Source: Microvirga massiliensis (lineage in GTDB: Bacteria > Pseudomonadota > Alphaproteobacteria > Rhizobiales > Beijerinckiaceae). Taken from it: a stretch of 64,000 nt of DNA. Shown here one piece after another: positions 1-64,000 of the stretch. Under the pieces are notes generated by a model that saw nothing but the letters and a program-made list of their open reading frames with translations, did no database searches and had not been told where the DNA came from. Made by a program: the position numbers and the translations under genes. The stretch's first letter is position 1, and the number at the start of each line of letters is the position of its first letter. The stretch lies in contig NZ_LN811365.1 in assembly GCF_001006805.1 (NCBI RefSeq), forward strand, positions 1-64,000, written 5' to 3'.

Positions 1-417
1 AGGGAAATTTTTTCAGTTGAGCCAAGTTCTCATCAGCTCTCCTGAAGCAGAGGCAAAGAAATGCGGTTCACGGAAACTGATGCTTCCGTGCTGCTTTCCG
101 TTCGTGCAGCCCGAAGGCTGCAACGGTCCGATGTCGTCAGAGGAGCCCTGGAAGGCGCCCGATCGCTCGGTGCTTCCGGCTCATGTCGGCGGCTGGAACT
201 TCTGAGATCTCCCAGCCTGATCTTCCCAGACGCGAAAAAACCCGGGCCGAGGCCTGGGTCCTGCGGTTGTATTTTCTGAGAAGCAAAGCGCCGCTCGCTT
301 TCGCGGCGGCGCCTGTGTGCTCGAGACATAGTCGATCCGCGCCGCAATGCAAGAGGTATTTTGCCGGGCTCGGCCCCGCCCCGAGAACCAGGGCGAGGCG
401 CTTCGAAGCCCGCGCCT
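1..417. other. Left-edge region without a recognisable gene
   Basis: No reading frame here has a convincing start, ribosome site or known domain; the open frames on both strands are short and mutually overlapping. The only structured element I see is the minus-strand terminator at 235-258, which would end the transcript of the secreted-protein gene at 418-795. A tRNA or small RNA was looked for by eye and not found. Confidence 0.5.
235..258 (-). terminator. Rho-independent terminator, minus strand
   Basis: Read on the minus strand, CCCAGGC and GCCCGGG form a 7-bp GC-rich stem with one A-C mismatch around the loop CTCG, followed directly by six T. It lies about 160 nt beyond the stop codon of the minus-strand gene at 418-795, so it plausibly ends that transcript. 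Confidence 0.7.
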
Positions 418-795
418 TCAGTAACCGAACCTGACGGTAACGCCGGGCTGGCGGGGATAGGGATAATAGCGGGGCGTAGCGTAGTAGGGGCGCCGGCCAT
501 AGTAGACGGGGTGCCCGTAGTGGCGCGGAGCGTAGCCGTAATAGCGTGGGGCGTGCCGCCTATTGCGTGTCACGTAATATCTCGAGCGGGGATGGCGTCC
601 ATAGTGCCAGCCATAGTGCCGCCCGTGCGACCAGCCGTGGTGACGGTGATGCTTCTTCTTTGTGGCGTAGGCGAGCTTCAGCCCATCCACCTCGATCAGG
701 CCATGCTGAGCGCCTCGCGGGACAGAGGCTGCCGAGGCGGCACCTGTCAGGCCGAGGCTGAGGGCCGCGGCAATGATCGACGCACGAAGTACCAT
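418..795 (-). CDS. Secreted small His/Tyr/Arg-rich protein
   Basis: About 125 residues. The N-terminus is a clear signal peptide (MVLRASIIAAALSLGL, then an AASA-type cleavage site). The mature chain is extremely rich in His, Tyr, Arg, Gly and Pro, with runs such as KKKHHRHHGWSHGRH and repeated RYYG/HYG motifs. GTG GAG TTG ATG ATG precedes the body; GGAG sits 6 nt upstream of the second ATG, so I start at 795. No catalytic domain is recognisable. Exported His/Tyr-rich peptides of this kind are common hypothetical proteins in Rhizobiales; metal binding or surface adhesion would be a guess from composition only. The gene stands alone and a terminator follows at 235-258. Confidence 0.75.
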   Translation of the reverse strand: MVLRASIIAAALSLGLTGAASAASVPRGAQHGLIEVDGLKLAYATKKKHHRHHGWSHGRHYGWHYGRHPRSRYYVTRNRRHAPRYYGYAPRHYGHPVYYGRRPYYATPRYYPYPRQPGVTVRFGY

Positions 796-951
796 CATCA
801 ACTCCACGAGAGGTTGCCGAGAGGACGAGCAACGTCACGGAGGCTCGGCAGTTCCCTTCGCGGAGCCCCTATCGCCGGTTCGGGAGGAACCCCGAGTTCC
901 GGCGTGGTTGAAAAAGCACACCGCCCGACGACGCTCCTGACCGCCCTTGGC

Positions 952-2127
952 TCAGATGGGCGTCCACGCCGCCCCTTCTTTCGAAGAACGAACCGCCGCC
1001 TCGATGAACCGGACGCCTCGAATGCCCTGCTCGACGGTCGGAACCTGGAGAGAGAGGGGATAGGGCTCCCGCCCTTCCATTCTCGCCATGATCTGTTCGG
1101 CGATATCCGAGTAGAGCTGGGCGAAGCCCTCCAGGTAACCCTCGGGGTGCCCGGCCGGAATACGCGATGCTGAGCGCGATGCAGCGCCGGAGCCTGGGCC
1201 GTTACGGGTGATCAGCCGAGGGGGCTCACCAAGCGGAGCGAAGCGGAGGACGTTCGGATTCTCCTGGTGCCATTCGAGGCCGCCCTTCTCGCCGTAAATC
1301 CGGATTCTCAGTCCGTTCTCCCGCCCGACCGCCACCTGGCTGCACCAGAGCATGCCCCGGGCTCCAGAGGCGAAACGCAGCAGCACGTGAGCATTGTCGT
1401 CGAGCGGCCGCCCCTCGACGAAGGTGTGGAGCTCCGCCGCAAGGTCCTCAACCTCTTGGACCGAGACGAACTCGGCGAGGTTGAAGGCGTGGGTGCCGAT
1501 ATCGCCGATCGAGCCGGCCGGGCCGGCGCGTGACGGGTCCGTCCGCCATTCCGCTTGTTTCTGTCCGGTCTCCTCCAGGCGGGTCGCGAGCCAATCCTGC
1601 ACATACTCGACTTGGACGACCCGGATCTGCCCGAGCTCTCCGGCCAGCACCATCTCGCGCGCCTGCCGAACGAGGGGATAGCCCGTATAATTATGTGTGA
1701 CCGCGAAGATCAGCCCGCTCTGATCCGCGAGCTTGGCGAGCTGTTCAGCCTCGTCGCGTGAGGTCGTCAGGGGCTTGTCGCAGATCACGTGGATGCCGGC
1801 ATCGAGGAATGCCCGCGCGGCCGGTGCATGAGCGTGGTTCGGGGTGACGATCGCCACTGCGTCGATGCGGTCGTCCCGGTGCTTCTCCCCGCGAGCCATT
1901 TCGAGGAAGTCGCCATAGATCCGATCCGGCGGAAGCAGGAGATCCGCGCCGGACTCTCGAGCCCGCCCGGGATCCGACGACAGGGCGCCGGCGACGAGCT
2001 CCCAACGGTCGTCCAACCGTGCCGCGATCCGATGAACGGCACCGATGAAGGCGCCGCGCCCACCCCCGACCATGCCGAGACGGAGGCGGCGATTCAGCGA
2101 TTGGCTGCTCGTTCCCGAGATCGTCAT
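952..2127 (-). CDS. Gfo/Idh/MocA-family NAD(P)-dependent oxidoreductase
   Basis: 391 residues. The N-terminal Rossmann fold carries a GMVGGGRG nucleotide-binding loop near residue 18. ICDKPLT corresponds to the EKP-type motif whose Lys takes part in catalysis, and the C-terminal half is the family's alpha/beta substrate domain. Members oxidise or reduce hydroxyls of sugars, cyclitols and their derivatives. The start at 2127 is chosen because GGGGGAG lies 7 nt upstream and overlaps the stop codon of the preceding isomerase gene; an in-frame start further upstream would run into that gene. It is the last gene of the minus-strand sugar operon (ATPase, permease, binding protein, isomerase, oxidoreductase). 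The substrate cannot be read from the sequence. Confidence 0.88.
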   Translation of the reverse strand: MTISGTSSQSLNRRLRLGMVGGGRGAFIGAVHRIAARLDDRWELVAGALSSDPGRARESGADLLLPPDRIYGDFLEMARGEKHRDDRIDAVAIVTPNHAHAPAARAFLDAGIHVICDKPLTTSRDEAEQLAKLADQSGLIFAVTHNYTGYPLVRQAREMVLAGELGQIRVVQVEYVQDWLATRLEETGQKQAEWRTDPSRAGPAGSIGDIGTHAFNLAEFVSVQEVEDLAAELHTFVEGRPLDDNAHVLLRFASGARGMLWCSQVAVGRENGLRIRIYGEKGGLEWHQENPNVLRFAPLGEPPRLITRNGPGSGAASRSASRIPAGHPEGYLEGFAQLYSDIAEQIMARMEGREPYPLSLQVPTVEQGIRGVRFIEAAVRSSKEGAAWTPI

Positions 2128-2131
2128 GGGC

Positions 2132-3205
2132 CTACTCCCCCTGCGCAGCGCTACCAAGCCCCAGCATTCGACGGTTGGCAGCCTCGTCCGTTCCCCCGGC
2201 CGCGAAATCGTCAAACGCCTTCTCGGTCACGCGAATGATGTGATTGCGGATGAATTCCGCACCCTCTCGCGCCCCATCCTCTGGGTGCTTGAGGCAGCAC
2301 TCCCATTCGAGCACGGCCCAGGAGTCATAATTGTACTGAGCGAGCTTCGAAAAGATCGCCGAGAAATCGACCTGCCCATCTCCGAGAGAACGGAATCGGC
2401 CGGCGCGATCGATCCAGCTCTCGTAGCCGCCATAGACACCCACGCGCCCTGTCGGATTGAACTCGGCATCCTTGACGTGAAAAGCCTTGATGCGTTCGTG
2501 GTAGAGGTCGATGAACTCCACGTAATCGAGCTGCTGCAGCAGGAAGTGGCTCGGGTCGTAATTGATGCAGGCCCGGCGATGCCCGCCGACCGCATCGACG
2601 AAGCGCTCGAACGAGGCTCCGTCGTGCAGGTCCTCACCCGGATGAATTTCGTAGGCGACGTCGCAGCCCACCTCGTCGAAAACGTCCAGGATCGCTTTCC
2701 AGCGGCGAGCGAGCTCGGTGAAGGCCGTCTCGATCAGGCCTGCGGGACGTTGCGGCCACGGATACATGAAGGGCCAGGCGAGGGCGCCCGAGAAGGTGAC
2801 ATGCGCTGACAAGCCGAGCCGCCTCGAGGCCGCTGCAGCCAGGCGCATCTGATCGATCGCCCATTCGGTACGTGCCTGTGGACGCCCACGGACTTCCGGT
2901 ACGGCGAAACCGTCGAAGGCCTCATCGAAGGCCGGGTGCACGGCAATGAGCTGGCCCTGAAGATGCGTCGAGAGCTCGGTGATCGCGAGACCATGCTCAC
3001 CCAGAATGCCGCGCACCTCGTCGCAATACGCGTCGGACGTTGCGGCTTTTGCGAGATCGAAAAGGCGCGCATCCCAGGTCGGGATCTGGACGCCCTCATA
3101 CCCGAGAGAGGCTGCCCAACCGGCTATCGCGTCGAGCGAGTTGAAGGGTGGTGCATCACCGGCGAACTGGGCGAGGAACAGGGCAGGGCCCTTCATCGTC
3201 TTCAT
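2132..3205 (-). CDS. Sugar phosphate isomerase/epimerase (AP endonuclease 2 superfamily TIM barrel)
   Basis: 357 residues. This is a xylose-isomerase-like TIM barrel. Candidate metal and acid/base residues sit in YEIHPGEDLHDG, INYDPSHF and FHVKDAEF, the usual order of Glu, Asp/His and His/Asp ligands in this superfamily. Such proteins isomerise or epimerise keto-sugars or inositol derivatives and are often partnered with Gfo/Idh/MocA oxidoreductases, as here. AAGGGAG lies about 6 nt before the ATG at 3205. The downstream oxidoreductase begins 4 nt after this stop. The gene sits behind an ABC sugar importer and a hairpin at 3340-3365, suggesting it is co-transcribed at a lower level than the binding protein. 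The substrate is unknown. Confidence 0.85.
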   Translation of the reverse strand: MKTMKGPALFLAQFAGDAPPFNSLDAIAGWAASLGYEGVQIPTWDARLFDLAKAATSDAYCDEVRGILGEHGLAITELSTHLQGQLIAVHPAFDEAFDGFAVPEVRGRPQARTEWAIDQMRLAAAASRRLGLSAHVTFSGALAWPFMYPWPQRPAGLIETAFTELARRWKAILDVFDEVGCDVAYEIHPGEDLHDGASFERFVDAVGGHRRACINYDPSHFLLQQLDYVEFIDLYHERIKAFHVKDAEFNPTGRVGVYGGYESWIDRAGRFRSLGDGQVDFSAIFSKLAQYNYDSWAVLEWECCLKHPEDGAREGAEFIRNHIIRVTEKAFDDFAAGGTDEAANRRMLGLGSAAQGE

Positions 3206-3339
3206 GATCTGCTCCCTTGGCGGAGTATGGCCTCATATCGCAGCGATCGTGCCTTGCCGTTCGACTGCTGTCTCGTCATGGCAGCGGTAAGAAGGAGAGA
3301 CACCACATGACCTGTACCCGTCGTGAGGCGACTGAATGC

Positions 3340-3365
3340 GGTGGGCGGTGCAAATGCCACCCACC
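3340..3365 (-). promoter_or_regulatory. Intercistronic hairpin after the sugar-binding-protein gene
   Basis: GGTGGGCGG and CCACCCACC form a 9-bp stem with one mismatch and an 8-nt loop. It sits 15 nt beyond the stop codon of the periplasmic binding protein and 135 nt before the isomerase start. There is no T tract, so RNA stabilisation or partial termination is more likely than full termination. Binding-protein genes in ABC operons are often followed by such hairpins. Confidence 0.45.
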
Positions 3366-3380
3366 GACGCGCTGAAAATG

Positions 3381-4331
3381 TCAGAACGGCGAGTTGGGGT
3401 GATAATGCTCCTTCGCGTTCTCTTTCGTGATGAGCTCGGCGTTGAGGACGTAGGTGCCGCGCATCGGAGCGTTCGCGTAGAAATGCGCGGCGGTGACTCC
3501 CATCGCCGTCGAGATCATGGCCGGCGGATAGGACACGTCGGCCGGGATCAGCTTGTCCCCGTCCATCACCCGCTTGACCATCTCCTTCATGCCGGCGCCC
3601 CCGAGCACGAACTTGATGTCGTCGCGCTTGGCCTGGCGAATGGCCTCCAGAACCCCAAGGGCCATGTCGTCGTCAGAGGCCCACACCGCGTCGATCTTCG
3701 GGTGCTTGGCGAGGAAATCCTGCATGACCCGGAAGGCGTCGTCACGGTTCCAGTTCGCATATTGCTTGTCGATCACCTTGACGCCGGAGCCCTCGAGGGC
3801 CTTCTCGAAATTCGAGACCCGCTCCTCGTCGATGACCGTCGGAATGCCGCGGAACACCACGACATTGCCCTGCTTGAGAGTATCGACGAAGTACTTTCCG
3901 GCGACGCGCCCAAATTCCGGATTGTTGCCTGCAACATAAATATCCTGAATGGACGCATCCTTCAGGCCGCGATCGACGACCGTGACGAATGTTCCGCGGC
4001 GCTTCACCTCGCGCACGGGACCCGTGAGCTCGTCGGAGTTGAAGGGCAGCACGACGAGGGCGTCGATCTTCTGAGCGCTGAGATCATCCAGAGCGTTCGC
4101 CTGAGAGGCTCCGTCCGGCGAGGTCTTTACGACGACCTTAAGCCCGGGATATCCCTTCTCGAGGAGCTTCGCGGTCTCCTGCGCGTGGTAGACCACGCCT
4201 CCGGTCCAGCCATGCGTTGCGGCCGGTATGGAGACGCCGATCGTCACGGATTTCTGCTGCGCCATCGCACCGGTTACGAGGCCGAGTCCGACAGCAGCGG
4301 AAAGCACGAGTTTCAGTGGCGTTCCTCTCAT
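3381..4331 (-). CDS. Periplasmic sugar-binding protein of a ribose-type ABC importer
   Basis: 316 residues. The signal peptide (LKLVLSAAVGLGLVTGAMA followed by QQ) precedes a Peripla_BP_4/RbsB-type two-lobed fold: an ITIGVSIP-like first strand, a DALVVLPFNSDELT region and DAVWASDDDMALG in the second lobe. It would capture a monosaccharide or polyol in the periplasm and deliver it to the permease and ATPase encoded upstream. The start at 4331 is supported by AGGAGGA about 7 nt before the ATG; the longer open frame lacks a signal-peptide-like start. It is the third gene of the importer operon, transcribed after the ATPase and permease, and is followed by a hairpin. The ligand is not predictable here. 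Confidence 0.9.
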   Translation of the reverse strand: MRGTPLKLVLSAAVGLGLVTGAMAQQKSVTIGVSIPAATHGWTGGVVYHAQETAKLLEKGYPGLKVVVKTSPDGASQANALDDLSAQKIDALVVLPFNSDELTGPVREVKRRGTFVTVVDRGLKDASIQDIYVAGNNPEFGRVAGKYFVDTLKQGNVVVFRGIPTVIDEERVSNFEKALEGSGVKVIDKQYANWNRDDAFRVMQDFLAKHPKIDAVWASDDDMALGVLEAIRQAKRDDIKFVLGGAGMKEMVKRVMDGDKLIPADVSYPPAMISTAMGVTAAHFYANAPMRGTYVLNAELITKENAKEHYHPNSPF

Positions 4332-4387
4332 GTGTTCTTCCTCCTGGTCCCTGTGAGCCCTGTTTCCCACCGGCGGGCTTCGCCCGG

Positions 4388-5386
4388 TTACCGTCCGCGT
4401 TGCAGACCTCGCTGGACGAGCATCGCGATGATGATGATGGCGCCCTGCACGGCGCCGACGAGAAACTCGGAAACGAGATTCGAGAGCACCATGATGTTCG
4501 CGACGAGTTCGAGAATGATCGCGCCGACGACGGTGCCCCAGACCCGTCCGACGCCGCCCCGGAGTGCCGTGCCGCCGATCACGACGGCGGTGATGGCCTG
4601 CAGCTCCCAGAGGAGGCCGGTGGTCGGGGTCGCGGAGCCGAGACGCGGTACATAGACGAGAACGGCGATGCCCACGCAGAGACCCTGGATGACGTAGGTC
4701 AGCGTGCGGACCCGATTGAGTGGGACGCCGGAATAGCGCGCAACCTCTTCGTTTGACCCGAGCGCGACGACGTGCCGGCCGAAGGCTGTCTTGTAGAGGA
4801 TGAGGGCACCGGCGGCTGCAACGGCGAGAAACACGATGATCGGGATCGGAACGCCGAAGAGATTGCCGAAATAAATCGGCCGATAGATCTCCCGCAGCTC
4901 GAGATTGCGGATCGTGATCGTGCCGCCGGCAGCCAGGAAGATCAGCAGCGCTCGGAAGATCCCCATCGTCCCGAGAGTCACGATGAACGGCTCGATCCGG
5001 CCATAGGTCACGATGAGCCCGTTCGCGAGACCGCAGGCGGCGCCGAGCGCAAGGGCTGCGAGGATGCCGAGGGCCAAGGTGCTGGCCTCAGCCGTTCCGA
5101 GGGCGTTCAGCACGAGGATCATGACGCCAGCTACGAAGCCGGCCATCGAGCCCACCGACAGGTCGAGACCGCCTCCGGCAATCACGAAGGTCGCGCCGAC
5201 GGCGATGATCGCAATGAAAGCGGAGCGCGTGACGACATTGAGGAGATTGGACGCGGTGAGGAAATCCGGGTTGACCAGCGCACCCGCGATGATCAGCGCG
5301 GCGAGCGCGATGAACGGAGAGAGCGTCCGCATGTCGATGTTCAGGCGGCGCGCCGGGCTGTCAGATCGAACGGCGGTGTCGCTCAT
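4388..5386 (-). CDS. Ribose-type (CUT2) ABC transporter permease
   Basis: 332 residues, with eight or more hydrophobic segments. The family signature region ALGAACGLANGLIVTYGRIEPFIVTLGTMG is typical of RbsC/BPD_transp_2 permeases, and the C-terminal TALRGGVGRVWGTVVGA segment is the conserved cytoplasmic coupling loop. It forms the inner-membrane channel for the sugar delivered by the binding protein. The start ATG overlaps the stop of the ATPase gene by 4 nt, so the two are translationally coupled. Gene order ATPase-permease-binding protein is one of the usual CUT2 arrangements. Confidence 0.92.
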   Translation of the reverse strand: MSDTAVRSDSPARRLNIDMRTLSPFIALAALIIAGALVNPDFLTASNLLNVVTRSAFIAIIAVGATFVIAGGGLDLSVGSMAGFVAGVMILVLNALGTAEASTLALGILAALALGAACGLANGLIVTYGRIEPFIVTLGTMGIFRALLIFLAAGGTITIRNLELREIYRPIYFGNLFGVPIPIIVFLAVAAAGALILYKTAFGRHVVALGSNEEVARYSGVPLNRVRTLTYVIQGLCVGIAVLVYVPRLGSATPTTGLLWELQAITAVVIGGTALRGGVGRVWGTVVGAIILELVANIMVLSNLVSEFLVGAVQGAIIIIAMLVQRGLQRGR

Positions 5387-6903
5387 GCCTGGCCTGCGGC
5401 TATTTCGGCCGCCCTCTCTTCATGAACACCTGTCGCGAGGAAGACGATGGCGTCCTCCGTGAGATCATCCTGGCCGACCTCACCCACAATGCGGCCCCCA
5501 CGCATGACGAGGACACGATGGCAGAGTCCGATCAGCTCTTGCATCTCCGAGGAGATGACGATGACGGCGTGGCCCCCTTCCACAAGAGACACAACGAATC
5601 GGTAGATCTGCTCCTTGGTGCCGATGTCGACTCCGCGGGTCGGCTCATCGATCACGACGATGCGTGGCTCGACTAGCATCATCTTGGCGAGGAGAAGCTT
5701 CTGTTGATTGCCTCCGGAGAGCTGGCCTGCGAGGAGATCGCGTCTGCGAGCCCTGATATCGAAGTCGCGGATCGCCGTGTCGAGGGCGCGGTCCTCTGCG
5801 GCGCGGTCGATGAAGGGCCCCTGGAGATATCGCTCCAGCGCGGCCAGGGTCAGATTCATACGAAGATTCTGCTTCAGGAGCAGGCCTTTGCCCTTTCTGT
5901 CTTCGGACAGATAGACCAGCCCTGCGGCCATAGCCTCGCGCGCATGACGAAAGCGGACAGGCCTGTCGTTCAGGATGATGGTGCCGAATGCCGGACGCAA
6001 CCCGAAGAGTCCTTCGAAGAGTTCCGTTCTGCCGGCTCCCACGAGCCCGCCGAAGCCAAGGATTTCGCCGCGGCGTAGCGAGAAGGAGGCATCCTCGACA
6101 TGGCCCGGCACCGTGAGATGGTCGACCTTCAGGACCACGTCGCTGGATGCGCAGTGCGGCAGCGGAGGATACAGTCGCGACATGTCGCGGCCGACCATCA
6201 GGCGCGCCATTTCGAGCGGCTCGAGACCGTCGATGTCGCGGGTCGCGACGAGGCGCCCGTCGCGAAGCACCGTGACGCGGTCGGCGATCGCCTTCACCTC
6301 GTTGAGGCGATGCGAGATGTAGAGGACTGCGACGCCCTGTTGCTGCAGGTGCCGGATCACGGCGAAGAGACTCTCTGCCTCGATCGGAGTCAGTACCGCC
6401 GTCGGCTCGTCGAAGACGACGATCTCATGCGGTACCAGGAGGGCGCGCGCGATCTGAACGAATTGGCGGTCGGCGATCGAGAGCCTGCGCACCTCCGTCT
6501 CGGGAGCAACGTGGGCACCGAGTTCGTCGAGCGCAGATATGGCACGAGCCCGCATGGCGCGATCGTCGACGAGGCCGAAGCGTCCGAGCTCACGTCCGAG
6601 AAAGAGATTCTCCGCAACCGTGAGATCATCGGCGAGCAGAATCTCCTGATGAACGAGAACGATGCCTTGTCTCTCCGCTTCGACCGGGCCCGGAAAGGCA
6701 ACCTGTTTGCCCTTCAAATACAGCGACCCGCGACTCGGGGAGAGATGCCCCGCCAGGATACGCATCAAGGTGGATTTGCCGGCACCGTTCTCGCCGATGA
6801 CCGCGTGGATTTCTCCCGCATTCAGCTCGAGCGAGACATCGCTCAGCACCTCGACGGGGCCAAACGACTTCGACACAAGTTCTGCACGAAGAAGAGGGGC
6901 CAT
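5383..6903 (-). CDS. Ribose-type (CUT2) ABC transporter ATPase, two fused ABC domains
   Basis: 506 residues, typical of RbsA/MglA/XylG proteins. The first domain has Walker A GENGAGKST, a divergent signature and Walker B VVFDEPTAVL. The second has the usual degenerate Walker A region (GLVGAGRTEL), the canonical signature LSGGNQQK and Walker B IVVIDEPTRGVDIG. It energises sugar import. First gene of the minus-strand operon, divergent from the LacI-type regulator; the intergenic region contains the palindrome at 7060-7073. Confidence 0.93.
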   Translation of the reverse strand: MAPLLRAELVSKSFGPVEVLSDVSLELNAGEIHAVIGENGAGKSTLMRILAGHLSPSRGSLYLKGKQVAFPGPVEAERQGIVLVHQEILLADDLTVAENLFLGRELGRFGLVDDRAMRARAISALDELGAHVAPETEVRRLSIADRQFVQIARALLVPHEIVVFDEPTAVLTPIEAESLFAVIRHLQQQGVAVLYISHRLNEVKAIADRVTVLRDGRLVATRDIDGLEPLEMARLMVGRDMSRLYPPLPHCASSDVVLKVDHLTVPGHVEDASFSLRRGEILGFGGLVGAGRTELFEGLFGLRPAFGTIILNDRPVRFRHAREAMAAGLVYLSEDRKGKGLLLKQNLRMNLTLAALERYLQGPFIDRAAEDRALDTAIRDFDIRARRRDLLAGQLSGGNQQKLLLAKMMLVEPRIVVIDEPTRGVDIGTKEQIYRFVVSLVEGGHAVIVISSEMQELIGLCHRVLVMRGGRIVGEVGQDDLTEDAIVFLATGVHEERAAEIAAGQA

Positions 6904-7059
6904 CGCTTGCGCGGGTTATGGGTGCCGGGGCAGCTCCCGCGACTGGCAGGAGCACGGAAGAGACAACGGGAACCGGTGCGGCTAGCTGGATGGAGCAGTG
7001 GTCATCGACTGTTTCCTCCGGTTCAAGGGCCTCTTGTGGGCCGTGCTCTTCAGAGCTTG

Positions 7060-7073
7060 TGTAATCGATTACA
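7060..7073. promoter_or_regulatory. Candidate LacI-family operator
   Basis: TGTAATCGATTACA is a perfect 14-bp palindrome with a central CG, the format of LacI/PurR-family operators. It lies in the region shared by the importer operon (start 6903) and the LacI-type regulator (start 7146), so one site could control both directions. Assignment to this regulator is inference from position and shape. Confidence 0.7.
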
Positions 7074-7145
7074 TCGACGATACCCTAATGCGAATCCGTG
7101 TCAAATCCGATCGCGGGACTGCTTCGGGAGAGGGTGAGGGTACCG

Positions 7146-8207
7146 ATGGCCGAGCGCAGCGCAGCAAGGTCGTCGAAGAGAGGGCTTCCGCCCGGCCGGG
7201 CCGCGCGGATACAGGACGTCGCGCGCCTCGCCGGCGTTTCGACGGCGACCGTCAGCCGTGCCCTGGCAAGTCCGGAGCGCGTCTCGCCGGAAACGCGAAC
7301 CCGAGTGCTCGATGCGATTGCGAAGGCGGGTTACGTTCCGAATCCGGCTGCCCGGAGCCTGCGTTCGCAGAAATCGAGAATGGTCCTCGTCGTGCTGCCA
7401 GCCCTCGAAAATGTCTTCTTCTCCAAGATCCTTCGCGGAATCGAGGAGACGCTGTTCGCGGCCGGCTACGGGATGATCATCGGCGATCTCGATGGATCAC
7501 CGGAGAAGGAGGCCCGGTTCGCCGCCTTCGCGGCAGCCGGGCAGGTCGACGGTGTGCTCCTCCTGAATGGCCATCTGCTTGGCTCACAGAGTGAGAGCAT
7601 AAAGTCACGGCGCAAAGCACCGGTGCCGCTCGTCGCCTTGTGCGAGGCCATTCCGGGCGCGGAAATCCCTCAGATCGAGGTCGAGAACCGGGCTGCCGCA
7701 CGGGCCATGACGCTCTATCTGGCCTCGCTGGGCCACCGGAGCATAGCCTATCTCTGCGGTCCCTCCGGCAATGTGCTCGAGCATGAACGCTTCCGCGGCT
7801 ACTGCGACGGGCTCCGGGAGGCAGGCCTTTCCTTCGATCGGGATCTCGTCTGGCCCGGCGACTACACCCTCGAAGCAGGGATCCGAGCAGGCCATTGCAT
7901 TGTCGAGCGGAAGCGGCGGCCCTCGACCGTGTTCTGCTCGAATGACGAGATGGCGATCGGGCTGATGCGCGCCCTGACTTCAGCCGGAATCCGCGTGCCG
8001 CAGGATGTCTCGGTCGCCGGGTTCGATGACATCGAGTTCGCGGCGATTGTCGATCCGGCCCTGACGACGGTTCACCAGCCGCGCCGGGAACTCGGCCGGG
8101 CAGGGGCGGAGGTGCTGATCAAGCTGCTGAGGGGCGAAACGGTCCCGAGCCGAATCCGGCTGCCGACGGAAATTATCGTTCGCGACAGCACCGGGCCTGG
8201 AGCGTAG
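7146..8207 (+). CDS. LacI-family transcriptional regulator of the adjacent sugar locus
   Basis: 353 residues. The N-terminal helix-turn-helix is complete: IQDVARLAGVSTATVSRAL, then the hinge helix YVPNPAARSLRS that inserts between the central CG of palindromic operators. The C-terminal Peripla_BP_3-like effector domain includes VFCSNDEMAIGLMRAL and SVAGFDDIEFA. Such proteins are usually repressors released by the transported sugar or a metabolite. I prefer the ATG at 7146 (GAGGG 5 nt upstream) over an in-frame GTG at 7098. It is divergent from the ABC importer operon with a perfect palindrome in between. Confidence 0.92.
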   Translation: MAERSAARSSKRGLPPGRAARIQDVARLAGVSTATVSRALASPERVSPETRTRVLDAIAKAGYVPNPAARSLRSQKSRMVLVVLPALENVFFSKILRGIEETLFAAGYGMIIGDLDGSPEKEARFAAFAAAGQVDGVLLLNGHLLGSQSESIKSRRKAPVPLVALCEAIPGAEIPQIEVENRAAARAMTLYLASLGHRSIAYLCGPSGNVLEHERFRGYCDGLREAGLSFDRDLVWPGDYTLEAGIRAGHCIVERKRRPSTVFCSNDEMAIGLMRALTSAGIRVPQDVSVAGFDDIEFAAIVDPALTTVHQPRRELGRAGAEVLIKLLRGETVPSRIRLPTEIIVRDSTGPGA

Positions 8208-8341
8208 GCCGAGCCTTCAGGGCATTCCCTGGGTTCGCGGCGTTGACGAGAGGATCAGGGCGGCACTCCGCCGCCGCTGCCTCATGGGTCTTCGACGTGA
8301 TGCGCTGCAGCGGACTGGCGCGCCGCACGGTGTCCGGCCGA

Positions 8342-8614
8342 TCAGGGCCGCGGTGCGGCAGGACGGGCAGCCATCGCGCGGGGAGACCTCACAGCACGCT
8401 TCGGAGCCGGAAGGAGACCCTCGCGCTGCGCCTGCTTACGGGCGGCCTTGCGGGCACGACGAACGGCTTCCGCCTTCTCGCGGGTCTTGCGCTCGGAGGG
8501 CTTCTCAAAAGCCTTGCGCTGCTTCATTTCGCGGAAGATGCCCTCGCGCTGCATCTTCTTCTTCAGAACCCGGAGAGCTTGGTCAACGTTGTTGTCGCGG
8601 ACAAGAACCTGCAC
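8342..8614 (-). CDS. rpsU: 30S ribosomal protein S21
   Basis: 90 residues. The sequence [20 protein letters not shown] and the following [19 protein letters not shown] block are diagnostic of bS21. The Arg/Lys-rich helix is followed by an extra Ala/Pro/Arg tail typical of alphaproteobacterial S21. The start is the GTG at 8614, with AGGATCGA just upstream; this gives the standard MQVLVRD N-terminus. A long open frame continues upstream of it, but that part has no S21 similarity. S21 sits on the small-subunit platform and helps initiation. Confidence 0.95.
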
Positions 8615-9123
8615 GTGATCGATCCTATCTGTTTCAGATGTAAGCGGCAGGCCGGAAAGGGAAATTCCCGATGCGGCCTGGCCAGTGGCGCAGCCGAATC
8701 GCACCTGTGACCGGATGGCCCGCAATTCGGCTCGTCGGTGATTGGGAAGAAGTCCGAACGCGCGCCCGCGCCTTGCGCAGGCGTAACGGCCCGATCGTCT
8801 GGCCAAATGACGAAGTTGCCCACATACGCCTAGAGAGTGACTTTTACAAGGCAAAGCCGGATAGCAATTGCCGCGGCAGCAGGGACCCCGATATGGTCTC
8901 GCTCGGTCGAGAGCGCCATCCATCGTGGCCAAGCTTCGACGGCCGGCACTTTCCCGCCTGAATCGGAACCTGCGCCCCGTCCTGAAACGGCTCCGCCCGG
9001 GAGCAGGCGGGCAGGTTAAGGAATGGTGGTGATCGGCTGTTCGGCCGATGGTGGATCTGCCAAGCCAAGATTACTCTGGAGAGTAAGGAGAAACCTGCGT
9101 CGCAGGCGGTCAGGGCAGCCATT
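8615..9123. other. Intergenic region between rpsU and pobA
   Basis: About 500 nt without a convincing gene. Short open frames on both strands lack ribosome sites and recognisable domains. The left part must hold the rpsU promoter. Near pobA there are two dyads: ATCGGC and GCCGAT around a 6-nt loop (9032-9049), and the perfect inverted repeat at 9071-9086 listed separately. Confidence 0.5.
9071..9086. promoter_or_regulatory. Inverted repeat upstream of pobA, candidate operator
   Basis: TTACTCT and AGAGTAA are perfect complements separated by GG, 37 nt before the pobA start. The AT-rich dyad stands out in GC-rich DNA and is placed where a regulator of 4-hydroxybenzoate hydroxylase would bind. 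No PobR-type regulator gene is adjacent. Confidence 0.5.
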
Positions 9124-10314
9124 ATGGGAAAGATGCGCACTCAGGTCGGCATCGTCGGCGCTGGTCCCGCTGGTCTCTTCCTGGCCCACCTGCTTCATCT
9201 TACCGGAATCGAGGCCGTCATCGTGGAGGCCAAGTCCCGCCGCTACGTCGAGGAGCGGATCCGCGCGGGAGTCCTGGAGCAGGGCGTTCGAGATCTCCTG
9301 GTCGAGACCGGCATCGGAGAGCGGATGAAGCTAGAGGGCCTCCTGCATCACGGCATCAACCTGAGGTTCGGAGGGGAGAAGCGGCGGATCGACTTTTCCG
9401 ATCTCGCCGACGGCCAAGCCGTGACGGTCTACAGCCAGCATGAGGTCGTGAAGGACCTGGTGGCTGCCCGGATCGGGGCCGGGGGCACGATCATCTTCGA
9501 GGCCGAGGACGTCCGGGCCGACGGATTCGAGGGTCAGCACCCGGTCATCCGCTTCACCGCGGGTGGAGAGCGGCATGAGCTGTTCTGCGACTACATCGCT
9601 GGTTGCGACGGGTCCCATGGAATCTGCCGGTCCTCGATCCCCGAGGGGGCACTGACGAGCTTCGAGCGTGTCTATCCCTTCGCATGGCTCGGTATCCTGG
9701 CTCGGGCTGCTCCGGCATCCGAGGAGCTCATCTATGCGCAACACGAGCGTGGGTTCGCTCTTCTGTCCATGCGGTCGCCCACGATCAGCCGGTTGTATGT
9801 CCAGGTCGATCCGCACGAGGATCTGGCGAACTGGCCAGACGACAGGATCTGGGAGGAACTGCAGATTCGGCTCGGCGGAGGCACCGGGTGGCAACTCACG
9901 GAGGGCCCTGTTCTTCAGAAGGGCATCACGGCAATGCGCTCCTTCGTGACCGAGCCGATGCAGTACGGTCGGCTCTTTCTCGCAGGAGATGCGGCGCATA
10001 TCGTGCCGCCTACGGGCGCCAAGGGGATGAACCTTGCGATCGCAGACGTCCGGGTCCTGGCCAGGGCGCTCCAATCCTTTTACGAGACCGGCCGGACCGA
10101 TCGGCTCGAGGCGTACTCCGCCACGTGCCTCCGGCGGATCTGGAAGGTCCAGCGGTTTTCGTGGTGGATGACCTCGATGCTTCACCACTTCCCCGAGCAC
10201 ACGCCCTTCGATCATCGGCGGCAACTCGCCGAGCTCGACTACGTCACCTCGTCCCGGGTCGGCGGGGCGACACTCGCCGAGAATTATGTCGGGCTGCCGT
10301 TCGACGATCCCTGA
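9124..10314 (+). CDS. pobA: 4-hydroxybenzoate 3-monooxygenase (FAD, NADPH)
   Basis: 396 residues, the normal PobA length. It hydroxylates 4-hydroxybenzoate to protocatechuate, feeding the beta-ketoadipate pathway. Visible motifs: FAD-binding GAGPAGL near residue 12; the DG motif in GCDGSHGICR; and the second FAD motif GDAAHIVPPTGAKGMNLA near residue 290. The N-terminal block including ERIRAGVLEQG is characteristic of PobA rather than of other group A flavin hydroxylases. An alternative ATG lies three codons further in. No protocatechuate genes or PobR-type regulator accompany it in this window, so it is a single-gene unit, possibly controlled through the dyad at 9071-9086. Confidence 0.93.
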   Translation: MGKMRTQVGIVGAGPAGLFLAHLLHLTGIEAVIVEAKSRRYVEERIRAGVLEQGVRDLLVETGIGERMKLEGLLHHGINLRFGGEKRRIDFSDLADGQAVTVYSQHEVVKDLVAARIGAGGTIIFEAEDVRADGFEGQHPVIRFTAGGERHELFCDYIAGCDGSHGICRSSIPEGALTSFERVYPFAWLGILARAAPASEELIYAQHERGFALLSMRSPTISRLYVQVDPHEDLANWPDDRIWEELQIRLGGGTGWQLTEGPVLQKGITAMRSFVTEPMQYGRLFLAGDAAHIVPPTGAKGMNLAIADVRVLARALQSFYETGRTDRLEAYSATCLRRIWKVQRFSWWMTSMLHHFPEHTPFDHRRQLAELDYVTSSRVGGATLAENYVGLPFDDP

Positions 10315-10432
10315 TCCCGGCCCCGCATACCCCTGAGACCTTTCTTCTCCGCGGCCGGCGGCACGGCACCCTATATAGCGGTCCGGGTGTTTATGGCTCC
10401 CGAACGCTCACATCATCGGCAGGAGAGAGAAT

Positions 10433-10867
10433 ATGGGCCTGTTCGGCTCGACATCGGCACGGCACGACAAGACCTTCGAGGTGGAACACAGCGAAGAGGA
10501 GTGGCGCCGTCGCCTTACCCGGGAGCAGTACCGCGTCCTGCGCGAGCACGGGACCGAGCGCGCCGGAACAAGTCCACTCGACCGCGAGAAGCGCACGGGC
10601 ACGTTCCATTGCGCGGCCTGCGAGGCACCTCTCTACAGTTCGGAGCAGAAATTCGACAGCGGGACGGGCTGGCCGAGCTTCTGGCGCCCGCTCGAAGGGG
10701 CCGTGGAGACCAGCACGGATCGCTCGTTCTTCATGGTCCGGACCGAGGTGCATTGCGCACGCTGCGGCGGGCATCTGGGCCACGTCTTCAATGACGGCCC
10801 GCCACCCACCGGGTTGCGCTACTGCATGAACGGCGTCGCGATGCGCTTCAAGCCGACCGAGGACTGA
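10433..10867 (+). CDS. msrB: Peptide-methionine (R)-S-oxide reductase
   Basis: 144 residues. It repairs methionine-R-sulfoxide in proteins using a thioredoxin-linked catalytic cysteine. The two zinc-binding CxxC pairs are present (CAAC near residue 58 and CARC near 107). The [11 protein letters not shown] block is intact, and the catalytic Cys lies in RYCMNGVAM, a variant of the usual RYCINS. No signal peptide, so cytoplasmic. Monocistronic and convergent with the polyphosphate kinase gene. Confidence 0.95.
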
Positions 10868-10882
10868 GGTTGGCGTGCCACG

Positions 10883-10905
10883 GGGGCTGCGCACGCTCCA
10901 GCCCC
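10883..10905. terminator. Possible hairpin terminator between convergent genes
   Basis: GGGGCTG and CAGCCCC form a 7-bp stem with a 9-nt loop in the 45-nt gap between the convergent msrB and ppk2 genes. There is no T tract on either side, so this is only a positional candidate. Confidence 0.3.
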
Positions 10906-10912
10906 TCGAGCC

Positions 10913-11731
10913 TCATGTGATCGTGTAGGTTCCCGGAGCCCAGGAGGGGGCCGGGTATTGCGGGTCCATCTCCTTGAGCGTGGCGCGTACGACCCGCGCG
11001 ACAACGGCGTTTCGGACCCATTTGCGATCGGCTGGCACGACGTGCCAGGGCGCATACGCCGTCGAGCATCGGGTCACCGCGGCCTCGTATGCGGCCATGA
11101 ACTCGTCCCAACGCGCCCGGTCCTCGAGGTCGCCCGGATCGAACTTCCAATATTTGGTGGGGTCCTCGAGCCGGTCGCGAAGGCGTTCTGCCTGCCGCTC
11201 CTTCGAGATGTGCAGCATGAATTTGAGGATCCGGGTGCCGTTCTCCGTCAGCATCCGCTCGAAATCGTTGATCTGAGCGTAGCGCCGCTCAATTTCCTCC
11301 GCGGGCACGAGATTACGGACTTTGACGACCAGAACGTCCTCGTAATGGGAGCGGTTGAAGATGCCGATCGTGCCGAGTCGAGGGGCCGCGATGTGCGCGC
11401 GGCGGAGATAGTCATGCGCAAGATCGTCCTCGGTCGGCCGCCGGAAGGGTGTTGCGGTAACGCCCAGCGGACCGGTCTCATTGAACACGGCCCGGATCGT
11501 GCCATCCTTTCCCGAGGTGTCAGTGCCCTGCAGGATCACGAGCAAGGCCCGGCGACCTTCGGCATAAAGGCGATCCTGCAGGACATCGATCCCCCGGGCG
11601 ATTTCGGCCGTCTCGGCCTTCGTGGCGTCCTCATCGGGCAGACCCAGCTTGGCCCGCGGATCACGATCCGCCAAGCGAGCAGGCTGGCCAGGCGTCACCC
11701 GGACCTGCTCCACGAGATGCGCAATATCCAT
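10913..11731 (-). CDS. ppk2: Polyphosphate kinase 2 family protein
   Basis: 272 residues. PPK2 enzymes transfer phosphate between inorganic polyphosphate and nucleotides. The Walker A loop GTDTSGKDGT (near residue 66) and the lid/Walker B region FNRSHYEDVLV are intact. A single kinase domain of this size and the ADP/AMP-phosphorylating type of motif set point to a polyphosphate-driven nucleotide kinase, but the subclass cannot be fixed. The start at 11731 has GGGAGGA 6 nt upstream; longer in-frame starts would precede this ribosome site. Confidence 0.88.
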   Translation of the reverse strand: MDIAHLVEQVRVTPGQPARLADRDPRAKLGLPDEDATKAETAEIARGIDVLQDRLYAEGRRALLVILQGTDTSGKDGTIRAVFNETGPLGVTATPFRRPTEDDLAHDYLRRAHIAAPRLGTIGIFNRSHYEDVLVVKVRNLVPAEEIERRYAQINDFERMLTENGTRILKFMLHISKERQAERLRDRLEDPTKYWKFDPGDLEDRARWDEFMAAYEAAVTRCSTAYAPWHVVPADRKWVRNAVVARVVRATLKEMDPQYPAPSWAPGTYTIT

Positions 11732-11853
11732 TCGTAATCCTCCCATCTTCCGCAACCCTATCGGAACGAAGCAGTTCCCTGTCATGTGGGTCCGAATCTG
11801 TCGGCAATGCGGGACGACGCGAGAAGGCGCGGCGGAGGCCTGAGAGGAAAGCG

Positions 11854-12882
11854 ATGAAGCGAGACTTCGGAGAAATCCAGGGCAGGGGTGTCGAGGAGGT
11901 GGTGCTGCGATCGGCATCGGGGGCCGAGGCGTCGATCATCACCTATGGCGCGATCGTACGCGATCTCAAAATACCGGCGGCCCATGGTCTCCAGCGGGTC
12001 GTGACCGGCCTCACCGCGCTCGAGGACTATGTCGCCTACTCGCCGTATTTCGGCGCCATCGCGGGACGTTACGCCAATCGTATTGCCGGCGGGCGCTTCG
12101 TACTGGACGGCACCGTCCACCAGCTTTCGCTCAACGAGTGCGGACGCCATACGCTTCATGGAGGGGAACGTGGCCTCAGCAAGGGAGTCTGGCAGCTTGC
12201 CGCCTGGGACGAGGCATCGGCGGCGCTCGTCCATGTATCACCCGACGGAGATTGCGGTTTCCCGGGTACGCTCGTGACCACCTGCATTTACCGGCTGCTC
12301 GGCAACACGCTTCGAATCGAGCTTTCTGCGACCACCGACAAGCCAACGCCGGTCAATCTGTGTCACCACTCCTATTTCAATCTCGATGGCAGCGCCGATA
12401 TCCTCGACCACATGCTCGAGATCGCAGCGGATTTCTACACGCCGGTCGATGCGGATCTGATCCCGACCGGAGAGATCTCATCCGTCGCCGGGACGCCGTA
12501 CGACTTCCGGGAGTCTCGTCCGGTGCGCCGAGAGGCAGGCGGCCGCCTCGTTCATTATGACATCAACTTCGTCCTTGCGCGGGACCGGATCGAACCGTCG
12601 GGTATCGCGAACCGTCCGATGGCCTTTGCAGGCAGATTGGCGGCTCCTCGTGGAGGTCTCGCGCTCGAGGTCTGGACGACGCAGCCCGGTCTCCAGGTCT
12701 ATGATGCGCTCATGACGAACGTGCCGGTGCCGGGTCTCGATGGTGCGCGCTACGGCCGGAACTGCGGCCTCTGCCTCGAGACACAGCATTTCCCGGATAG
12801 CCCAAACCGTCCTCACTTTCCGGACACCACCCTGCACCCCGATTCGGTCTACCGGCAGGTCACCGAGTATCGCTTTCTCTGA
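11854..12882 (+). CDS. galM: Aldose 1-epimerase (mutarotase)
   Basis: 342 residues, full length. It interconverts the alpha and beta anomers of hexoses. The catalytic His pair lies in GRHTLHGG and HHSYFNLDGS, and the catalytic base Glu in CLETQHFPDSPN near the C-terminus. The substrate-binding stretch DADLIPTGEI is standard. GAGAGGAA lies just before the ATG. No sugar operon is attached, so it is probably a stand-alone gene. Confidence 0.92.
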   Translation: MKRDFGEIQGRGVEEVVLRSASGAEASIITYGAIVRDLKIPAAHGLQRVVTGLTALEDYVAYSPYFGAIAGRYANRIAGGRFVLDGTVHQLSLNECGRHTLHGGERGLSKGVWQLAAWDEASAALVHVSPDGDCGFPGTLVTTCIYRLLGNTLRIELSATTDKPTPVNLCHHSYFNLDGSADILDHMLEIAADFYTPVDADLIPTGEISSVAGTPYDFRESRPVRREAGGRLVHYDINFVLARDRIEPSGIANRPMAFAGRLAAPRGGLALEVWTTQPGLQVYDALMTNVPVPGLDGARYGRNCGLCLETQHFPDSPNRPHFPDTTLHPDSVYRQVTEYRFL

Positions 12883-12913
12883 AGGAGCGAGTACAGGCCG
12901 CAAGCAGGCGTGC

Positions 12914-14107
12914 TCAGCCCATCTCGGACGTGTTGAAGTCTTCGGCGATCCCGAACAACTCACGCTCGTCCTCGACGCCGCGCAGGTGGTGGCGTCCGAG
13001 GCTTCTGACCGGCCAACCGCAGGCTTTGGCAATGGGCTCCGACAGGAGGAGTGATTCTCCAAGAGACGTGCAGAGCGCCTCCATGCGGCTTGCCTCGTTG
13101 ACCGCAGGTCCGATGACCGTGAAATCGAGGCGCGTCCGAGATCCGATATTGCCGTAGAACACGGTTCCGTAGTGGAGCGCTACGTCGAGCGCGAGGCTCT
13201 GCTCGCCCGAGTGCAGCTCGTTGACTTTCGAGTTGGCCGCGAGAGCTGCACGAGCAGCCTCGACAGCCGATGCCGCCGCCCGTTCGAGCGTCATGTCGGC
13301 GCCGATCGGAACGATGGCGAGCAGGCCGTCACCAAGAAAGTTCAGGATCTCACCGCTATGCGCTTCGATCGGGCCCGCCATGGCTTCGAGGTGCTCCCCG
13401 AGACGTTGAATGAGTTCGCCGCTTTTCGCGATGTCGGCCAGCGGGGTGAAGCCCCGAAGATCGGCGACGAGCAGAACCGTCTCGATGGTCTGGCCGGAGC
13501 CGCGGCGCATCTCGCCGCCGAGCACATGGCGGCCCGCATGAGGCCCGACATATGCATCGAGCACACTGATCGTCAGGTCGAGGAGAGCGATGCGATAGGC
13601 GGCGAGGCTCAGCGGTGGGACGAGGGAAGCGAGAAGCGCGACATGCTCGGTCCGGAAGCCGCCGGCTTGATCGGTTGCGAAAGAGAGTGCGGCTCCGGTC
13701 AAAGCCGGGGCTTGTGCCCTCTCGAAGCGCACCAGGTGGGCGATGTAGTCCGTTGCGCCTTGCGTCTTGAGCGTTGCGAATGCGGGAAAGCTGGCTGATT
13801 TCAGAGCATCGTCACGCCAGCGCGAACACCGGAGTCCATTTGCAAGCATGTAGGCGAATGGCGATCTGTCGAAGGTGCCCGGCTCTTCCTCGTGGAGGAT
13901 CCATTCGACAGCGGCGCCGGCACTGCGAGTCCAGGTGTGATTGGCAACTCGAAAATTCGGATTGACTGTGGGCAGCGCGATATAGGCCCGAAGCAGCGGG
14001 ACGCCGGCCGCAATGACGCGCTGCGCGAAGCCATCGAGGAGATCCCGAATGCCTGCCCCCGTGAGACCCTGTTCGACGATCCACGCGGTGATCTCGGCAT
14101 GATCCAT
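12914..14107 (-). CDS. Class III adenylate cyclase
   Basis: 397 residues. The N-terminal half (about 1-190) is an alphaproteobacterial sensory-type domain without membrane segments. The C-terminal half (about 205-385) is a class III nucleotidyl cyclase: the first metal-binding Asp in VADLRGFT, the second in LGDGLLAI, the adenine-specifying Asp in LDFTVIG, and transition-state Asn and Arg in AVNEASRME. All key residues are present, so it should make cAMP as a homodimer. The ligand of the N-terminal domain is unknown. Convergent with galM; not in an operon. Confidence 0.88.
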   Translation of the reverse strand: MDHAEITAWIVEQGLTGAGIRDLLDGFAQRVIAAGVPLLRAYIALPTVNPNFRVANHTWTRSAGAAVEWILHEEEPGTFDRSPFAYMLANGLRCSRWRDDALKSASFPAFATLKTQGATDYIAHLVRFERAQAPALTGAALSFATDQAGGFRTEHVALLASLVPPLSLAAYRIALLDLTISVLDAYVGPHAGRHVLGGEMRRGSGQTIETVLLVADLRGFTPLADIAKSGELIQRLGEHLEAMAGPIEAHSGEILNFLGDGLLAIVPIGADMTLERAAASAVEAARAALAANSKVNELHSGEQSLALDVALHYGTVFYGNIGSRTRLDFTVIGPAVNEASRMEALCTSLGESLLLSEPIAKACGWPVRSLGRHHLRGVEDERELFGIAEDFNTSEMG

Positions 14108-14208
14108 GGACGGCGTTCCCTCGCCGGCATCAGCCCTTCGGTCGGCGAAGCGGCAAGGCGATGCCTGACGATTGATATCACATATGCGCCGTCGTTTTTA
14201 CATGGAGA

Positions 14209-14470
14209 GCGTCGCGGTTCACCCCTCACGCGCCCCTTTGGGGCGCCCCCCCGTTACGGGCGAAGCGAAGGTACATTTGGGTTCGTTCTGCCAAATTGGG
14301 GTGACCTCTCCTACAAGGGGCAAGGTGCTGTGTGAGGGCCGCCTATTCACCTCTTCCTTAAGGGGAGAGGTCGCCGCGAAGGGGAGGGTGAGGATCGCAG
14401 CGCCATGCCTGCAAGCATAGCACAATTCTGCACTCAACAAATGAGGCGCGGTAGGCCACTCATCACCCTC
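14209..14470. repeat. Intergenic repeat-like element with several dyads
   Basis: The 418-nt gap between the cyclase gene and the binding-protein gene holds no gene. It contains a perfect 7-bp hairpin with TTT loop at 14230-14246 and an imperfect palindrome around TTAA at 14349-14371. Other blocks resemble AGGGGAGAGGT and GGGAGGGTGAGG. This composition is typical of dispersed intergenic palindromic repeats in Rhizobiales. No second copy of this exact family was seen in the window. Confidence 0.45.
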
Positions 14471-14525
14471 CCGTGACGGGAGTGAAGTCGCGCTGCGCTC
14501 ACCTGTGCGCAGCGCGATCCTTTCG

Positions 14526-15509
14526 TCAGTTCCCGATGCTGACTCCGGCCTTTGCGACCACGTCGCGCCAGGTCGCGACTTCCTTCTCGAATCGTGCGCG
14601 ATGCGCCTGAGGCGAGCGCTCGCCTTTGGGGAAGGTTTGCGTCCCGACATCCGCAAAACGCGCCTTCACGTTCTCATCGTTGAGAGCAACTTGCAACGCC
14701 TTGTTGAGCGTCTCGATCGCCTCCTTCGGAGTTCCCTTCGGCGCGTAGAGCCCATGCCAGATCACGAACTCGAAATTCGGGAAGCCGGCTTCGTGCATCG
14801 CTGGCACGTCCGGGAGTACCGAGAGACGGTTGGCTGACGTGACGGCGAAGGCCTTGATCGTATTGCCCTGGATCTGCGGAACCGCCGTCGTCGACTGGTC
14901 ACAGAGAAGATCGACCTGGCCTGCCATGAGATCGTTCATGGCGGGACCGGTCCCGCGATAGGCCGCCTCGGTGAACTTCGTATCGAGCGTCTGCTGAAGC
15001 AGCATGTTGCAGAGATGCGAATTCGAGCCGACGCCGGCATGGGCGGCGGTCGTCTTCGGCCCGTCGGCCTTCAGCTTGGCGAACAGCGCCTTGGCATCGG
15101 CAGCCGGGTAGTCCTTCTTCGTCGTGACGACCATCGGTCCGTAGTTCACGAGACCGACCGCTTCGATATCGCCCAGTGTGTCATATGGGAGCGACTTGTA
15201 GAGCGAGGCACCCGCAGCCAGGGCGACGTGGTGGATGAGAAGCGTGTATCCGTCCGGCTCTGCGCGCGTGAGCCGGGATGCGCCCGTCGTCCCACCGGCC
15301 CCGGCCACGTTCTCGATCACGACCTGCTGCTTCAGCGTCGTGGACATGGACTGCGCCACGAGGCGCGCGATGGCGTCGCTCGGTCCGCCTGCCGCGAACG
15401 GCACGATCATCGTGATCGTGCGGTTGGGATATGACTGCGCGAACGCAGATCCTGCCGTGAGGGCTGCGGCCAGGACGGCCGATGCCATACCGGCGATGAG
15501 GCGTTTCAT
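14526..15509 (-). CDS. TctC/Bug-family periplasmic solute-binding protein
   Basis: 327 residues. A signal peptide (KRLIAGMASAVLAAALTAG, cleaving after AFA) precedes YPNRTITMIVPFAAGGPSD, the hallmark of tripartite tricarboxylate transporter (TTT) binding proteins, which bind carboxylates between their two lobes. GAGGTTGASRLTRAEPDGYT is the second family block. The start at 15509 has AAGGGAG upstream. It follows the GntR-type regulator by 46 nt on the same strand and so is probably in its transcript. TTT membrane subunits are absent from the window. In known sulfolactate degraders the uptake system SlcHFG is of TTT type, so this may be the SlcH equivalent; that link is inference. Confidence 0.85.
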   Translation of the reverse strand: MKRLIAGMASAVLAAALTAGSAFAQSYPNRTITMIVPFAAGGPSDAIARLVAQSMSTTLKQQVVIENVAGAGGTTGASRLTRAEPDGYTLLIHHVALAAGASLYKSLPYDTLGDIEAVGLVNYGPMVVTTKKDYPAADAKALFAKLKADGPKTTAAHAGVGSNSHLCNMLLQQTLDTKFTEAAYRGTGPAMNDLMAGQVDLLCDQSTTAVPQIQGNTIKAFAVTSANRLSVLPDVPAMHEAGFPNFEFVIWHGLYAPKGTPKEAIETLNKALQVALNDENVKARFADVGTQTFPKGERSPQAHRARFEKEVATWRDVVAKAGVSIGN

Positions 15510-15555
15510 GAATGACTCCCTTGTGCTGATTCTGCTTGCGCTCAGCAGGTTCCGA

Positions 15556-16269
15556 TTACCGCAGGTCCGACAGATAATGGACGCTCTCCGTGCGGCATAG
15601 GGAGATGCGCCATTCCACCGGGCGGCTGTCGAGCGCATAGGCCGTCCGGTCGATCCTCAGGAATGGGTCGCCTGGCGCTCCACCGAGCGCTTTCGCCTCG
15701 CGCTTCTGCGCTGCCACGGCTTTCAGGCGCTCGGTCGCGCGCGCGATCGTCACCCCGTATCCCACGCTATAGAGTTGATAGAGATTGTTCGGCAAATCGC
15801 GCTGATCCAACCCCCGGAACAGGCTCTCCGGAAGATAGATGTGTTCGAAAATGCACGGCTGTTCGTCGAGTGACCGAACGCGCTCGATTCGGATCACCGA
15901 TTCGGTCTCAGCGAGGTCCAAGATGCGAGCGGCTTCGCTCTCGGGCCCCAGATGGACGCTCAGGACACGGCTCTCCGGGAAGCGTCTTTCACCCGTATCC
16001 GGCAGCAGTTTGAAGAACTGGAACAGGATCCGGGCGTCGTCATGCCGCGCCACGAACGTTCCTCGGCCCTGGCGTCTCGTGACGAGGTTCTCGGCTGTCA
16101 TTTCGTCGAGGGCCTTGCGGACGGTGCCCTGGCTGACGCCGAGGTCGGCCGCGATGTCGCCCTCGCTGGGCAGGATCTGACCAGCCTGCCAGACTCCGGT
16201 TGCGATCCGCTTCACGAGAATGTCGCGGACCTGCCGGTACAGGGGCCTGTAGCCGGGGGTATCGTCCAA
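15556..16269 (-). CDS. GntR/HutC-family transcriptional regulator
   Basis: 237 residues. The N-terminal winged helix is typical (PSEGDIAADLGVSQGTVRKAL near residues 35-54, then the wing RRQGRGTFVA), followed by a UTRA effector domain. Translation appears to start at TTG (16269), with AGGAG 7 nt upstream. It is divergent from suyA across a 125-nt gap containing the dyad at 16328-16339, so it is the likely regulator of the sulfolactate genes (role equivalent to SuyR). The effector is probably a pathway intermediate. Confidence 0.88.
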   Translation of the reverse strand: MDDTPGYRPLYRQVRDILVKRIATGVWQAGQILPSEGDIAADLGVSQGTVRKALDEMTAENLVTRRQGRGTFVARHDDARILFQFFKLLPDTGERRFPESRVLSVHLGPESEAARILDLAETESVIRIERVRSLDEQPCIFEHIYLPESLFRGLDQRDLPNNLYQLYSVGYGVTIARATERLKAVAAQKREAKALGGAPGDPFLRIDRTAYALDSRPVEWRISLCRTESVHYLSDLR

Positions 16270-16327
16270 GACCGCTCTCCTCTTGCGCGGGCGCCGCTCT
16301 GATCGGCGTTGACCAGAGCATCTTATA

Positions 16328-16339
16328 TCTTATACAAGA
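16328..16339. promoter_or_regulatory. Candidate GntR/HutC-type operator
   Basis: TCTTATACAAGA is a 12-bp dyad with one mismatched pair. It contains the TATAC core seen in many HutC-subfamily operators. It lies midway between the divergent regulator and suyA, and a half-site (TCTTATAT) sits next to it. Position and shape suggest dual control. Confidence 0.55.
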
Positions 16340-16394
16340 CTTGCACATCAACAACCCAGGGCCTCGTTGGAGGACGCCGAAGGAGACTGCACAA

Positions 16395-16682
16395 ATGGGA
16401 GCCCCGCATCTTCTGGTGCACGAGAAGAAGGACACGGTTGGGGTCGTCGTGGTGGAGGGCCTGAAGGCAGGCACGGACATGCTGTGCGTTGTGACCCACG
16501 ACAATTCCGCGTTCAATCTCACGTCGAAGATGGACGTGCCGATCGGACACAAGATCGCGCTCACGGACATCAAGGCCGGGGATACGGTCTGGAAATACGG
16601 CCAGGACATCGGAAAGGCCATCGCCGATATCGCGAAGGGCGAGCATGTCCACGTCCACAACGTGAAGACTAAGCGCTGGTGA
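16395..16682 (+). CDS. suyA: (2R)-3-sulfolactate sulfo-lyase, small subunit
   Basis: 95 residues: a single SAF-type domain of the UxaA hydro-lyase family ([21 protein letters not shown] at the start, and a C-terminal [12 protein letters not shown] block). In SuyAB, a small subunit of about 8-10 kDa and a large one of about 42 kDa together eliminate sulfite from 3-sulfolactate to give pyruvate. GGAG lies about 10 nt before this ATG; longer frames to the left run into the operator region. Altronate or galactarate dehydratase is the alternative, but the genes for SuyZ, SlcC and ComC homologues directly downstream favour sulfolactate. Confidence 0.8.
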
Positions 16683-16791
16683 GCCCGCGAGGGCAGGATC
16701 TCCTGCCGGAATTCGGTGCTGCAAACGATCCGATACCCTCGGTTTCCCGCCTGGAAGCCCCGGGGGGACCAACATCTTGATGGAGAGCCCG

Positions 16792-17979
16792 ATGGCTCAG
16801 GCAAACGGAAACTCGAATCTGAAGTTCTGGGGTTGGCGCCGTGAGAACGGCCGCGTGGGTGTGCGCAATCATGTCGTGATCCTGCCACTCGACGACCTCT
16901 CGAACGCCGCATGTGAAGCGGTCGCCAACAACATCAAAGGAACTCTCGCGCTGCCGCACGCCTATGGGCGCCTTCAGTTCGGTGAGGACCTGGAGCTGCA
17001 TTTCCGCACGCTCATCGGCACCGGCTCCAATCCGAACGTGGCCGCGGTGGTGGTGATCGGCATCGAGGAAAGCTGGACGCAGCGCGTTGTCGAGGGCATC
17101 GCCAAGACCGGAAAGCCGGTCACGGGCTTCGGCATCGAGGGCACCGGCGATCTCATGACGATCGCGAAGGCCTCGCGCGTCGCCAAGGACTATCTGCAAT
17201 GGGCGTCCGAGCTGCAGCGTGAGGAATGCGACATCTCGGATCTGTGGGTATCGACGAAGTGCGGCGAGTCGGACACGACGACGGGCCTGTCGTCCTGCCC
17301 GACAGTCGGCAACATGTACGACAAGCTGATCCCGCAGGGCATCTATGGCTGCTTCGGCGAGACTTCGGAGATCACGGGCGCAGAGCATCTCTGCAAGGAA
17401 CGTGCAGCCTCTCCGGAGATTGGCGAGAAGTGGTACAAGATGTGGAAGTCCTATCAGGACGACGTGATCGAGGCCCACAAGACCAATGATCTCTCCGACT
17501 CGCAGCCCACCAAGGGCAACATCGCGGGCGGGCTTACGACCATCGAGGAGAAGGCGCTCGGAAATCTCGAGAAGATCGGCCGCGAGTGCCGCTACATCGA
17601 CGCACTCGAGCCCGCGGAAGCACCCGCGAAAGGACCCGGCCTTTACTATATGGACACCTCGTCGGCGGCCGCCGAGTGCGTCACCCTTATGGCGGCGGCC
17701 GGCTATGTCGTCCACACGTTCCCGACGGGGCAGGGCAACGTGATCGGCAACCCGATCGTTCCGGTCATCAAGATCAGCGGCAATCCGCGGACGGTGCGGA
17801 CGATGTCCGAGCACATCGACCTTGACGTCTCGGGTGTGCTTCGTCGGGACATGACGATTCCGCAGGCTGGTGACGCGCTGATCGAGATGGTCGTGCGCAC
17901 TGCCAACGGCCGCCTCACGGCCGCCGAGTCTCTGGGCCATCGCGAATTCGTCATGACGAAGCTCTATCGGAGCGCCTGA
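16792..17979 (+). CDS. suyB: (2R)-3-sulfolactate sulfo-lyase, large subunit
   Basis: 395 residues of the UxaA/GarD C-terminal family. Family blocks include [15 protein letters not shown] at the N-terminus, and cysteines in [19 protein letters not shown], which in this family belong to the metal-dependent active site. [11 protein letters not shown] follows. It pairs with SuyA to release sulfite from sulfolactate. GGAGAG lies 5 nt before the ATG at 16792; TTG and ATG codons at 16777-16782 in the same frame are weaker. A strong hairpin follows the stop (18001-18031). The substrate is assigned from gene context; the domain alone would also fit other sugar-acid dehydratases. Confidence 0.82.
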
Positions 17980-18000
17980 CGCGCGACGTATCGACATCCG

Positions 18001-18031
18001 CGGGCGGCTCGACACCTCGTCGAGCCGCCCG
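18001..18031 (+). promoter_or_regulatory. Strong 13-bp hairpin between suyB and suyZ
   Basis: CGGGCGGCTCGAC and GTCGAGCCGCCCG are perfect complements around the 5-nt loop ACCTC. The stem begins 21 nt after the suyB stop and ends 1 nt before the first possible ATG of suyZ. There is no T run after it (GTATGCC), so it may be an attenuator or RNA-stability element, or it may block use of the first ATG. Confidence 0.7.
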
Positions 18032-18032
18032 T

Positions 18033-19154
18033 ATGCCTTTCGAGTTCATCGCGGAACCTGCGAGCGCTGTCCGGATGCTCTTTCCTGCCCCATCGACTTC
18101 CGCTTCCGCCGGCCGTGTCGCCCCTGTCTTGCGGCGATTTGCGCCGGGCATTCTCCTCGCGTCGGGCGTTGCCGTAGCGGCGGCTCTGGCCGAGCCGGTC
18201 ATCGCCGCCCTGTTCCGGTCACTCGGTGCGTCGTACCGGCTGCCCACGATCGTCATCGCTCTGGTGATCGGCATCGCTTTGCACCGCGTTGCCATACGGC
18301 CTGTTTTCGAGCCGGGGCTGGGCTGGTGCGTAAAGAGACTGCTGCGCTTCGCCATTGCCCTTCTCGGAGTGCGGATTGCGCTGAGCGACATCGTGGAACT
18401 CGGGGTCGGAACGGCGCTTCTCGTCATCGTCGCCATGGGCTGCACGCTGGTCGCCGGCGTCTATCTCGCGCGCTTCCTGAAGGTGACCGACGGCTATGGC
18501 ACTCTGGCAGGCGCAGCGACTGCCGTCTGCGGAGCTTCGGCAACACTCGCTACGGCGACTGTCGTTCCGAACTATCCTCAGAAAGGCGCGGACGTGACGT
18601 TCACCGTCGTGGCAGCGAATGCCGTCTCGACGCTCGTGATGATTCTCTACCCGCCTCTCTGCATTGCTCTCGGGCTCAACACCGAGGCCACCGGGATTCT
18701 CCTCGGCGCCACGATCCACGACATGGCGCAGGTCGTGGGCGCGGGTTATGCCGTCTCGGAGCCGGTCGGCAATACCGCAGTCGTCGTGAAGCTCTTTCGC
18801 GTCTTCCTCCTCCTTCCCGTCGTCCTCGCCGTCGGTTGGTGGTTCATGCGGGCGAGTGGCGAGGCCGGAGAGGCGAAAGTCCCCGTGCCGGGCTTCGCGC
18901 TGGCGTTCCTGGCGCTTTGCCTCGTGAACAGCGCAGTGCCGCTCGTTCCCGCTCTGGTGCCCATCTATCAGCCCCTGAAAGCGATCATCGGAGAGGCCTC
19001 GACCTGGGGCCTGCTGATCGCCATCGCCGCGCTGGGACTCGGAACTTCACTCGCATCCCTGTTCCGGATCGGCTGGCGTCATATTGCGGTGTTCACCGGA
19101 ACGACGATCGTCATCCTGACAATCGTCACGGCCGGACTGGCGGCCATGTTCTGA
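18033..19154 (+). CDS. suyZ: Putative sulfate/sulfite exporter, YeiH (UPF0324) family
   Basis: Up to 373 residues with about ten transmembrane segments. Family blocks: IVIALVIGIALHR, LLRFAIALLGVRIALSDI, AGAATAVCGASATLATATV and GATIHDMAQVVGAGYAVS. This family was named from its association with SuyAB in sulfolactate degraders, where it is proposed to export the sulfate or sulfite made by desulfonation. The start is uncertain: the ATG at 18033 abuts a strong hairpin and has no ribosome site, and an in-frame ATG at 18075 is equally possible. The stop codon lies inside a second hairpin. Between suyB and slcC on the same strand. Confidence 0.87.
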   Translation: MPFEFIAEPASAVRMLFPAPSTSASAGRVAPVLRRFAPGILLASGVAVAAALAEPVIAALFRSLGASYRLPTIVIALVIGIALHRVAIRPVFEPGLGWCVKRLLRFAIALLGVRIALSDIVELGVGTALLVIVAMGCTLVAGVYLARFLKVTDGYGTLAGAATAVCGASATLATATVVPNYPQKGADVTFTVVAANAVSTLVMILYPPLCIALGLNTEATGILLGATIHDMAQVVGAGYAVSEPVGNTAVVVKLFRVFLLLPVVLAVGWWFMRASGEAGEAKVPVPGFALAFLALCLVNSAVPLVPALVPIYQPLKAIIGEASTWGLLIAIAALGLGTSLASLFRIGWRHIAVFTGTTIVILTIVTAGLAAMF

Positions 19155-19166
19155 AGAACATGGCCG
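19141..19166 (+). promoter_or_regulatory. Hairpin spanning the suyZ stop codon
   Basis: CGGCCATGTTC and GAACATGGCCG form a perfect 11-bp stem with the loop TGAA, which contains the suyZ stop codon. A smaller dyad (CGGCCG GAC CGGCCG) follows before slcC. No T tract, so an attenuator or RNA-processing role is likelier than a terminator. Confidence 0.55.
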
Positions 19167-19221
19167 TGCCGAACATATCCATCGATGCGGCCGGACCGGC
19201 CGTACATTTCTGAGGGTGGTC

Positions 19222-20163
19222 ATGGCGGACATCGTCATCAGCGAATTCATGGACGAGGAGGCTATTCGTGAAGGCCTCGCGGGGTTCGACGTTCTCTATG
19301 ATCCGAAGCTCGTCGACGATTCCGACAGGCTCGCCGGCGCCGTCGGTCAGGCTCGCGCCCTGATCGTTCGCAATCGTACGCAGGTCCGTGCCCCGCTCCT
19401 GGCAGCCGCACCACGCTTGAGTGCGATCGGGCGCCTGGGAGTCGGGCTCGACAATATCGATGTCGACGCATGCAGCGCCCGGGACATCGCGGTTTTCCCG
19501 GCGACCGGCGCGAACGACGTCTCGGTCGCCGAATACGTGATCGCAACCGCAATGCTCCTGCTGCGCGGCGCCTATGCATCGACCCTAGAAGTGATTGCAG
19601 GCCGCTGGCCGCGCAATGCCCTGATCGGCCGCGAGATCATGGGAAAGCGTCTCGGTCTTGTGGGATTCGGCTCCATCGCTCGGGAGACTGGCAAGCGCGC
19701 TGCCGCTCTCGGGATGCGCGTCACGGCCTTTGATCCCTATGTGCCCGCCGGCAGCTCTGCCTGGTCGCAGCCTTGGGGCTCAGTCGAAGCCCGGCCACTC
19801 GACGCGCTCTTGAGCGAAAGTGACGTCGTCTCGCTTCATGTTCCACTGACGCCGGAAACACGAAATCTAATCGACGCTGCAGCCATCGCGCGGATGCGCA
19901 ACAACGCCATTCTCATCAATGCGGCGCGGGGAGGCGTCGTCGACGAAGCCGCCCTCGCTGGCGCGCTCCGCAATGGCAGGCTGGGAGGCGCGGCACTCGA
20001 CGTCTTCGCTGCCGAACCGGTCGATGCCGATCGAGGAGCCGTTTTCGCAGAGTGCCCCAATCTCGTGCTGACGCCACACATCGCTGGCGTCACCGAGGAA
20101 TCGAACGTGCGCGTCTCGTGGGTCACCGTCGAAGCGGTTCGCAAGCACCTCAGCGGAGTCTGA
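19222..20163 (+). CDS. slcC: D-2-hydroxyacid dehydrogenase, probable (S)-sulfolactate dehydrogenase
   Basis: 313 residues. This is a D-isomer-specific 2-hydroxyacid dehydrogenase. The NAD-binding loop is GLVGFGSIAR near residue 145. The catalytic Arg lies in INAARGGVVDEAAL, and the Glu/His pair in AAEPVD and LTPHIAG. In known sulfolactate pathways SlcC, of this family, oxidises (S)-sulfolactate to sulfopyruvate; the downstream ComC-type enzyme can then reduce it to the (R)-form that SuyAB cleaves. GAGG lies 6 nt before the ATG at 19222. The substrate is inferred from the neighbours; a phosphoglycerate or generic hydroxyacid role cannot be excluded from sequence alone. Confidence 0.82.
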   Translation: MADIVISEFMDEEAIREGLAGFDVLYDPKLVDDSDRLAGAVGQARALIVRNRTQVRAPLLAAAPRLSAIGRLGVGLDNIDVDACSARDIAVFPATGANDVSVAEYVIATAMLLLRGAYASTLEVIAGRWPRNALIGREIMGKRLGLVGFGSIARETGKRAAALGMRVTAFDPYVPAGSSAWSQPWGSVEARPLDALLSESDVVSLHVPLTPETRNLIDAAAIARMRNNAILINAARGGVVDEAALAGALRNGRLGGAALDVFAAEPVDADRGAVFAECPNLVLTPHIAGVTEESNVRVSWVTVEAVRKHLSGV

Positions 20164-20168
20164 TCTCG

Positions 20169-21164
20169 ATGCCTGTCGTCACGATCCCCGAAGCGGAATC
20201 GCTCGTCTTCGACGCTCTCGTCCGCTGCCGAACCAGCGATAAGAACGCGCGCAGCGTTGCGCGCGCGCTCGTCGCCGCCGAGGCGGACGGACTCAAAGGG
20301 CATGGGTTGTCGCGGGTGGCGACCTATGCCGCGCAGGCGCGGGTCGGCAAGATCGACGGTTTCGCAACACCGACATTCGACCGACCGCGCCCCGCGATCG
20401 TGGCCATCGATGCCGGTTACGGCTTCGCTTTCCCGGCCCTCGATCTGGCCCTGTCCGTGCTTCCCGATGTGGCACGGGAGCAGGGGCTCGCTGCCGCGCC
20501 GATCCGGCGCTCCCATCATTGTGGAGCCGCCGGCCACCCGGTCGAGCAACTCGCGGATCGGGGGCTCGTTGGGCTCCTCTTCGCGAACACGCCTGCCGCC
20601 ATGGCCCCGTGGGGCGGTTCGGTCGGCATATTTGGGACGAACCCGATCGCGTTCGCCTGTCCGCTCCCCCGCCGCGCGCCGATCGTCATCGATCTCTCGC
20701 TCTCCAAGGTGGCGAGGGGCAACATCCTGGCCGCGAAACAGCGGGGTGAGAGCATCCCGGAAGGCTGGGCACTCGACGCCGCCGGTCGGTCGACGACCGA
20801 TCCGGACGAGGCGCTCGGGGGAACGATGGTCCCGCTCGGGGATGCAAAGGGCACTGCTCTGGCGCTCATGGTCGAGCTTCTGGCAGCCGGGCTTACGGGG
20901 GCACGCTTCGCCTCTGAGGCATCGTCGTTCCTGGACGACAAGGGAGACCCGCCAGGGACCGGGCAACTCCTTCTCGCGTTCGACCCTGTCGGGCTCGGCG
21001 GCGAGGAGGCCTTGGCGCGTTGCGCAATGCTCGCCGAGGCGATCGAGGGTCAGGCGGGAGCCCGCCTCCCCGGAAGCCGCCGACTGGAGCTGCGCAGGAA
21101 GGCACAGGAAGCCGGCCTCGATGTCACTGACCAGCTTCTGGCTTCGATCCGCGCACTCTCCTGA
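20169..21164 (+). CDS. comC: Malate/L-lactate dehydrogenase-family enzyme, probable (R)-sulfolactate dehydrogenase
   Basis: 331 residues of the Ldh2/ComC family, which does not have a Rossmann fold. The catalytic His lies in RRSHHCGAAGHPVEQL, and the NAD(P)-binding region is FGTNPIAFACPLP followed by VIDLSLSKVARG. ComC enzymes interconvert sulfopyruvate and (R)-3-sulfolactate. Together with the SlcC-like enzyme it would racemise sulfolactate so that SuyAB can use both enantiomers. It starts 5 nt after the slcC stop, indicating co-translation. Last gene of the locus. Confidence 0.84.
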   Translation: MPVVTIPEAESLVFDALVRCRTSDKNARSVARALVAAEADGLKGHGLSRVATYAAQARVGKIDGFATPTFDRPRPAIVAIDAGYGFAFPALDLALSVLPDVAREQGLAAAPIRRSHHCGAAGHPVEQLADRGLVGLLFANTPAAMAPWGGSVGIFGTNPIAFACPLPRRAPIVIDLSLSKVARGNILAAKQRGESIPEGWALDAAGRSTTDPDEALGGTMVPLGDAKGTALALMVELLAAGLTGARFASEASSFLDDKGDPPGTGQLLLAFDPVGLGGEEALARCAMLAEAIEGQAGARLPGSRRLELRRKAQEAGLDVTDQLLASIRALS

Positions 21165-21379
21165 GCGGTAATCCACTTCCGGAGCCGCTCGGCGGCGGGC
21201 CAATGGGCGCCCGCGGCGCCGCAGAAATGACAAAAAGTTTGCTCGCCCTGGGAACTCCGGCGTAGGAGGCACGTTGCCCTACGCCGTCGTGTCTCCATGA
21301 CCCTCAAGAATGGGGCTGGTCCGACGCGTGCGTAGGGGAGCCGGCCGCCGAGGTCCGGCGAGTGCGGATGGGGGACCAA

Positions 21380-24300
21380 ATGCCACAGATTGAATCGGCT
21401 GGGCCGCAGCTGGAACAGAAGCTGCTTCTCAAGGCCTTGCGCGCGTTCCGAAAGGGCGACTTCTCGGTCCGCCTTCCGCTGGATCTGACGGGAATCGACG
21501 GCGAAATCGCCGAAGCCTTCAACGACGTCGTCGAGTTGAATGCAGGCCTGGCCCGCGAGCTGGATCGCGTGGCGAAGTCGGTCGGCAAGGATGGACAGAT
21601 CGGTGAGCGCTGCAAGCTTCCCCAGGCACGCGGCTGCTGGAGCGAATGTGTCGATTCCGTCAATTCGCTGGTCACGGATCTCGTTCAGCCGACTACCGAA
21701 GTCGCCCGCGTGATCGGGGCCGTGGCCAAGGGCGATCTCGGCCAAGCCATGCAGCTCGAGATCGAAGGGCGCCCACTGCGCGGGGAATTCCTTCGGATCG
21801 GCAAGGTCGTGAACACAATGGTCGGTCAGCTCGGCTCGTTCGCGAGCGAGGTCAGCCGGGTCGCGAAGGAAGTCGGCATCGAGGGAAAGCTGGGCGGTCA
21901 GGCCCAGGTCAAAGGCGTTGCCGGTACCTGGAAGGACCTCACCGACAACGTGAACATGATGGCCGCCAATCTGACGGGTCAGGTGCGCAATATCGCCGAA
22001 GTGACGACGGCCGTCGCGAATGGCGATCTCTCGAAGAAGATCACCGTCGACGTGAAGGGCGAGATGCGGGAGCTGAAGGACACCATCAACACGATGGTGG
22101 ACCAGCTCAACTCCTTCGCGTCCGAGGTGACGCGTGTCGCGCGCGAGGTCGGCACGGAGGGCAAGCTCGGAGGCCAAGCCCAGGTGACAGGCGTCGGGGG
22201 AACGTGGAAGGACCTCACCGACAACGTGAACATGATGGCCGCCAATCTGACGAGCCAAGTGCGCGGAATCGCCGAGGTCGTGACCGGCGTCGCAGAAGGG
22301 AACCTGACACGCAAGCTGACGGTCGAGGCAAAAGGCGAGATTGCCGCCCTGGGCGAGACCATGAACGGCATGATCGATACCCTCGCGACCTTCGCCGATC
22401 AGGTCGTGAACGTGGCGCGCGAGGTGGGAATCGAGGGCAAGCTCGGCGGACAGGCGCGCGTGCCCGGTGCGGCGGGCCTCTGGCGAGATCTTACTGACAA
22501 CGTGAACATGATGGCGGCGAACCTGACGGGTCAGGTGCGCAATATCGCCGAAGTGACGACGGCCGTCGCGAATGGCGATCTCTCGAAGAAGATCACCGTC
22601 GACGTGAAGGGCGAGATGCGGGAGCTGAAGGACACCATCAACACGATGGTGGACCAGCTCAACTCCTTCGCGTCCGAGGTGACGCGTGTCGCGCGCGAGG
22701 TCGGCACGGAGGGCAAGCTCGGAGGCCAAGCCCAGGTGACAGGCGTCGGGGGAACGTGGAAGGACCTCACCGACAACGTGAACATGATGGCGGCGAACCT
22801 GACAGGTCAGGTGCGCAACATCGCCGAGGTGACAACGGCCGTAGCAAACGGCGATCTCTCGAAGAAGATCACCGTCGACGTTCGGGGAGAACTCCTCGAA
22901 CTCAAGAATACCATCAATACGATGGTGGACCAGCTCAACTCCTTCGCCTCAGAGGTGACGCGTGTCGCGCGCGAGGTCGGCACGGAGGGCAAGCTCGGAG
23001 GCCAAGCCCAGGTGACGGGTGTCGGCGGCGTCTGGAAAGGCCTGACCGACAACGTGAACATGATGGCGGCGAACCTGACCGGCCAGGTTCGCAACATCGC
23101 GGAGGTGACGACGGCCGTCGCGAATGGTGATCTCTCGAAGAAGATCACCGTCGACGTTCGGGGAGAACTCCTCGAACTCAAGAATACCATCAATACGATG
23201 GTGGACCAGCTCAACTCCTTCGCCTCAGAGGTGACCCGCGTCGCCAAGGAGGTGGGATCGGAGGGCAAGCTCGGTGGGCAGGCTCAGGTCAAAGGCGTCG
23301 GCGGCACCTGGAAAGGCCTCACCGACAACGTGAACCTCATGGCCGCCAATCTGACCGGGCAGGTCCGTGGGATCGCCGAGGTGGTGACGGCCGTTGCCCA
23401 AGGTGATCTTTCCAAGAAGATCACCGTTCTCGTCGAGGGCGAGATGCTGGAGCTGAAATCGACCATCAACACGATGGTGGACCAGCTGAACTCGTTTGCC
23501 TCCGAGGTGACCCGCGTTGCCCGCGAGGTCGGCACGGAGGGAAAGCTCGGCGGGCAGGCCCAGGTGACGGGCGTCGGCGGAACGTGGAAGGACCTGACCG
23601 ACAACGTGAACATGATGGCCGCCAATCTGACCGGCCAGGTTCGCAACATCGCCGATGTGACGACTGCCGTCGCGAACGGAGATCTCTCAAAGAAGATCAC
23701 CGTGGACGTGAAGGGCGAGATGCTGGAATTGAAGTCGACCATCAACACGATGGTCGATCAGCTCAATTCCTTTGCGTCCGAGGTTACGCGGGTCGCGCGT
23801 GAGGTCGGCACGGAAGGGAAGCTCGGCGGGCAGGCCCAGGTCAAAGGCGTGGGCGGCACCTGGAAGGACCTCACGGACAACGTGAACATGATGGCGGCGA
23901 ACCTGACGGGTCAGGTTCGCAACATCGCCGAGGTCACGACGTCGGTCGCCAGCGGGGATCTCTCGAAGAAGATCACCGTGGACGTCAAAGGCGAGATGCT
24001 TGAGCTCAAGAACACCATCAACACGATGGTGGACCAGCTCAACTCGTTTGCCTCCGAGGTCACACGCGTCGCGAAGGAAGTCGGCACGGAAGGCAAGCTC
24101 GGCGGCCAGGCGCGCGTGGAAGGCGTCTACGGGATCTGGCGGGATCTGACCGACAACGTGAACCAGCTTGCCGCCAACCTGACCAATCAGGTTCGTGCAA
24201 TCGCCGAAGTGGCGACGGCCGTGACCCGGGGCGATCTGACCCGCTCGATCACGGCAGAAGCGCTCGGCGAGCTTGCAGCCCTGAAAGACAACATCAACGA

Positions 24301-27169
24301 GATGATCCGCAATCTGCGTGATACGACGCAGAAGAACGCGGAGCAGGACTGGCTGAAGACCAATCTCGCCAGGTTCACGCGGATGCTGCAAGGCGAACGC
24401 GATCTCGTGACGGTCTCGAACCTAATCCTGTCCGAAATCGCACCTCTGGTGAATGCGCAACGGGGCGTATTCTACAGCGTGAACAACGATGCCGGGGAGC
24501 CCGCGCTCGAACTCGTGGCATCTTACGCCTTTACCGAGCGCAAGAACCTCTCCAACCGCTTCCGGCTTCGCGAAGGTCTCGTCGGCCAAGTTGCGTATGA
24601 GAAAAAGCGCATCCTTCTGACGAATGTCCCGCCGGACTATATCACGATCAGCTCGGCTCTCGGGGAAGCCCCGCCGCTCAATATCATCGTCCTACCGGTG
24701 CTCTTCGAGCAGGAGGTGAAGGCCGTCATCGAGCTTGCATCCTTCAGCCGCTTCTCGGACACGCACCAATCCTTCCTGGACCAGCTGACCGAGTCGATCG
24801 GGATCGTGCTCAACACGATTGCCGTCAACATGCGGACAGAAGGACTCCTGAGGCAGTCGCAACTCCTGACCACGGAGCTACAGAGCCAGCAGGAGGAGCT
24901 CAAGAAGACGAACGACCGGCTCGAGCAGCAGGCTGCAAGCCTGCGCGAGTCGGAGGAACTCCTGCGGCAGCAGCAGGAGAAGCTCCAGCGCACGAACGAG
25001 GAGCTGGAGGACAAGGCCGGGCTGCTCGAGCTGCAGAAGCAGGAGGTCGAGGAAAAGAATCGCGAGGTTTCCATCGCGAAGACCGCTCTCGAGGAGAAGG
25101 CGGAGCAGCTCTCTCTCACTTCGCGCTACAAGTCACAGTTCCTGGCCAACATGAGCCACGAACTCCGGACGCCGCTCAACTCCCTGCTGATCCTCTCCAA
25201 GCTCCTGTCGGAGAATCCCGACGGGAATCTTACGGAGAAGCAGCGCGACTTCGCCAAGACGATTCACGCAGCCGGATCCGATCTCCTCGCTCTCATCAAC
25301 GACATCCTCGACCTTTCGAAGATCGAGTCGGGCACCGTCTCTCTCGAGGTCTCCACCGTGTCCCTCGGAGAGCTTACCTCGCATATGGATCGCACGTTCC
25401 GGCAGGTGGCGGAGGAGCAGCATCTCGACTTCCATATCGAGATCGATCCAAGCCTTCCCGGAACAGTCAGGACGGATTCGAAGCGCCTGCAGCAGGTGCT
25501 GCGCAATCTTCTGTCCAACGCCTTCAAGTTCACGGAGAAGGGCGGGGTCACCCTCAAGATCGGAACCGCCGAAGGATCGCCGCTGCGCGCAGGCACGGAA
25601 TGGCTGGCTTTCTCGGTGATCGATACCGGGATCGGAATTCCCGAGGACAAGCAGCGCATCATCTTCGAGGCTTTCCAGCAAGCCGACGGCACGACGAGCC
25701 GCAAATATGGCGGCACGGGGCTCGGGCTGGCGATCAGCCGCGAGATCGCGCGCCTCTTGGGCGGAGAGCTCGTGGTCTCGAGCGCACCCGGCCGCGGCTC
25801 TACGTTCTCGCTCTACCTGCCGGTCCAGCCGCCGGCGACACAGGTCGAAAGCCATGGCCGGACGATCGATGGGCCGATTTCACTGGCCCGTCCCGATGCC
25901 CCGAAGGCTCTCTCGGCATCAGCGGACGATCGGCATGCGATCTCGCCGGGTGACCATGTCGTTCTGGTCATTGAGGACGACGCCATGTTCGCGTCGGTCC
26001 TGTTGGAGATCGCGCGGGAGCAGGGCTTCAAGGGGCTGATCGCGACCGATGGCGCCGCGGCCCTGGCCCTGGCGAACAGGTACAAGCCCGACGCGATCAC
26101 CCTCGATCTCGGCCTGCCCGACATGGATGGCTGGGCTCTGCTGGACCTGTTCAAGCACGACCCGCGCACCCGGCATATTCCGATCCATGTCATCTCCGTC
26201 GATGACCAGCGCAAGCGCGGTCTCCGAGCCGGAGCCTTCGGCTTCCTGGAGAAGCCAGTCGACCGGGACGCACTGCTGGCAGCCCTGTCACGGACGAAGG
26301 ACTTCATCTATCGTCCCATCAAGGATCTCCTCCTCGTGGAGGATGATCCCAATCAGCGCATGAGCATCGCGGAGTTGCTCGGTGACGGAGGCGTCTCGGT
26401 GACGGGCGTTGAAACGGCGGAGCAGGCGCTCGAGGCCCTTAATGCGCGCCGGTTCGACTGCGCCATCATCGATCTCGGGTTGCCCGACATGCCCGGCATC
26501 GAGCTGATCGAGCGGATGCGCAAGGTGCAGGGTGGGGAGGAGATCCCGATCATCGTCTATACTGGCCTGGAACTCTCGAAGATCCAGGAGCGCACGCTCG
26601 AGCGGATGGCGTCGACGATCATCGTGAAAGGGGACGGATCCTCCGAGCGCCTGCTCGAGGAGACCGCTCTGTTTCTGCACCGGGCACTTGCGGAGATTCC
26701 GCAGAGCCAGCAGATCATCGTTCCCCGGCACGACACCTCCTCGCTTGAGGGACGTACCATTCTGATCATCGACGATGATGTGAGAAACATCTTCTCGCTC
26801 ACCAGCGCTCTCGAGCAGCACGGAATGAAAACCGTCTTTGCGGAGAATGGACGGGACGGCATCGAGACGCTCGAGAGGACGCCTGACATCGACGCCGTGC
26901 TCGTCGATATCATGATGCCGGAGATGGACGGCTACGAAACCATGAGAGCGATCCGGGGCATCCCGCGCCACGAGGATCTGCCGCTTATCGCCGTGACCGC
27001 CAAGGCCATGAAGGGTGATCGTGAGAAGTGCCTCGAAGCGGGGGCATCCGACTATGTCTCCAAGCCGGTCGATATCGATCAACTTCTGGCCGTGCTGCGG
27101 GTCCAGCTTGGAGCAAGCCGATCCGCGATTGCGGCGAACGGGTCCGCGGAGGATGAGTTGCGGATATGA
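21380..27169 (+). CDS. Giant soluble hybrid histidine kinase: poly-HAMP, GAF, kinase, three receivers
   Basis: About 1,929 residues with no signal peptide or membrane segment, so cytoplasmic. Order: ten poly-HAMP units of about 92 residues (about 90-985; nine well conserved, the first divergent), GAF domain (about 990-1150) and a long Gln/Glu/Leu coiled coil (about 1155-1245). The kinase core follows: H-box [11 protein letters not shown] with phospho-His near 1260, N-box [10 protein letters not shown]1 DTGIGI and G2 GGTGLGLA. Three receiver domains end the protein (about 1525-1635, 1645-1760 and 1790-1905; phospho-Asp in [22 protein letters not shown] and [11 protein letters not shown]). This is the layout of poly-HAMP (group III-like) osmosensor and stress kinases. 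GGGGGA precedes the ATG at 21380; an ATG at 21368 is also possible. It overlaps the next kinase by 4 nt. Confidence 0.9.
21820..24310 (+). repeat. Tandem 276-bp repeats encoding the poly-HAMP array
   Basis: The unit length is 276 bp (92 codons); the LTDNVN codons recur near 21940, 22216, 22493, 22769, 23045, 23320, 23596, 23872 and 24148. Some copies are identical at DNA level: 21971-22239 equals 22523-22791 (269 bp, two units apart). The stretch around 22861-22965 equals that around 23137-23241. Confidence 0.92.
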
Positions 27170-29214
27170 CCGATCTGACGGAGTGGCAGGGCGGTTCGGT
27201 CGATCCTGCTCTGCCGCGACCCCTGGTTCCTCCGCTTGGGCTCGTTACGGCCAAAATCCTCATCGTCGATGATGATCCGAAAAACCTGCTCGCAGTGGAG
27301 GAGATGCTCCGTGCGCCGGGGCTCGAGATCGTCACGGCCCAGTCCGGTGAGGCGGCCCTGCGCTGTGTCCTGCGCGACGATTTCGCAGTCATCCTTCTCG
27401 ATGTGCAGCTACCGAGCATGGATGGCTACGAGGTTGCCACCCTGATCCGGGGACGGCCGAAGACCTCACGCGTGCCGATCATCTTTCTCACCGCCTATAA
27501 CAAGGAGGATCTGCACGTCTTCCGTGGGTATACGGCGGGTGCGGTCGATTACGTCTTCAAGCCGATCGAGCCGATCATCCTGAAGTCGAAGGTCAACGTC
27601 TTCGTCGACCTGTTTCGCAAGACCGAGGAAATTCGCCGGCAGGGTGAGGAGGAACGGCGCCTTCTCATGGAGAACCTGCGGGTGCGCAGCGAAAAACTCC
27701 GGGCTGAGCAGGATCTCCGTCGGCGCGAGGAACACCAGTCCATCGTCCTGCGATCTCTGCCAGTCGCCCTTTACACGGCAGGTCTCGGCAACGATCGGCG
27801 CAAGCTTCGGTTCACGAACCCGAAGATCAAGGACATCACCGGCTTTTCTCCTGCAGCGTTCTTCGAGGACGAGAGCTTTTGGGAGTCACGACTGCATCCG
27901 GATGATCGGGAGCGGGTTCTCGGCCAGCTCGCCTCGGCCGAACAGGACGACTCGCTGGCGATCGAGTATCGATGGCGCTGCGCAGATGACGTCGACCGCC
28001 ACTTCCTCGATCAGACGGTCCTGATCCGCGACGAGAGCGGCAGGCCACGCGAGTATTTCGGCCTCTGGTTCGATGTCAGCGAGCGGAAGCAACTCGAACA
28101 GAAGCTTCTGCATGCGAGCAAGTTAGAAGCCGTGGGTCGGTTGACGGGCGGAATCGCACACGACTTCAACAACATGCTGAGCGTGGTGATCGGGAATCTC
28201 GATCTTCTCCAGAGGAGCATCGAGGGTAACGAGAAGGCTCTTCGGCGGACACGACTCGCCATGGACGGCGCCCAGCGCTGTGCGGATCTCACTCACCGGC
28301 TGCTCGCCTTCTCGCGCCGCCAGCCCCTGCAAGCCACCGTGCTCGACCTGAAGGCACTCATGCCGGGATTGCTCGAATTGATGCAGCGGACTCTCGGGGA
28401 ACGGATCAGGGTCCAGCTGGAATCGAGCGACGACCTGTGGCCCGTCCGGGTTGATCGCGTCCAGCTCGAAGCAGGGCTGATCAACCTCGCCGTCAATGCG
28501 CGGGACGCCATGACCGAGGGCGGCGACCTGCAGATCAGGCTGGAGAACAAGGTGTTTCCCGAGGCCGAGGATCCGGGCGGAGAATGCGTGATGATCTCCG
28601 TCACGGATACCGGGGAGGGCATGTCGCCGGAGGTAAAGCAGCGCGTCTTCGAACCATTCTTCACCACGAAGGAGAGCGGAAAGGGAACAGGCCTCGGGCT
28701 CTCGATGGTCTATGGTTTCATTCAGCAATCTGGCGGCCGCGTCGAGCTCGAGAGCGCGCCGGGACAGGGCACCACGATCCGCCTTATCCTTCCACGGGCG
28801 GTGGGTGAGGTGGATCGCGCCATGGAGCCTGTCGCAGACGTTGCGGAGCCGTTCGGCCAGGGGCGCAAGGTCCTCGTGGTCGAAGACGACCCGGCCGTCC
28901 GCCAGGTTGCCGTCTCGACCCTCAAGTCGCTCGGATTCCAGGTGCAGGAGGCCGAAACCGGGGATGATGCAGCGCGCCTGCTGCAACGCGACGGCGAGAT
29001 CCTGCTCGTGCTGAGCGACGTGCGAATGCCGGGAGACATGACCGGTATCGACCTCGCTCGGCTCGTCAGGCAGGAGAGGCCGTCCGTGCGCGTGCTGCTC
29101 ACGACCGGATATGTCGAAGGCGATTCGACGGTCGACGACGTGGACCTGCTCTACAAGCCGTATCGCGCCAACGATCTGGCAGAAAAGATCCAGTCGCTCC
29201 TCCGCGCCGCCTGA
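27166..29214 (+). CDS. Hybrid histidine kinase: receiver, PAS, kinase, receiver
   Basis: 682 residues, soluble. An N-terminal receiver (about 27-145; [16 protein letters not shown], and the conserved Lys in FKPIEP) precedes a coiled linker and a PAS domain with PAC (about 200-310). The HisKA domain has H-box [11 protein letters not shown] (His332). The HATPase domain follows ([28 protein letters not shown]), then a C-terminal receiver (about 567-680; [20 protein letters not shown]). The ATG overlaps the previous kinase's stop (ATGA), so the two are co-translated. An N-terminal receiver lets it accept phosphate from, or be gated by, another kinase, most simply the giant kinase before it. The output target is not in this window. 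Confidence 0.9.
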
Positions 29215-29258
29215 CGGACAGGGCTGGCTCGCCTCGATCGAGGAGGACGGGGCCGAGC

Positions 29259-29281
29259 CGGGAGGCTATATCGGCCTCCCG
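29259..29281 (+). terminator. Possible terminator after the kinase pair
   Basis: CGGGAGGC and GCCTCCCG form a perfect 8-bp stem with a 7-nt loop, 45 nt beyond the second kinase stop and 28 nt before the glutathione transferase gene. No T tract follows. A small palindrome (CCTCGATCGAGG, 29232-29243) precedes it. Confidence 0.4.
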
Positions 29282-29309
29282 CCCTGAAAGGGCTGTCCGG
29301 TCAGGCGTC

Positions 29310-29942
29310 ATGATTCTCCATTACTACCCCGGCAATGCGAGCCTTCTGCCCCATTTCATGCTGCGTGAGATCGGCAGGCCTTTCGAACTGCGCCTCGTCG
29401 ATCGCACTCGGAACGAGCAAAAATCGGCCGAATATCTCCAGCTCAATCCGGGTGGGCTCATCCCGACGCTCGTCGACGGAAGTCTCGTCCTGTTCGAGAC
29501 CGCGGCGATCGCACTGCATCTCGCGGACAAGTACCCGGATGCCGGCCTTGCACCGCCTTTCGGCTCGTCCGACCGAGCCCAGTTCTACAAGTGGATGGTT
29601 CATCTCACGAACACGCCTCAGGCCGAGTTCCGGGCCTGGTTCTATCCCCACGAGCATGTCAGCGACGAAGCCGCAGCGCCGAGCGTGAAGGCGGCCGCCG
29701 AAATCCGCCTTCAGGCCATGTTCGCGCGGATCGAGGCGCAACTGGGCGAAGGGCCCTGGCTTTTGGGTGAGCGCTTCTCCGCCGCGGATCTGTTCCTGTT
29801 CATGCTGATCCGATGGGGGCGTTCCATGGAAGTTCCGCCGCGCAGCCGTGCAGGGCTGATGGCGCTCGCGGAACGGGTCCTCGAGCGTCCCGCCGTCCAG
29901 GAAACGCTTGCGGCCGAAGGTATCGAATCGCCCTTCGTATAG
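29310..29942 (+). CDS. Glutathione S-transferase family protein
   Basis: 210 residues. The N-terminal thioredoxin-like domain has the glutathione-binding cis-Pro loop (NPGGLIPTLVDG) and the SNAIL-like ETAAIALHLADKY. The all-helical C-terminal domain contains the N-capping-box-type FSAADLFLFMLIRW. A Ser in NASLLPH is in the position of the catalytic residue. Class and substrate are not assignable. The ATG at 29310 lies shortly after the hairpin at 29259-29281, suggesting its own promoter. Confidence 0.88.
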   Translation: MILHYYPGNASLLPHFMLREIGRPFELRLVDRTRNEQKSAEYLQLNPGGLIPTLVDGSLVLFETAAIALHLADKYPDAGLAPPFGSSDRAQFYKWMVHLTNTPQAEFRAWFYPHEHVSDEAAAPSVKAAAEIRLQAMFARIEAQLGEGPWLLGERFSAADLFLFMLIRWGRSMEVPPRSRAGLMALAERVLERPAVQETLAAEGIESPFV

Positions 29943-30071
29943 AGCCTTCGAGGGGCTCAGGGGTCGAACATCCCGGCCAAGCCGATAGAGTCGACCCTCA
30001 CCGCACGGCTCGTTGCCCCCAGCCGCGTCCGGTGCCCAAGTCCATCACCGATGGCTTCCGTCGAGGCGATC

Positions 30072-31994
30072 ATGCTCCTTCAAGACCTGCAACAGCGCGT
30101 GCGCCCCGTCCTCGTCGGCATTCCCGCCCTTGGACTTCTTGCAGGATTCCTGGCTCGCCTCCTCGGCTATGGCGGATTGGCTCCGGCAATCTGGGTCGCG
30201 GCAACGATCCCGGTGCTGCTCGTCCTGCTTGCGGAGATCGTTACGAGCCTGAGGCGGGGCGACTTCGGGCTGGACGTCGTCGCTGCACTGTCGATGACGG
30301 CAGCGCTCATATTCGGCGAGGAGCTCGCGGCCGTCGTGGTCGCTCTGATGTATTCGGGCGGCCAGTACCTGGAGAGTTTCGCCGAGGGGCGTGCGCGTCG
30401 GGAGATGACCGCTCTTCTGTCACGGGTTCCCCGGACGGCGATGCGGCACCGCGACGACGGCCTGGAAGAAATTGCGCTGGACGCGATCGACGCAGGTGAT
30501 CGCCTGCTCATCCGACGCGGAGACGTCGTTCCGGTCGACGGCACGGTCGCGTCCAGAGTTGCGGTCCTCGACGAATCCGCTTTGACCGGCGAGGCGCTGC
30601 CGGTCCAGCATCGGGCCGGTGAGGCCGTCATGAGCGGGTCAGCGAATGCCGGCGATGCCTTCGACCTGACGGCCTCCCGCCGCGCCTCGGACAGCACTTT
30701 CGCGGGCATTATCCGGCTCGTCGAGCAGGCGCAACGCTCCAGGGCGCCGATGGCCCGCCTCGCCGACCGCTACGCCATGGGCTTTCTCGTCGTCACGGTC
30801 GCCATTGCCTCCGCGGCCTGGTTTCTCACGGGAGATCCAATCCGGGCCGTTGCCGTGCTCGTCGTAGCGACCCCGTGCCCGCTCATCCTGGCCGTCCCGG
30901 TAGCCCTCGTCTCGGGGCTCTCCAGGGCCGCGCGACACGGCATCCTGATCAAGGGTGGCAAGGCGCTCGAGGTCATGTCCGGCATACGCGCAGTCGTTCT
31001 AGACAAGACCGGAACCCTGACGGATGGCAGGCCTCGTCTGGTTTCCACCGAAGTCGCACCCGGTATCGAGCCGGACGAGCTTCTCATGATCGCCGCGTCT
31101 CTCGAGCAGGCTTCGCATCACACGATTGCCCAGACCATCGTCGCTGGAGCTCGCGCGAGGGGCATGACGCTCGCCACACCGTCAGATGTGGCGGAGACCC
31201 CTGGCGAAGGGGTCGAGGGGCGGGTGCAGGGCTATCACGTGATCGTCGGCGGCCTGAGCTTCGTGAGCGGCAAGCTCGGTATTTCGGAAACGTCGCTCGG
31301 GATCGCTGCGGGAACGCCGGGATCCGTCATGGTTGCGGTAGCAATCGAGGGAAGGCTGGCGGGAGTGCTCGTTCTCGCGGACGAGCTTCGGGCGGGCACC
31401 GAGACTTTCCTGGCCCGGCTGCGGACGTTCGGCGTGGAGCGCATCGTGCTCGCAACCGGCGACCGGCAGGATGTCGCAAGGGAGGTGACAAGAGGTCTTC
31501 CCTTCGACGCGGTCCGGGCAGACCTGACGCCGGATCAGAAGGTCACGACCATCCTCTCCGAGAGGAAAAACGGGCCGGTCATGATGATCGGTGACGGCGT
31601 GAACGATGCTCCCGCCTTGGCCGCAGCCGATCTCGGCGTTGCGATGGGCTCGCGCGGTGCCGCGGCCTCGGCGGAGGCCGCCGATGTCGTTCTCCTCGTC
31701 GACCGGCTGAATGCCGTCCTGCCTGGGCTCGAGATCGCCCGCCGCTCACGCCGGATCGCTCTGGAGAGCGTCTACGGCGGCATCGGCCTCTCGGTTCTTG
31801 GGATGATCGCCGCCGCCTTCGGCCACATCACCCCGGTGCAAGGAGCATTGATCCAGGAGGCTATCGACATCGCCGTCATTCTCAATGCCCTGAGGGCGCT
31901 GCAGGACAAACCAGCGAGTGGACATTCTCTATCACCGGACCAGATAGCCGGCCGGGAACGGCACAGCGCAGCCCAGAATGCGAATCTGGTCTGA
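30072..31994 (+). CDS. P1B-type heavy-metal-translocating ATPase
   Basis: About 640 residues. P-type ATPase motifs: actuator-domain TGEALP, phosphorylation DKTGTLTDG, and hinge GDGVNDAPAL. The metal-site motif in the membrane is TPCP rather than the common CPC. There is no N-terminal metal-binding domain; four membrane segments precede the actuator. The conserved SEHP nucleotide-binding motif is altered to SHHT (SLEQASHHTIAQ). It should export a divalent metal from the cytoplasm, but the metal cannot be assigned. I prefer the ATG at 30072 (GAGG 5 nt upstream) over that at 30051. No metal regulator is adjacent. Confidence 0.88.
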   Translation: MLLQDLQQRVRPVLVGIPALGLLAGFLARLLGYGGLAPAIWVAATIPVLLVLLAEIVTSLRRGDFGLDVVAALSMTAALIFGEELAAVVVALMYSGGQYLESFAEGRARREMTALLSRVPRTAMRHRDDGLEEIALDAIDAGDRLLIRRGDVVPVDGTVASRVAVLDESALTGEALPVQHRAGEAVMSGSANAGDAFDLTASRRASDSTFAGIIRLVEQAQRSRAPMARLADRYAMGFLVVTVAIASAAWFLTGDPIRAVAVLVVATPCPLILAVPVALVSGLSRAARHGILIKGGKALEVMSGIRAVVLDKTGTLTDGRPRLVSTEVAPGIEPDELLMIAASLEQASHHTIAQTIVAGARARGMTLATPSDVAETPGEGVEGRVQGYHVIVGGLSFVSGKLGISETSLGIAAGTPGSVMVAVAIEGRLAGVLVLADELRAGTETFLARLRTFGVERIVLATGDRQDVAREVTRGLPFDAVRADLTPDQKVTTILSERKNGPVMMIGDGVNDAPALAAADLGVAMGSRGAAASAEAADVVLLVDRLNAVLPGLEIARRSRRIALESVYGGIGLSVLGMIAAAFGHITPVQGALIQEAIDIAVILNALRALQDKPASGHSLSPDQIAGRERHSAAQNANLV

Positions 31995-32065
31995 GCATTG
32001 GAATGTATCTGGTGGGATGAGTGATTATGTGACTCGTGACAGCGAGCGGAGTGAAATCATTCAGC

Positions 32066-32340
32066 GGCGCATCCGTCGGCGGGTAGATTGCTTCGCCTGC
32101 GGCTCGCAAGGACGGAGGTGCGGCGGGACGGGCAGTGCATCACGCCTCCTCGCAAGGACGAAGTGCGGCGGAAGCGGCGGTGCATCGCGCCTGCGGCGCG
32201 CAAGGACTGGGCGGGTCCGGTGCTACTCCGGTTCCGGCCCTGCACCTCCCGCCCTCATACCCTCTTCGTCATTGCGAACGAAGTGAAGCAATCCAGACCA
32301 TCGCATCAGAATGGATTGCTGCGCCTGCAGCCCGCATGAC
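32066..32340. repeat. Intergenic dispersed repeat, copy 1 of 3
   Basis: The 373-nt gap between the metal ATPase and the ABC operon has no gene. It carries GGGTAGATTGCTTCGCCTGC, local direct repeats built on CGCAAGGAC (three times in 32104-32205), and AAGTGAAGCAATCC further right. Parts are shared, in both orientations, with 46186-46300 and 61405-61560. For example, the segment near 32233-32262 is the reverse complement of one near 61460-61485. Confidence 0.75.
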
Positions 32341-32367
32341 GAAACAGTGTCGAACCCGTACCGTTGA

Positions 32368-34026
32368 TCAGGACGGGACCGCCTCACGGCCCGACCGATT
32401 CTCATTCAGAAATGCCGCGGCAATCAGCGCGCGAGTGTAGTCTTCCCTCGGGCTGTCGAAGATCTGGTCGACCGGCCCTCGTTCGACGATCTTGCCGCTC
32501 TTCATCACGAGGATCTCGTCCGAGAGCGCACGCACGACGGCGAGGTCGTGGCTGATGAACACGTAGGCGAGTCCGTGCGCTTGCTGGAGATCGCGCAGGA
32601 GAACGACGATCTCCTTCTGGACGGAGCGGTCGAGCGCCGAGGTCGGCTCGTCGAGCACCACGAGCTTCGGGTGAAGGATCATCGTGCGTGCAATCGCGAT
32701 ACGCTGCCTTTGCCCGCCGGAGAATTCATGCGGAAAGCGATTGCGCCAAGCGGGGTCGAGCCGGACTTCCTCGAAAGCTTTCGCAGCCCGCCGATCCCGT
32801 TCGCGACGCGAGATTCCCGGCTCGTGAACGAGCAATCCCTCGGTGACGATCTCGCCGGCGGTCATGCGGGGCGACAGAGAGCCGAACGGGTCCTGAAAGA
32901 CGATCTGAAGCTTTCGCCGAAGCGGTCGCATGTCACTTCGGCTGAGCGGCATCAGGTTCCGATCCTCGAAGCGTATGAGGCCCGAGGCAGGCTGCAACCG
33001 CAGGATCGCGCGGCCGAGGGTGGATTTCCCCGAGCCGGATTCGCCGACGACTCCGATCGTCTCGCCGGCCCTTACGTGGAGATCGACACCGTCGACCGCC
33101 CTCAGGATGTGATGGTGCCGGCCGAAAAGCCCCGAGGAGAGATCGAACGTGACCTCGATGTTGCGCGCATCGAGCACGACGGGGCTGTTGGTCGGTGACT
33201 GCTCTTTCGTTCCGCTCGGCTCCGCATTGATCAGCATGCGCGTATAGGCATGCTGCGGGGTTGCAAACAAAGCTTCCGTCTTGCCATGTTCCACGACCGT
33301 GCCGCCGCGCATCACGTAGGTCCGATCCGCGATGCGCCGAACGACGCCGAGGTCGTGGGTGATGAACACGATCGCCATGTCGAGGCGCTTCTGCAGGTCG
33401 GCGAGCAGTTCGAGGATGCGCGCCTGTACGGTCACGTCGAGCGCCGTGGTCGGCTCGTCGGCAACCAGCACGTCAGGCCTGTTGGCCAGGGCCATTGCCA
33501 TCATCACGCGCTGGCGCTGCCCGCCGGAGAGCTCGTGCGGATAGGAATCGATACGGCGCCGGGGATCGGCAATCCGCACCAGATCCAGCAATTCGATCGC
33601 GCGCTCGCGGGCATCCCTTCGGCCGAGACCGCCATGGGTGATGAGCGGCAGCGCGAGCTGATCGCCGATCCGGTAGAGCGGATCGAGCGACGTCATCGGT
33701 TCCTGGAAGATCATCGTCAGCTTCGAGCCGCGATACCGGTTCAGGCGATTTGCCGGCAGGCCGATGAGTTCCTCGCCACGATACCGGACCGATCCTTCCG
33801 CCCAGCCGTTCGAGGCAAGGAGGCCCATGACGGACATCACCGTCTGACTTTTTCCGGAACCGGACTCGCCGACGATCGCGATCGTTTCGCCGGAGCGCAC
33901 GTCGAAGTCCACGCCCTTGACCGCATGAAGCACGCCGTCGCCGGTGCGAAAGCGAACGTGAAGACCCCGTACCGACAGGATCGGCTCGGCTTCGATCGCC
34001 GTCTGGTCGGATCCCATTGCCGTCAT
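32368..34026 (-). CDS. Peptide-type ABC transporter ATPase with two fused ABC domains
   Basis: 552 residues, the length of YejF or fused DppD-DppF proteins. Each half has Walker A GESGSGKS, a signature (LSGGQRQR, then FSGGQRQR) and a Walker B ([28 protein letters not shown]). Both sites look catalytically complete. Oligopeptide/nickel-type ATPase extension motifs follow each half. The ATG overlaps the stop of the permease gene (ATGA); the longer open frame to the right is only permease DNA in another frame. It powers the importer encoded at 34023-37762. Confidence 0.92.
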
Positions 34027-35156
34027 CGGTCTCTCGGATCGAGGGCGTCCCGGAGGCCATCGCCGATGAAGTTCAAGGCCAGCAGGGTCACGACGAGGAA
34101 TAGCGATGGGTAGATCAGCATGAAGGTCGCGCCCTGGATGTTCTTCGCGCCGTCCGCAATGAGCACGCCCCAGCTCGACCACGGCTCCTGAACGCCGAGC
34201 CCCAGGAAGGACAGGAAGCTCTCGAGGAGGATCACCTTCGGGACCAGGAGAGTCATGAAGACGACCACCGGCCCGAGGGTGTTCGGGATGACGTGCCGAC
34301 GGATGATGCCTCGCGTCTCGACCCCCAGGGCTTCGGCGGCCTGCACGTATTCCTGCCGCTTGATCGAGAGCGTCTGCCCGCGCACGATCCGGGCCATGTC
34401 GAGCCACTCGACGGCGCCGACGGCCAGGAACATCAGGATGAAGTTCCGGCCGAAGAAGACGACCAGCATGATCACGAAGAAGATGAAGGGCAGCGAATAG
34501 AGGATGTCGACGATCCTCATCATCACCATGTCGACGCGGCCCCCGAGATAACCCGAGGTCGCGCCGTACACGACGCCGATCACGAGCGCCACGAGGGTCG
34601 CCAGGAGCCCGATCGAGAGCGAGATCCGGCCCGCGAAGAGCGTACGGGTCAGGAGATCGCGCCCGTTGGTGTCCGTTCCGAAGAAGAAGTAGTTGCGCTC
34701 GATCGGCACCTCGACGGTTAGGCGCCGGCCCTCGTCGGCCCTTTCGACCACGCGCGCCGGACCGAATAGGTCAGATCGGTCGAAATAGGCGAGGCCCCGC
34801 TCGTCGATCGGCCGTTGACCTACCAGAACCACGCGGACGAGATCGCCGGAGATCGAGATCGATTCCGGGCGGCCGCGAACCCGCGAGCCGATCCGCTCGA
34901 TGGCAGGTGCGATATCCTCGTCCCTCGGATAGGCGGTCAGGCTCGCAGGAGTTCGACTGTAATCAGTGTAGACTTGGTCGAAGCGGTGGCCGGTGATTTC
35001 GGGGCCGACGATGCAGGCGATCGTGATGAGCAGGAGCGCGACCATGCTCGCGACGGCCGCCTTGTTTCGGAAGAGCCGCGCACGCGCATCAGCCCAGAGC
35101 GATCGTCCCAGTGTGGCTTCGACATCGGTCGTGTGGAGCGCGAACCCTTCGGCCAT
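34023..35156 (-). CDS. Peptide-type ABC transporter permease (OppC/DppC family)
   Basis: 377 residues with one N-terminal membrane segment, a large periplasmic insertion (about residues 50-160), then five membrane segments. The permease EAA loop is visible (QAAEALGVETRGIIRRHVIPN). FGTDTNGRDLLTRTLFAGR is the standard OppC block just after the insertion. The family is usually about 300 residues; the extra length is the loop between segments 1 and 2. The start at 35156 is 7 nt after the stop of the OppB-type gene; no clear ribosome site, so probably coupled. Confidence 0.9.
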   Translation of the reverse strand: MAEGFALHTTDVEATLGRSLWADARARLFRNKAAVASMVALLLITIACIVGPEITGHRFDQVYTDYSRTPASLTAYPRDEDIAPAIERIGSRVRGRPESISISGDLVRVVLVGQRPIDERGLAYFDRSDLFGPARVVERADEGRRLTVEVPIERNYFFFGTDTNGRDLLTRTLFAGRISLSIGLLATLVALVIGVVYGATSGYLGGRVDMVMMRIVDILYSLPFIFFVIMLVVFFGRNFILMFLAVGAVEWLDMARIVRGQTLSIKRQEYVQAAEALGVETRGIIRRHVIPNTLGPVVVFMTLLVPKVILLESFLSFLGLGVQEPWSSWGVLIADGAKNIQGATFMLIYPSLFLVVTLLALNFIGDGLRDALDPRDR

Positions 35157-35163
35157 GGCAGCG

Positions 35164-36084
35164 TCAGTCGAAGCGGACGCGCGGGTCGAGCAGCGCGTAA
35201 AGGATGTCGACCACAAGGTTGAACACCAGGATGAAGACCGCGACGACGACGACCGTCCCCATCACGAGGGTATAGTCGCGGTTGAGAGCAGCCTCCGAGA
35301 AGTATCGGCCGATCCCAGGCAATCCGAAGATCGTCTCGACCACGATGGATCCCGTCAGGAGCGCCGCAGCCGCCGGACCGAGATAGGAGACGACCGGAAG
35401 AGCGGCGCCGCGGAGCGCGTGGCGCAGGATTACCGAGGTCGGGAGCCCCAGGGAGCGCAAGGTGCGGATATGATTCGAGCGGAGCGTCTCGATCATGGCG
35501 GCGCGCGTCATCCTGGCAATGACAGCGATCTGCGGCAATGCAAGGACGAGAACTGGCATGACGAGATTCTGCGGGGCGCCGCCGTTCCAGCCTGCCACCG
35601 GGAGCCAGGCGAGGGAAAGGCCGAGAATGATCTGCAGCACCGGCGCGACCACGAAGGTCGGAATCGTCAGGCCAAAGGTGCCGAGGCCGGTTACCGCATA
35701 ATCGACCACGCTGTTCTGGCGGAAAGCCGCGATCGATCCCAGTGCGCCGCCGATGGGAATGGCGAGTCCGAGCGCCAGCGAACCGATCGTCATGGAGACC
35801 GGCAAGCCCTGTGCGAGCAGTTCCCCGACGGAGAAGTCGCGCATGATGAACGAGGGACCGAAATCCCCACGCAAAATCGAGCCGAGATAGAGGAGATATT
35901 GCTCGAAGAGCGAGCGATCGAGCTTGTAGATCCGGTTCAGGTTCTCCATCACCTTCGCCTCGAGCGGACGCTCGAGATCGAAGGGGCCGCCGGGGGCGAG
36001 ACGGATCAAAAAAAAGGAGATCGTAACGATCGCAAAGAGCGTCGGCACGGCTGACAGGAGTCGGCGAAGAATGAAGGAGAGCAC
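35164..36084 (-). CDS. Peptide-type ABC transporter permease (OppB/DppB family)
   Basis: 306 residues, six membrane segments. LSFILRRLLSAVPTLFAIVTISFFLIRLAPGGPF is the family N-terminus; the EAA loop is LRSLGLPTSVILRHALRGA; the C-terminal ALLDPRVRF is typical. It starts at GTG (36084), since an upstream ATG in frame would lie inside the binding-protein gene. Together with the OppC-type partner it forms the inner-membrane channel. Confidence 0.9.
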   Translation of the reverse strand: MLSFILRRLLSAVPTLFAIVTISFFLIRLAPGGPFDLERPLEAKVMENLNRIYKLDRSLFEQYLLYLGSILRGDFGPSFIMRDFSVGELLAQGLPVSMTIGSLALGLAIPIGGALGSIAAFRQNSVVDYAVTGLGTFGLTIPTFVVAPVLQIILGLSLAWLPVAGWNGGAPQNLVMPVLVLALPQIAVIARMTRAAMIETLRSNHIRTLRSLGLPTSVILRHALRGAALPVVSYLGPAAAALLTGSIVVETIFGLPGIGRYFSEAALNRDYTLVMGTVVVVAVFILVFNLVVDILYALLDPRVRFD

Positions 36085-36139
36085 GCGCCTTCCGTCGCTC
36101 CTCTGATGCTCGCGATCGGGGAGGACCGGTCGCAAAAGG

Positions 36140-36163
36140 GAGCGGGCGCAGAGGCGCCCGCTC
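36140..36163 (-). promoter_or_regulatory. Perfect hairpin between the binding-protein and permease genes
   Basis: GAGCGGGCGC and GCGCCCGCTC form a 10-bp perfect stem with a 4-nt loop, 9 nt beyond the binding-protein stop. On the transcribed strand it is followed by CCTTTTG, so partial termination or RNA stabilisation is plausible. This would make binding protein in excess over permease. Confidence 0.6.
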
Positions 36164-36172
36164 GGAAACAGT

Positions 36173-37762
36173 TTACTCCTTGATCTGGAGGAACCGCGAT
36201 GGATAGACGCCGCGCAGGTTCTGATGGAAGCCAATCAACTTCGGCGAGATGAGATTCTTGGTCCCGTAGTGCAGAACCGGGATCCAGGGCTCCTCGCGCA
36301 TGAAGATCTGCTCGGCCTTCAGGAGGATGTCCGCGCGCTTCTTCAGGTCTGTCTCGTTGGCGGCCTGCTTCATGAGGGCGTCGTATTCCTCGTTCTTCCA
36401 CTTCCCGTAGTTGAAGCCCTTGTTGTCGCTCTCGAGCAGGAACAGGAAGTTCTGCGGATCCGAGTAGTCGCCGATCCAGCCATAGCGCGCGATGTCGAAG
36501 TCGCCGCCATCGCGCAGATATGCGAAGTGAGTCTTCGCATCCGTGTTGATGAACGACGTCTCGACACCGATGCGTTTCCACATGTCGGCAATCGCAACCA
36601 CCGTGTTCCGGTTGTTGTCGAGCGTGTTGTAGCGCAGCTCGACCTTCAGCTGCTTGCCGCCTGGCCCGAAGCCGGCCTCCTTGAGGAGTTCCTTCGCCCG
36701 ATCCTCACGCTCGATCGGCGCCATGTCCTTGTATTCGGCGATCGCCGGTGTGCCGTAGTTTCCGATGCCGGGAGGCACGAAGGAATAGGCCGGCTGCATC
36801 GTCTCGCTCCAGATCCGCTCCGCGATGTCCTCGCGGTCGATGACCATGGAGAGCGCCTTGCGCACGCGGACGTCGTTGAACGGCGGCTTCGACGTGTTGA
36901 CCGGCAATGCCCAGACGCCGAGATACGGCCCGAGGACCACCTGGCTGCCGAAGCGGTCCTTGAGCGACTTCATCTGATCGGCCGGAATATCCGGCGTCGA
37001 GTGAAGCTCGCCCGCCTGGAAGCGTCGCGTGGCGGCGGCGAGATCCGAGACCGGATAGAACATCACGACGTCGATCTGGACGTTCTTCGCGTCGTGAAAG
37101 TAGGGGTTCTTGACGACCTTGATGTGCGAGTTGGGAACGAACTCGGCGAGCATGTAGGCGCCGTTCGAGACGAGGTTCCCCGGCTTGACGTAATCCTTGC
37201 CGAATTTTTCGACGCTCGGTGGATGAAGGGGCAGTCCCGTCTGGTGCGTCAGCAATTGAATGAAATATGGGGTCGGGCGTTCCAGACGGATCTCGAGCGT
37301 GTGGTCGTCGACGGCCGTCACGCCGAGCTCCTCGGGTTTGGCCTGACCCTTGTTGATCTTCTCGGCGTTGAGGATCGGATAGAGGATGTTCGCATATTTG
37401 GCGCCGGTTTCCGGCGACATGATCCGGCGATACGCGAAGACAAAGTCCGAGGCTTTGACAGGGTCGCCGTTCGACCATTTCGCATTGGCGCGCAGGGTGA
37501 AGCGGTAAAGCTTCCCGTCGTCCGACATCTCCCACTTTTCAGCCACCCCCGGGACCACCTCGCCCTTGGCGTTGTGAATCACGAGACCTTCGTAGAGGTC
37601 CCGTAAGATGTGTCCCTCCCCGACGGTGGAGGTCTTATGGGCATCGAGCGTTTCCGGCTCGGCATCGTTGCCGCGGTTGTACACGACCTCTGCGGTCGCG
37701 GCACCCATGAGAGCAACTGTCGCCAAGACGGCAAAAGCCGTCCGTTTCAACCAAGACGACAT
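36173..37762 (-). CDS. Oligopeptide-type ABC transporter periplasmic binding protein
   Basis: 529 residues (SBP_bac_5). A signal peptide (LKRTAFAVLATVALMGAATA) precedes EVVYNRGNDAEPETLDAHK, close to OppA/MppA. Further family blocks include LRANAKWSNGDPVKASDFV and VRKALSMVIDREDI. It binds peptides or related ligands for the ABC system. GAGG lies about 9 nt before the ATG. First gene of the operon binding protein-OppB-OppC-ATPase. The location beside purine catabolism genes might hint at a non-peptide ligand, but nothing in the sequence shows this. Confidence 0.92.
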   Translation of the reverse strand: MSSWLKRTAFAVLATVALMGAATAEVVYNRGNDAEPETLDAHKTSTVGEGHILRDLYEGLVIHNAKGEVVPGVAEKWEMSDDGKLYRFTLRANAKWSNGDPVKASDFVFAYRRIMSPETGAKYANILYPILNAEKINKGQAKPEELGVTAVDDHTLEIRLERPTPYFIQLLTHQTGLPLHPPSVEKFGKDYVKPGNLVSNGAYMLAEFVPNSHIKVVKNPYFHDAKNVQIDVVMFYPVSDLAAATRRFQAGELHSTPDIPADQMKSLKDRFGSQVVLGPYLGVWALPVNTSKPPFNDVRVRKALSMVIDREDIAERIWSETMQPAYSFVPPGIGNYGTPAIAEYKDMAPIEREDRAKELLKEAGFGPGGKQLKVELRYNTLDNNRNTVVAIADMWKRIGVETSFINTDAKTHFAYLRDGGDFDIARYGWIGDYSDPQNFLFLLESDNKGFNYGKWKNEEYDALMKQAANETDLKKRADILLKAEQIFMREEPWIPVLHYGTKNLISPKLIGFHQNLRGVYPSRFLQIKE

Positions 37763-37986
37763 GAAAGGCGTCCTCTATTAATCCACTATTCCCAAGCTAG
37801 TGAACGGCTCCGACCCGCTCCGGCGGGCCTTGACCCTTTGTCTTCAGGAAACGCCCCAATGTCCAGTGGGCGCCCGACGTGATCCTGGAGCGGCCGGACT
37901 CGTCCCCGCGTGGGGAACGGTCCGCACCTTGCTCGCCACCAATACCCGTTGCGTCGATGGCCTATACGTAAGTCCCGTCCGAGGGG

Positions 37987-38421
37987 TCAGGCGCCGCTGT
38001 CGAAGACTAGGCCGGCGGCCTCAATCCCCGCAGCCGCGGCGATCTCGTCGTTGTCGGACGTGTCACCCGACACGCCGACGGCGCCGAGGAGCGTTCCCTG
38101 GGCATCCTTGATGAGAACGCCGCCGGGGACCGGGACGAGTTCACCGCCGACCACGTGGCTCACGCTTGCGACGAAGTAGGGGCGATCGATCGCCATCTTG
38201 TGGAGAGCCCGGGAGCCGACACCGAGCGCCAGAGCGCCATAGGCCTTGGCCATCGCGATCTGCGACCGCTTGAGACTGGTGCCATCCTCGGCGAGGAGAC
38301 CGCGCAGCGCCCCGCGGGAATCGTAGACTGCTACGGCCAAGGGCTTGAACGACTTCTCGCGCCCTGCCTTGAGGGTCGCGGTCAGGATCGTCTGGGCCGC
38401 TTCGAGGCTGAGTTCTGGCAT
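37987..38421 (-). CDS. GlcG/HbpS-family heme-binding-like protein
   Basis: 144 residues. The fold family (PF03928) is recognised by LAVAVYDSRGALRGLLAEDG, then AMAKAYGALALGVGSR, then VPVPGGVLIKDAQGTLLGAVGVSGDTSDNDE. Members include the accessory GlcG and the redox/heme sensor HbpS; the biochemical role is often unknown. AAAGGAG lies 9 nt before the ATG at 38421. It is 89 nt downstream of puuD's end on the same strand, so it may be in the puuD transcript, but no link to urate is proven. Confidence 0.82.
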   Translation of the reverse strand: MPELSLEAAQTILTATLKAGREKSFKPLAVAVYDSRGALRGLLAEDGTSLKRSQIAMAKAYGALALGVGSRALHKMAIDRPYFVASVSHVVGGELVPVPGGVLIKDAQGTLLGAVGVSGDTSDNDEIAAAAGIEAAGLVFDSGA

Positions 38422-38510
38422 TGGGCACTTCTCCTTTGGGAAATCTGTGTGACTGTGCTGCTGCATCCTACCCGCGGGGGACGCTCCGTCTCCGTGCGGA
38501 GCCGGTTATC

Positions 38511-39734
38511 TCAGAATGTGTGCCGGATACGATCGCGAGCAGCCAGCCAATCCGCTACGGCGCGGCGCTCCTCGAGCGTCATCCCGGTCAGGTTCCCGGG
38601 TGGCATGGCGTGGGTCAGCACGCTCTGGATCCGGATGGATTCGGCGCGACGGGCGATTTCCTCGGATGTATCTAGCCTGACGCCTTTCGGCGCAGTTGCG
38701 ATACCCGGCCAGACGGGTTCTGCCGCATGGCACATCGAGCATCGGGATTGGACAGCCAGAAGAGCCTCCTCGGTCGGCAGCATCGCCGCCGGAACGGGCG
38801 CAGTGTTCGAGGCGAGGGCGACTGTCGGCCGCCCGATTATGGAAAGATAGATCGCAGCAACGATACAGGCCGCGGCTACGGCCCATGTCCACCAAGGGGA
38901 GCCCTTGTGGGCATGCCTGCTGTTGAAGAAATGGCGGATGACCGCACCCGCAACGACGATCAGCCCGACAATGGCGACCGAGTAGCGGGATGACCACGCA
39001 AGCGGGTAATGGTTCGACAGCATCAGGAAGACGACGGGAAGCGTCAGATAGTTGTTGTGTGTCGACCGCTGCTTTGCTTCCTTTCCGAGCTTCGGATCGG
39101 GCTGCCGGCCCGCGATCAGATCCGCGACGACCTTCCGCTGGTTCGGAATGATGACGACGAACACGCTGGCAGACATCCAGGTGGCGATCATCGCTCCGGT
39201 GTGGAGAAAGGCCGCCCGCGGCGACAGGACCTGCATGAAGCCCCATGCGGCCGCAAGGATCAGAATGAACACAGCCCCCGAAAGCGTGGCATCCCGATTG
39301 CCGAGCGGCGAGCGGCACAGGCCCTCATAGATCAGCCACGCGCCGGTGAGTCCGGAGATCCCGATGGCGGCCACTTGCCAGGGAAGCAGATCCATGGTCT
39401 CGTGGTCGATCGAGTACAGCTCCGCCTGCAGATAGTAGACCCAGACGAGCAGGAAAAATCCCGTCAACCAGGTGCTGTAGCTTTCCCACTTGAACCAGGT
39501 GAGCTCTCGCGGGAGTTCCGGCGGCGCAATGAGGTATTTGCGCATGTTGTAGAAGCCGCCGCCGTGGACCTGCCAGGCCTCGCCGCCGACCCCCTCGGGC
39601 AGGCCCTCACGCCTCCGCAAGCTCAGGTCGAGATGGATAAAATAGAATGAGGAGCCGATCCAGGCGATTGCGGTAACGACATGGGTCCACCGCAGAATCT
39701 GGCCGATCCATTCCGAGATCTGGGGGTCGAGCAT
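38511..39734 (-). CDS. puuD: Membrane urate hydroxylase with C-terminal cytochrome c domain
   Basis: 407 residues. It oxidises urate to 5-hydroxyisourate at the membrane and passes electrons to its own cytochrome c domain. About eight membrane segments of the urate oxidase N family (PF06181): ILRWTHVVTAIAWIGSSFYF at the N-terminus, GGGFYNMRKY, and STHNNYLTLPVVFLMLSNHYP. The C-terminal domain has a CSMCH heme motif (about residue 340) and a candidate Met ligand in HAMPPGNL. The ATG at 39734 follows GAGAGC closely; the longer frame is unlikely. The oppositely oriented uraH and puuE beyond the protease gene carry out the next steps. Confidence 0.92.
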   Translation of the reverse strand: MLDPQISEWIGQILRWTHVVTAIAWIGSSFYFIHLDLSLRRREGLPEGVGGEAWQVHGGGFYNMRKYLIAPPELPRELTWFKWESYSTWLTGFFLLVWVYYLQAELYSIDHETMDLLPWQVAAIGISGLTGAWLIYEGLCRSPLGNRDATLSGAVFILILAAAWGFMQVLSPRAAFLHTGAMIATWMSASVFVVIIPNQRKVVADLIAGRQPDPKLGKEAKQRSTHNNYLTLPVVFLMLSNHYPLAWSSRYSVAIVGLIVVAGAVIRHFFNSRHAHKGSPWWTWAVAAACIVAAIYLSIIGRPTVALASNTAPVPAAMLPTEEALLAVQSRCSMCHAAEPVWPGIATAPKGVRLDTSEEIARRAESIRIQSVLTHAMPPGNLTGMTLEERRAVADWLAARDRIRHTF

Positions 39735-39952
39735 GCTCTCAGTCTGGACGCCGTGAGGCTGGCGGGAAAGGGGGCGGAAGCTGTCTATCGCGGGCGGCCG
39801 GTACACGGTTTTTACATCCGGTTCAACAGAGCCGTCCCAGGCGTCGACAACTCGAGGCAGTCGATCTGTGCGAAGAAGATATCACCCTGGCCCAACCAAG
39901 CTCTATATCGGGCGTTGACGAGGGTGACCCGTCGACAACCCTGGAGCCCGCG

Positions 39953-41062
39953 GTGCGCTACCGCTTCACGAACATCGCTCTCGTCATTGTTCTGATCCTC
40001 CTCACCGCCTTCGTGGCCGAGCCTTACGTGGCGCGCTGGCTCTATTCGCAGGAGCAGCCCCGAGCGATCACCGCGCGCGGTGACCTCGCACCCATCGAAC
40101 AGACGACGATTGGAATATTCGAGCGAATCTCTCCCTCCGTCGTCCACGTCTTTGCACGTCCCGACCCGCGGCGTTTGCTCCAACCGTTTGGTGGTGAAGG
40201 GGGAGGGGGCGTGCAATCAGGTACGGGATTCCTCTGGGACGAAGCCGGGCATGTCGTCACGAACAATCACGTCATCGAGGGCGCGAGTCCCGTCACCGTG
40301 CGGTTTGCATCCGGAGAGGTCGTCCCTGCGGAGATCGTCGGAACCGCGCCGAACTACGATCTCGCGGTCCTGCGTCTCGGGAGAATGCGGGAACCTCCAC
40401 CGCCAGTTCCGATCGGCACCTCCGCGGATCTCAAGGTCGGACAGGAGACCTTTGCGATCGGGAATCCCTTCGGGCTCGACCAGACGCTGACCACCGGCAT
40501 CATCAGCGCCCTGCAGCGCCGCCTGCCCACCAGCGAGGGGCGAGAGATCGCAGATGTGATCCAGACGGACGCGGCCATCAATCCAGGGAACTCCGGCGGG
40601 CCGCTCCTCGATTCGGCAGGCCGCCTGATCGGGGTCAACACGGCGATCTTCTCCCCCTCCGGAGCATTCGCCGGAATCGGGTTCGCGATCCCGGTCGATG
40701 TCGTCAACCGCGTCGTTCCCCAACTCATCCGGAACGGACGCGTCCCGACACCCGGCATCGGGATCATCGCGGGCGAGGAGGCTGCGGCGGCGCAACTCGG
40801 CATTAAAGGCGTCATCGTGGTGCGAGTCGTACCGGGCTCGCCCGCCGAACGAGCCGGCCTGCGCGGGATCGACCCACGCACCGGCGCGCTCGGCGACATC
40901 ATCGTCGGCGTGAACGGAAAGGAGGTGAGCCGCCTCTCCGATCTGACCGCCGCTCTCGAGAAGGCCGATATTGGGAAGCCTGTCGAACTCACTATCGAGC
41001 GCAACGGCCGGACCATGACCACCCAGGTCGACGTCGCCGATATCGGGGAGGCTCGTCGGTGA
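39953..41062 (+). CDS. Membrane-anchored trypsin-like serine protease with PDZ domain (HtrA/DegS type)
   Basis: 369 residues. One N-terminal membrane segment (IALVIVLILLTAFVAEPYVA) anchors it facing the periplasm. The protease domain has the triad His in TNNHVIEG, Asp in NYDLAVLRL and Ser in NPGNSGGPLL. A single PDZ domain ends the protein (VVPGSPAERAGLRG). One PDZ and a membrane anchor resemble DegS-type regulatory proteases, but sigma-E genes are not nearby. The start is GTG at 39953, with GGAG about 10 nt upstream. It lies between the puuD and uraH-puuE arms, divergent from puuD. Confidence 0.9.
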   Translation: MRYRFTNIALVIVLILLTAFVAEPYVARWLYSQEQPRAITARGDLAPIEQTTIGIFERISPSVVHVFARPDPRRLLQPFGGEGGGGVQSGTGFLWDEAGHVVTNNHVIEGASPVTVRFASGEVVPAEIVGTAPNYDLAVLRLGRMREPPPPVPIGTSADLKVGQETFAIGNPFGLDQTLTTGIISALQRRLPTSEGREIADVIQTDAAINPGNSGGPLLDSAGRLIGVNTAIFSPSGAFAGIGFAIPVDVVNRVVPQLIRNGRVPTPGIGIIAGEEAAAAQLGIKGVIVVRVVPGSPAERAGLRGIDPRTGALGDIIVGVNGKEVSRLSDLTAALEKADIGKPVELTIERNGRTMTTQVDVADIGEARR

Positions 41063-41145
41063 AGAGGGGTAGGCTCGAGCTTCCGCGTCGGCCTTGACGG
41101 ATGACGTAACGGCGAGTTCATTCCGGCTCCCTTTCGGAGACCTTG

Positions 41146-41499
41146 ATGGGGCGTCTCTCTACACATGTTCTCGACACGGCGTCGGGCAGACCCGCTGCGG
41201 GCGTGCGCATCGAGCTGTTCCGGCTCGAGGGCGCGCAGCGCGAGCCGCTCCTGACCGCCACGACCAATGCCGACGGGCGCACCGAGGCGCCGCTGCTGGC
41301 GGGTGAGGCGTTCCGGGCCGGCACCTACGAGCTCGTGTTCCACGTCGGGGATTACTTTCGCGCCCGTGCCACCGCGACGGCGGACCCGCCCTTCCTCGAT
41401 CTGGTGCCGCTGCGCGTCGGCCTCGCGGAGCCCGACGGCCACTACCATGTTCCGCTCCTGGTCTCGCCCTGGAGCTATTCCACCTACCGGGGCAGCTGA
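41146..41499 (+). CDS. uraH: 5-hydroxyisourate hydrolase (transthyretin-like)
   Basis: 117 residues. It hydrolyses the PuuD product 5-hydroxyisourate to OHCU. Diagnostic residues: [14 protein letters not shown] at the N-terminus, an Arg in the [12 protein letters not shown] block, and the C-terminal tetrapeptide YRGS. GGAG lies 7 nt before the ATG at 41146. It is followed by puuE on the same strand (53-nt gap). Codons are almost all G/C-ending, unlike the adjoining protease gene, hinting at separate ancestry for uraH-puuE. Confidence 0.95.
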
Positions 41500-41552
41500 G
41501 ATGCCGGCCCGCCTCCACCCTCACCAGCCCGCTCCAACCCTGATCCCCTGAC

Positions 41553-42992
41553 ATGCCGCATTCCTATCCGCGCGACCTCGTGGGCTATGGCCGCACGCCC
41601 CCGCATCCCCGCTGGCCCGGCGACGCCCGGCTCTGCGTCCAGTTCGTGCTCAACTACGAGGAGGGCGGGGAGAACAGCATCCTGCACGGCGACCGCGCCT
41701 CCGAGGCCTTCCTGTCCGAGATCGTCGGCGCCCAGCCCTGGCCGGGCCAGCGTCACATGAACATGGAGTCGCTCTACGAATACGGCTCCCGCGTCGGCTT
41801 CTGGCGGCTGTGGCGGCTGTTCACGGAGCGCTCGCTGCCCGTCACGGTCTTTGGCGTCGCGAGTGCGCTCCAGCGCAACCCGCACGCCGTGGCGGCCATG
41901 CAGGAAGCCGGCTGGGAGATCGCCAGCCACGGCCTGAAATGGATCGACTACAAGGACTTCTCGTCCGACGAGGAGCGCGCCCATCTCCACGAGGCGATCC
42001 GCCTCCACACCGAGGTCACGGGCGAGCGGCCGCGCGGCTTCTATCTCGGGCGCACCTCCGAGCACACGCTGCGGCTCGTCCAGGAGGAGGGCGGCTTTCT
42101 CTACTCAGCCGATTCCTATGCCGACGAGCTGCCCTACTGGGTCGGTGGGCCCACTGGGCCGCAGCTGATCGTGCCCTACACGTTGGATGCCAACGACATG
42201 CGCTTTGCGACCCCGCAGGGCTTCAACTCAGGCGACCAGTTCTTCGGCTATCTCAAGGACTCGTTCGATCTCCTCTATGCCGAGGGCGAGCGCGCCCCCA
42301 AGCTGCTGTCGGTGGGCCTGCATGGCCGGCTCGTCGGCCGGCCCGGGCGGGCGGCGGCGCTGGCGCGCTTTCTCGATTACGTGCTCGCGCACGAGCGGGT
42401 CTGGGTGGCGCGGCGGATCGACATCGCCCGGCACTGGCTCCGCGAACACCCGCCCGCGGGGCTCAAGCCCAGCACCATGAGCCGGGCGCTGTTCGGGGAG
42501 CTCTTCGGGGACGTGTTCGAGCACTCGCCCTGGCTCGCCGAGCGGGTGCATGCCGCGGGGCTGACGGCGGCGCAGGACTCGGCCGAGGGCCTGCACGCCG
42601 CGCTGGTCGCGGCGCTCGCGGGAGCGACCCGCGCGCAGAAGCTCGAACTCATCCGCGCGCATCCGGATCTCGCGGGGCGGCTGGAACTGCGGGAGCTGAC
42701 GGCGGATTCGCGGGCCGAGCAGAGCGGGGCGGGCCTGGCCGATCTCGATGAGGCGGAACGCGACCGCTTTCTCGCGCTCAACGCGCGTTATCGCGAGCGG
42801 TTCGGGTTTCCGTTCATCCTGGCCGTGCGGGGGCGCGCCAAGGAGGAGATCCTGGCCGCCTTCGAGGCGCGCCTCGCGCACGAGCCCGAGCAGGAATTCG
42901 CCACCGCGCTCGCCGAAATCGCACACATCGCCCGCCTGCGCCTCAACGACAGACTGCCGTCCCTGCCTAGTACCGCTGCCGCGACCGAGTGA
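41553..42992 (+). CDS. puuE: Fusion of PuuE-type allantoinase and OHCU decarboxylase
   Basis: 479 residues. The first part (about 1-310) is a polysaccharide-deacetylase-fold, cofactor-independent allantoinase (PRDLVGYGRTPPHPRWPG, NYEEGGENSILHGD, GWEIASHGLKWIDY). The second part (about 320-470) is an OHCU decarboxylase (LIRAHPDLAGRL, LTADSRAEQSGAGL, RYRERFGFPFILAVRG). The one polypeptide therefore converts OHCU to S-allantoin and then to allantoate. With PuuD and UraH it completes urate to allantoate. The same fusion is known in other Proteobacteria. The gene is much richer in GC than its surroundings (for example 42301-42360 is 50 G/C of 60). Confidence 0.95.
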   Translation: MPHSYPRDLVGYGRTPPHPRWPGDARLCVQFVLNYEEGGENSILHGDRASEAFLSEIVGAQPWPGQRHMNMESLYEYGSRVGFWRLWRLFTERSLPVTVFGVASALQRNPHAVAAMQEAGWEIASHGLKWIDYKDFSSDEERAHLHEAIRLHTEVTGERPRGFYLGRTSEHTLRLVQEEGGFLYSADSYADELPYWVGGPTGPQLIVPYTLDANDMRFATPQGFNSGDQFFGYLKDSFDLLYAEGERAPKLLSVGLHGRLVGRPGRAAALARFLDYVLAHERVWVARRIDIARHWLREHPPAGLKPSTMSRALFGELFGDVFEHSPWLAERVHAAGLTAAQDSAEGLHAALVAALAGATRAQKLELIRAHPDLAGRLELRELTADSRAEQSGAGLADLDEAERDRFLALNARYRERFGFPFILAVRGRAKEEILAAFEARLAHEPEQEFATALAEIAHIARLRLNDRLPSLPSTAAATE

Positions 42993-42999
42993 GGAACTC

Positions 43000-43311
43000 A
43001 TGCCAGCACCAGTAGTCGATCTCGATCGAAACGATGTGAAAGCTGCCCTCGCCTCCGGGAACGGTACGATCATCGATGTTCGCGAGCCCGCCGAATTCGC
43101 GGCCGGCCACATTCCGGGCTCCGTGAACATGCCCCTCTCGGAGTTCGATCCGCATGCCCTGCCGGAAGGCCGTGTCATTCTCTCTTGTGCTGCCGGTATC
43201 CGCTCGGAGCGTGCTGCACTTCTCGCTCAAGCCGCGGGCCGGGACGTCCGCGAACATTACAAGGGCGGCTTCAAGGATTGGATTGGGGCCGGAGAGGTCG
43301 TCGAATGGTGA
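43000..43311 (+). CDS. Single-domain rhodanese-like sulfurtransferase
   Basis: 103 residues. A rhodanese fold with VREPAEFAAGHIPGSVNMPL and the active-site loop CAAGIRSERA, where the Cys carries persulfide sulfur. It starts 7 nt after puuE's stop with GAGGAACTC before the ATG, so it may be co-transcribed, but its base composition is that of the normal background rather than of puuE. The acceptor is unknown. Confidence 0.9.
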   Translation: MPAPVVDLDRNDVKAALASGNGTIIDVREPAEFAAGHIPGSVNMPLSEFDPHALPEGRVILSCAAGIRSERAALLAQAAGRDVREHYKGGFKDWIGAGEVVEW

Positions 43312-43574
43312 GGGCTCGCGAAGCCGTGCGCTGCGAGCTCTTGCTGGCACTGCATCCGGCGGAGTGAGCGGCTCGGGCGTTATTCCGCCTCTCGAACCGG
43401 CCATCCTGCAGGATGGGTCCTTTCCCAGCCGGCCCGGTGCGAAAGCTGGATCCGTTCACCGGAATGTGTCCGCACAAACCTTCGCCGTAGGTTTGAAATT
43501 CGGTTTGCCTGCGCGAGAAAGCTCTGCTGCCGGTCCAGTTTCGCAATCGTCAGTCCAGAGGGAGAGCAAGGTTC

Positions 43575-44006
43575 ATGATTCGTGCGGTGTTGGTAGTGGG
43601 CGCACTGGCTTTGGGCGTCACGTCGGTGGTTGCAGAGGGGAATGTGATCGAGCAGCGTCAGAGCCTCATGAAGGATCTCAGCGCCAAGGCACGGCCGGTG
43701 ACCGCTGCCCTTCGAGGGCAGGCTCCCTTCGATCTCGGACAGGTACAGACGGCGCTTCGGACCTACTCGGAACACGCGAAAGTGCTTCCGACAATGTTTC
43801 CGGAGAACTCGAAGTCCGGCAAGACGGACGCGCTGCCCACAGTCTGGGAGAACAAGTCGGATTTCGAGGCACGCTTCGCGAAGCTCGCCGCCGATGCTCA
43901 GACGGCCCTCGCGACCGTGAAGGACGAGGAGAGTTTCAAGGCCGAGTTTCCGAAGGTCATGAAGAACTGCGGCGGCTGCCACGAAAAGTTCCGGAAACCG
44001 AGCTGA
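43575..44006 (+). CDS. Cytochrome c-prime family protein
   Basis: 143 residues. A signal peptide (MIRAVLVVGALALGVTSVVA) leads to a four-helix-type chain ending in the heme motif CGGCHEKFRKP, at the C-terminus as in cytochrome c-prime. QRQSLMKDLSAKARPV is the typical first helix. Periplasmic; such proteins bind NO or take part in electron transfer. AGGGAGAG precedes the ATG. Gap 43312-43574 to its left shows nothing recognisable. Confidence 0.9.
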   Translation: MIRAVLVVGALALGVTSVVAEGNVIEQRQSLMKDLSAKARPVTAALRGQAPFDLGQVQTALRTYSEHAKVLPTMFPENSKSGKTDALPTVWENKSDFEARFAKLAADAQTALATVKDEESFKAEFPKVMKNCGGCHEKFRKPS

Positions 44007-44137
44007 CAGCCTCGAAAAGGCGCACACGCCTGTCCATTGCCGCCGGGCCGATCGTCACTCCCGTGCGTCGGGCCCGGCCGGCTCCCGAGAGGTAGATCAG
44101 TCGCCTGCCTGTAGCCTTCCGCCTCTTCCCGAGAGAT

Positions 44138-45088
44138 ATGAACCGTTTACGCTCAATTCTCCTGGCGCTTTTGGGACTGGTCATCGCTGGGGCAGCCGTC
44201 TTCTACCTGCTGACCGAACCGGCCCTTTATCGGCTCGTGCGCGGAGAGCAGAGTGTTGCAGGCGACCATGTCGCGAATCTCGAGAACGGACGCCTTCTCT
44301 TCAACGCGGGAGGATGTTCCTCCTGTCACGCGACGCCCGACCAGGATGATCGCACGAGGCTCGGTGGCGGATTGGCCTTGAAGTCGCCATTCGGCACTTT
44401 CCATGTGCCGAACATCTCGCCCCATCCTCGCGACGGCATCGGTGGATGGAGCGTCACGGATTTCGTAAGAGCGATGCGTGAGGGGACGGCGCCCGACGGG
44501 AAGCATCTATATCCGTCTTTTCCATACACGTCCTATCAGCGCATGAGGACAACGGATATCGCGGATCTCTTTGCCTATCTGAAGAGCCTCACGCCGGTCG
44601 AAGGCCGTGTGCGGGATCACGAACTCTCCTTTCCATACAACATCCGCCGCGGCCTCGGCCTCTGGAAACTGGCATTTCTCGATGGCAACGTTTTCAGGCC
44701 GGACCCGAACCGTGACGAACCGTGGAATCGCGGAGCCTATCTCGTAGAGGGGCCGGGACATTGTGCGGAGTGCCATAGTCCACGGAACGCTTTGGGGGCG
44801 ATCATTTCCGAGCGGCGGTTTGCGGGAGCGCGGGAGCCGGACGGAAAGGACTGGGTGCCGAACATCACGCCTCATCCGACTGGGACGGGAGGTTGGACGC
44901 TCGAAGACTTCGAGGTTCTGCTGAAGACGGGCGATACCCCGAACTTCGTCGATGTCGGCGGCCTGATGCGCGCGGTCGTGCGGAACACCGCAGCCCTTCC
45001 GGAATCCGATCGCACGGCGATGGGCGAGTACCTTCTGACGCTGCCTCCGCGCGAGGGACGCCCGCCCGCAGCCACGAATTCGGAGTGA
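44138..45088 (+). CDS. Membrane-anchored diheme cytochrome c
   Basis: 316 residues. An N-terminal membrane segment (ILLALLGLVIAGAAVFYLL) is followed by two cytochrome c domains with heme motifs CSSCH (about residue 60) and CAECH (about residue 210). Each is followed by a NISPHP/NITPHP block with GGWSVTDF/GGWTLEDF, typical of the diheme cytochrome c subunits that accept electrons from alcohol, aldehyde or gluconate dehydrogenases. No such dehydrogenase is adjacent. It might take electrons from PuuD or pair with the cytochrome c-prime, but that is only proximity. GAGAGAT lies before the ATG. Confidence 0.9.
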   Translation: MNRLRSILLALLGLVIAGAAVFYLLTEPALYRLVRGEQSVAGDHVANLENGRLLFNAGGCSSCHATPDQDDRTRLGGGLALKSPFGTFHVPNISPHPRDGIGGWSVTDFVRAMREGTAPDGKHLYPSFPYTSYQRMRTTDIADLFAYLKSLTPVEGRVRDHELSFPYNIRRGLGLWKLAFLDGNVFRPDPNRDEPWNRGAYLVEGPGHCAECHSPRNALGAIISERRFAGAREPDGKDWVPNITPHPTGTGGWTLEDFEVLLKTGDTPNFVDVGGLMRAVVRNTAALPESDRTAMGEYLLTLPPREGRPPAATNSE

Positions 45089-45121
45089 TGCGCAGAACCC
45101 GAGCCGACCGGGAGAACCTGA

Positions 45122-46117
45122 TCAGGCCGGTATCGCCTCGAAGCCGTCCCGTACCTCACGCCCGATCGACGACGGGTCGGGCAGGTAGCGTGCGGAGTGA
45201 TGAAAGACGGTGAAATGTTTCACATGCGCCGCGCGCGCAAGAGCGCCTGCGTCTCGCGCCGTCAGATGGCGCGTCGCCGTCGCCAGGGCTCTGTCTTTCT
45301 CCAGGAACATCGCCTCGATGAACAGCTGATCAGCCTTCTCGGCGAGCCGGACGATCTTCCGGTGATTCTCGGCGTGGGATGCCGCATCGGTGACATAGGC
45401 CACGATCTGGCCAGGGCCGATCCGGAACGCTCTCCTGCGGAGCTCGCCGAGAGGAACCGTGTGGTCTCTGCCGACATCGATCAGACTGTCGTCCGGTTCG
45501 CCCCGGCGCGCTGCACGCTTTGCCCCGCCGAGCCACGGCCCCGTCGCGAGGCCCATTTCGTCGAGCGCACCACGCAGGACATTCACCTTCAGCTCCTCGC
45601 GCAAGGCGAATGCGAGTGACGGAATGCCGTGGTCCAGGGCAACGGCTTCGATCCGCATGTTCTCTTCCACCAGCACTGTTCCTGGCAGGTAGTCTGGCGG
45701 CACACCATTGCGCCGGACGAAGGCATCGCGCGCATGGAATTCCGCGGCCCGGACGAGACGCTCGCTTTCGAACTCCATAACATGGAGGCGGAAGTCGATG
45801 GAATGCTCGTCGAGAAGGTTCCAGGTGAAACTGCGGATCCGATGCTCCACCTGATCGATAAATCCTGACGGTCCCACGAGCGTCAGAGGCTCGGTACGAT
45901 GAAGGCAGACGCGCAGGAGACGATCGAAACCCGCAATATGATCCATGTGGGTGTGGGATACGAACACATGGCTCACGCGCATCAATTCGCGCGAGGAGAG
46001 GGGAGTCAGGTCTCCCAGGTCGAAGAGGATCGCCCGGCGGCCAAAACGAAAATCGAGATAGAGTCCGGGGTCGTCGAACGGGCCGTTCACCAATCGGGGT
46101 CGCACGAGCCAGCTCAT
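45122..46117 (-). CDS. Metallo-beta-lactamase-fold hydrolase, RNase Z-like
   Basis: 331 residues. The metal site motif HTHMDHIAG is near residue 55, and further ligands include the Asp in YVTDAASHAENH and a His near the C-terminus (FHHSARY). The layout resembles RNase Z/ElaC-type hydrolases, and GPSGFIDQVEHR and LDHGIPSLAFAL fit that subgroup. Substrate unknown; tRNA 3' processing is not certain because the exosite is not obvious. The start at 46117 gives an MSWLVRPRLVNGPFDDPG N-terminus. The longer frame is repeat-derived. Confidence 0.85.
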   Translation of the reverse strand: MSWLVRPRLVNGPFDDPGLYLDFRFGRRAILFDLGDLTPLSSRELMRVSHVFVSHTHMDHIAGFDRLLRVCLHRTEPLTLVGPSGFIDQVEHRIRSFTWNLLDEHSIDFRLHVMEFESERLVRAAEFHARDAFVRRNGVPPDYLPGTVLVEENMRIEAVALDHGIPSLAFALREELKVNVLRGALDEMGLATGPWLGGAKRAARRGEPDDSLIDVGRDHTVPLGELRRRAFRIGPGQIVAYVTDAASHAENHRKIVRLAEKADQLFIEAMFLEKDRALATATRHLTARDAGALARAAHVKHFTVFHHSARYLPDPSSIGREVRDGFEAIPA

Positions 46118-46185
46118 GATGGCGTCTCGCCGCGCATCGTCATGGCGAGCTGCAGACGCCAAGGCACAGTCCCTTCCGCCGCCTC

Positions 46186-46300
46186 TTCGTCCTTGCGAGC
46201 CGCAGGCGAAGCAATCTACCCGTCAACTGGCGCGCTGCTGGATTGCTTCGCTCCGCTCGTAATGACGGTGAGGGCGTGAGAGAAGGAAGAGCACTGCCGG
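46186..46300. repeat. Intergenic dispersed repeat, copy 2 of 3
   Basis: Contains GGCGAAGCAATCTACCCGTC, also found as GGCGAAGCAATCTACCCGTC at about 61528 and in reverse complement near 32075 and 61415. It is followed by GGATTGCTTCGCTCCGCTCG and AATGACGG. It lies between the hydrolase and XRE-cupin genes and shows internal inverted complementarity, as in short palindromic intergenic repeats. Confidence 0.75.
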
Positions 46301-46345
46301 AAACGGCATGAATTTCCTTCGCAGCGATGCAATCGGAAAGACTGC

Positions 46346-46963
46346 TCAATCCATTACTGCGGCTTTGAGGATGCACACCATCGTGGCCCTGCCGGGTGCC
46401 GAACCGATGCATCGCACCGTGTGGGGACGATCGCAGCGATAGCGAAGCGTCTCGCCGGCTTTGGCGTGCTGGACGACGCCGCCGACTTCGACCTCGAACT
46501 CACCTTCAGTCACCGAGAGGCACTCGACCGAGCCGCGCTGGTGACCGTCCGATTCGAGGACGCCGCCGGGCTCCGACTGCACGTCGTACCACTGGAGCCA
46601 CTCGACCGTCTTGATCCAACCGATGATCGCCAGGCGCATCCGCCCGTCGTCCGAGACGAGAATCGGGGTATCGGCGCGGGAAGATTTCTGGATGAACGGC
46701 TCCTCCTCGCTCGTGGCGAGAACCCGCTCGATTGAGACGTCGAGGGCCTGCGACAGCCGCCAGATCGTCGCGAGAGTGGGGTTGGTCTCGTTCCGCTCGA
46801 TTTGGCTGATGATCGATTTCGCAACGCCGGACTGCTCGGCCAGCTCGGAGAGCGACAGGTTGTAGGCCTTCCGGAGACGCTGGATCGTCTTTCCGAGCTG
46901 GCCGGAGACGATCTGTGCTCCCGCCTCGAGTTCCCGATGCCGCTCCTTGCCTTCGACGCCCAT
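46346..46963 (-). CDS. XRE-family regulator with C-terminal cupin domain
   Basis: 205 residues. The N-terminal helix-turn-helix (LSLSELAEQSGVAKSIISQI, residues about 36-55) is followed by ETNPTLATIWRLSQAL. A cupin sensor domain follows (about 115-200; EGEFEVEVGG and AGETLRYRCDRPHTVR). This architecture is common for regulators of amino-acid, polyamine or aldehyde metabolism that sense a small ligand through the cupin. An inverted repeat lies 20 nt upstream of the start. No clear target operon is adjacent. Confidence 0.9.
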   Translation of the reverse strand: MGVEGKERHRELEAGAQIVSGQLGKTIQRLRKAYNLSLSELAEQSGVAKSIISQIERNETNPTLATIWRLSQALDVSIERVLATSEEEPFIQKSSRADTPILVSDDGRMRLAIIGWIKTVEWLQWYDVQSEPGGVLESDGHQRGSVECLSVTEGEFEVEVGGVVQHAKAGETLRYRCDRPHTVRCIGSAPGRATMVCILKAAVMD

Positions 46964-46982
46964 GTTTCGCCTGCTTCCGCTG

Positions 46983-46998
46983 AAACGAACTTTCGTTT
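46983..46998. promoter_or_regulatory. Inverted repeat upstream of the XRE-cupin gene
   Basis: AAACGA and TCGTTT are perfect complements separated by ACTT, 20 nt before the start of the XRE-cupin gene. A related half-site (GAAACGG) follows. Probable autoregulatory site. Confidence 0.45.
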
Positions 46999-47044
46999 GT
47001 TCCGAGAAACGGTTTTCGGCGATCGGAGGGAAGGGGTCAAGCGA

Positions 47045-48121
47045 TCAACTGCGTGCGATCGACCGGGCCATATCGGCGGCCAGGGCCGACCAGCCGTGCA
47101 GTTCTGCCTGTGCCCTTGCGTAACTCCGGACGATGCGATCGGCGAGAGGAGAGCTTGCCCCGATATCCCGGAGGAGGTCCTCCGAGGCGCGGCGGGCCTC
47201 CTCGAGAATGCTGCGCGGGAAGGCCTCCAGGGTCACCGGATATTTGCCGAGGATTTCGGTCAGCGCTGCGGCATTGCGCTCCGAGGCATCAGCCAGCCCC
47301 AGCGTATGCTCCGCCCGGCAGGCCTCCTTCACGATAGTCTTGAGATCCTCCGGGAGTTCCTCCCAAATTTTGAGGCCGATCAGGAATTCACTCGCCCCGT
47401 TCGGTTTGTTGAAGCCGGGAGCATAGTAGAACGGCCCGTATTTCTGCAGGCCGGTTTCGAGGTCGGGCGCGGGGGCGAGGAACTCGACGGCATCGACTGC
47501 CCCTTTCTCGAAAGCAGGGAGGAGGTCGCCCGCCGAGACGCTCATCGGGACCGCACCGAGCCGCTGATAGACTTCCGCCCCAAGCCCCTGCACGCGAATG
47601 CGGAGCCCGCGGAGGTCCTCAACGCCCGTCAGCCGGCGCTTGAACCAGCCGCCCATGGAGGGGCCGGTATTTCCCGCCATGAAGGCCCGGACGCCATGAG
47701 GCCGGTAGAGCTCGTCCCAGAGGTCCTGCCCGTCACGTAGCTCGATCCAGGCCTGATGCTCGATCGGGCCGAGGCCGAACGGCGCCGACGTGAACAGGGG
47801 AGCCGCCGGGATCTTCCCCTGCCAGTAGAGAGCTGCCGTGTGGCCGGCCTCGACGGTACCAGTCGACACCGCGTCGAGCACCGCGAACGGAGGCACGATT
47901 TCGCCTGCGCCGAAGAGGTTGACCTGCAGCCTGCCGCCGCTCATCAGGTTGATGCGGTCGACGATGCGCTGTGCGGAAACGCCCGGCCCGATGCGCCCCT
48001 TGGGCCATGACGTCACGAGCCGCCACTGGAGGGTCTGGGCCCTCGCAATCGATGGCATCACGAGCGCGGCCCCGCCGAGGCCGAGGGCCGTCCTGCGGGA
48101 AAGCTTACGACCACCAAGCAT
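47045..48121 (-). CDS. TRAP-type solute-binding protein with Tat signal
   Basis: 358 residues. The N-terminus carries a twin-arginine signal (SRRTALGLGGAALVMPSIARA). The mature part has DctP-family blocks, close to the 2-oxoacid-binding TakP type: LVTSWPKGRIGPGVSAQRI, GAGEIVPPFAVLDAVSTGTV and the conserved Arg-containing LRGLRIRVQGLG. It would bind an organic acid or thiamine-related ligand in the periplasm. The ATG at 48121 lies inside the 3' end of thiD (17-nt overlap), so it is coupled to the thiamine salvage operon. TRAP membrane subunits are absent here. Confidence 0.87.
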   Translation of the reverse strand: MLGGRKLSRRTALGLGGAALVMPSIARAQTLQWRLVTSWPKGRIGPGVSAQRIVDRINLMSGGRLQVNLFGAGEIVPPFAVLDAVSTGTVEAGHTAALYWQGKIPAAPLFTSAPFGLGPIEHQAWIELRDGQDLWDELYRPHGVRAFMAGNTGPSMGGWFKRRLTGVEDLRGLRIRVQGLGAEVYQRLGAVPMSVSAGDLLPAFEKGAVDAVEFLAPAPDLETGLQKYGPFYYAPGFNKPNGASEFLIGLKIWEELPEDLKTIVKEACRAEHTLGLADASERNAAALTEILGKYPVTLEAFPRSILEEARRASEDLLRDIGASSPLADRIVRSYARAQAELHGWSALAADMARSIARS

Positions 48122-48905
48122 GGAAGTGATGCACGGGGCCATGCCCCTGTCCGATCTCGAGACTGTGGGAGGCCCGGATGGCCTCGCTGATATAGGCCTT
48201 CGCGGCGGCGACCGCGTCGCCCAGGCCCATGCCCTTCGCGAGACCCGCAGCGATCGCCGAGGACAGCGTGCAGCCCGTCCCGTGCGTGTTGCGCGTGTCG
48301 ATGCGCGGCGCAGGAAAGCGCTGCACGCCGGAGGCCGAAACGAGAATGTCCACGCTCTCGGCTCCGTCCGCATGGCCGCCCTTGACAAGCACGGCCCGGG
48401 CGCCGAGAGCCAGAATGAGCTCTCCCTGACGGCGCATCTCGGTTTCGTCCCGGGCGATCGGCTCGTCGAGAAGCGCTGCCGCTTCCGGGAGGTTCGGCGT
48501 GACGAGGAGCGCTTTGGGAATCAGGATGCGTCGGAGCGTGTCGATCGCCTCCGGGGCCAGCAGGCGATCTCCGCTCGCGGCGACCATGACGGGATCGAGA
48601 ACGACATTCGACATCTGGTGCCGGTCGAGACCGGCCGCCACCGTCTCGATCACCGCCGGCTGCGAGAGCATTCCGATCTTCACCGCGCCCACGGACAGGT
48701 CCGAGAACACGCTGTCCATCTGCTGGGCGATGAATTCGGGTGGAACATCCAGGATGCCCTGGACACCTCTGGTGTTCTGCGCCGTCAGAGCCGTGATGAC
48801 AGTCGCGCCGTAGACGTTCAGGGCCGAGAAGGTTTTGAGGTCAGCTTGAATGCCTGCGCCGCCGCCGGAATCCGATCCGGCGATCGTCACTGCAATTGCC
48901 GTCAT
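48105..48905 (-). CDS. thiD: Hydroxymethylpyrimidine (phosphate) kinase
   Basis: 266 residues. It phosphorylates HMP and HMP-P to HMP-PP for thiamine synthesis. The N-terminal VTIAGSDSGGGAGIQADLKT is diagnostic, and the ribokinase-type anion hole is in RNTHGTGCTLSSAIAA. The start ATG overlaps the thiE stop by 4 nt. Third gene of the TPP-riboswitch operon. Confidence 0.95.
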   Translation of the reverse strand: MTAIAVTIAGSDSGGGAGIQADLKTFSALNVYGATVITALTAQNTRGVQGILDVPPEFIAQQMDSVFSDLSVGAVKIGMLSQPAVIETVAAGLDRHQMSNVVLDPVMVAASGDRLLAPEAIDTLRRILIPKALLVTPNLPEAAALLDEPIARDETEMRRQGELILALGARAVLVKGGHADGAESVDILVSASGVQRFPAPRIDTRNTHGTGCTLSSAIAAGLAKGMGLGDAVAAAKAYISEAIRASHSLEIGQGHGPVHHFHAWWS

Positions 48906-49567
48906 TGCGCTTGTCTTCGTTGTTCGAGAGCCTTGTCGATGATCGCGCGCAGGCGACGTGTTTCTGCGGTAACGTCATCGACCATGAAGATCGCGGAGAT
49001 GACCGCGACGCCATCCGCACCGGCTGCGATCACGGAGCCGGCATTGTCGGCCGTGATACCGGCGATTGCGCCGACCGGTGCTCCGCTGGCGAGGCGAGCC
49101 CTGAATGCGATCCGAGAGAATCCCTCCAGACCGACCGGTGGATCTTCGTTGACCTTGCTGCCCGTTGAGAAGACGCCGCCGATGCAGGTGTAGTCCACGG
49201 GCAGCCGGAACGTTTCGTCGGCCTGGGCGGCTGTCTTCACCGTGAGACCGATGATCGCGGATGGTCCGAGCAGCCGTCGCGCATCGGCCGGATGCATGTC
49301 GGTCTGCCCGAGATGCACACCGTCGGCTCCGGATGCAATGGCAACGTCCACGCGATCGTTGATGAGCAGCGGAACGCCTGTTTCGGCCAAAGCCGATTTC
49401 AGGGCGCGGGCGCTGTCGACCATTCTTCGGACATCGTCGCTCTTGTCGCGGTACTGGATCAGCGTGCAGCCTCCGGCCACGGCAGCGCGTGCGAGGTCGA
49501 CGGCCGGGCGCCCGCCCGTCCAGACAGGGTCGATAATTCCGTACAGCCGCAGATCGACGGCATTCAT
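48902..49567 (-). CDS. thiE: Thiamine-phosphate synthase
   Basis: 221 residues. It joins HMP-PP and thiazole phosphate. TIM-barrel motifs: CTLIQYRDKS (pyrophosphate site), LLINDRVDVA, GVHLGQTDM, and VDYTCIGGVFSTGSK where TGPVFPTxTK would be typical. The C-terminal phosphate site is GAIAGITADN followed by GADGVAVISAI. The family's usual STTK-like segment is rewritten here but the rest is intact. It is 48 nt after thiM. Confidence 0.93.
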   Translation of the reverse strand: MNAVDLRLYGIIDPVWTGGRPAVDLARAAVAGGCTLIQYRDKSDDVRRMVDSARALKSALAETGVPLLINDRVDVAIASGADGVHLGQTDMHPADARRLLGPSAIIGLTVKTAAQADETFRLPVDYTCIGGVFSTGSKVNEDPPVGLEGFSRIAFRARLASGAPVGAIAGITADNAGSVIAAGADGVAVISAIFMVDDVTAETRRLRAIIDKALEQRRQAQ

Positions 49568-49615
49568 GTCAGCCTCGCATTCTCAACGATGTCGAATGAA
49601 CGCATCATGCGGCAT

Positions 49616-50401
49616 TCAAGCCAGTCTCGCACGCTCGAGGATGTCGGGCGGCCTGACATTGTAGAGAGCGTCCAGGACAGCAGCTTGAAAGGTGCCGGGT
49701 CCGTCCGCTTTGGCCGCGGCGATCTCGCCGGCGATCCCGACCGTGAGGAGTGCCGCTGCTGCGGCTTCGAAAGCGTCGGGGTGGAGAGCCGCGAAGGCCG
49801 CGATCAGGGCAGTGCCCGCGCAGCCAATGGCGGTGACCCGCGTCATGAGGACATCGCCGTTCGCGATCCTGATCGCCCTGGCGCCGTCCGTCACAAGATC
49901 GGTCGGGCCCGTCATCGCCACGACGGTTCCGTGATCCTGCGCGAAGGCCCGGGCCGCCTCGGGGCTGGCCTCCGTCACTGCTAGCGCCGAGAACTCGGCG
50001 GCGTTGCACCGAAGCACTGCTGGGGTCCCGGCTAGGCAGAGCCGGGCGAGTTCCAGCCGTTGCGGAGAGGATTCAACGAAGACGGGGTCGAGGACCCAGG
50101 GCAGATGCTGCTGCCGGGCTGTTGCGATCGACCATGGGATGGAGGCGCGCCGCTCGGAATCGAGCGTGCCGAGATTAATCACCAGGCCTGCCGATCGGGC
50201 CGTGAAGGCCGGAGCTTCTTCGGGCGAAACGGTCAGCGAGGGGATGGCACCGACCGCAAGGAGCAGGTTTGCGGTAAGGGCCTGCGCTGCGGCATTCGTG
50301 ATGACATGGATACGTCGGGGTGACTGCCGCAGCTCGGTCAGCAGGTTTCCGGCAAGAGCCGGAAGTGGAGCGCCGAGCCCTGGCGCGGTTCCATAAGACA
50401 T
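49616..50401 (-). CDS. thiM: Hydroxyethylthiazole kinase
   Basis: 261 residues. It salvages thiazole alcohol by phosphorylation. ThiM blocks: VHVITN-type start (IHVITNAAAQALTANLLLAVG), NLGTLDSER, and the C-terminal catalytic GCAGTALIAAFAA, where the usual GTGC motif reads TAIGCAGT. The start is the GTG at 50401, because the GGAGGG of the riboswitch's 3' end lies 6 nt upstream of it. An ATG at 50407 directly abuts that site. First gene of the operon. Confidence 0.93.
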   Translation of the reverse strand: MSYGTAPGLGAPLPALAGNLLTELRQSPRRIHVITNAAAQALTANLLLAVGAIPSLTVSPEEAPAFTARSAGLVINLGTLDSERRASIPWSIATARQQHLPWVLDPVFVESSPQRLELARLCLAGTPAVLRCNAAEFSALAVTEASPEAARAFAQDHGTVVAMTGPTDLVTDGARAIRIANGDVLMTRVTAIGCAGTALIAAFAALHPDAFEAAAAALLTVGIAGEIAAAKADGPGTFQAAVLDALYNVRPPDILERARLA

Positions 50402-50485
50402 CCATCCCTCCGCCGGTATGATCCGGTTCAGGTTCGATGGGTTGGCCGGTTCGGCCTCTCAGCCCGGAAGGGCACCCCATGGAGA
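50402..50485 (-). promoter_or_regulatory. TPP riboswitch (THI element)
   Basis: Read on the minus strand: GGGGTGCCC near 50480-50472, GGGCTGAGAGG, then GAACCTGAACCGGATCATAC and GGCGGAGGG. All are consensus THI-box segments in the right order and spacing. The final GGAGGG is the thiM ribosome-binding site, so thiamine pyrophosphate binding would hide it and stop translation of the operon. Confidence 0.97.
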
Positions 50486-50541
50486 TGAGGCGGAGGTATA
50501 TCGGGTGCGACGTCTTTGCAAGGAGGCCCGCAGAGCGAGCC

Positions 50542-51474
50542 TCAGCCGCCCGCGGGGCGCTGCGAGGTGGTCTCGACCTCCTTGGCCCGTTCGAGGCCGA
50601 GCTGGCGCTCGCGCCAGAGGACGAAGAGGCCCGCTGCCGCGACAATGACGCCCCCCAGGGTCACGGTGGGGGTGGGGAGATCCCCGAACAGGAACCAGCC
50701 GAGCACCAGGGCCCAGATCATCGTCGTGTATTCGAAGGGAGCGATGATCGACGTGTCCGCGAAGCGGTAGCTCTGGGTCATGAGGATCTGCCCGATGCCG
50801 CCGAGAATTCCGATCAGCACCAGGAGAGCGAGGTCCGTCGCAGTGGGCCAGTTCCAGCCGAGGACGATCGTGGCCAGCCCGAGCGCAGCGCTCAAGAGCG
50901 AGAAGTAGAGGACGACGGCGCCCGTCTTTTCCTCACGGATGAGCCGTCGCACCTGGATCGTCGCTCCGGCCGAGCAGAACGCACCCAGTACCGCGAAGGC
51001 GGCCCCGAGGGCCGGTCCGCTGCCGAAGCCCTGCTTGGCGGAGGTCGTCAGATGGGGCGACAACATGATCAGGACTCCCACCAGCCCGATCAGCACCGCG
51101 GTCCATCGGTAGGCCCGGACGACCTCCTTCAGGATCAGGGCCGCCAGCGCGACCGTGATCAGGGGGGCGGCATAGCCGATCGCGATCGCGTCGTGCAGGG
51201 GCAGATAGGAGAGCGCCATGAAACCGGCGAACATCCCGGTGCTGCCGATGATCCCGCGCAGGATGTGCCCGCGCAGGTTTCGGGTCCGGACCGAGTTGAT
51301 CAGATCACCCTGCCATCCAAGCCAGGCGAGGAGCGGAATCAGCGCGCAGAACGAGCGGAAGAACACGAGCTCACCCGTCGGGTAGCGATCGCTGACGAGC
51401 TTGAGCCCAGCCGACATCATCGTGAACGCGAGTGCGGAAAGGACTTTGAGGGAGATCCCGAGCAGAGGTTTCAC
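50542..51474 (-). CDS. DMT-superfamily (EamA) transporter
   Basis: 310 residues, ten membrane segments in two EamA repeats. The repeat ends are seen in LILKEVVRAYRWTAVLIGLVGVLI and GWFLFGDLPTPTVTLGGVIVAAAG. Exports small metabolites, substrate not predictable. The start is unclear; GTG at 51474 giving a VKPLLGISLKVLSALAF N-terminus matches homologues best, but it has no evident ribosome site. It lies upstream of the riboswitch on the same strand, but ends before it and is a separate unit. Confidence 0.85.
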   Translation of the reverse strand: MKPLLGISLKVLSALAFTMMSAGLKLVSDRYPTGELVFFRSFCALIPLLAWLGWQGDLINSVRTRNLRGHILRGIIGSTGMFAGFMALSYLPLHDAIAIGYAAPLITVALAALILKEVVRAYRWTAVLIGLVGVLIMLSPHLTTSAKQGFGSGPALGAAFAVLGAFCSAGATIQVRRLIREEKTGAVVLYFSLLSAALGLATIVLGWNWPTATDLALLVLIGILGGIGQILMTQSYRFADTSIIAPFEYTTMIWALVLGWFLFGDLPTPTVTLGGVIVAAAGLFVLWRERQLGLERAKEVETTSQRPAGG

Positions 51475-51670
51475 GGCAGGAGCAGGCAGGAGGAGGCCCA
51501 AAGAACCATGGAAGAGCGTTGCGGTGAAGATCGGTGTGCGCCCGGACGGAGTGCACGGCACGCATGGCGCCACCCTGTGCCGGCTCCCGGAGGGGCTCGC
51601 AATCCCAACGTCATCAAAGTGATACGGGAATCCGGTTGAGACGTGTTCGAGATATCCGCGGGGAGCTCGC

Positions 51671-52483
51671 ATGTCCAAGGATGATACCGTCCGGGTTCGC
51701 ACCCTGTTTCTGTCGGACATCCATCTCGGCACGAGGGGATGTCAGGCCCGTGAGCTTCTCGACTTCCTGAGAACGTACGATGCGGACAACATCTATCTCG
51801 TCGGCGACATCATCGACGGATGGCGCCTCCGTTCCGGCTGGTACTGGCCCCAGGAGCACAACGACGTCGTTCAGAAGCTCCTTCGCAAGGTCCGCAAGGG
51901 CGCTCGACTGGTGTATGTCCCTGGAAATCATGACGAGTTTCTTCGCGATTACCTCGGCTCGAATTTCGGAGGGATCGAGATCTGCGATCGTGTGATCCAC
52001 GAGGCTGCAGACGGAAGGAGATTTCTCGTCATCCATGGGGATGAATTCGACATCGTCGTTCGCCATGCTAGGTGGCTCGCACTGCTCGGCGACGGTGCCT
52101 ACACGTTCGCGCTGTTTCTCAACACCTATCTCAACGCGGCGCGACGGCGACTCGGCTTTTCTTATTGGTCGCTTTCCGCCTGGGCCAAGTTGAAGGTGAA
52201 GAACGCTGTGAATTTCATAGGCCGCTTCGAAGAGTTTCTCTCGACGGAGGCCCGGCGGCACGATGCAGACGGGGTCATCTGCGGCCATATCCATCATGCG
52301 GCTTTGCGCGACATGTCCGGCGTCCTCTATGTCAATACGGGCGACTGGGTCGAATCCTGCACGGCCGTCGTCGAGCATTACGGCGGCACTCTCGAACTCG
52401 TGCAATGGGCCCAGGCAGGGCGCGTCAAGCCGGCCGATCACACGGTCGAGCTGGAGTCGACGAAACCGAGGATGGTGGCCTAA
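51671..52483 (+). CDS. plcP: PlcP/LpxH-like calcineurin-type metallophosphoesterase
   Basis: 270 residues. Metallophosphoesterase motifs in order: LSDIHLG (metal ligands D, H), LVGDIIDGW, VPGNHDE, IHGDEFD and CGHIHHAA. Often annotated UDP-2,3-diacylglucosamine diphosphatase, but it is longer than LpxH. It sits 1 nt-overlapped with a glycosyltransferase, the arrangement of PlcP-Agt pairs. There PlcP releases diacylglycerol from phospholipids under phosphate limitation. Lipid A synthesis genes are absent from the neighbourhood. Function inferred from context. Confidence 0.8.
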   Translation: MSKDDTVRVRTLFLSDIHLGTRGCQARELLDFLRTYDADNIYLVGDIIDGWRLRSGWYWPQEHNDVVQKLLRKVRKGARLVYVPGNHDEFLRDYLGSNFGGIEICDRVIHEAADGRRFLVIHGDEFDIVVRHARWLALLGDGAYTFALFLNTYLNAARRRLGFSYWSLSAWAKLKVKNAVNFIGRFEEFLSTEARRHDADGVICGHIHHAALRDMSGVLYVNTGDWVESCTAVVEHYGGTLELVQWAQAGRVKPADHTVELESTKPRMVA

Positions 52484-53529
52484 TGCGGCTGCTGATCGCA
52501 ACCGATGCCTGGCATCCGCAGGTCAACGGCGTCGTGCGCTCGCTCGAACACATGGCAGAAGAATCACGCCATTTCGGAGTCGAGGTGGTTTTTCTGACGC
52601 CGGAGCGCTTCCGGTCCTTTGCATTACCGACCTATCGCGAAATCCGCCTTTCGCTCATTTCGCGCGCAATGGTTATCCGCGAATTCGAGAGAATACAGCC
52701 GGAGCATGTGCATATCGCGACGGAGGGCCCGATCGGATTTGCGGCTCGCCGCGCGTGCCTGGGGCAGGGACGGAGCTTTACGACGAGCTATCACACCCGA
52801 TTCCCCGAATATGTGCGCATGAGGGCACCGATCCCGGAGAGCTGGATCTACGCGTTCCTCCGCCGCTTCCACAATGCAGGCCAGGCAACTCTAGTCAGCA
52901 CCGTGTCGCTCGAGCGCGAATTGCACGAACGCGGTTTCCGGAACATCAGGCTCTGGCCGAGAGGTGTCGACACGAACCTGTTCAGGCCCCGCAAGGAGAA
53001 AGTCCTGGACCTCCCGGGGCCGATTTTTCTTTTCGTTGGTCGGCTCGCCGTCGAAAAGAATCTGGAGGCCTTTCTTGCCCTCGACCTGCCCGGGACCAAG
53101 GTCGTCGTCGGTAATGGGCCTGCGCGCCCACGGCTCGAGGCGCAGTTCCCGCAAGCCTGCTTCCTCGGGGCCCGTTCCGGAGAGGTTCTCGCGGAAATCT
53201 ACGCTTCGGCCGACGTCTTCGTCTTTCCGAGCCTTACCGATACGTTCGGAATCGTGCTACTCGAGGGGCTCGCATCCGGGCTTCCCATCGCCGCTTTTCC
53301 CGTTGCGGGCCCCACCGATGTCATTGGCTCGTCCGGTTGCGGGATTCTCTCACCGGATCTCCGGGAAGCTGCCCTTGGTGCATTGGCAATTCCGAAGGAA
53401 AGGTGCCGCGCCTTTGCGGAAACCTTCACCTGGCGAGAGAGTGCCCGCCAGTTCTTTGCGAATATCAAGATCGCTCACGAGGCGGCAGGAGTGCATGCGC
53501 CGCAGAGCGGTCCAGCCACGATCAGGTAA
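52483..53529 (+). CDS. GT4-family glycosyltransferase, candidate diacylglycerol glycosyltransferase
   Basis: 348 residues. A GT-B fold: N-terminal DAWHPQVNGVVRSL with the acceptor-side FLTPERFRSF, then LWPRGVDTNLFRP and the C-terminal donor-binding block ADVFVFPSLTDTFGIVLLEGLASG. It has the appearance of enzymes that add a sugar to a lipid (SQD2/MgtA/Agt relatives). The ATG overlaps the upstream stop (TAATG), so the pair is co-translated. Its product would be a glycolipid made from the diacylglycerol released by the neighbour. The donor sugar is unknown. Confidence 0.85.
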   Translation: MRLLIATDAWHPQVNGVVRSLEHMAEESRHFGVEVVFLTPERFRSFALPTYREIRLSLISRAMVIREFERIQPEHVHIATEGPIGFAARRACLGQGRSFTTSYHTRFPEYVRMRAPIPESWIYAFLRRFHNAGQATLVSTVSLERELHERGFRNIRLWPRGVDTNLFRPRKEKVLDLPGPIFLFVGRLAVEKNLEAFLALDLPGTKVVVGNGPARPRLEAQFPQACFLGARSGEVLAEIYASADVFVFPSLTDTFGIVLLEGLASGLPIAAFPVAGPTDVIGSSGCGILSPDLREAALGALAIPKERCRAFAETFTWRESARQFFANIKIAHEAAGVHAPQSGPATIR

Positions 53530-54649
53530 AGAGCCGCAGCCTCTCCCTCGTGGAGAGGCGATCGATCTCCGCGAAGACCTCACGCCTGAAGGCGGGTCTC
53601 GGCTGGAGAGGTGGCGCCGGCTCCACACTTGGTGAGGGAACATTCCCAAGGCGTAGGGGTGAGGCGGACATCTTGTGTTCCGGCATTGGATTGCGCCGGG
53701 GCTCTATGACCTCCCTCGACGACACGGCCTCAAGCGGCTGCGGTATCGGGCTTCGAACAGTCGGTTCCTTCGAGGGAGTCCGGGACGCCCCCTCCGGAAT
53801 CCCAGCAGCCGCCCTTTCGACAGCCTCGATATCTCCGGCGTCGCGGGCCGCGTCCCGGTTCTGCGCCACATCCGGAGGCTTTCGAGAGTCCTGTTGCTCC
53901 ACTTGAATAGCTCCGGCAAGGCTGCTCTTGCTTCCTCCGGGAGCTATCCCGGACACGTGAGGCTGCCGAGGCGAATCATCCTGGGCCTTTGCCTCGTGCT
54001 TGTCTGCAGTCGAGGCGCTCTTGGTGTCTGCCGATGTGGCGTCGAGCCTCGGCGGCATACGCGCAGGATCGCGGGCTTTCTCCGGCGACAGCATCTCCTG
54101 AATGCGCGTTTCCAGGAGTCGCAGCGTGCTGACTATCCGTTCCACTGTCCGCGTTCCGGCTTCGGCCTGATCGAAGGCCGTCTCGACTTCCGCGCTGCTG
54201 CGTTCGATTCCGCGGAGCAGATCCTTATCCGGGGTACTGCTCTGGAGTGCGGTCGCGGCTTCCCGGATATCAGCGGCGGCACGACGGCCCATTAGGGCGG
54301 CGTCCTTCGAAACGCGCACCACGTCGAAGAGAGGCTCGGAATCGGACACCTTCGCGAACCACGTCTCGAGCTTCCGGAGTTCTCCCGCCTCCTCCCGGGT
54401 GAGTGCGATCTCGCGGGCCATCTCGCGCAGCGTGGCCTTCAGGCGATCACGATCATGGGCCAGCCCCTGGCCGAGGATTACCTGCTCGAGATGCGTGATG
54501 GCCTTGAGGAGCACCTCCGTATCGGCATTCCGATTGCGCCTCGCGTATTCGCGCAGGAACCAGCGGCCGCGCTCCGTCTCCATGACGGCCGCCTCGATCG
54601 CCTCGTAATCCGTCATGCTCGTCGAGGCCAGGGATCGGCCTTCCGTCAT
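53522..54649 (-). CDS. Uncharacterised alphaproteobacterial protein with helical N-terminus and disordered C-terminus
   Basis: 375 residues. I do not recognise a named family. The N-terminal part has a striking block ETERGRWFLREYARRNRNAD followed by helices with heptad-like Leu/Ile/Val spacing up to about residue 200, probably a coiled coil. From about 200 to 350 the chain is low-complexity, rich in Ala, Pro, Ser, Asp, Lys and Glu, and probably disordered. A short conserved-looking tail RREVFAEIDRLSTRERLRLF ends it. No signal peptide. AGGAGAG lies before the ATG at 54649. Its 3' end overlaps the glycosyltransferase's by 8 nt (convergent). Confidence 0.75.
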   Translation of the reverse strand: MTEGRSLASTSMTDYEAIEAAVMETERGRWFLREYARRNRNADTEVLLKAITHLEQVILGQGLAHDRDRLKATLREMAREIALTREEAGELRKLETWFAKVSDSEPLFDVVRVSKDAALMGRRAAADIREAATALQSSTPDKDLLRGIERSSAEVETAFDQAEAGTRTVERIVSTLRLLETRIQEMLSPEKARDPARMPPRLDATSADTKSASTADKHEAKAQDDSPRQPHVSGIAPGGSKSSLAGAIQVEQQDSRKPPDVAQNRDAARDAGDIEAVERAAAGIPEGASRTPSKEPTVRSPIPQPLEAVSSREVIEPRRNPMPEHKMSASPLRLGNVPSPSVEPAPPLQPRPAFRREVFAEIDRLSTRERLRLFT

Positions 54650-54825
54650 GTGCTCTCCTGCCAAACTGGCTGGAGCCGTGCTCGAGCCGCGCTCTCAGTG
54701 TCGGGAACACGCAGCAAGATACAAGCCTGTTCCGGTGGCTCCGGACGGGTTCTACCCAGCCCGATGGACTTCCCGTAGGACGCATTCATGAGCACCGATC
54801 CGAGTACGACGGCCTCTCTCCTTCC

Positions 54826-56064
54826 ATGAAACCGGCTCCCTCCTGGGATGGCGTCAGCCTGTCCGCTCTCCATGCCGCAACTTTCCTCGGCGTCGGCATC
54901 CATCTGCCGTTTCTCCCCGTCTGGCTGGCCAGCAAGGCGCTCAGCCCGGCCATGATCTCCATCGTCCTCGCGATCACGATCATCGTCCGAATTCTCGCGA
55001 CAGCGCCACTTCTCGCCCTGGCGGATCACTCCGTGGGATCTCGGCGATTGTTGCTTGCGAGCCACGCCGCACAGGCGGTCGGCTATCCGTTGCTCGCGAT
55101 TCTCGACCACGAGCTTTCGATCGCCGTGGCCGTGGCGCTCCTCGCAGTCGCACACGCCCCTGTCATTCCCGCCAACGATCTCGTGACGATGCTGGCAGTG
55201 CGGACCAACGATCGGCTTCATTACGGGAGGATCCGCAGCGCCGGATCCGTTGCCTTCCTCCTGACGAGCATCCTGGCCGGAATCCTCGTCGACCGGTTCG
55301 GAGCAGGCATCATTCCCTGGTGCCTCGCCGCGATGCCCCTCTTGGCGCTTGCAGCGACCCTTTGGGCCGTTCCGGCCTCCACTGTCGCGCCTGTTTCAGC
55401 CGGCGCTCGAACTCCGGCGAAGGTATCACTGCCGAGAATTCTCTGGCTGGTGATCGGTGCCGCCGCACTGATCCAGGCCAGCCATGCAGGCATCTATACG
55501 TTCGGGAGCATCTACTGGCGTTCCGTCGGCTTCCCGGACCAGATCATCGGAATCCTCTGGGCCACCGGAGTCATCGCAGAGATCGCTACCTTCGCTTGGC
55601 TCGGGAAGGCCGTCGGCCGCGGTACCGGGCTCGATCTCCTGATGCTCGGCGGTCTCGCGGGCGTGGTCCGGTTCCTGGGCTTGAGTTTCGAACCAGGGCT
55701 GGTGGGGACCTTTCTCGTCCAGGCGCTGCACGGACTGACCTTTGCGGCGACACATCTCGGCGCCATAGCAGCGCTTGCGGCCCTGGCGCCCGATCACGGT
55801 CGTGGTCGCGCACAGGGCATTCTCGGGTCGGCCAGCGCTCTCGCATTCGCGGGAGCGACTCTCGCGAGCGGCCCGCTCTACGAAATTCTCGGCCCGTATC
55901 TCTTCGCCGCCATGTCACCGCTGAGCCTTGCCGGGTTCCTTCTTGCGTTCATTGCGTCCCGACGCTTCGAGGCCGAGCGCCAAGGCTCAAGGAATGAGGC
56001 GCAATTTGCCGGAGATCACCCCCAGAGTTCGGGCGCGGGTGGAAACACGACGCTGTCATCGTAG
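54826..56064 (+). CDS. MFS transporter, MFS_1-like (3-phenylpropionate permease type)
   Basis: 412 residues, about twelve membrane segments. The N-terminal half begins LHAATFLGVGIHLPFLPVWL, and YGRIRSAGSVAFLLTSILAG is the family's cytoplasmic-loop block. Substrate unknown. The 3' end overlaps the convergent epimerase gene by 49 nt, so the C-terminal tail of one of them is shared in antisense. No clear ribosome site before the ATG. Confidence 0.88.
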   Translation: MKPAPSWDGVSLSALHAATFLGVGIHLPFLPVWLASKALSPAMISIVLAITIIVRILATAPLLALADHSVGSRRLLLASHAAQAVGYPLLAILDHELSIAVAVALLAVAHAPVIPANDLVTMLAVRTNDRLHYGRIRSAGSVAFLLTSILAGILVDRFGAGIIPWCLAAMPLLALAATLWAVPASTVAPVSAGARTPAKVSLPRILWLVIGAAALIQASHAGIYTFGSIYWRSVGFPDQIIGILWATGVIAEIATFAWLGKAVGRGTGLDLLMLGGLAGVVRFLGLSFEPGLVGTFLVQALHGLTFAATHLGAIAALAALAPDHGRGRAQGILGSASALAFAGATLASGPLYEILGPYLFAAMSPLSLAGFLLAFIASRRFEAERQGSRNEAQFAGDHPQSSGAGGNTTLSS

Positions 56065-57002
56065 CGGAGCCCCGGCTCGCGGTCGCGCGCGAGCAGGAGC
56101 GGTCCGTCGAGGTCGACGAAACGGGCACGAGGCGCAAGAATCAGGGCCGGAGCCATGGCGAGCGACGTTCCGACCATGCATCCGATCATCAGCCCGAGGC
56201 CGCGCTCTTCGGCTGCATCCGCCAGGACAAGCGCCTCCGTGAGGCCACCGGTCTTGTCGAGCTTGATGTTGATTGCGTCATAGAGCCCCACGAGGCGGTC
56301 CAATCCGTCTCTCGCGTGAACGCTTTCATCCGCGCAGACCGGCACGCTGCGTCGAACCGCTCTGAGCGCCGCGTCGTTCGCTGCGGGGAGGGGCTGTTCG
56401 ATGAGAGCGAAGCCCGCCTCGGCGCAGGCATCGAGATGCTCCTGGAGGTTGTCTTCCGTCCATCCCTCGTTGGCATCCGCGATGAGAGTGGAATCCGGTG
56501 CCGCGGCCCGAACGGCGCGGATCCGGTCGAGGTCGCCACCCGGCGCGCCGAACTTCACCTTCAGGATGGGGCGGTGGGCGGCCCGAGCTGCAGCCTCCGC
56601 CATGGCTTCCGGTGCATCGAGACTGATCGTATAGGCCGTGGTCACGGGCCTCAGCCGATCCACGCCGGCGGTCACATGGGCCCTGATGCCGGAACGCTTG
56701 GCATCGAGATCCCACAAGGCGCAATCGAGCGCGTTCCGGGCCGCTCCGGGAGACAGTTTCTGCTGGAGGGCCTCCCGGCTGAGACCGCTCGCAATGTCAT
56801 CGCGCAAAGCGTCAATTGCCGCCGCAACGCCTTCGACGCTTTCTCCGTAACGAGGGTAGGGAACGCATTCTCCCCGACCGGCCGCGCCGTCCTCTTCGAT
56901 GACCGCCGTGACGACCATCGCCTCTGTGCGCGACCCTCGGGCGATCGTAAATCGGCCAGCAATCGGGAAGCTCTCGATATGGGTAGTCAGGCGGCGGGTC
57001 AT
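56016..57002 (-). CDS. Dipeptide epimerase-like enzyme of the enolase superfamily
   Basis: 328 residues. Muconate-lactonising-enzyme subgroup. The catalytic Lys pair is in ILKVKFG and INIKLDKTGG. Metal ligands lie in IADANEGW, LIEQPL and CADES. Motif spacing is that of L-Ala-D/L-Glu epimerases (YcjG/YkfB), which recycle murein peptides. A TYTISLDAPE N-terminal lobe segment fits. Convergent with the MFS gene, and divergent from the Mla operon. Confidence 0.88.
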   Translation of the reverse strand: MTRRLTTHIESFPIAGRFTIARGSRTEAMVVTAVIEEDGAAGRGECVPYPRYGESVEGVAAAIDALRDDIASGLSREALQQKLSPGAARNALDCALWDLDAKRSGIRAHVTAGVDRLRPVTTAYTISLDAPEAMAEAAARAAHRPILKVKFGAPGGDLDRIRAVRAAAPDSTLIADANEGWTEDNLQEHLDACAEAGFALIEQPLPAANDAALRAVRRSVPVCADESVHARDGLDRLVGLYDAINIKLDKTGGLTEALVLADAAEERGLGLMIGCMVGTSLAMAPALILAPRARFVDLDGPLLLARDREPGLRYDDSVVFPPAPELWG

Positions 57003-57080
57003 GGAACACTCCGGCAGTGGCTCGACTTCTGCCGCGTCAGCACGCTATCACCAAGCGATTCTTCAAGCGTCGAGGGGACG

Positions 57081-58226
57081 GTGCCGCAGGATACCCTGGC
57101 TCACGAGCCGCAGGCCAGGATCGAGCGTATCGGTGACGAAGTCAGAGCGACTTTGTTCGGTCGCTGGACGGCCCAGTATTCGGCCACCATTGAAGACCTC
57201 GCGGCCGAAATCGTCGGAGCCGCCGACGGCCACCGTTTGATACTCGACCTCCGGCAAATCGAGCGGCTGGATACGCTCGGGGCATTGGTCCTGGACCGGA
57301 CCCGGCATGACCTCGGACTAAACGGCCGGTCGGCGGATTTCGCGAATGTGAGCCACGACCAGCAGGTGTTGCTGAACGAGGTGGCCCTTCACGACGTCGA
57401 GGCGCGATCGGTCCGCCCGAGTTCCCGGTTCGTCGATTTCCTGGTCGATGTCGGCAAGACCATTGCCGATGCCGGCCGGGATCTCGTGGGATGGATTGCC
57501 TTCCTGGGTGAGTTCGTCGCGGCGCTGCTACGGGTCGTCACGCACCTGAAGAGATTTCGTGGCACGGCTCTCGTCAACCAGCTCGAGCAGGTTGCCTATC
57601 GCGGCGTCCCGATCATCGTCCTGATCTCGTTCCTCGTCGGCTGCATCATCGCCCAGCAGGGCATCTTCCAGCTGCAGAGATTCGGGGCGACGCCCTTCGT
57701 GGTGGACCTGACCGGAATCCTGATCCTGCGCGAGCTCGCCGTTCTCCTGACGTCGATCATGGTGGCAGGCCGCTCCGGCTCCGCCTTCACGGCGGAAATC
57801 GGTTCGATGAAAATGCGCGAGGAGATCGACGCCCTCAGGGTCATGGGGCTCGATCCCATGGAGGTCCTGATCATTCCACGCATCCTCGCGCTGGTGATCG
57901 GACTACCCCTTCTCACGTTTCTTTCGTCGATTGCCGCCCTGACCGGTGGAGCGATCACGGCATGGATCTATGGAGACGTCAGTATCGACGTCTTCCTCTC
58001 GCGGCTCCGCGGAGCGATCGCCCTCAACACCTTCTTCGTAGGCATGATCAAGGCGCCCTTCATGGCGCTTGTGATCGGCGTCATTGCCAGCATCGAAGGC
58101 CTTGCCGTCCAGGGCTCCGCCGAATCTCTCGGACGTCACGTTACGTCATCCGTCGTGAAGGCGATCTTCATGGTCATCGTGCTCGATGGCCTCTTTGCGA
58201 TGTTTTTCGCGGCGATCCGCTACTGA
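57081..58226 (+). CDS. mlaE: MlaE-family ABC permease with N-terminal STAS-like domain
   Basis: 381 residues. The N-terminal part (about 1-110) is a STAS-like domain (DGHRLILDLRQIERLDTLGALVLD). The rest is a MlaE/YrbE permease with about five to six membrane segments (QLEQVAYRGVPIIVLISFLVGCIIA, GRSGSAFTAEIGSMKMREEIDALRVMG). It forms the inner-membrane core of a lipid transporter that links to the MCE protein. GTG at 57081 with GAGGGG upstream is the chosen start; an ATG at 56979 would overlap the divergent epimerase. Operon with mlaF, mlaD and the lipoprotein. Confidence 0.9.
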   Translation: MPQDTLAHEPQARIERIGDEVRATLFGRWTAQYSATIEDLAAEIVGAADGHRLILDLRQIERLDTLGALVLDRTRHDLGLNGRSADFANVSHDQQVLLNEVALHDVEARSVRPSSRFVDFLVDVGKTIADAGRDLVGWIAFLGEFVAALLRVVTHLKRFRGTALVNQLEQVAYRGVPIIVLISFLVGCIIAQQGIFQLQRFGATPFVVDLTGILILRELAVLLTSIMVAGRSGSAFTAEIGSMKMREEIDALRVMGLDPMEVLIIPRILALVIGLPLLTFLSSIAALTGGAITAWIYGDVSIDVFLSRLRGAIALNTFFVGMIKAPFMALVIGVIASIEGLAVQGSAESLGRHVTSSVVKAIFMVIVLDGLFAMFFAAIRY

Positions 58227-58228
58227 AC

Positions 58229-59029
58229 ATGCCGGAGCAACCCCGCCACTCCTCTCCCTCGGACCGCGAGACCGTGATCCGCGTGCGCGACCTCGAGGTC
58301 GGCTTCGGCGAGCGCACGATCATGAAGGGGCTCGACCTCGACGTGTACCGGGGCGAGATCCTGGGCTTCGTCGGCGCCTCCGGGACCGGCAAATCCGTGC
58401 TGACCCGCGCGATCCTCGGCCTCGTTCCGAAGCGTCATGGCACGATCGAGGTCTTCGGAGAGGATCTCGACGCGCTCTCCGCTTCGGAGCGGCGCGCCGT
58501 GGAAAAGCGATGGGGCGTTCTGTTCCAGCAGGGAGCTCTCTTCTCGGCTCTCACTGTGAAGCAGAACATCCAGGTGCCGATGCGGGAGTATCTCTCTCTC
58601 TCGAGCCGCTTGCTCGACGAGCTCGCGATGCTGAAAATCGAGATGGTCGGTCTGAACTCGGATGCTGCCGACAAGTTTCCGTCCGAGCTGTCGGGGGGCA
58701 TGATCAAGCGGGCGGCCCTCGCCCGGGCCCTCGCCCTGGATCCGGAAATCGTGTTCCTGGACGAGCCGACTTCTGGACTCGACCCGATCGGAGCGGGCGA
58801 TTTCGACGAACTGATTGCGACACTCCAGCGGACTTTGGGGCTCACCGTGTTCATGGTAACCCATGACCTCGACAGCCTTCACTCGGTCTGCGACCGCATC
58901 GCAGCGCTTGGGGAGGGCCGGATTCTGGCATCCGGAACTATCGAGACGCTGCTGGCGTCCGACCATCCCTGGCTGCGGGCCTATTTCCATGGCAAGCGGG
59001 CCCGCGCGGTACTGGCCGACCCCGGATAG
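58229..59029 (+). CDS. mlaF: MlaF-type ABC ATPase
   Basis: 266 residues. Walker A GASGTGKSVL, signature LSGGMIKRAALARAL and Walker B IVFLDEPTSGLDPIG; LSGGM with MIKR is typical of MlaF. It hydrolyses ATP for phospholipid transport. Two nucleotides separate it from the permease stop. Confidence 0.93.
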   Translation: MPEQPRHSSPSDRETVIRVRDLEVGFGERTIMKGLDLDVYRGEILGFVGASGTGKSVLTRAILGLVPKRHGTIEVFGEDLDALSASERRAVEKRWGVLFQQGALFSALTVKQNIQVPMREYLSLSSRLLDELAMLKIEMVGLNSDAADKFPSELSGGMIKRAALARALALDPEIVFLDEPTSGLDPIGAGDFDELIATLQRTLGLTVFMVTHDLDSLHSVCDRIAALGEGRILASGTIETLLASDHPWLRAYFHGKRARAVLADPG

Positions 59030-59035
59030 GACAAT

Positions 59036-60676
59036 ATGGAAACTCGGGCGAACTACGCATTGATCGGCCTCTTCACCCTTGCGGTGATCGCGGCCGGCTT
59101 CGGTTTCGTCTACTGGTTCTCCGGCGGTGACCGGGGGCAGGGGCGCCAGGAGATCAGGATCGTCTTCGCCGGCTCGGTTGCGGGGCTGACGAAGGGCTCG
59201 GTCGTCCTCTTCAACGGCATCCGCGTTGGCGAGGTCCTCGACATCAGCCTTCTGCCCGAGGATCCCCGCCGGGTGGTCTCGATCGTCGGGGTGGACCCGA
59301 ACACGCCGATCCGGACGGATACGCGGGCCCGCCTCGAATACCAGGGCCTGACGGGCGTGGCCCAAATCGGACTGTCGGGCGGCGAGCCGACTGCACCGCC
59401 GCTGGTCGCCGGGCCCGGCCAGCCCTTGCCAACGATCTTTGCGGACCGCTCCGACTTCCAGGATCTGCTCGAAAGTGCGCGCAACATCGCGCGCCGCGCC
59501 GATGACGTCCTCGAACGGGTAGGGCGGGTCGTGGCGGACAACGAAGCGGCCGTAGCGCGGACGATTCAGAATGCAGAGCGCTTTTCGGAGGCCCTCAGCG
59601 ACAATGCACCGGGCATCGATCGCTTTCTCGAGCAGGTCGGGCAGGCTGCGGAGCGAATCGGCCCTCTCGCCGAGAAGCTCGAGACGCTGGCCACGGATGT
59701 CAACGAGCTCGTCAAGGCTGTCGACCGGCAGCAGGTGGCCCGGATCGTCGAGAATGTCGAGGGATTCACGGACAACCTGAATCGCAACGGCGAAACCCTT
59801 ACGAGGACGATGAATGACGCGGCGTCACTTGTGGCTCGCCTGAACGAAACCGCGCCGAAGCTCGATTCCACGGTCTCCGACATCAATGCGATCATTCGTG
59901 CCGTGGATTCGGCCAAGGTCGCGCGGACGGTTGACAATATCGACCGTGTGACCCGCGAGGCGGCCGACCGGATCGGGCCGCTCGGCGACAAGCTCGATTC
60001 GCTTACCGCCGAGGTCGACGGACTCGTCAAGTCCGTCGATCGGGAACGCGTGGCACGGATCGTAGAGAACGTCGATACCTTCACCCAGGCCTTGGGAGAG
60101 AACCGGCAGGTCCTCACCGATACGTTCCGGGACGCAGGGAGCCTGGTCGCCCGGCTGAACGAGACCGCGCCGAAACTCGATCAGGCGCTTGCAGATATCG
60201 GCAATCTTGCCCGATCGGTCGATAGTGAGAAGGTCGGACGCACGGTCGACAATATCGATCGGTTCGCGGCAACGCTCGGCCGCTCGTCAGACGATGTCGA
60301 AAAGACGATCGCCGATGCCCGCTCCATCGCCGAGAAACTGAACAAGTCCGCCGACCGCGTCGACAACGTCCTGCAAGCGGCGGAGGGCTTCCTCGGCACG
60401 GGAGAGAAGGAGGGAAGCAGTACTTTCGTCGAAATCCGGGAGGCGGCTCGGTCCATCCGGCAGCTTGCCGACAACCTCGACAAGCGGACTGCGGACATTT
60501 CCACCGGCGTGAACCGATTCACCAATTCTGGCCTGCGCGAGGTCGAAGCGCTCGCAGTGGAAGGGCGCCGCACGCTGAATGATATCAGCCGTGCCGTGAA
60601 GGGCTTGGAGCGCAATCCACAGCAATTGATCTTTGGCGGCCGTCCGTCCATCCCGGAATATAACGGTCGACGATAA
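59036..60676 (+). CDS. mlaD: MCE-domain (MlaD-type) lipid transport protein, long form
   Basis: 546 residues. One N-terminal membrane segment (LIGLFTLAVIAAGFGFVYWF) and an MCE domain (about 40-115; GLTKGSVVLFNGIRVGEVLDI) are followed by a very long helical region (about 130-520), against about 180 residues in E. coli MlaD. The helical part contains internal repeats of about 105 residues, seen as LVARLNETAPKLD at 59828 and 60143, and shared NETAPKLD, VDNIDR and VARIVENV blocks. Long MCE proteins form hexameric tubes across the periplasm; the repeats would set the tube length. Start 6 nt after mlaF. Confidence 0.9.
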   Translation: METRANYALIGLFTLAVIAAGFGFVYWFSGGDRGQGRQEIRIVFAGSVAGLTKGSVVLFNGIRVGEVLDISLLPEDPRRVVSIVGVDPNTPIRTDTRARLEYQGLTGVAQIGLSGGEPTAPPLVAGPGQPLPTIFADRSDFQDLLESARNIARRADDVLERVGRVVADNEAAVARTIQNAERFSEALSDNAPGIDRFLEQVGQAAERIGPLAEKLETLATDVNELVKAVDRQQVARIVENVEGFTDNLNRNGETLTRTMNDAASLVARLNETAPKLDSTVSDINAIIRAVDSAKVARTVDNIDRVTREAADRIGPLGDKLDSLTAEVDGLVKSVDRERVARIVENVDTFTQALGENRQVLTDTFRDAGSLVARLNETAPKLDQALADIGNLARSVDSEKVGRTVDNIDRFAATLGRSSDDVEKTIADARSIAEKLNKSADRVDNVLQAAEGFLGTGEKEGSSTFVEIREAARSIRQLADNLDKRTADISTGVNRFTNSGLREVEALAVEGRRTLNDISRAVKGLERNPQQLIFGGRPSIPEYNGRR

Positions 60677-60686
60677 AGTAACACGC

Positions 60687-61331
60687 ATGCGTTCAGGGCT
60701 CGTGCATCTCCTGCCTCGTTCTTGCCGAAGGGGCAGGCCCCTCCGATTCGGCTTGTTGGGCGCGGTGATCATGCTGTCCGCATGCTCTTCGACTCCGGCC
60801 CCGACAACGTACGACCTGACGGCGCCGGTAGCCGCCGCAAGACACTCCAACGCCAGCCAAATTCTCGTTCAGCCGCCCGCGGCGATCGCCGTGTTCGCCG
60901 GGCGGCAGATCGTCGTGAAAGACGCGGCCGGGACTATCTCGTCGCTCGGAAACGGACAATGGGCCGACGAGTTGCCGGCGCTCGTGCAGGCGCGGTTGAT
61001 TTACACCTTCGAGAACGCCTCGCGATTGAGAGCAGTCGCACGGCCGAGCAGCGGCGCTGTGGCGGATGCGCAACTCATCTCGGAAATCCGCGCTTTCCAG
61101 ATCGAGACCCCCGCGGGCGAAGCCTTCGTCGAGCTTTCCGCAAAATTGGTTAGCGATCGAACCGGCCGGATCCTGAATGGCCGATTGTTCCGGGCCCGCG
61201 TACCGGTCGCGGCCATCGACGCGCCTCATGCAGCGAGGGCGCTCGACGAAGCACTCTCCACCGTGATGCTCAACATCGTCCGCTGGGTCAGCACCACTTC
61301 GATCCCGAGCCGCGACGCACCGGAAACCTGA
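60687..61331 (+). CDS. ABC-type transport auxiliary lipoprotein (PqiC-like)
   Basis: 214 residues. The signal peptide (LRFGLLGAVIMLSAC) ends in a lipobox with Cys in LSAC. The body is an ABC_trans_aux domain (PTTYDLTAP, GNGQWADELPALVQARLIYTFENA, ISEIRAFQIE). Outer-membrane or periplasmic partner of the MCE tube. Eleven nt after mlaD's stop; last gene of the operon. Confidence 0.88.
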   Translation: MRSGLVHLLPRSCRRGRPLRFGLLGAVIMLSACSSTPAPTTYDLTAPVAAARHSNASQILVQPPAAIAVFAGRQIVVKDAAGTISSLGNGQWADELPALVQARLIYTFENASRLRAVARPSSGAVADAQLISEIRAFQIETPAGEAFVELSAKLVSDRTGRILNGRLFRARVPVAAIDAPHAARALDEALSTVMLNIVRWVSTTSIPSRDAPET

Positions 61332-61404
61332 GGGCGCTCATCTCGTCCGATTCATTCGTCACGAGACGGGGGGAGTGCTCAGTCGTTCCGAACCGCGGGC
61401 GACG

Positions 61405-61560
61405 CGAACCATCCGTCGACGGGTAGATTGCTTCACTTGTTCGCAATGACGCAGAGAGTGTGAGGGCGGGAGGTGCAGGGCCGGAAGCGAGGTGACGCCT
61501 GAACCACACCCGTCATTGCGAGCCGGAGGCGAAGCAATCTACCCGTCGATGGCCGGGCTC
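61405..61560. repeat. Intergenic dispersed repeat, copy 3 of 3
   Basis: The 379-nt gap 61332-61710 has no gene. It holds ATCCGTCGACGGGTAGATTG and its partial complement GCAATCTACCCGTCGATGG about 120 nt to the right, forming a large inverted repeat. GTGAGGGCGGGAGGTGCAGG near 61460 is the reverse complement of a segment near 32240. Confidence 0.8.
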
Positions 61561-61710
61561 CTGAATGTGCACCCCATTCACGATGACGGGCTGTCACAAT
61601 GGACTGTGCGCAGCCTGCGACTCGCGACAACGCCGGGCTCAGCAACACTCTTCAATCCGACCCGGCGCCCGTTTCCGCACTTTGAAAACGGGCGCTGGTC
61701 ATAATCCGCC

Positions 61711-64000
61711 TCAGTCGAACCGTCCGCTCGCATGCGCGAGCATGGTGTAGACCTTACCGGTCTCGGAGGTGAGATAGGTCTTCGCGAGCATCGAGTCCCG
61801 ATCGTCGCGCGACACCTCGGCGAGCAGCCGCTCGAACTCCTCGACGTAGCGATCGACTGTCTGCTTGAACTCTGGATCGCGGCGGTATTTCCGCCGGACC
61901 TCGTCGAAGGTCTGCTGGCCCTGCAGTGTGTAGAGGCGCCGGGTGAAGACGTTCCGCTCGCCTCGCTTGTAGCGATCCCACAGCTCGACGGCAGCGTCGT
62001 GATCGATCATCCGCGCGATATCGACGGAGATCGAGTCGAGCGATTCCAGGCTGTTGACCCGGGACCGGTCGCTGCGCGGAGCCGGCCGCGATTCCTCTTC
62101 GCCTTCCTCGCGTGAGGCCCGCGTCAGGAGGTCGGAGAGCCAGCCGCCGCCGCGCGCGCCTGCCGTCGCCTCGCGCGGAGGAGCGGCCTCGTGGCGACGT
62201 TGCGGCTCGGGAGCTGCAGCGGGCCGCTGCGGTGCCGGGACCGGCGCAGGGGCCTGCTGCTCAGGCGCGAAGCGGGCGGTGACCGTGCTCTCGCCGGAGA
62301 GGCGCGCCGGCGCCTGCCGGGTCTCGACAGCCGAGACTACGGGGCTCTCGTTCACGCGGCGAGGCTGCACGGCCGGAGCAACATCCACGGCTCGGTTCGA
62401 GCGGGAGACCAGGGCTGCGAGCTCGTTGAGCGCATTGATCTGGTCCGCCACGACACGGCGCATGTTTGCAGCTGCTTCCTGCGTCTCCTGTGGCAGTTCC
62501 ATGACTCCCCGACGGAGTTCGCCGCGAGTCGTCTCGAGCTCCTCATGGATCTGGGAGGTCATGGTCCTCAGCTCTCCCAGGGTCTCGCTGAACCGGGTCG
62601 ACGCATTGAGGAGGGACTCCTGCATCTCAGCCGCAGCCTGCTCGTACGAGGTGCGAAGAGTTGCAGTGAGACGCTCGCCCTCGCTGCTCGTCGTGGTGCG
62701 AATCTGCTCGAACTGCTCGCCGATCGCATGGCTCGTCGCTTCCGCGGCATTGGCCAGCACGGATCCGATCTGGCGGGCCTTGGCTTCGGAATTCTGCAGA
62801 GCGCCTTCGACGAGATTCGTGAATGCTCGGGTGACGCCATCCAGATCCCGTGCACGCTGTTCGACGCGTCCGACGAGCTCGTTGAGGGACTCCTGACGAT
62901 CCCGGAGGGCTGCCGACATCCGCTGTTCGACCTGCTCGAGAGCAGAGGTCGTCTCGACGAGCGTCTGCACCTGTTCACGCGTGCCTTCGCGCAGGGCACG
63001 GCCTCTCTCATCGAGGGTTTGGGCCAGTTCGGAGGCTTGGCGGAGCGCCCCTGTCGAGACCGCGCGCAGGGCCTCGACCTGATCCGCCACCTGCCCGGAG
63101 GCCTGAGCCGACTGGGCGGAGATCTCGCTGATGAGCGACTGAACCTGCTGGATTCGAGTGCCCAGCTCGCCTTCGACCGCACCGAGATTCCCGCTAGCGC
63201 TGGTGACGACTTGCTGCAGAAGACGGCTGGTGTCGTGCAACCGTTCGAGAACGCCGGACATCTCCTGACGCACACGCTCATTGGTGCCCGACAGCACGGT
63301 GACGGCTCGCGTCGCCCCCTCGTCGATTGCGGACCGCAGGGCTTCGGTCGATTGCGCGTAGGCAGCCGTGACTTCCGCGGTGCGCTCGCGGAGCGATGAC
63401 GTCAGATTCGACGTCCGCTGGTCGAGTGCCGACAGAAGGGCACCGGATTGCCGCTCCAGAACCTCGAGCGCACTGCCGCTCCGCTCCTCGATTGTCCCGA
63501 CGACACGATCGCTGGTCTCGTCGAGAGCGGTTCGCATCGCTTCGGCCGACTGGGCGTAGATCGACGTGACCTCGGCGATACGCTCCCGAAGAGCCGACGT
63601 GAGATCGGATGTTCGCTGGTCGAGCGCGGACAGGAGCGCACCGGACTGCCGCTCGAGCGCATGAAGGGCCGTTCCGCTCCGTGACTCGATGGTCTGGACG
63701 ACGCGGCCGCTGGTCTCGTCGAGCGCTGCACGCATGGCCTCCGTCGATTCCGCATAGACCGAGGTGACTTCCGCAGTCCGCTCGCGCAGTGCCGTCGCGA
63801 CGTCCGACGTACGCTGGTCCAGCATGGACAGAAGCGCACCGGTCTGCCGCTCCAGAGCCTGAAGGGCGGTTCCGCTCCGTGCTTCGAAGGTTTCGGCGAC
63901 GCGATCGCTCGTCTCGTCGAGCGCGCGGACCGTGGTCTCTCCGACGGAGCGGAGCTCGTAAGCGATCTGGGATGCGCGCTCGTCGAGTTCCGAGAGAAGG
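61711..64000 (-). CDS. C-terminal part of a giant coiled-coil polar-growth protein (GPR-like), cut by the window edge
   Basis: The 762 C-terminal residues are present; the frame stays open to the right end, so the N-terminus is outside. The chain is a long alpha-helical apolipoprotein-like coiled coil (LDQRTSDLTSALRERIAEV, ALDETSDRVVGTIEERSG) with 66-residue repeats. It continues with a Pro/Ala-rich linker (about 62,060-62,330) and a conserved C-terminal domain (SVDIARMIDHDAAVELWDRY, FTRRLYTLQGQQTFDEVR, SETGKVYTMLAHASGRF). Size, repeats and C-terminus match my recollection of Rhizobiales GROWTH POLE RING proteins, which organise polar growth. Function inferred. Confidence 0.7.
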   Translation of the reverse strand, partial: LLSELDERASQIAYELRSVGETTVRALDETSDRVAETFEARSGTALQALERQTGALLSMLDQRTSDVATALRERTAEVTSVYAESTEAMRAALDETSGRVVQTIESRSGTALHALERQSGALLSALDQRTSDLTSALRERIAEVTSIYAQSAEAMRTALDETSDRVVGTIEERSGSALEVLERQSGALLSALDQRTSNLTSSLRERTAEVTAAYAQSTEALRSAIDEGATRAVTVLSGTNERVRQEMSGVLERLHDTSRLLQQVVTSASGNLGAVEGELGTRIQQVQSLISEISAQSAQASGQVADQVEALRAVSTGALRQASELAQTLDERGRALREGTREQVQTLVETTSALEQVEQRMSAALRDRQESLNELVGRVEQRARDLDGVTRAFTNLVEGALQNSEAKARQIGSVLANAAEATSHAIGEQFEQIRTTTSSEGERLTATLRTSYEQAAAEMQESLLNASTRFSETLGELRTMTSQIHEELETTRGELRRGVMELPQETQEAAANMRRVVADQINALNELAALVSRSNRAVDVAPAVQPRRVNESPVVSAVETRQAPARLSGESTVTARFAPEQQAPAPVPAPQRPAAAPEPQRRHEAAPPREATAGARGGGWLSDLLTRASREEGEEESRPAPRSDRSRVNSLESLDSISVDIARMIDHDAAVELWDRYKRGERNVFTRRLYTLQGQQTFDEVRRKYRRDPEFKQTVDRYVEEFERLLAEVSRDDRDSMLAKTYLTSETGKVYTMLAHASGRFD
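63400..64000 (-). repeat. 198-bp tandem repeats within the coiled-coil gene
   Basis: The segment GACAG(A/G)AG(G/C)GCACCGG recurs at 63431, 63629 and 63827, exactly 198 bp (66 codons) apart. 66 codons are six 11-residue (hendecad) turns, fitting a right-handed coiled coil. The repeats continue toward the window edge. Confidence 0.85.

Follow-up and report, generated by a model that had tools for sequence, protein, structure and literature searches.

Related bacteria are known to replace genes by their orthologs through homologous recombination (xenologous, or orthologous, gene replacement), the gene order being left unchanged. The locus described here belongs to the uric-acid catabolic neighbourhoods that contain puuD, whose product has been described as an integral-membrane cytochrome c urate oxidase (PMC4562309). 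Among urate loci with PuuD, several from Bosea and 21 named ones from Microvirga have puuD beside uraH and puuE-uraD. The same association was found in the window, by which we mean the whole 64-kb stretch of Microvirga massiliensis DNA that was analysed. Unlike the 21 named Microvirga loci, the window and genome G098 (a sister genus) have a gene for an HtrA-type serine protease separating puuD and uraH. The features of the locus are collected in Table 1. The reading that best fits the data presented below, to which we give a probability of about 0.6, is that uraH and puuE-uraD were overwritten in place by orthologs from an unsampled relative of higher GC content.

Table 1. Features of the urate locus, with positions in the window.
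Feature	Position	Strand	Basis or remark
HbpS-like protein	37987..38466	-	PF03928
puuD-like membrane urate oxidase (predicted)	38511..39806	-	PF06181 432.9 bits; CSMCH near C-terminus
HtrA-type serine protease	39953..41062	+	PF13365, PF13180
uraH, 5-hydroxyisourate hydrolase (predicted)	41146..41499	+	TIGR02962 135.3 bits, equivalog cut-off 87.45
GC3-rich block, maximum-likelihood extent	41197..42948		change-point fit
non-coding spacer, 53 bp, inside block	41500..41552		GC 0.717
puuE-uraD fusion, 479 aa	41553..42992	+	TIGR03212 + TIGR03164
rhodanese-domain protein	43000..43311	+	PF00581; GC3 0.650
cytochrome c'	43575..44006	+	PF01322
cytochrome c	44138..45088	+	PF00034

The uraH gene begins at an ATG, and its product matches positions 2-113 of the 113 of the TIGR02962 profile. 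The following gene had been called puuE in the first-pass annotation, which gave the limits of both genes correctly; it codes for a PuuE-UraD fusion (the gene is referred to as puuE below), with an allantoinase (PuuE) part at residues 5-300 (TIGR03212, 539.5 bits; domain cut-off 424.6) and an OHCU decarboxylase (UraD) part at residues 309-466 (TIGR03164, 191.3 bits; domain cut-off 96.25). The C-terminus of the fusion after RLPSL (42966-42992) is unlike that of the 24 relatives compared. A second PuuE homologue is encoded in the genome (C26:54263-55156); it shows 57% identity over residues 5-302, lacks a UraD part and has a GC3 of 0.69. The translation of the puuD-like gene contains a CSMCH motif, which we take to be a haem-binding pattern. 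Judging from the family matches and the known chemistry of the pathway, the puuD product would make 5-hydroxyisourate, the uraH product would open the ring of this compound, and the UraD and PuuE parts would lead to allantoin and then to allantoate; together, the genes of the window should take urate to allantoate.

Analysis of base composition placed uraH (GC3 0.864) and puuE (GC3 0.898) as the top two among 48 ORFs of the window (mean 0.759, sd 0.059; the ORFs come from a rough ORF caller and some are antisense). This confirmed the first-pass claim that the pair is richer in GC than its neighbours. The sample counts given there were exact (50 G/C in 42301-42360 and 33 in 52621-52680, out of 60 each), the third positions said to be nearly all G or C amounted to about 90% when measured, and the flanking genes said to look normal did so, with GC3 values of 0.772 for the protease and 0.650 for the rhodanese gene. 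With puuD (0.787), these flank genes lie at about or below 0.762, the mean over 330 sampled ORFs of the genome, and are not GC-rich. The 1847 bp from 41146 to 42992 have a GC content of 70.5%, and the best stretch of this length outside 41.0-43.1 kb reached 67.6% (mean 63.8, sd 1.5; 10-base steps).

Two change points, fitted over 1888 codons from seven genes, were used to determine the extent of the GC3-rich block; the fit gained 35.0 lnL, and the best of 200 permutations gained 12.8. Within 2 lnL, the borders span 41167-41227 (5') and 42867-42972 (3'), and both fitted borders fall within coding sequences, the 5' one in uraH and the 3' one in puuE. At the 5' border, 9 of the 16 codons 2-17 of uraH end in G or C versus 494 of 548 in the core of the block (Fisher p 0.0006), corresponding to a GC3 of 0.56 for this start and 0.91 for the remaining codons of the gene. 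A general tendency of uraH to begin with A/T-ending codons was considered and not seen on average in 24 relatives, in which GC3 at the start was on average 0.05 above the rest (sd 0.09). The uraH start of G098 dips too (0.69 vs 0.86), by about half of the drop in the window; the dip in the window exceeds that of all 24 relatives, G098 being the closest. The 3' border is weak: 10 of the last 14 puuE codons end in G or C (Fisher p 0.047), and the resulting GC3 of 0.71 lies inside the range of the relatives over the same codons (0.64-1.00). The spacer within the block is also GC-rich (Table 1), and four other nearby intergenic stretches (83-263 bp) have GC contents of 0.589-0.679; the puuE-rhodanese gap (7 bp, GC 0.571) was too short to be counted among them.

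That the pair could be intrinsically GC-rich in its family, with no event behind it, was examined by comparison with orthologous loci, and we give this reading almost no credit. The GC3 of puuE in the window does lie within the 0.716-0.940 of 23 Microvirga orthologs; the local excess, however, does not follow the pattern of the relatives. Relative to the mean of six flank genes, puuE stood at +0.139 in the window and uraH at +0.104; the 21 named Microvirga loci averaged +0.013 for puuE (sd 0.025, max +0.045) and -0.036 for uraH (sd 0.034, max +0.015). With three flank genes, the excess in the window was +0.162 for puuE and +0.128 for uraH; in 36 other genus loci, puuE averaged +0.028 (sd 0.026, max +0.106) and uraH reached at most +0.063 (36 of 37 loci were used, L101 being dropped for having fewer than three flanks). 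The named loci and the other genus loci probably share species, so that the two counts are not independent. Similar GC in all relatives, which the first-pass annotation had named as evidence against its view, was not what we found, since no locus among the 21 named or the 36 other ones had as large a local excess. Pairing with orthologs (17 syntenic ORFs, 15-23 relatives each) gave a dGC12 of +0.067/+0.056 and a dGC3 of +0.070/+0.062 for the pair, and the 15 other syntenic ORFs stayed at or below +0.035 and +0.025, respectively.

The composition of the pair was also reflected in its amino acids. Compared with 23 Microvirga loci (the 21 named ones plus L209 and L210), puuE showed a GC12 of 0.608 vs 0.549±0.010 (z +5.8), a FYMINK fraction of 0.150 vs 0.206 (z -6.4) and a GARP fraction of 0.370 vs 0.315 (z +5.5), and the GC12 of uraH was at z +4.7. 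The puuE means of six Methylobacterium-type loci (GC12 0.608, FYMINK 0.156, GARP 0.378) are close to the values of the window. GC12 in the other seven genes of the comparison ranged from z -1.6 to z +3.1, with puuD highest. K/(K+R) was low in the SBP gene, puuD, the cytochrome c' gene and gyrB (z about -4 vs Microvirga), and FYMINK departed downwards in puuD (z -3.7) and upwards in the protease (z +4.7). Over 80 named loci, the GC12 of puuE tracks the GC of the locus (r 0.87); the value of the window predicts a source GC of 0.713 (residual sd 0.018) vs 0.640 observed at the window, and its residual given locus GC ranked 1 of 81 (z 4.6). This high-GC imprint fits a long residence of the pair in a genome of about 71% GC.

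The block is not extreme in the genome as a whole, which is compositionally patchy: 20 sampled 20-kb stretches ranged from 48.8 to 66.5% GC, 15 of the 330 ORFs sampled, among them puuE, had a GC3 of at least 0.89, and of 36320 overlapping stretches of 1847 bp that were sampled, 1154 (3.2%), located in 5 of 20 loci, were as GC-rich as the block. Of the sampled stretches, L137 (C1:200001-220000) has the highest mean GC3; it contains a fabF-like gene with a GC3 of 0.97 (0.966) and a fabI-like gene with one of 0.92. These two genes, picked for lying in that stretch, are above 18-19 Microvirga orthologs in GC3 (by 0.055-0.057) and in GC12 (by 0.020-0.025) (L290 and L292 were excluded from the ortholog means of this stretch). 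A gene beside them (L137:11407-12921) gave differences as large as those of the pair (dGC12 +0.067, dGC3 +0.087), calculated on two relatives only, at 54% identity. Since patches just as rich in GC occur elsewhere in this genome, a GC peak is best judged against orthologs.

The GC3 of fabF, together with that of rpoB (0.858) and gyrB (0.849), would suit a reversed polarity, according to which the lineage was once GC-rich, the pair is its native remnant and the flanks have drifted, or have been exchanged, towards lower-GC Microvirga DNA. The flanks of the window are indeed below their orthologs in GC3 (mean -0.05 over 15 ORFs). However, the GC3 of the flanks (0.759) equals the sampled genome mean, their GC12 is mostly ordinary, and at locus L018 the flanks have a similar GC3 (0.758), yet puuE lies 0.042 below them; we therefore find this polarity very doubtful.

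With respect to gene order, the 21 named Microvirga loci and G098 share the neighbourhood of the pair. The gene for the HbpS-like protein adjoins puuD in all of them, and the cytochrome c' and cytochrome c genes are syntenic in the 21 named loci. In the genus, puuE was matched in 47 of 48 genomes (own included; E <= 1e-120), with a near full-length match in 46; the match in G056 covered residues 184-473 only, and G046 gave none. A new insertion or island was rejected, the locus being syntenic in these relatives. A tRNA search of the window gave none, a search of 40900-43300 revealed no long repeats at the borders (the longest was 37 nt at 70%, the rest being short or imperfect), and a Pfam scan of 16 window proteins detected no integrase and no transposase. 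The absence of tRNA genes and long repeats is expected for homologous exchange and lends it no positive support. The first-pass annotation had proposed acquisition of the pair from a higher-GC relative. A higher-GC history of the pair is upheld by its composition, which points to a source of about 71% GC, and a new acquisition is not, the pair being syntenic in relatives; replacement in place is therefore the likely event.

The order of genes in G098 is HbpS, puuD, HtrA, uraH, puuE, a LysM-like gene (named by eye) and rhodanese. Because G098 has the same arrangement as the window, the position of the HtrA gene between puuD and uraH is probably ancestral. This gene is absent from this position in the 21 named Microvirga loci. 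It also lies upstream of uraH, adjacent to it, in L036, where it is split over two frames (L036 is a MAG named Microvirga that was left out of the 21 loci for its different neighbourhood). Among 24 other genus genomes, the protease was found at E 1e-60 in 16, always away from puuE (more than 1 Mb distant or on a different contig), and was not found at this threshold in the other 8. The HtrA gene was rejected as a part of the foreign block, its GC3 and GC12 not being raised and its place being the same in G098. The window lacks the LysM-like gene between puuE and rhodanese, the best match in the genome being on contig C4 (80% identity); judged by gap length, this gene is also missing in L036, L089, L090 and L117.

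The host genome (9.17 Mb, 50 contigs) represents a deep branch, with an average rpoB identity of 91.2% to 20 Microvirga and of 90.4% to G098. In a tree of rpoB and gyrB (27 of 28 genomes; G237 was left out for its partial rpoB), the grouping of the window with 20 Microvirga was not rejected (p-AU 0.67). The gene-tree comparison suggested in the first-pass annotation was run on puuE (36 rows), and it neither showed a transfer nor rejected vertical descent. The window came out near the base of Microvirga, weakly placed; holding it with Microvirga cost 0.47 lnL (p-AU 0.37), and holding it with Methylobacterium, G237, L036 or G098 alone gave p-AU values of 0.30, 0.27, 0.083 and 0.08, respectively. 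Holding it with G098 and L036 together fits worse (p-AU 0.035). In quick trees of single genes, the window was basal to Microvirga for puuE and puuD and unplaced for uraH, and no starred set included it. Among 11 genes compared for identity (L292, G135 and outgroups left out), puuE was the sole one in which the window was significantly further from Microvirga than G098 (-3.8 points; 95% -6.7 to -1.1); this is the only phylogenetic sign that points to a transfer. Significant differences in the opposite direction were seen for the HbpS-like gene, cytochrome c', gyrB and fabI, and the remaining six, uraH included, showed no significant difference. Among the matches listed, the nearest named genomes for puuE were Microvirga. 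No donor above 80% identity, the level of the best matches, was found among the matches listed from named genomes or in 48 genus, 298 family and 397 order genomes, and the best match in a plasmid search was at 64% identity, giving no donor. Methylobacterium as donor is neither rejected nor supported by its p-AU.

These gene trees are compatible with the main rival to replacement, namely vertical descent with a local rise of GC in situ and with no foreign DNA; the rise would come from codon selection, or else from GC-biased gene conversion where the locus recombines. Such conversion has been proposed to occur in bacteria (PMC4450053), and fabF and fabI of the same genome are likewise above their orthologs in GC3. 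We nevertheless hold such a rise to be rather unlikely. Codon choice alone does not explain the block, because the non-coding spacer has a GC content of 0.717 and the amino acids are shifted. The fourfold sites of the block (0.52 C, 0.45 G) are not more C-biased than those of rpoB of the same genome (0.49 C, 0.39 G). A rise in situ would also need borders 17 codons into uraH and some 14 codons short of the end of puuE, and we know of no process that places borders in this way. It seems quite improbable that the block marks biased gene conversion at a recombination hot spot, as a local process in situ that raises GC between borders defined to within tens of bases; if true, this process would be strong enough to alter the amino acids of two enzymes.

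In the replacement that we favour, the uric-acid catabolic neighbourhood of the window is an old one. A stretch of about 1.75 kb within it, covering almost the whole of uraH and puuE-uraD, would have given way to its orthologous counterpart by homologous recombination, the junctions lying close to the start of uraH and the end of puuE, and the donor may have been a Methylobacteriaceae-like lineage, so far unsampled, with a GC content of about 71%. We infer this recombination, its direction and its donor lineage from the composition block and its borders, the synteny and the amino-acid imprint observed. A replacement of this kind is invisible to presence/absence scans, the genes being present in nearly all relatives; it is betrayed by composition and, weakly, by identity. 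Neither the enzymes nor this kind of event is new. The locus differs from clear cases of xenologous replacement in that the donor was not found and the conflict among trees is weak. It resembles them in that the change is in place with the neighbourhood kept, the composition is foreign to both the surroundings and the pattern of the orthologs, the gene order is that of the relatives, and the fitted borders lie inside genes.
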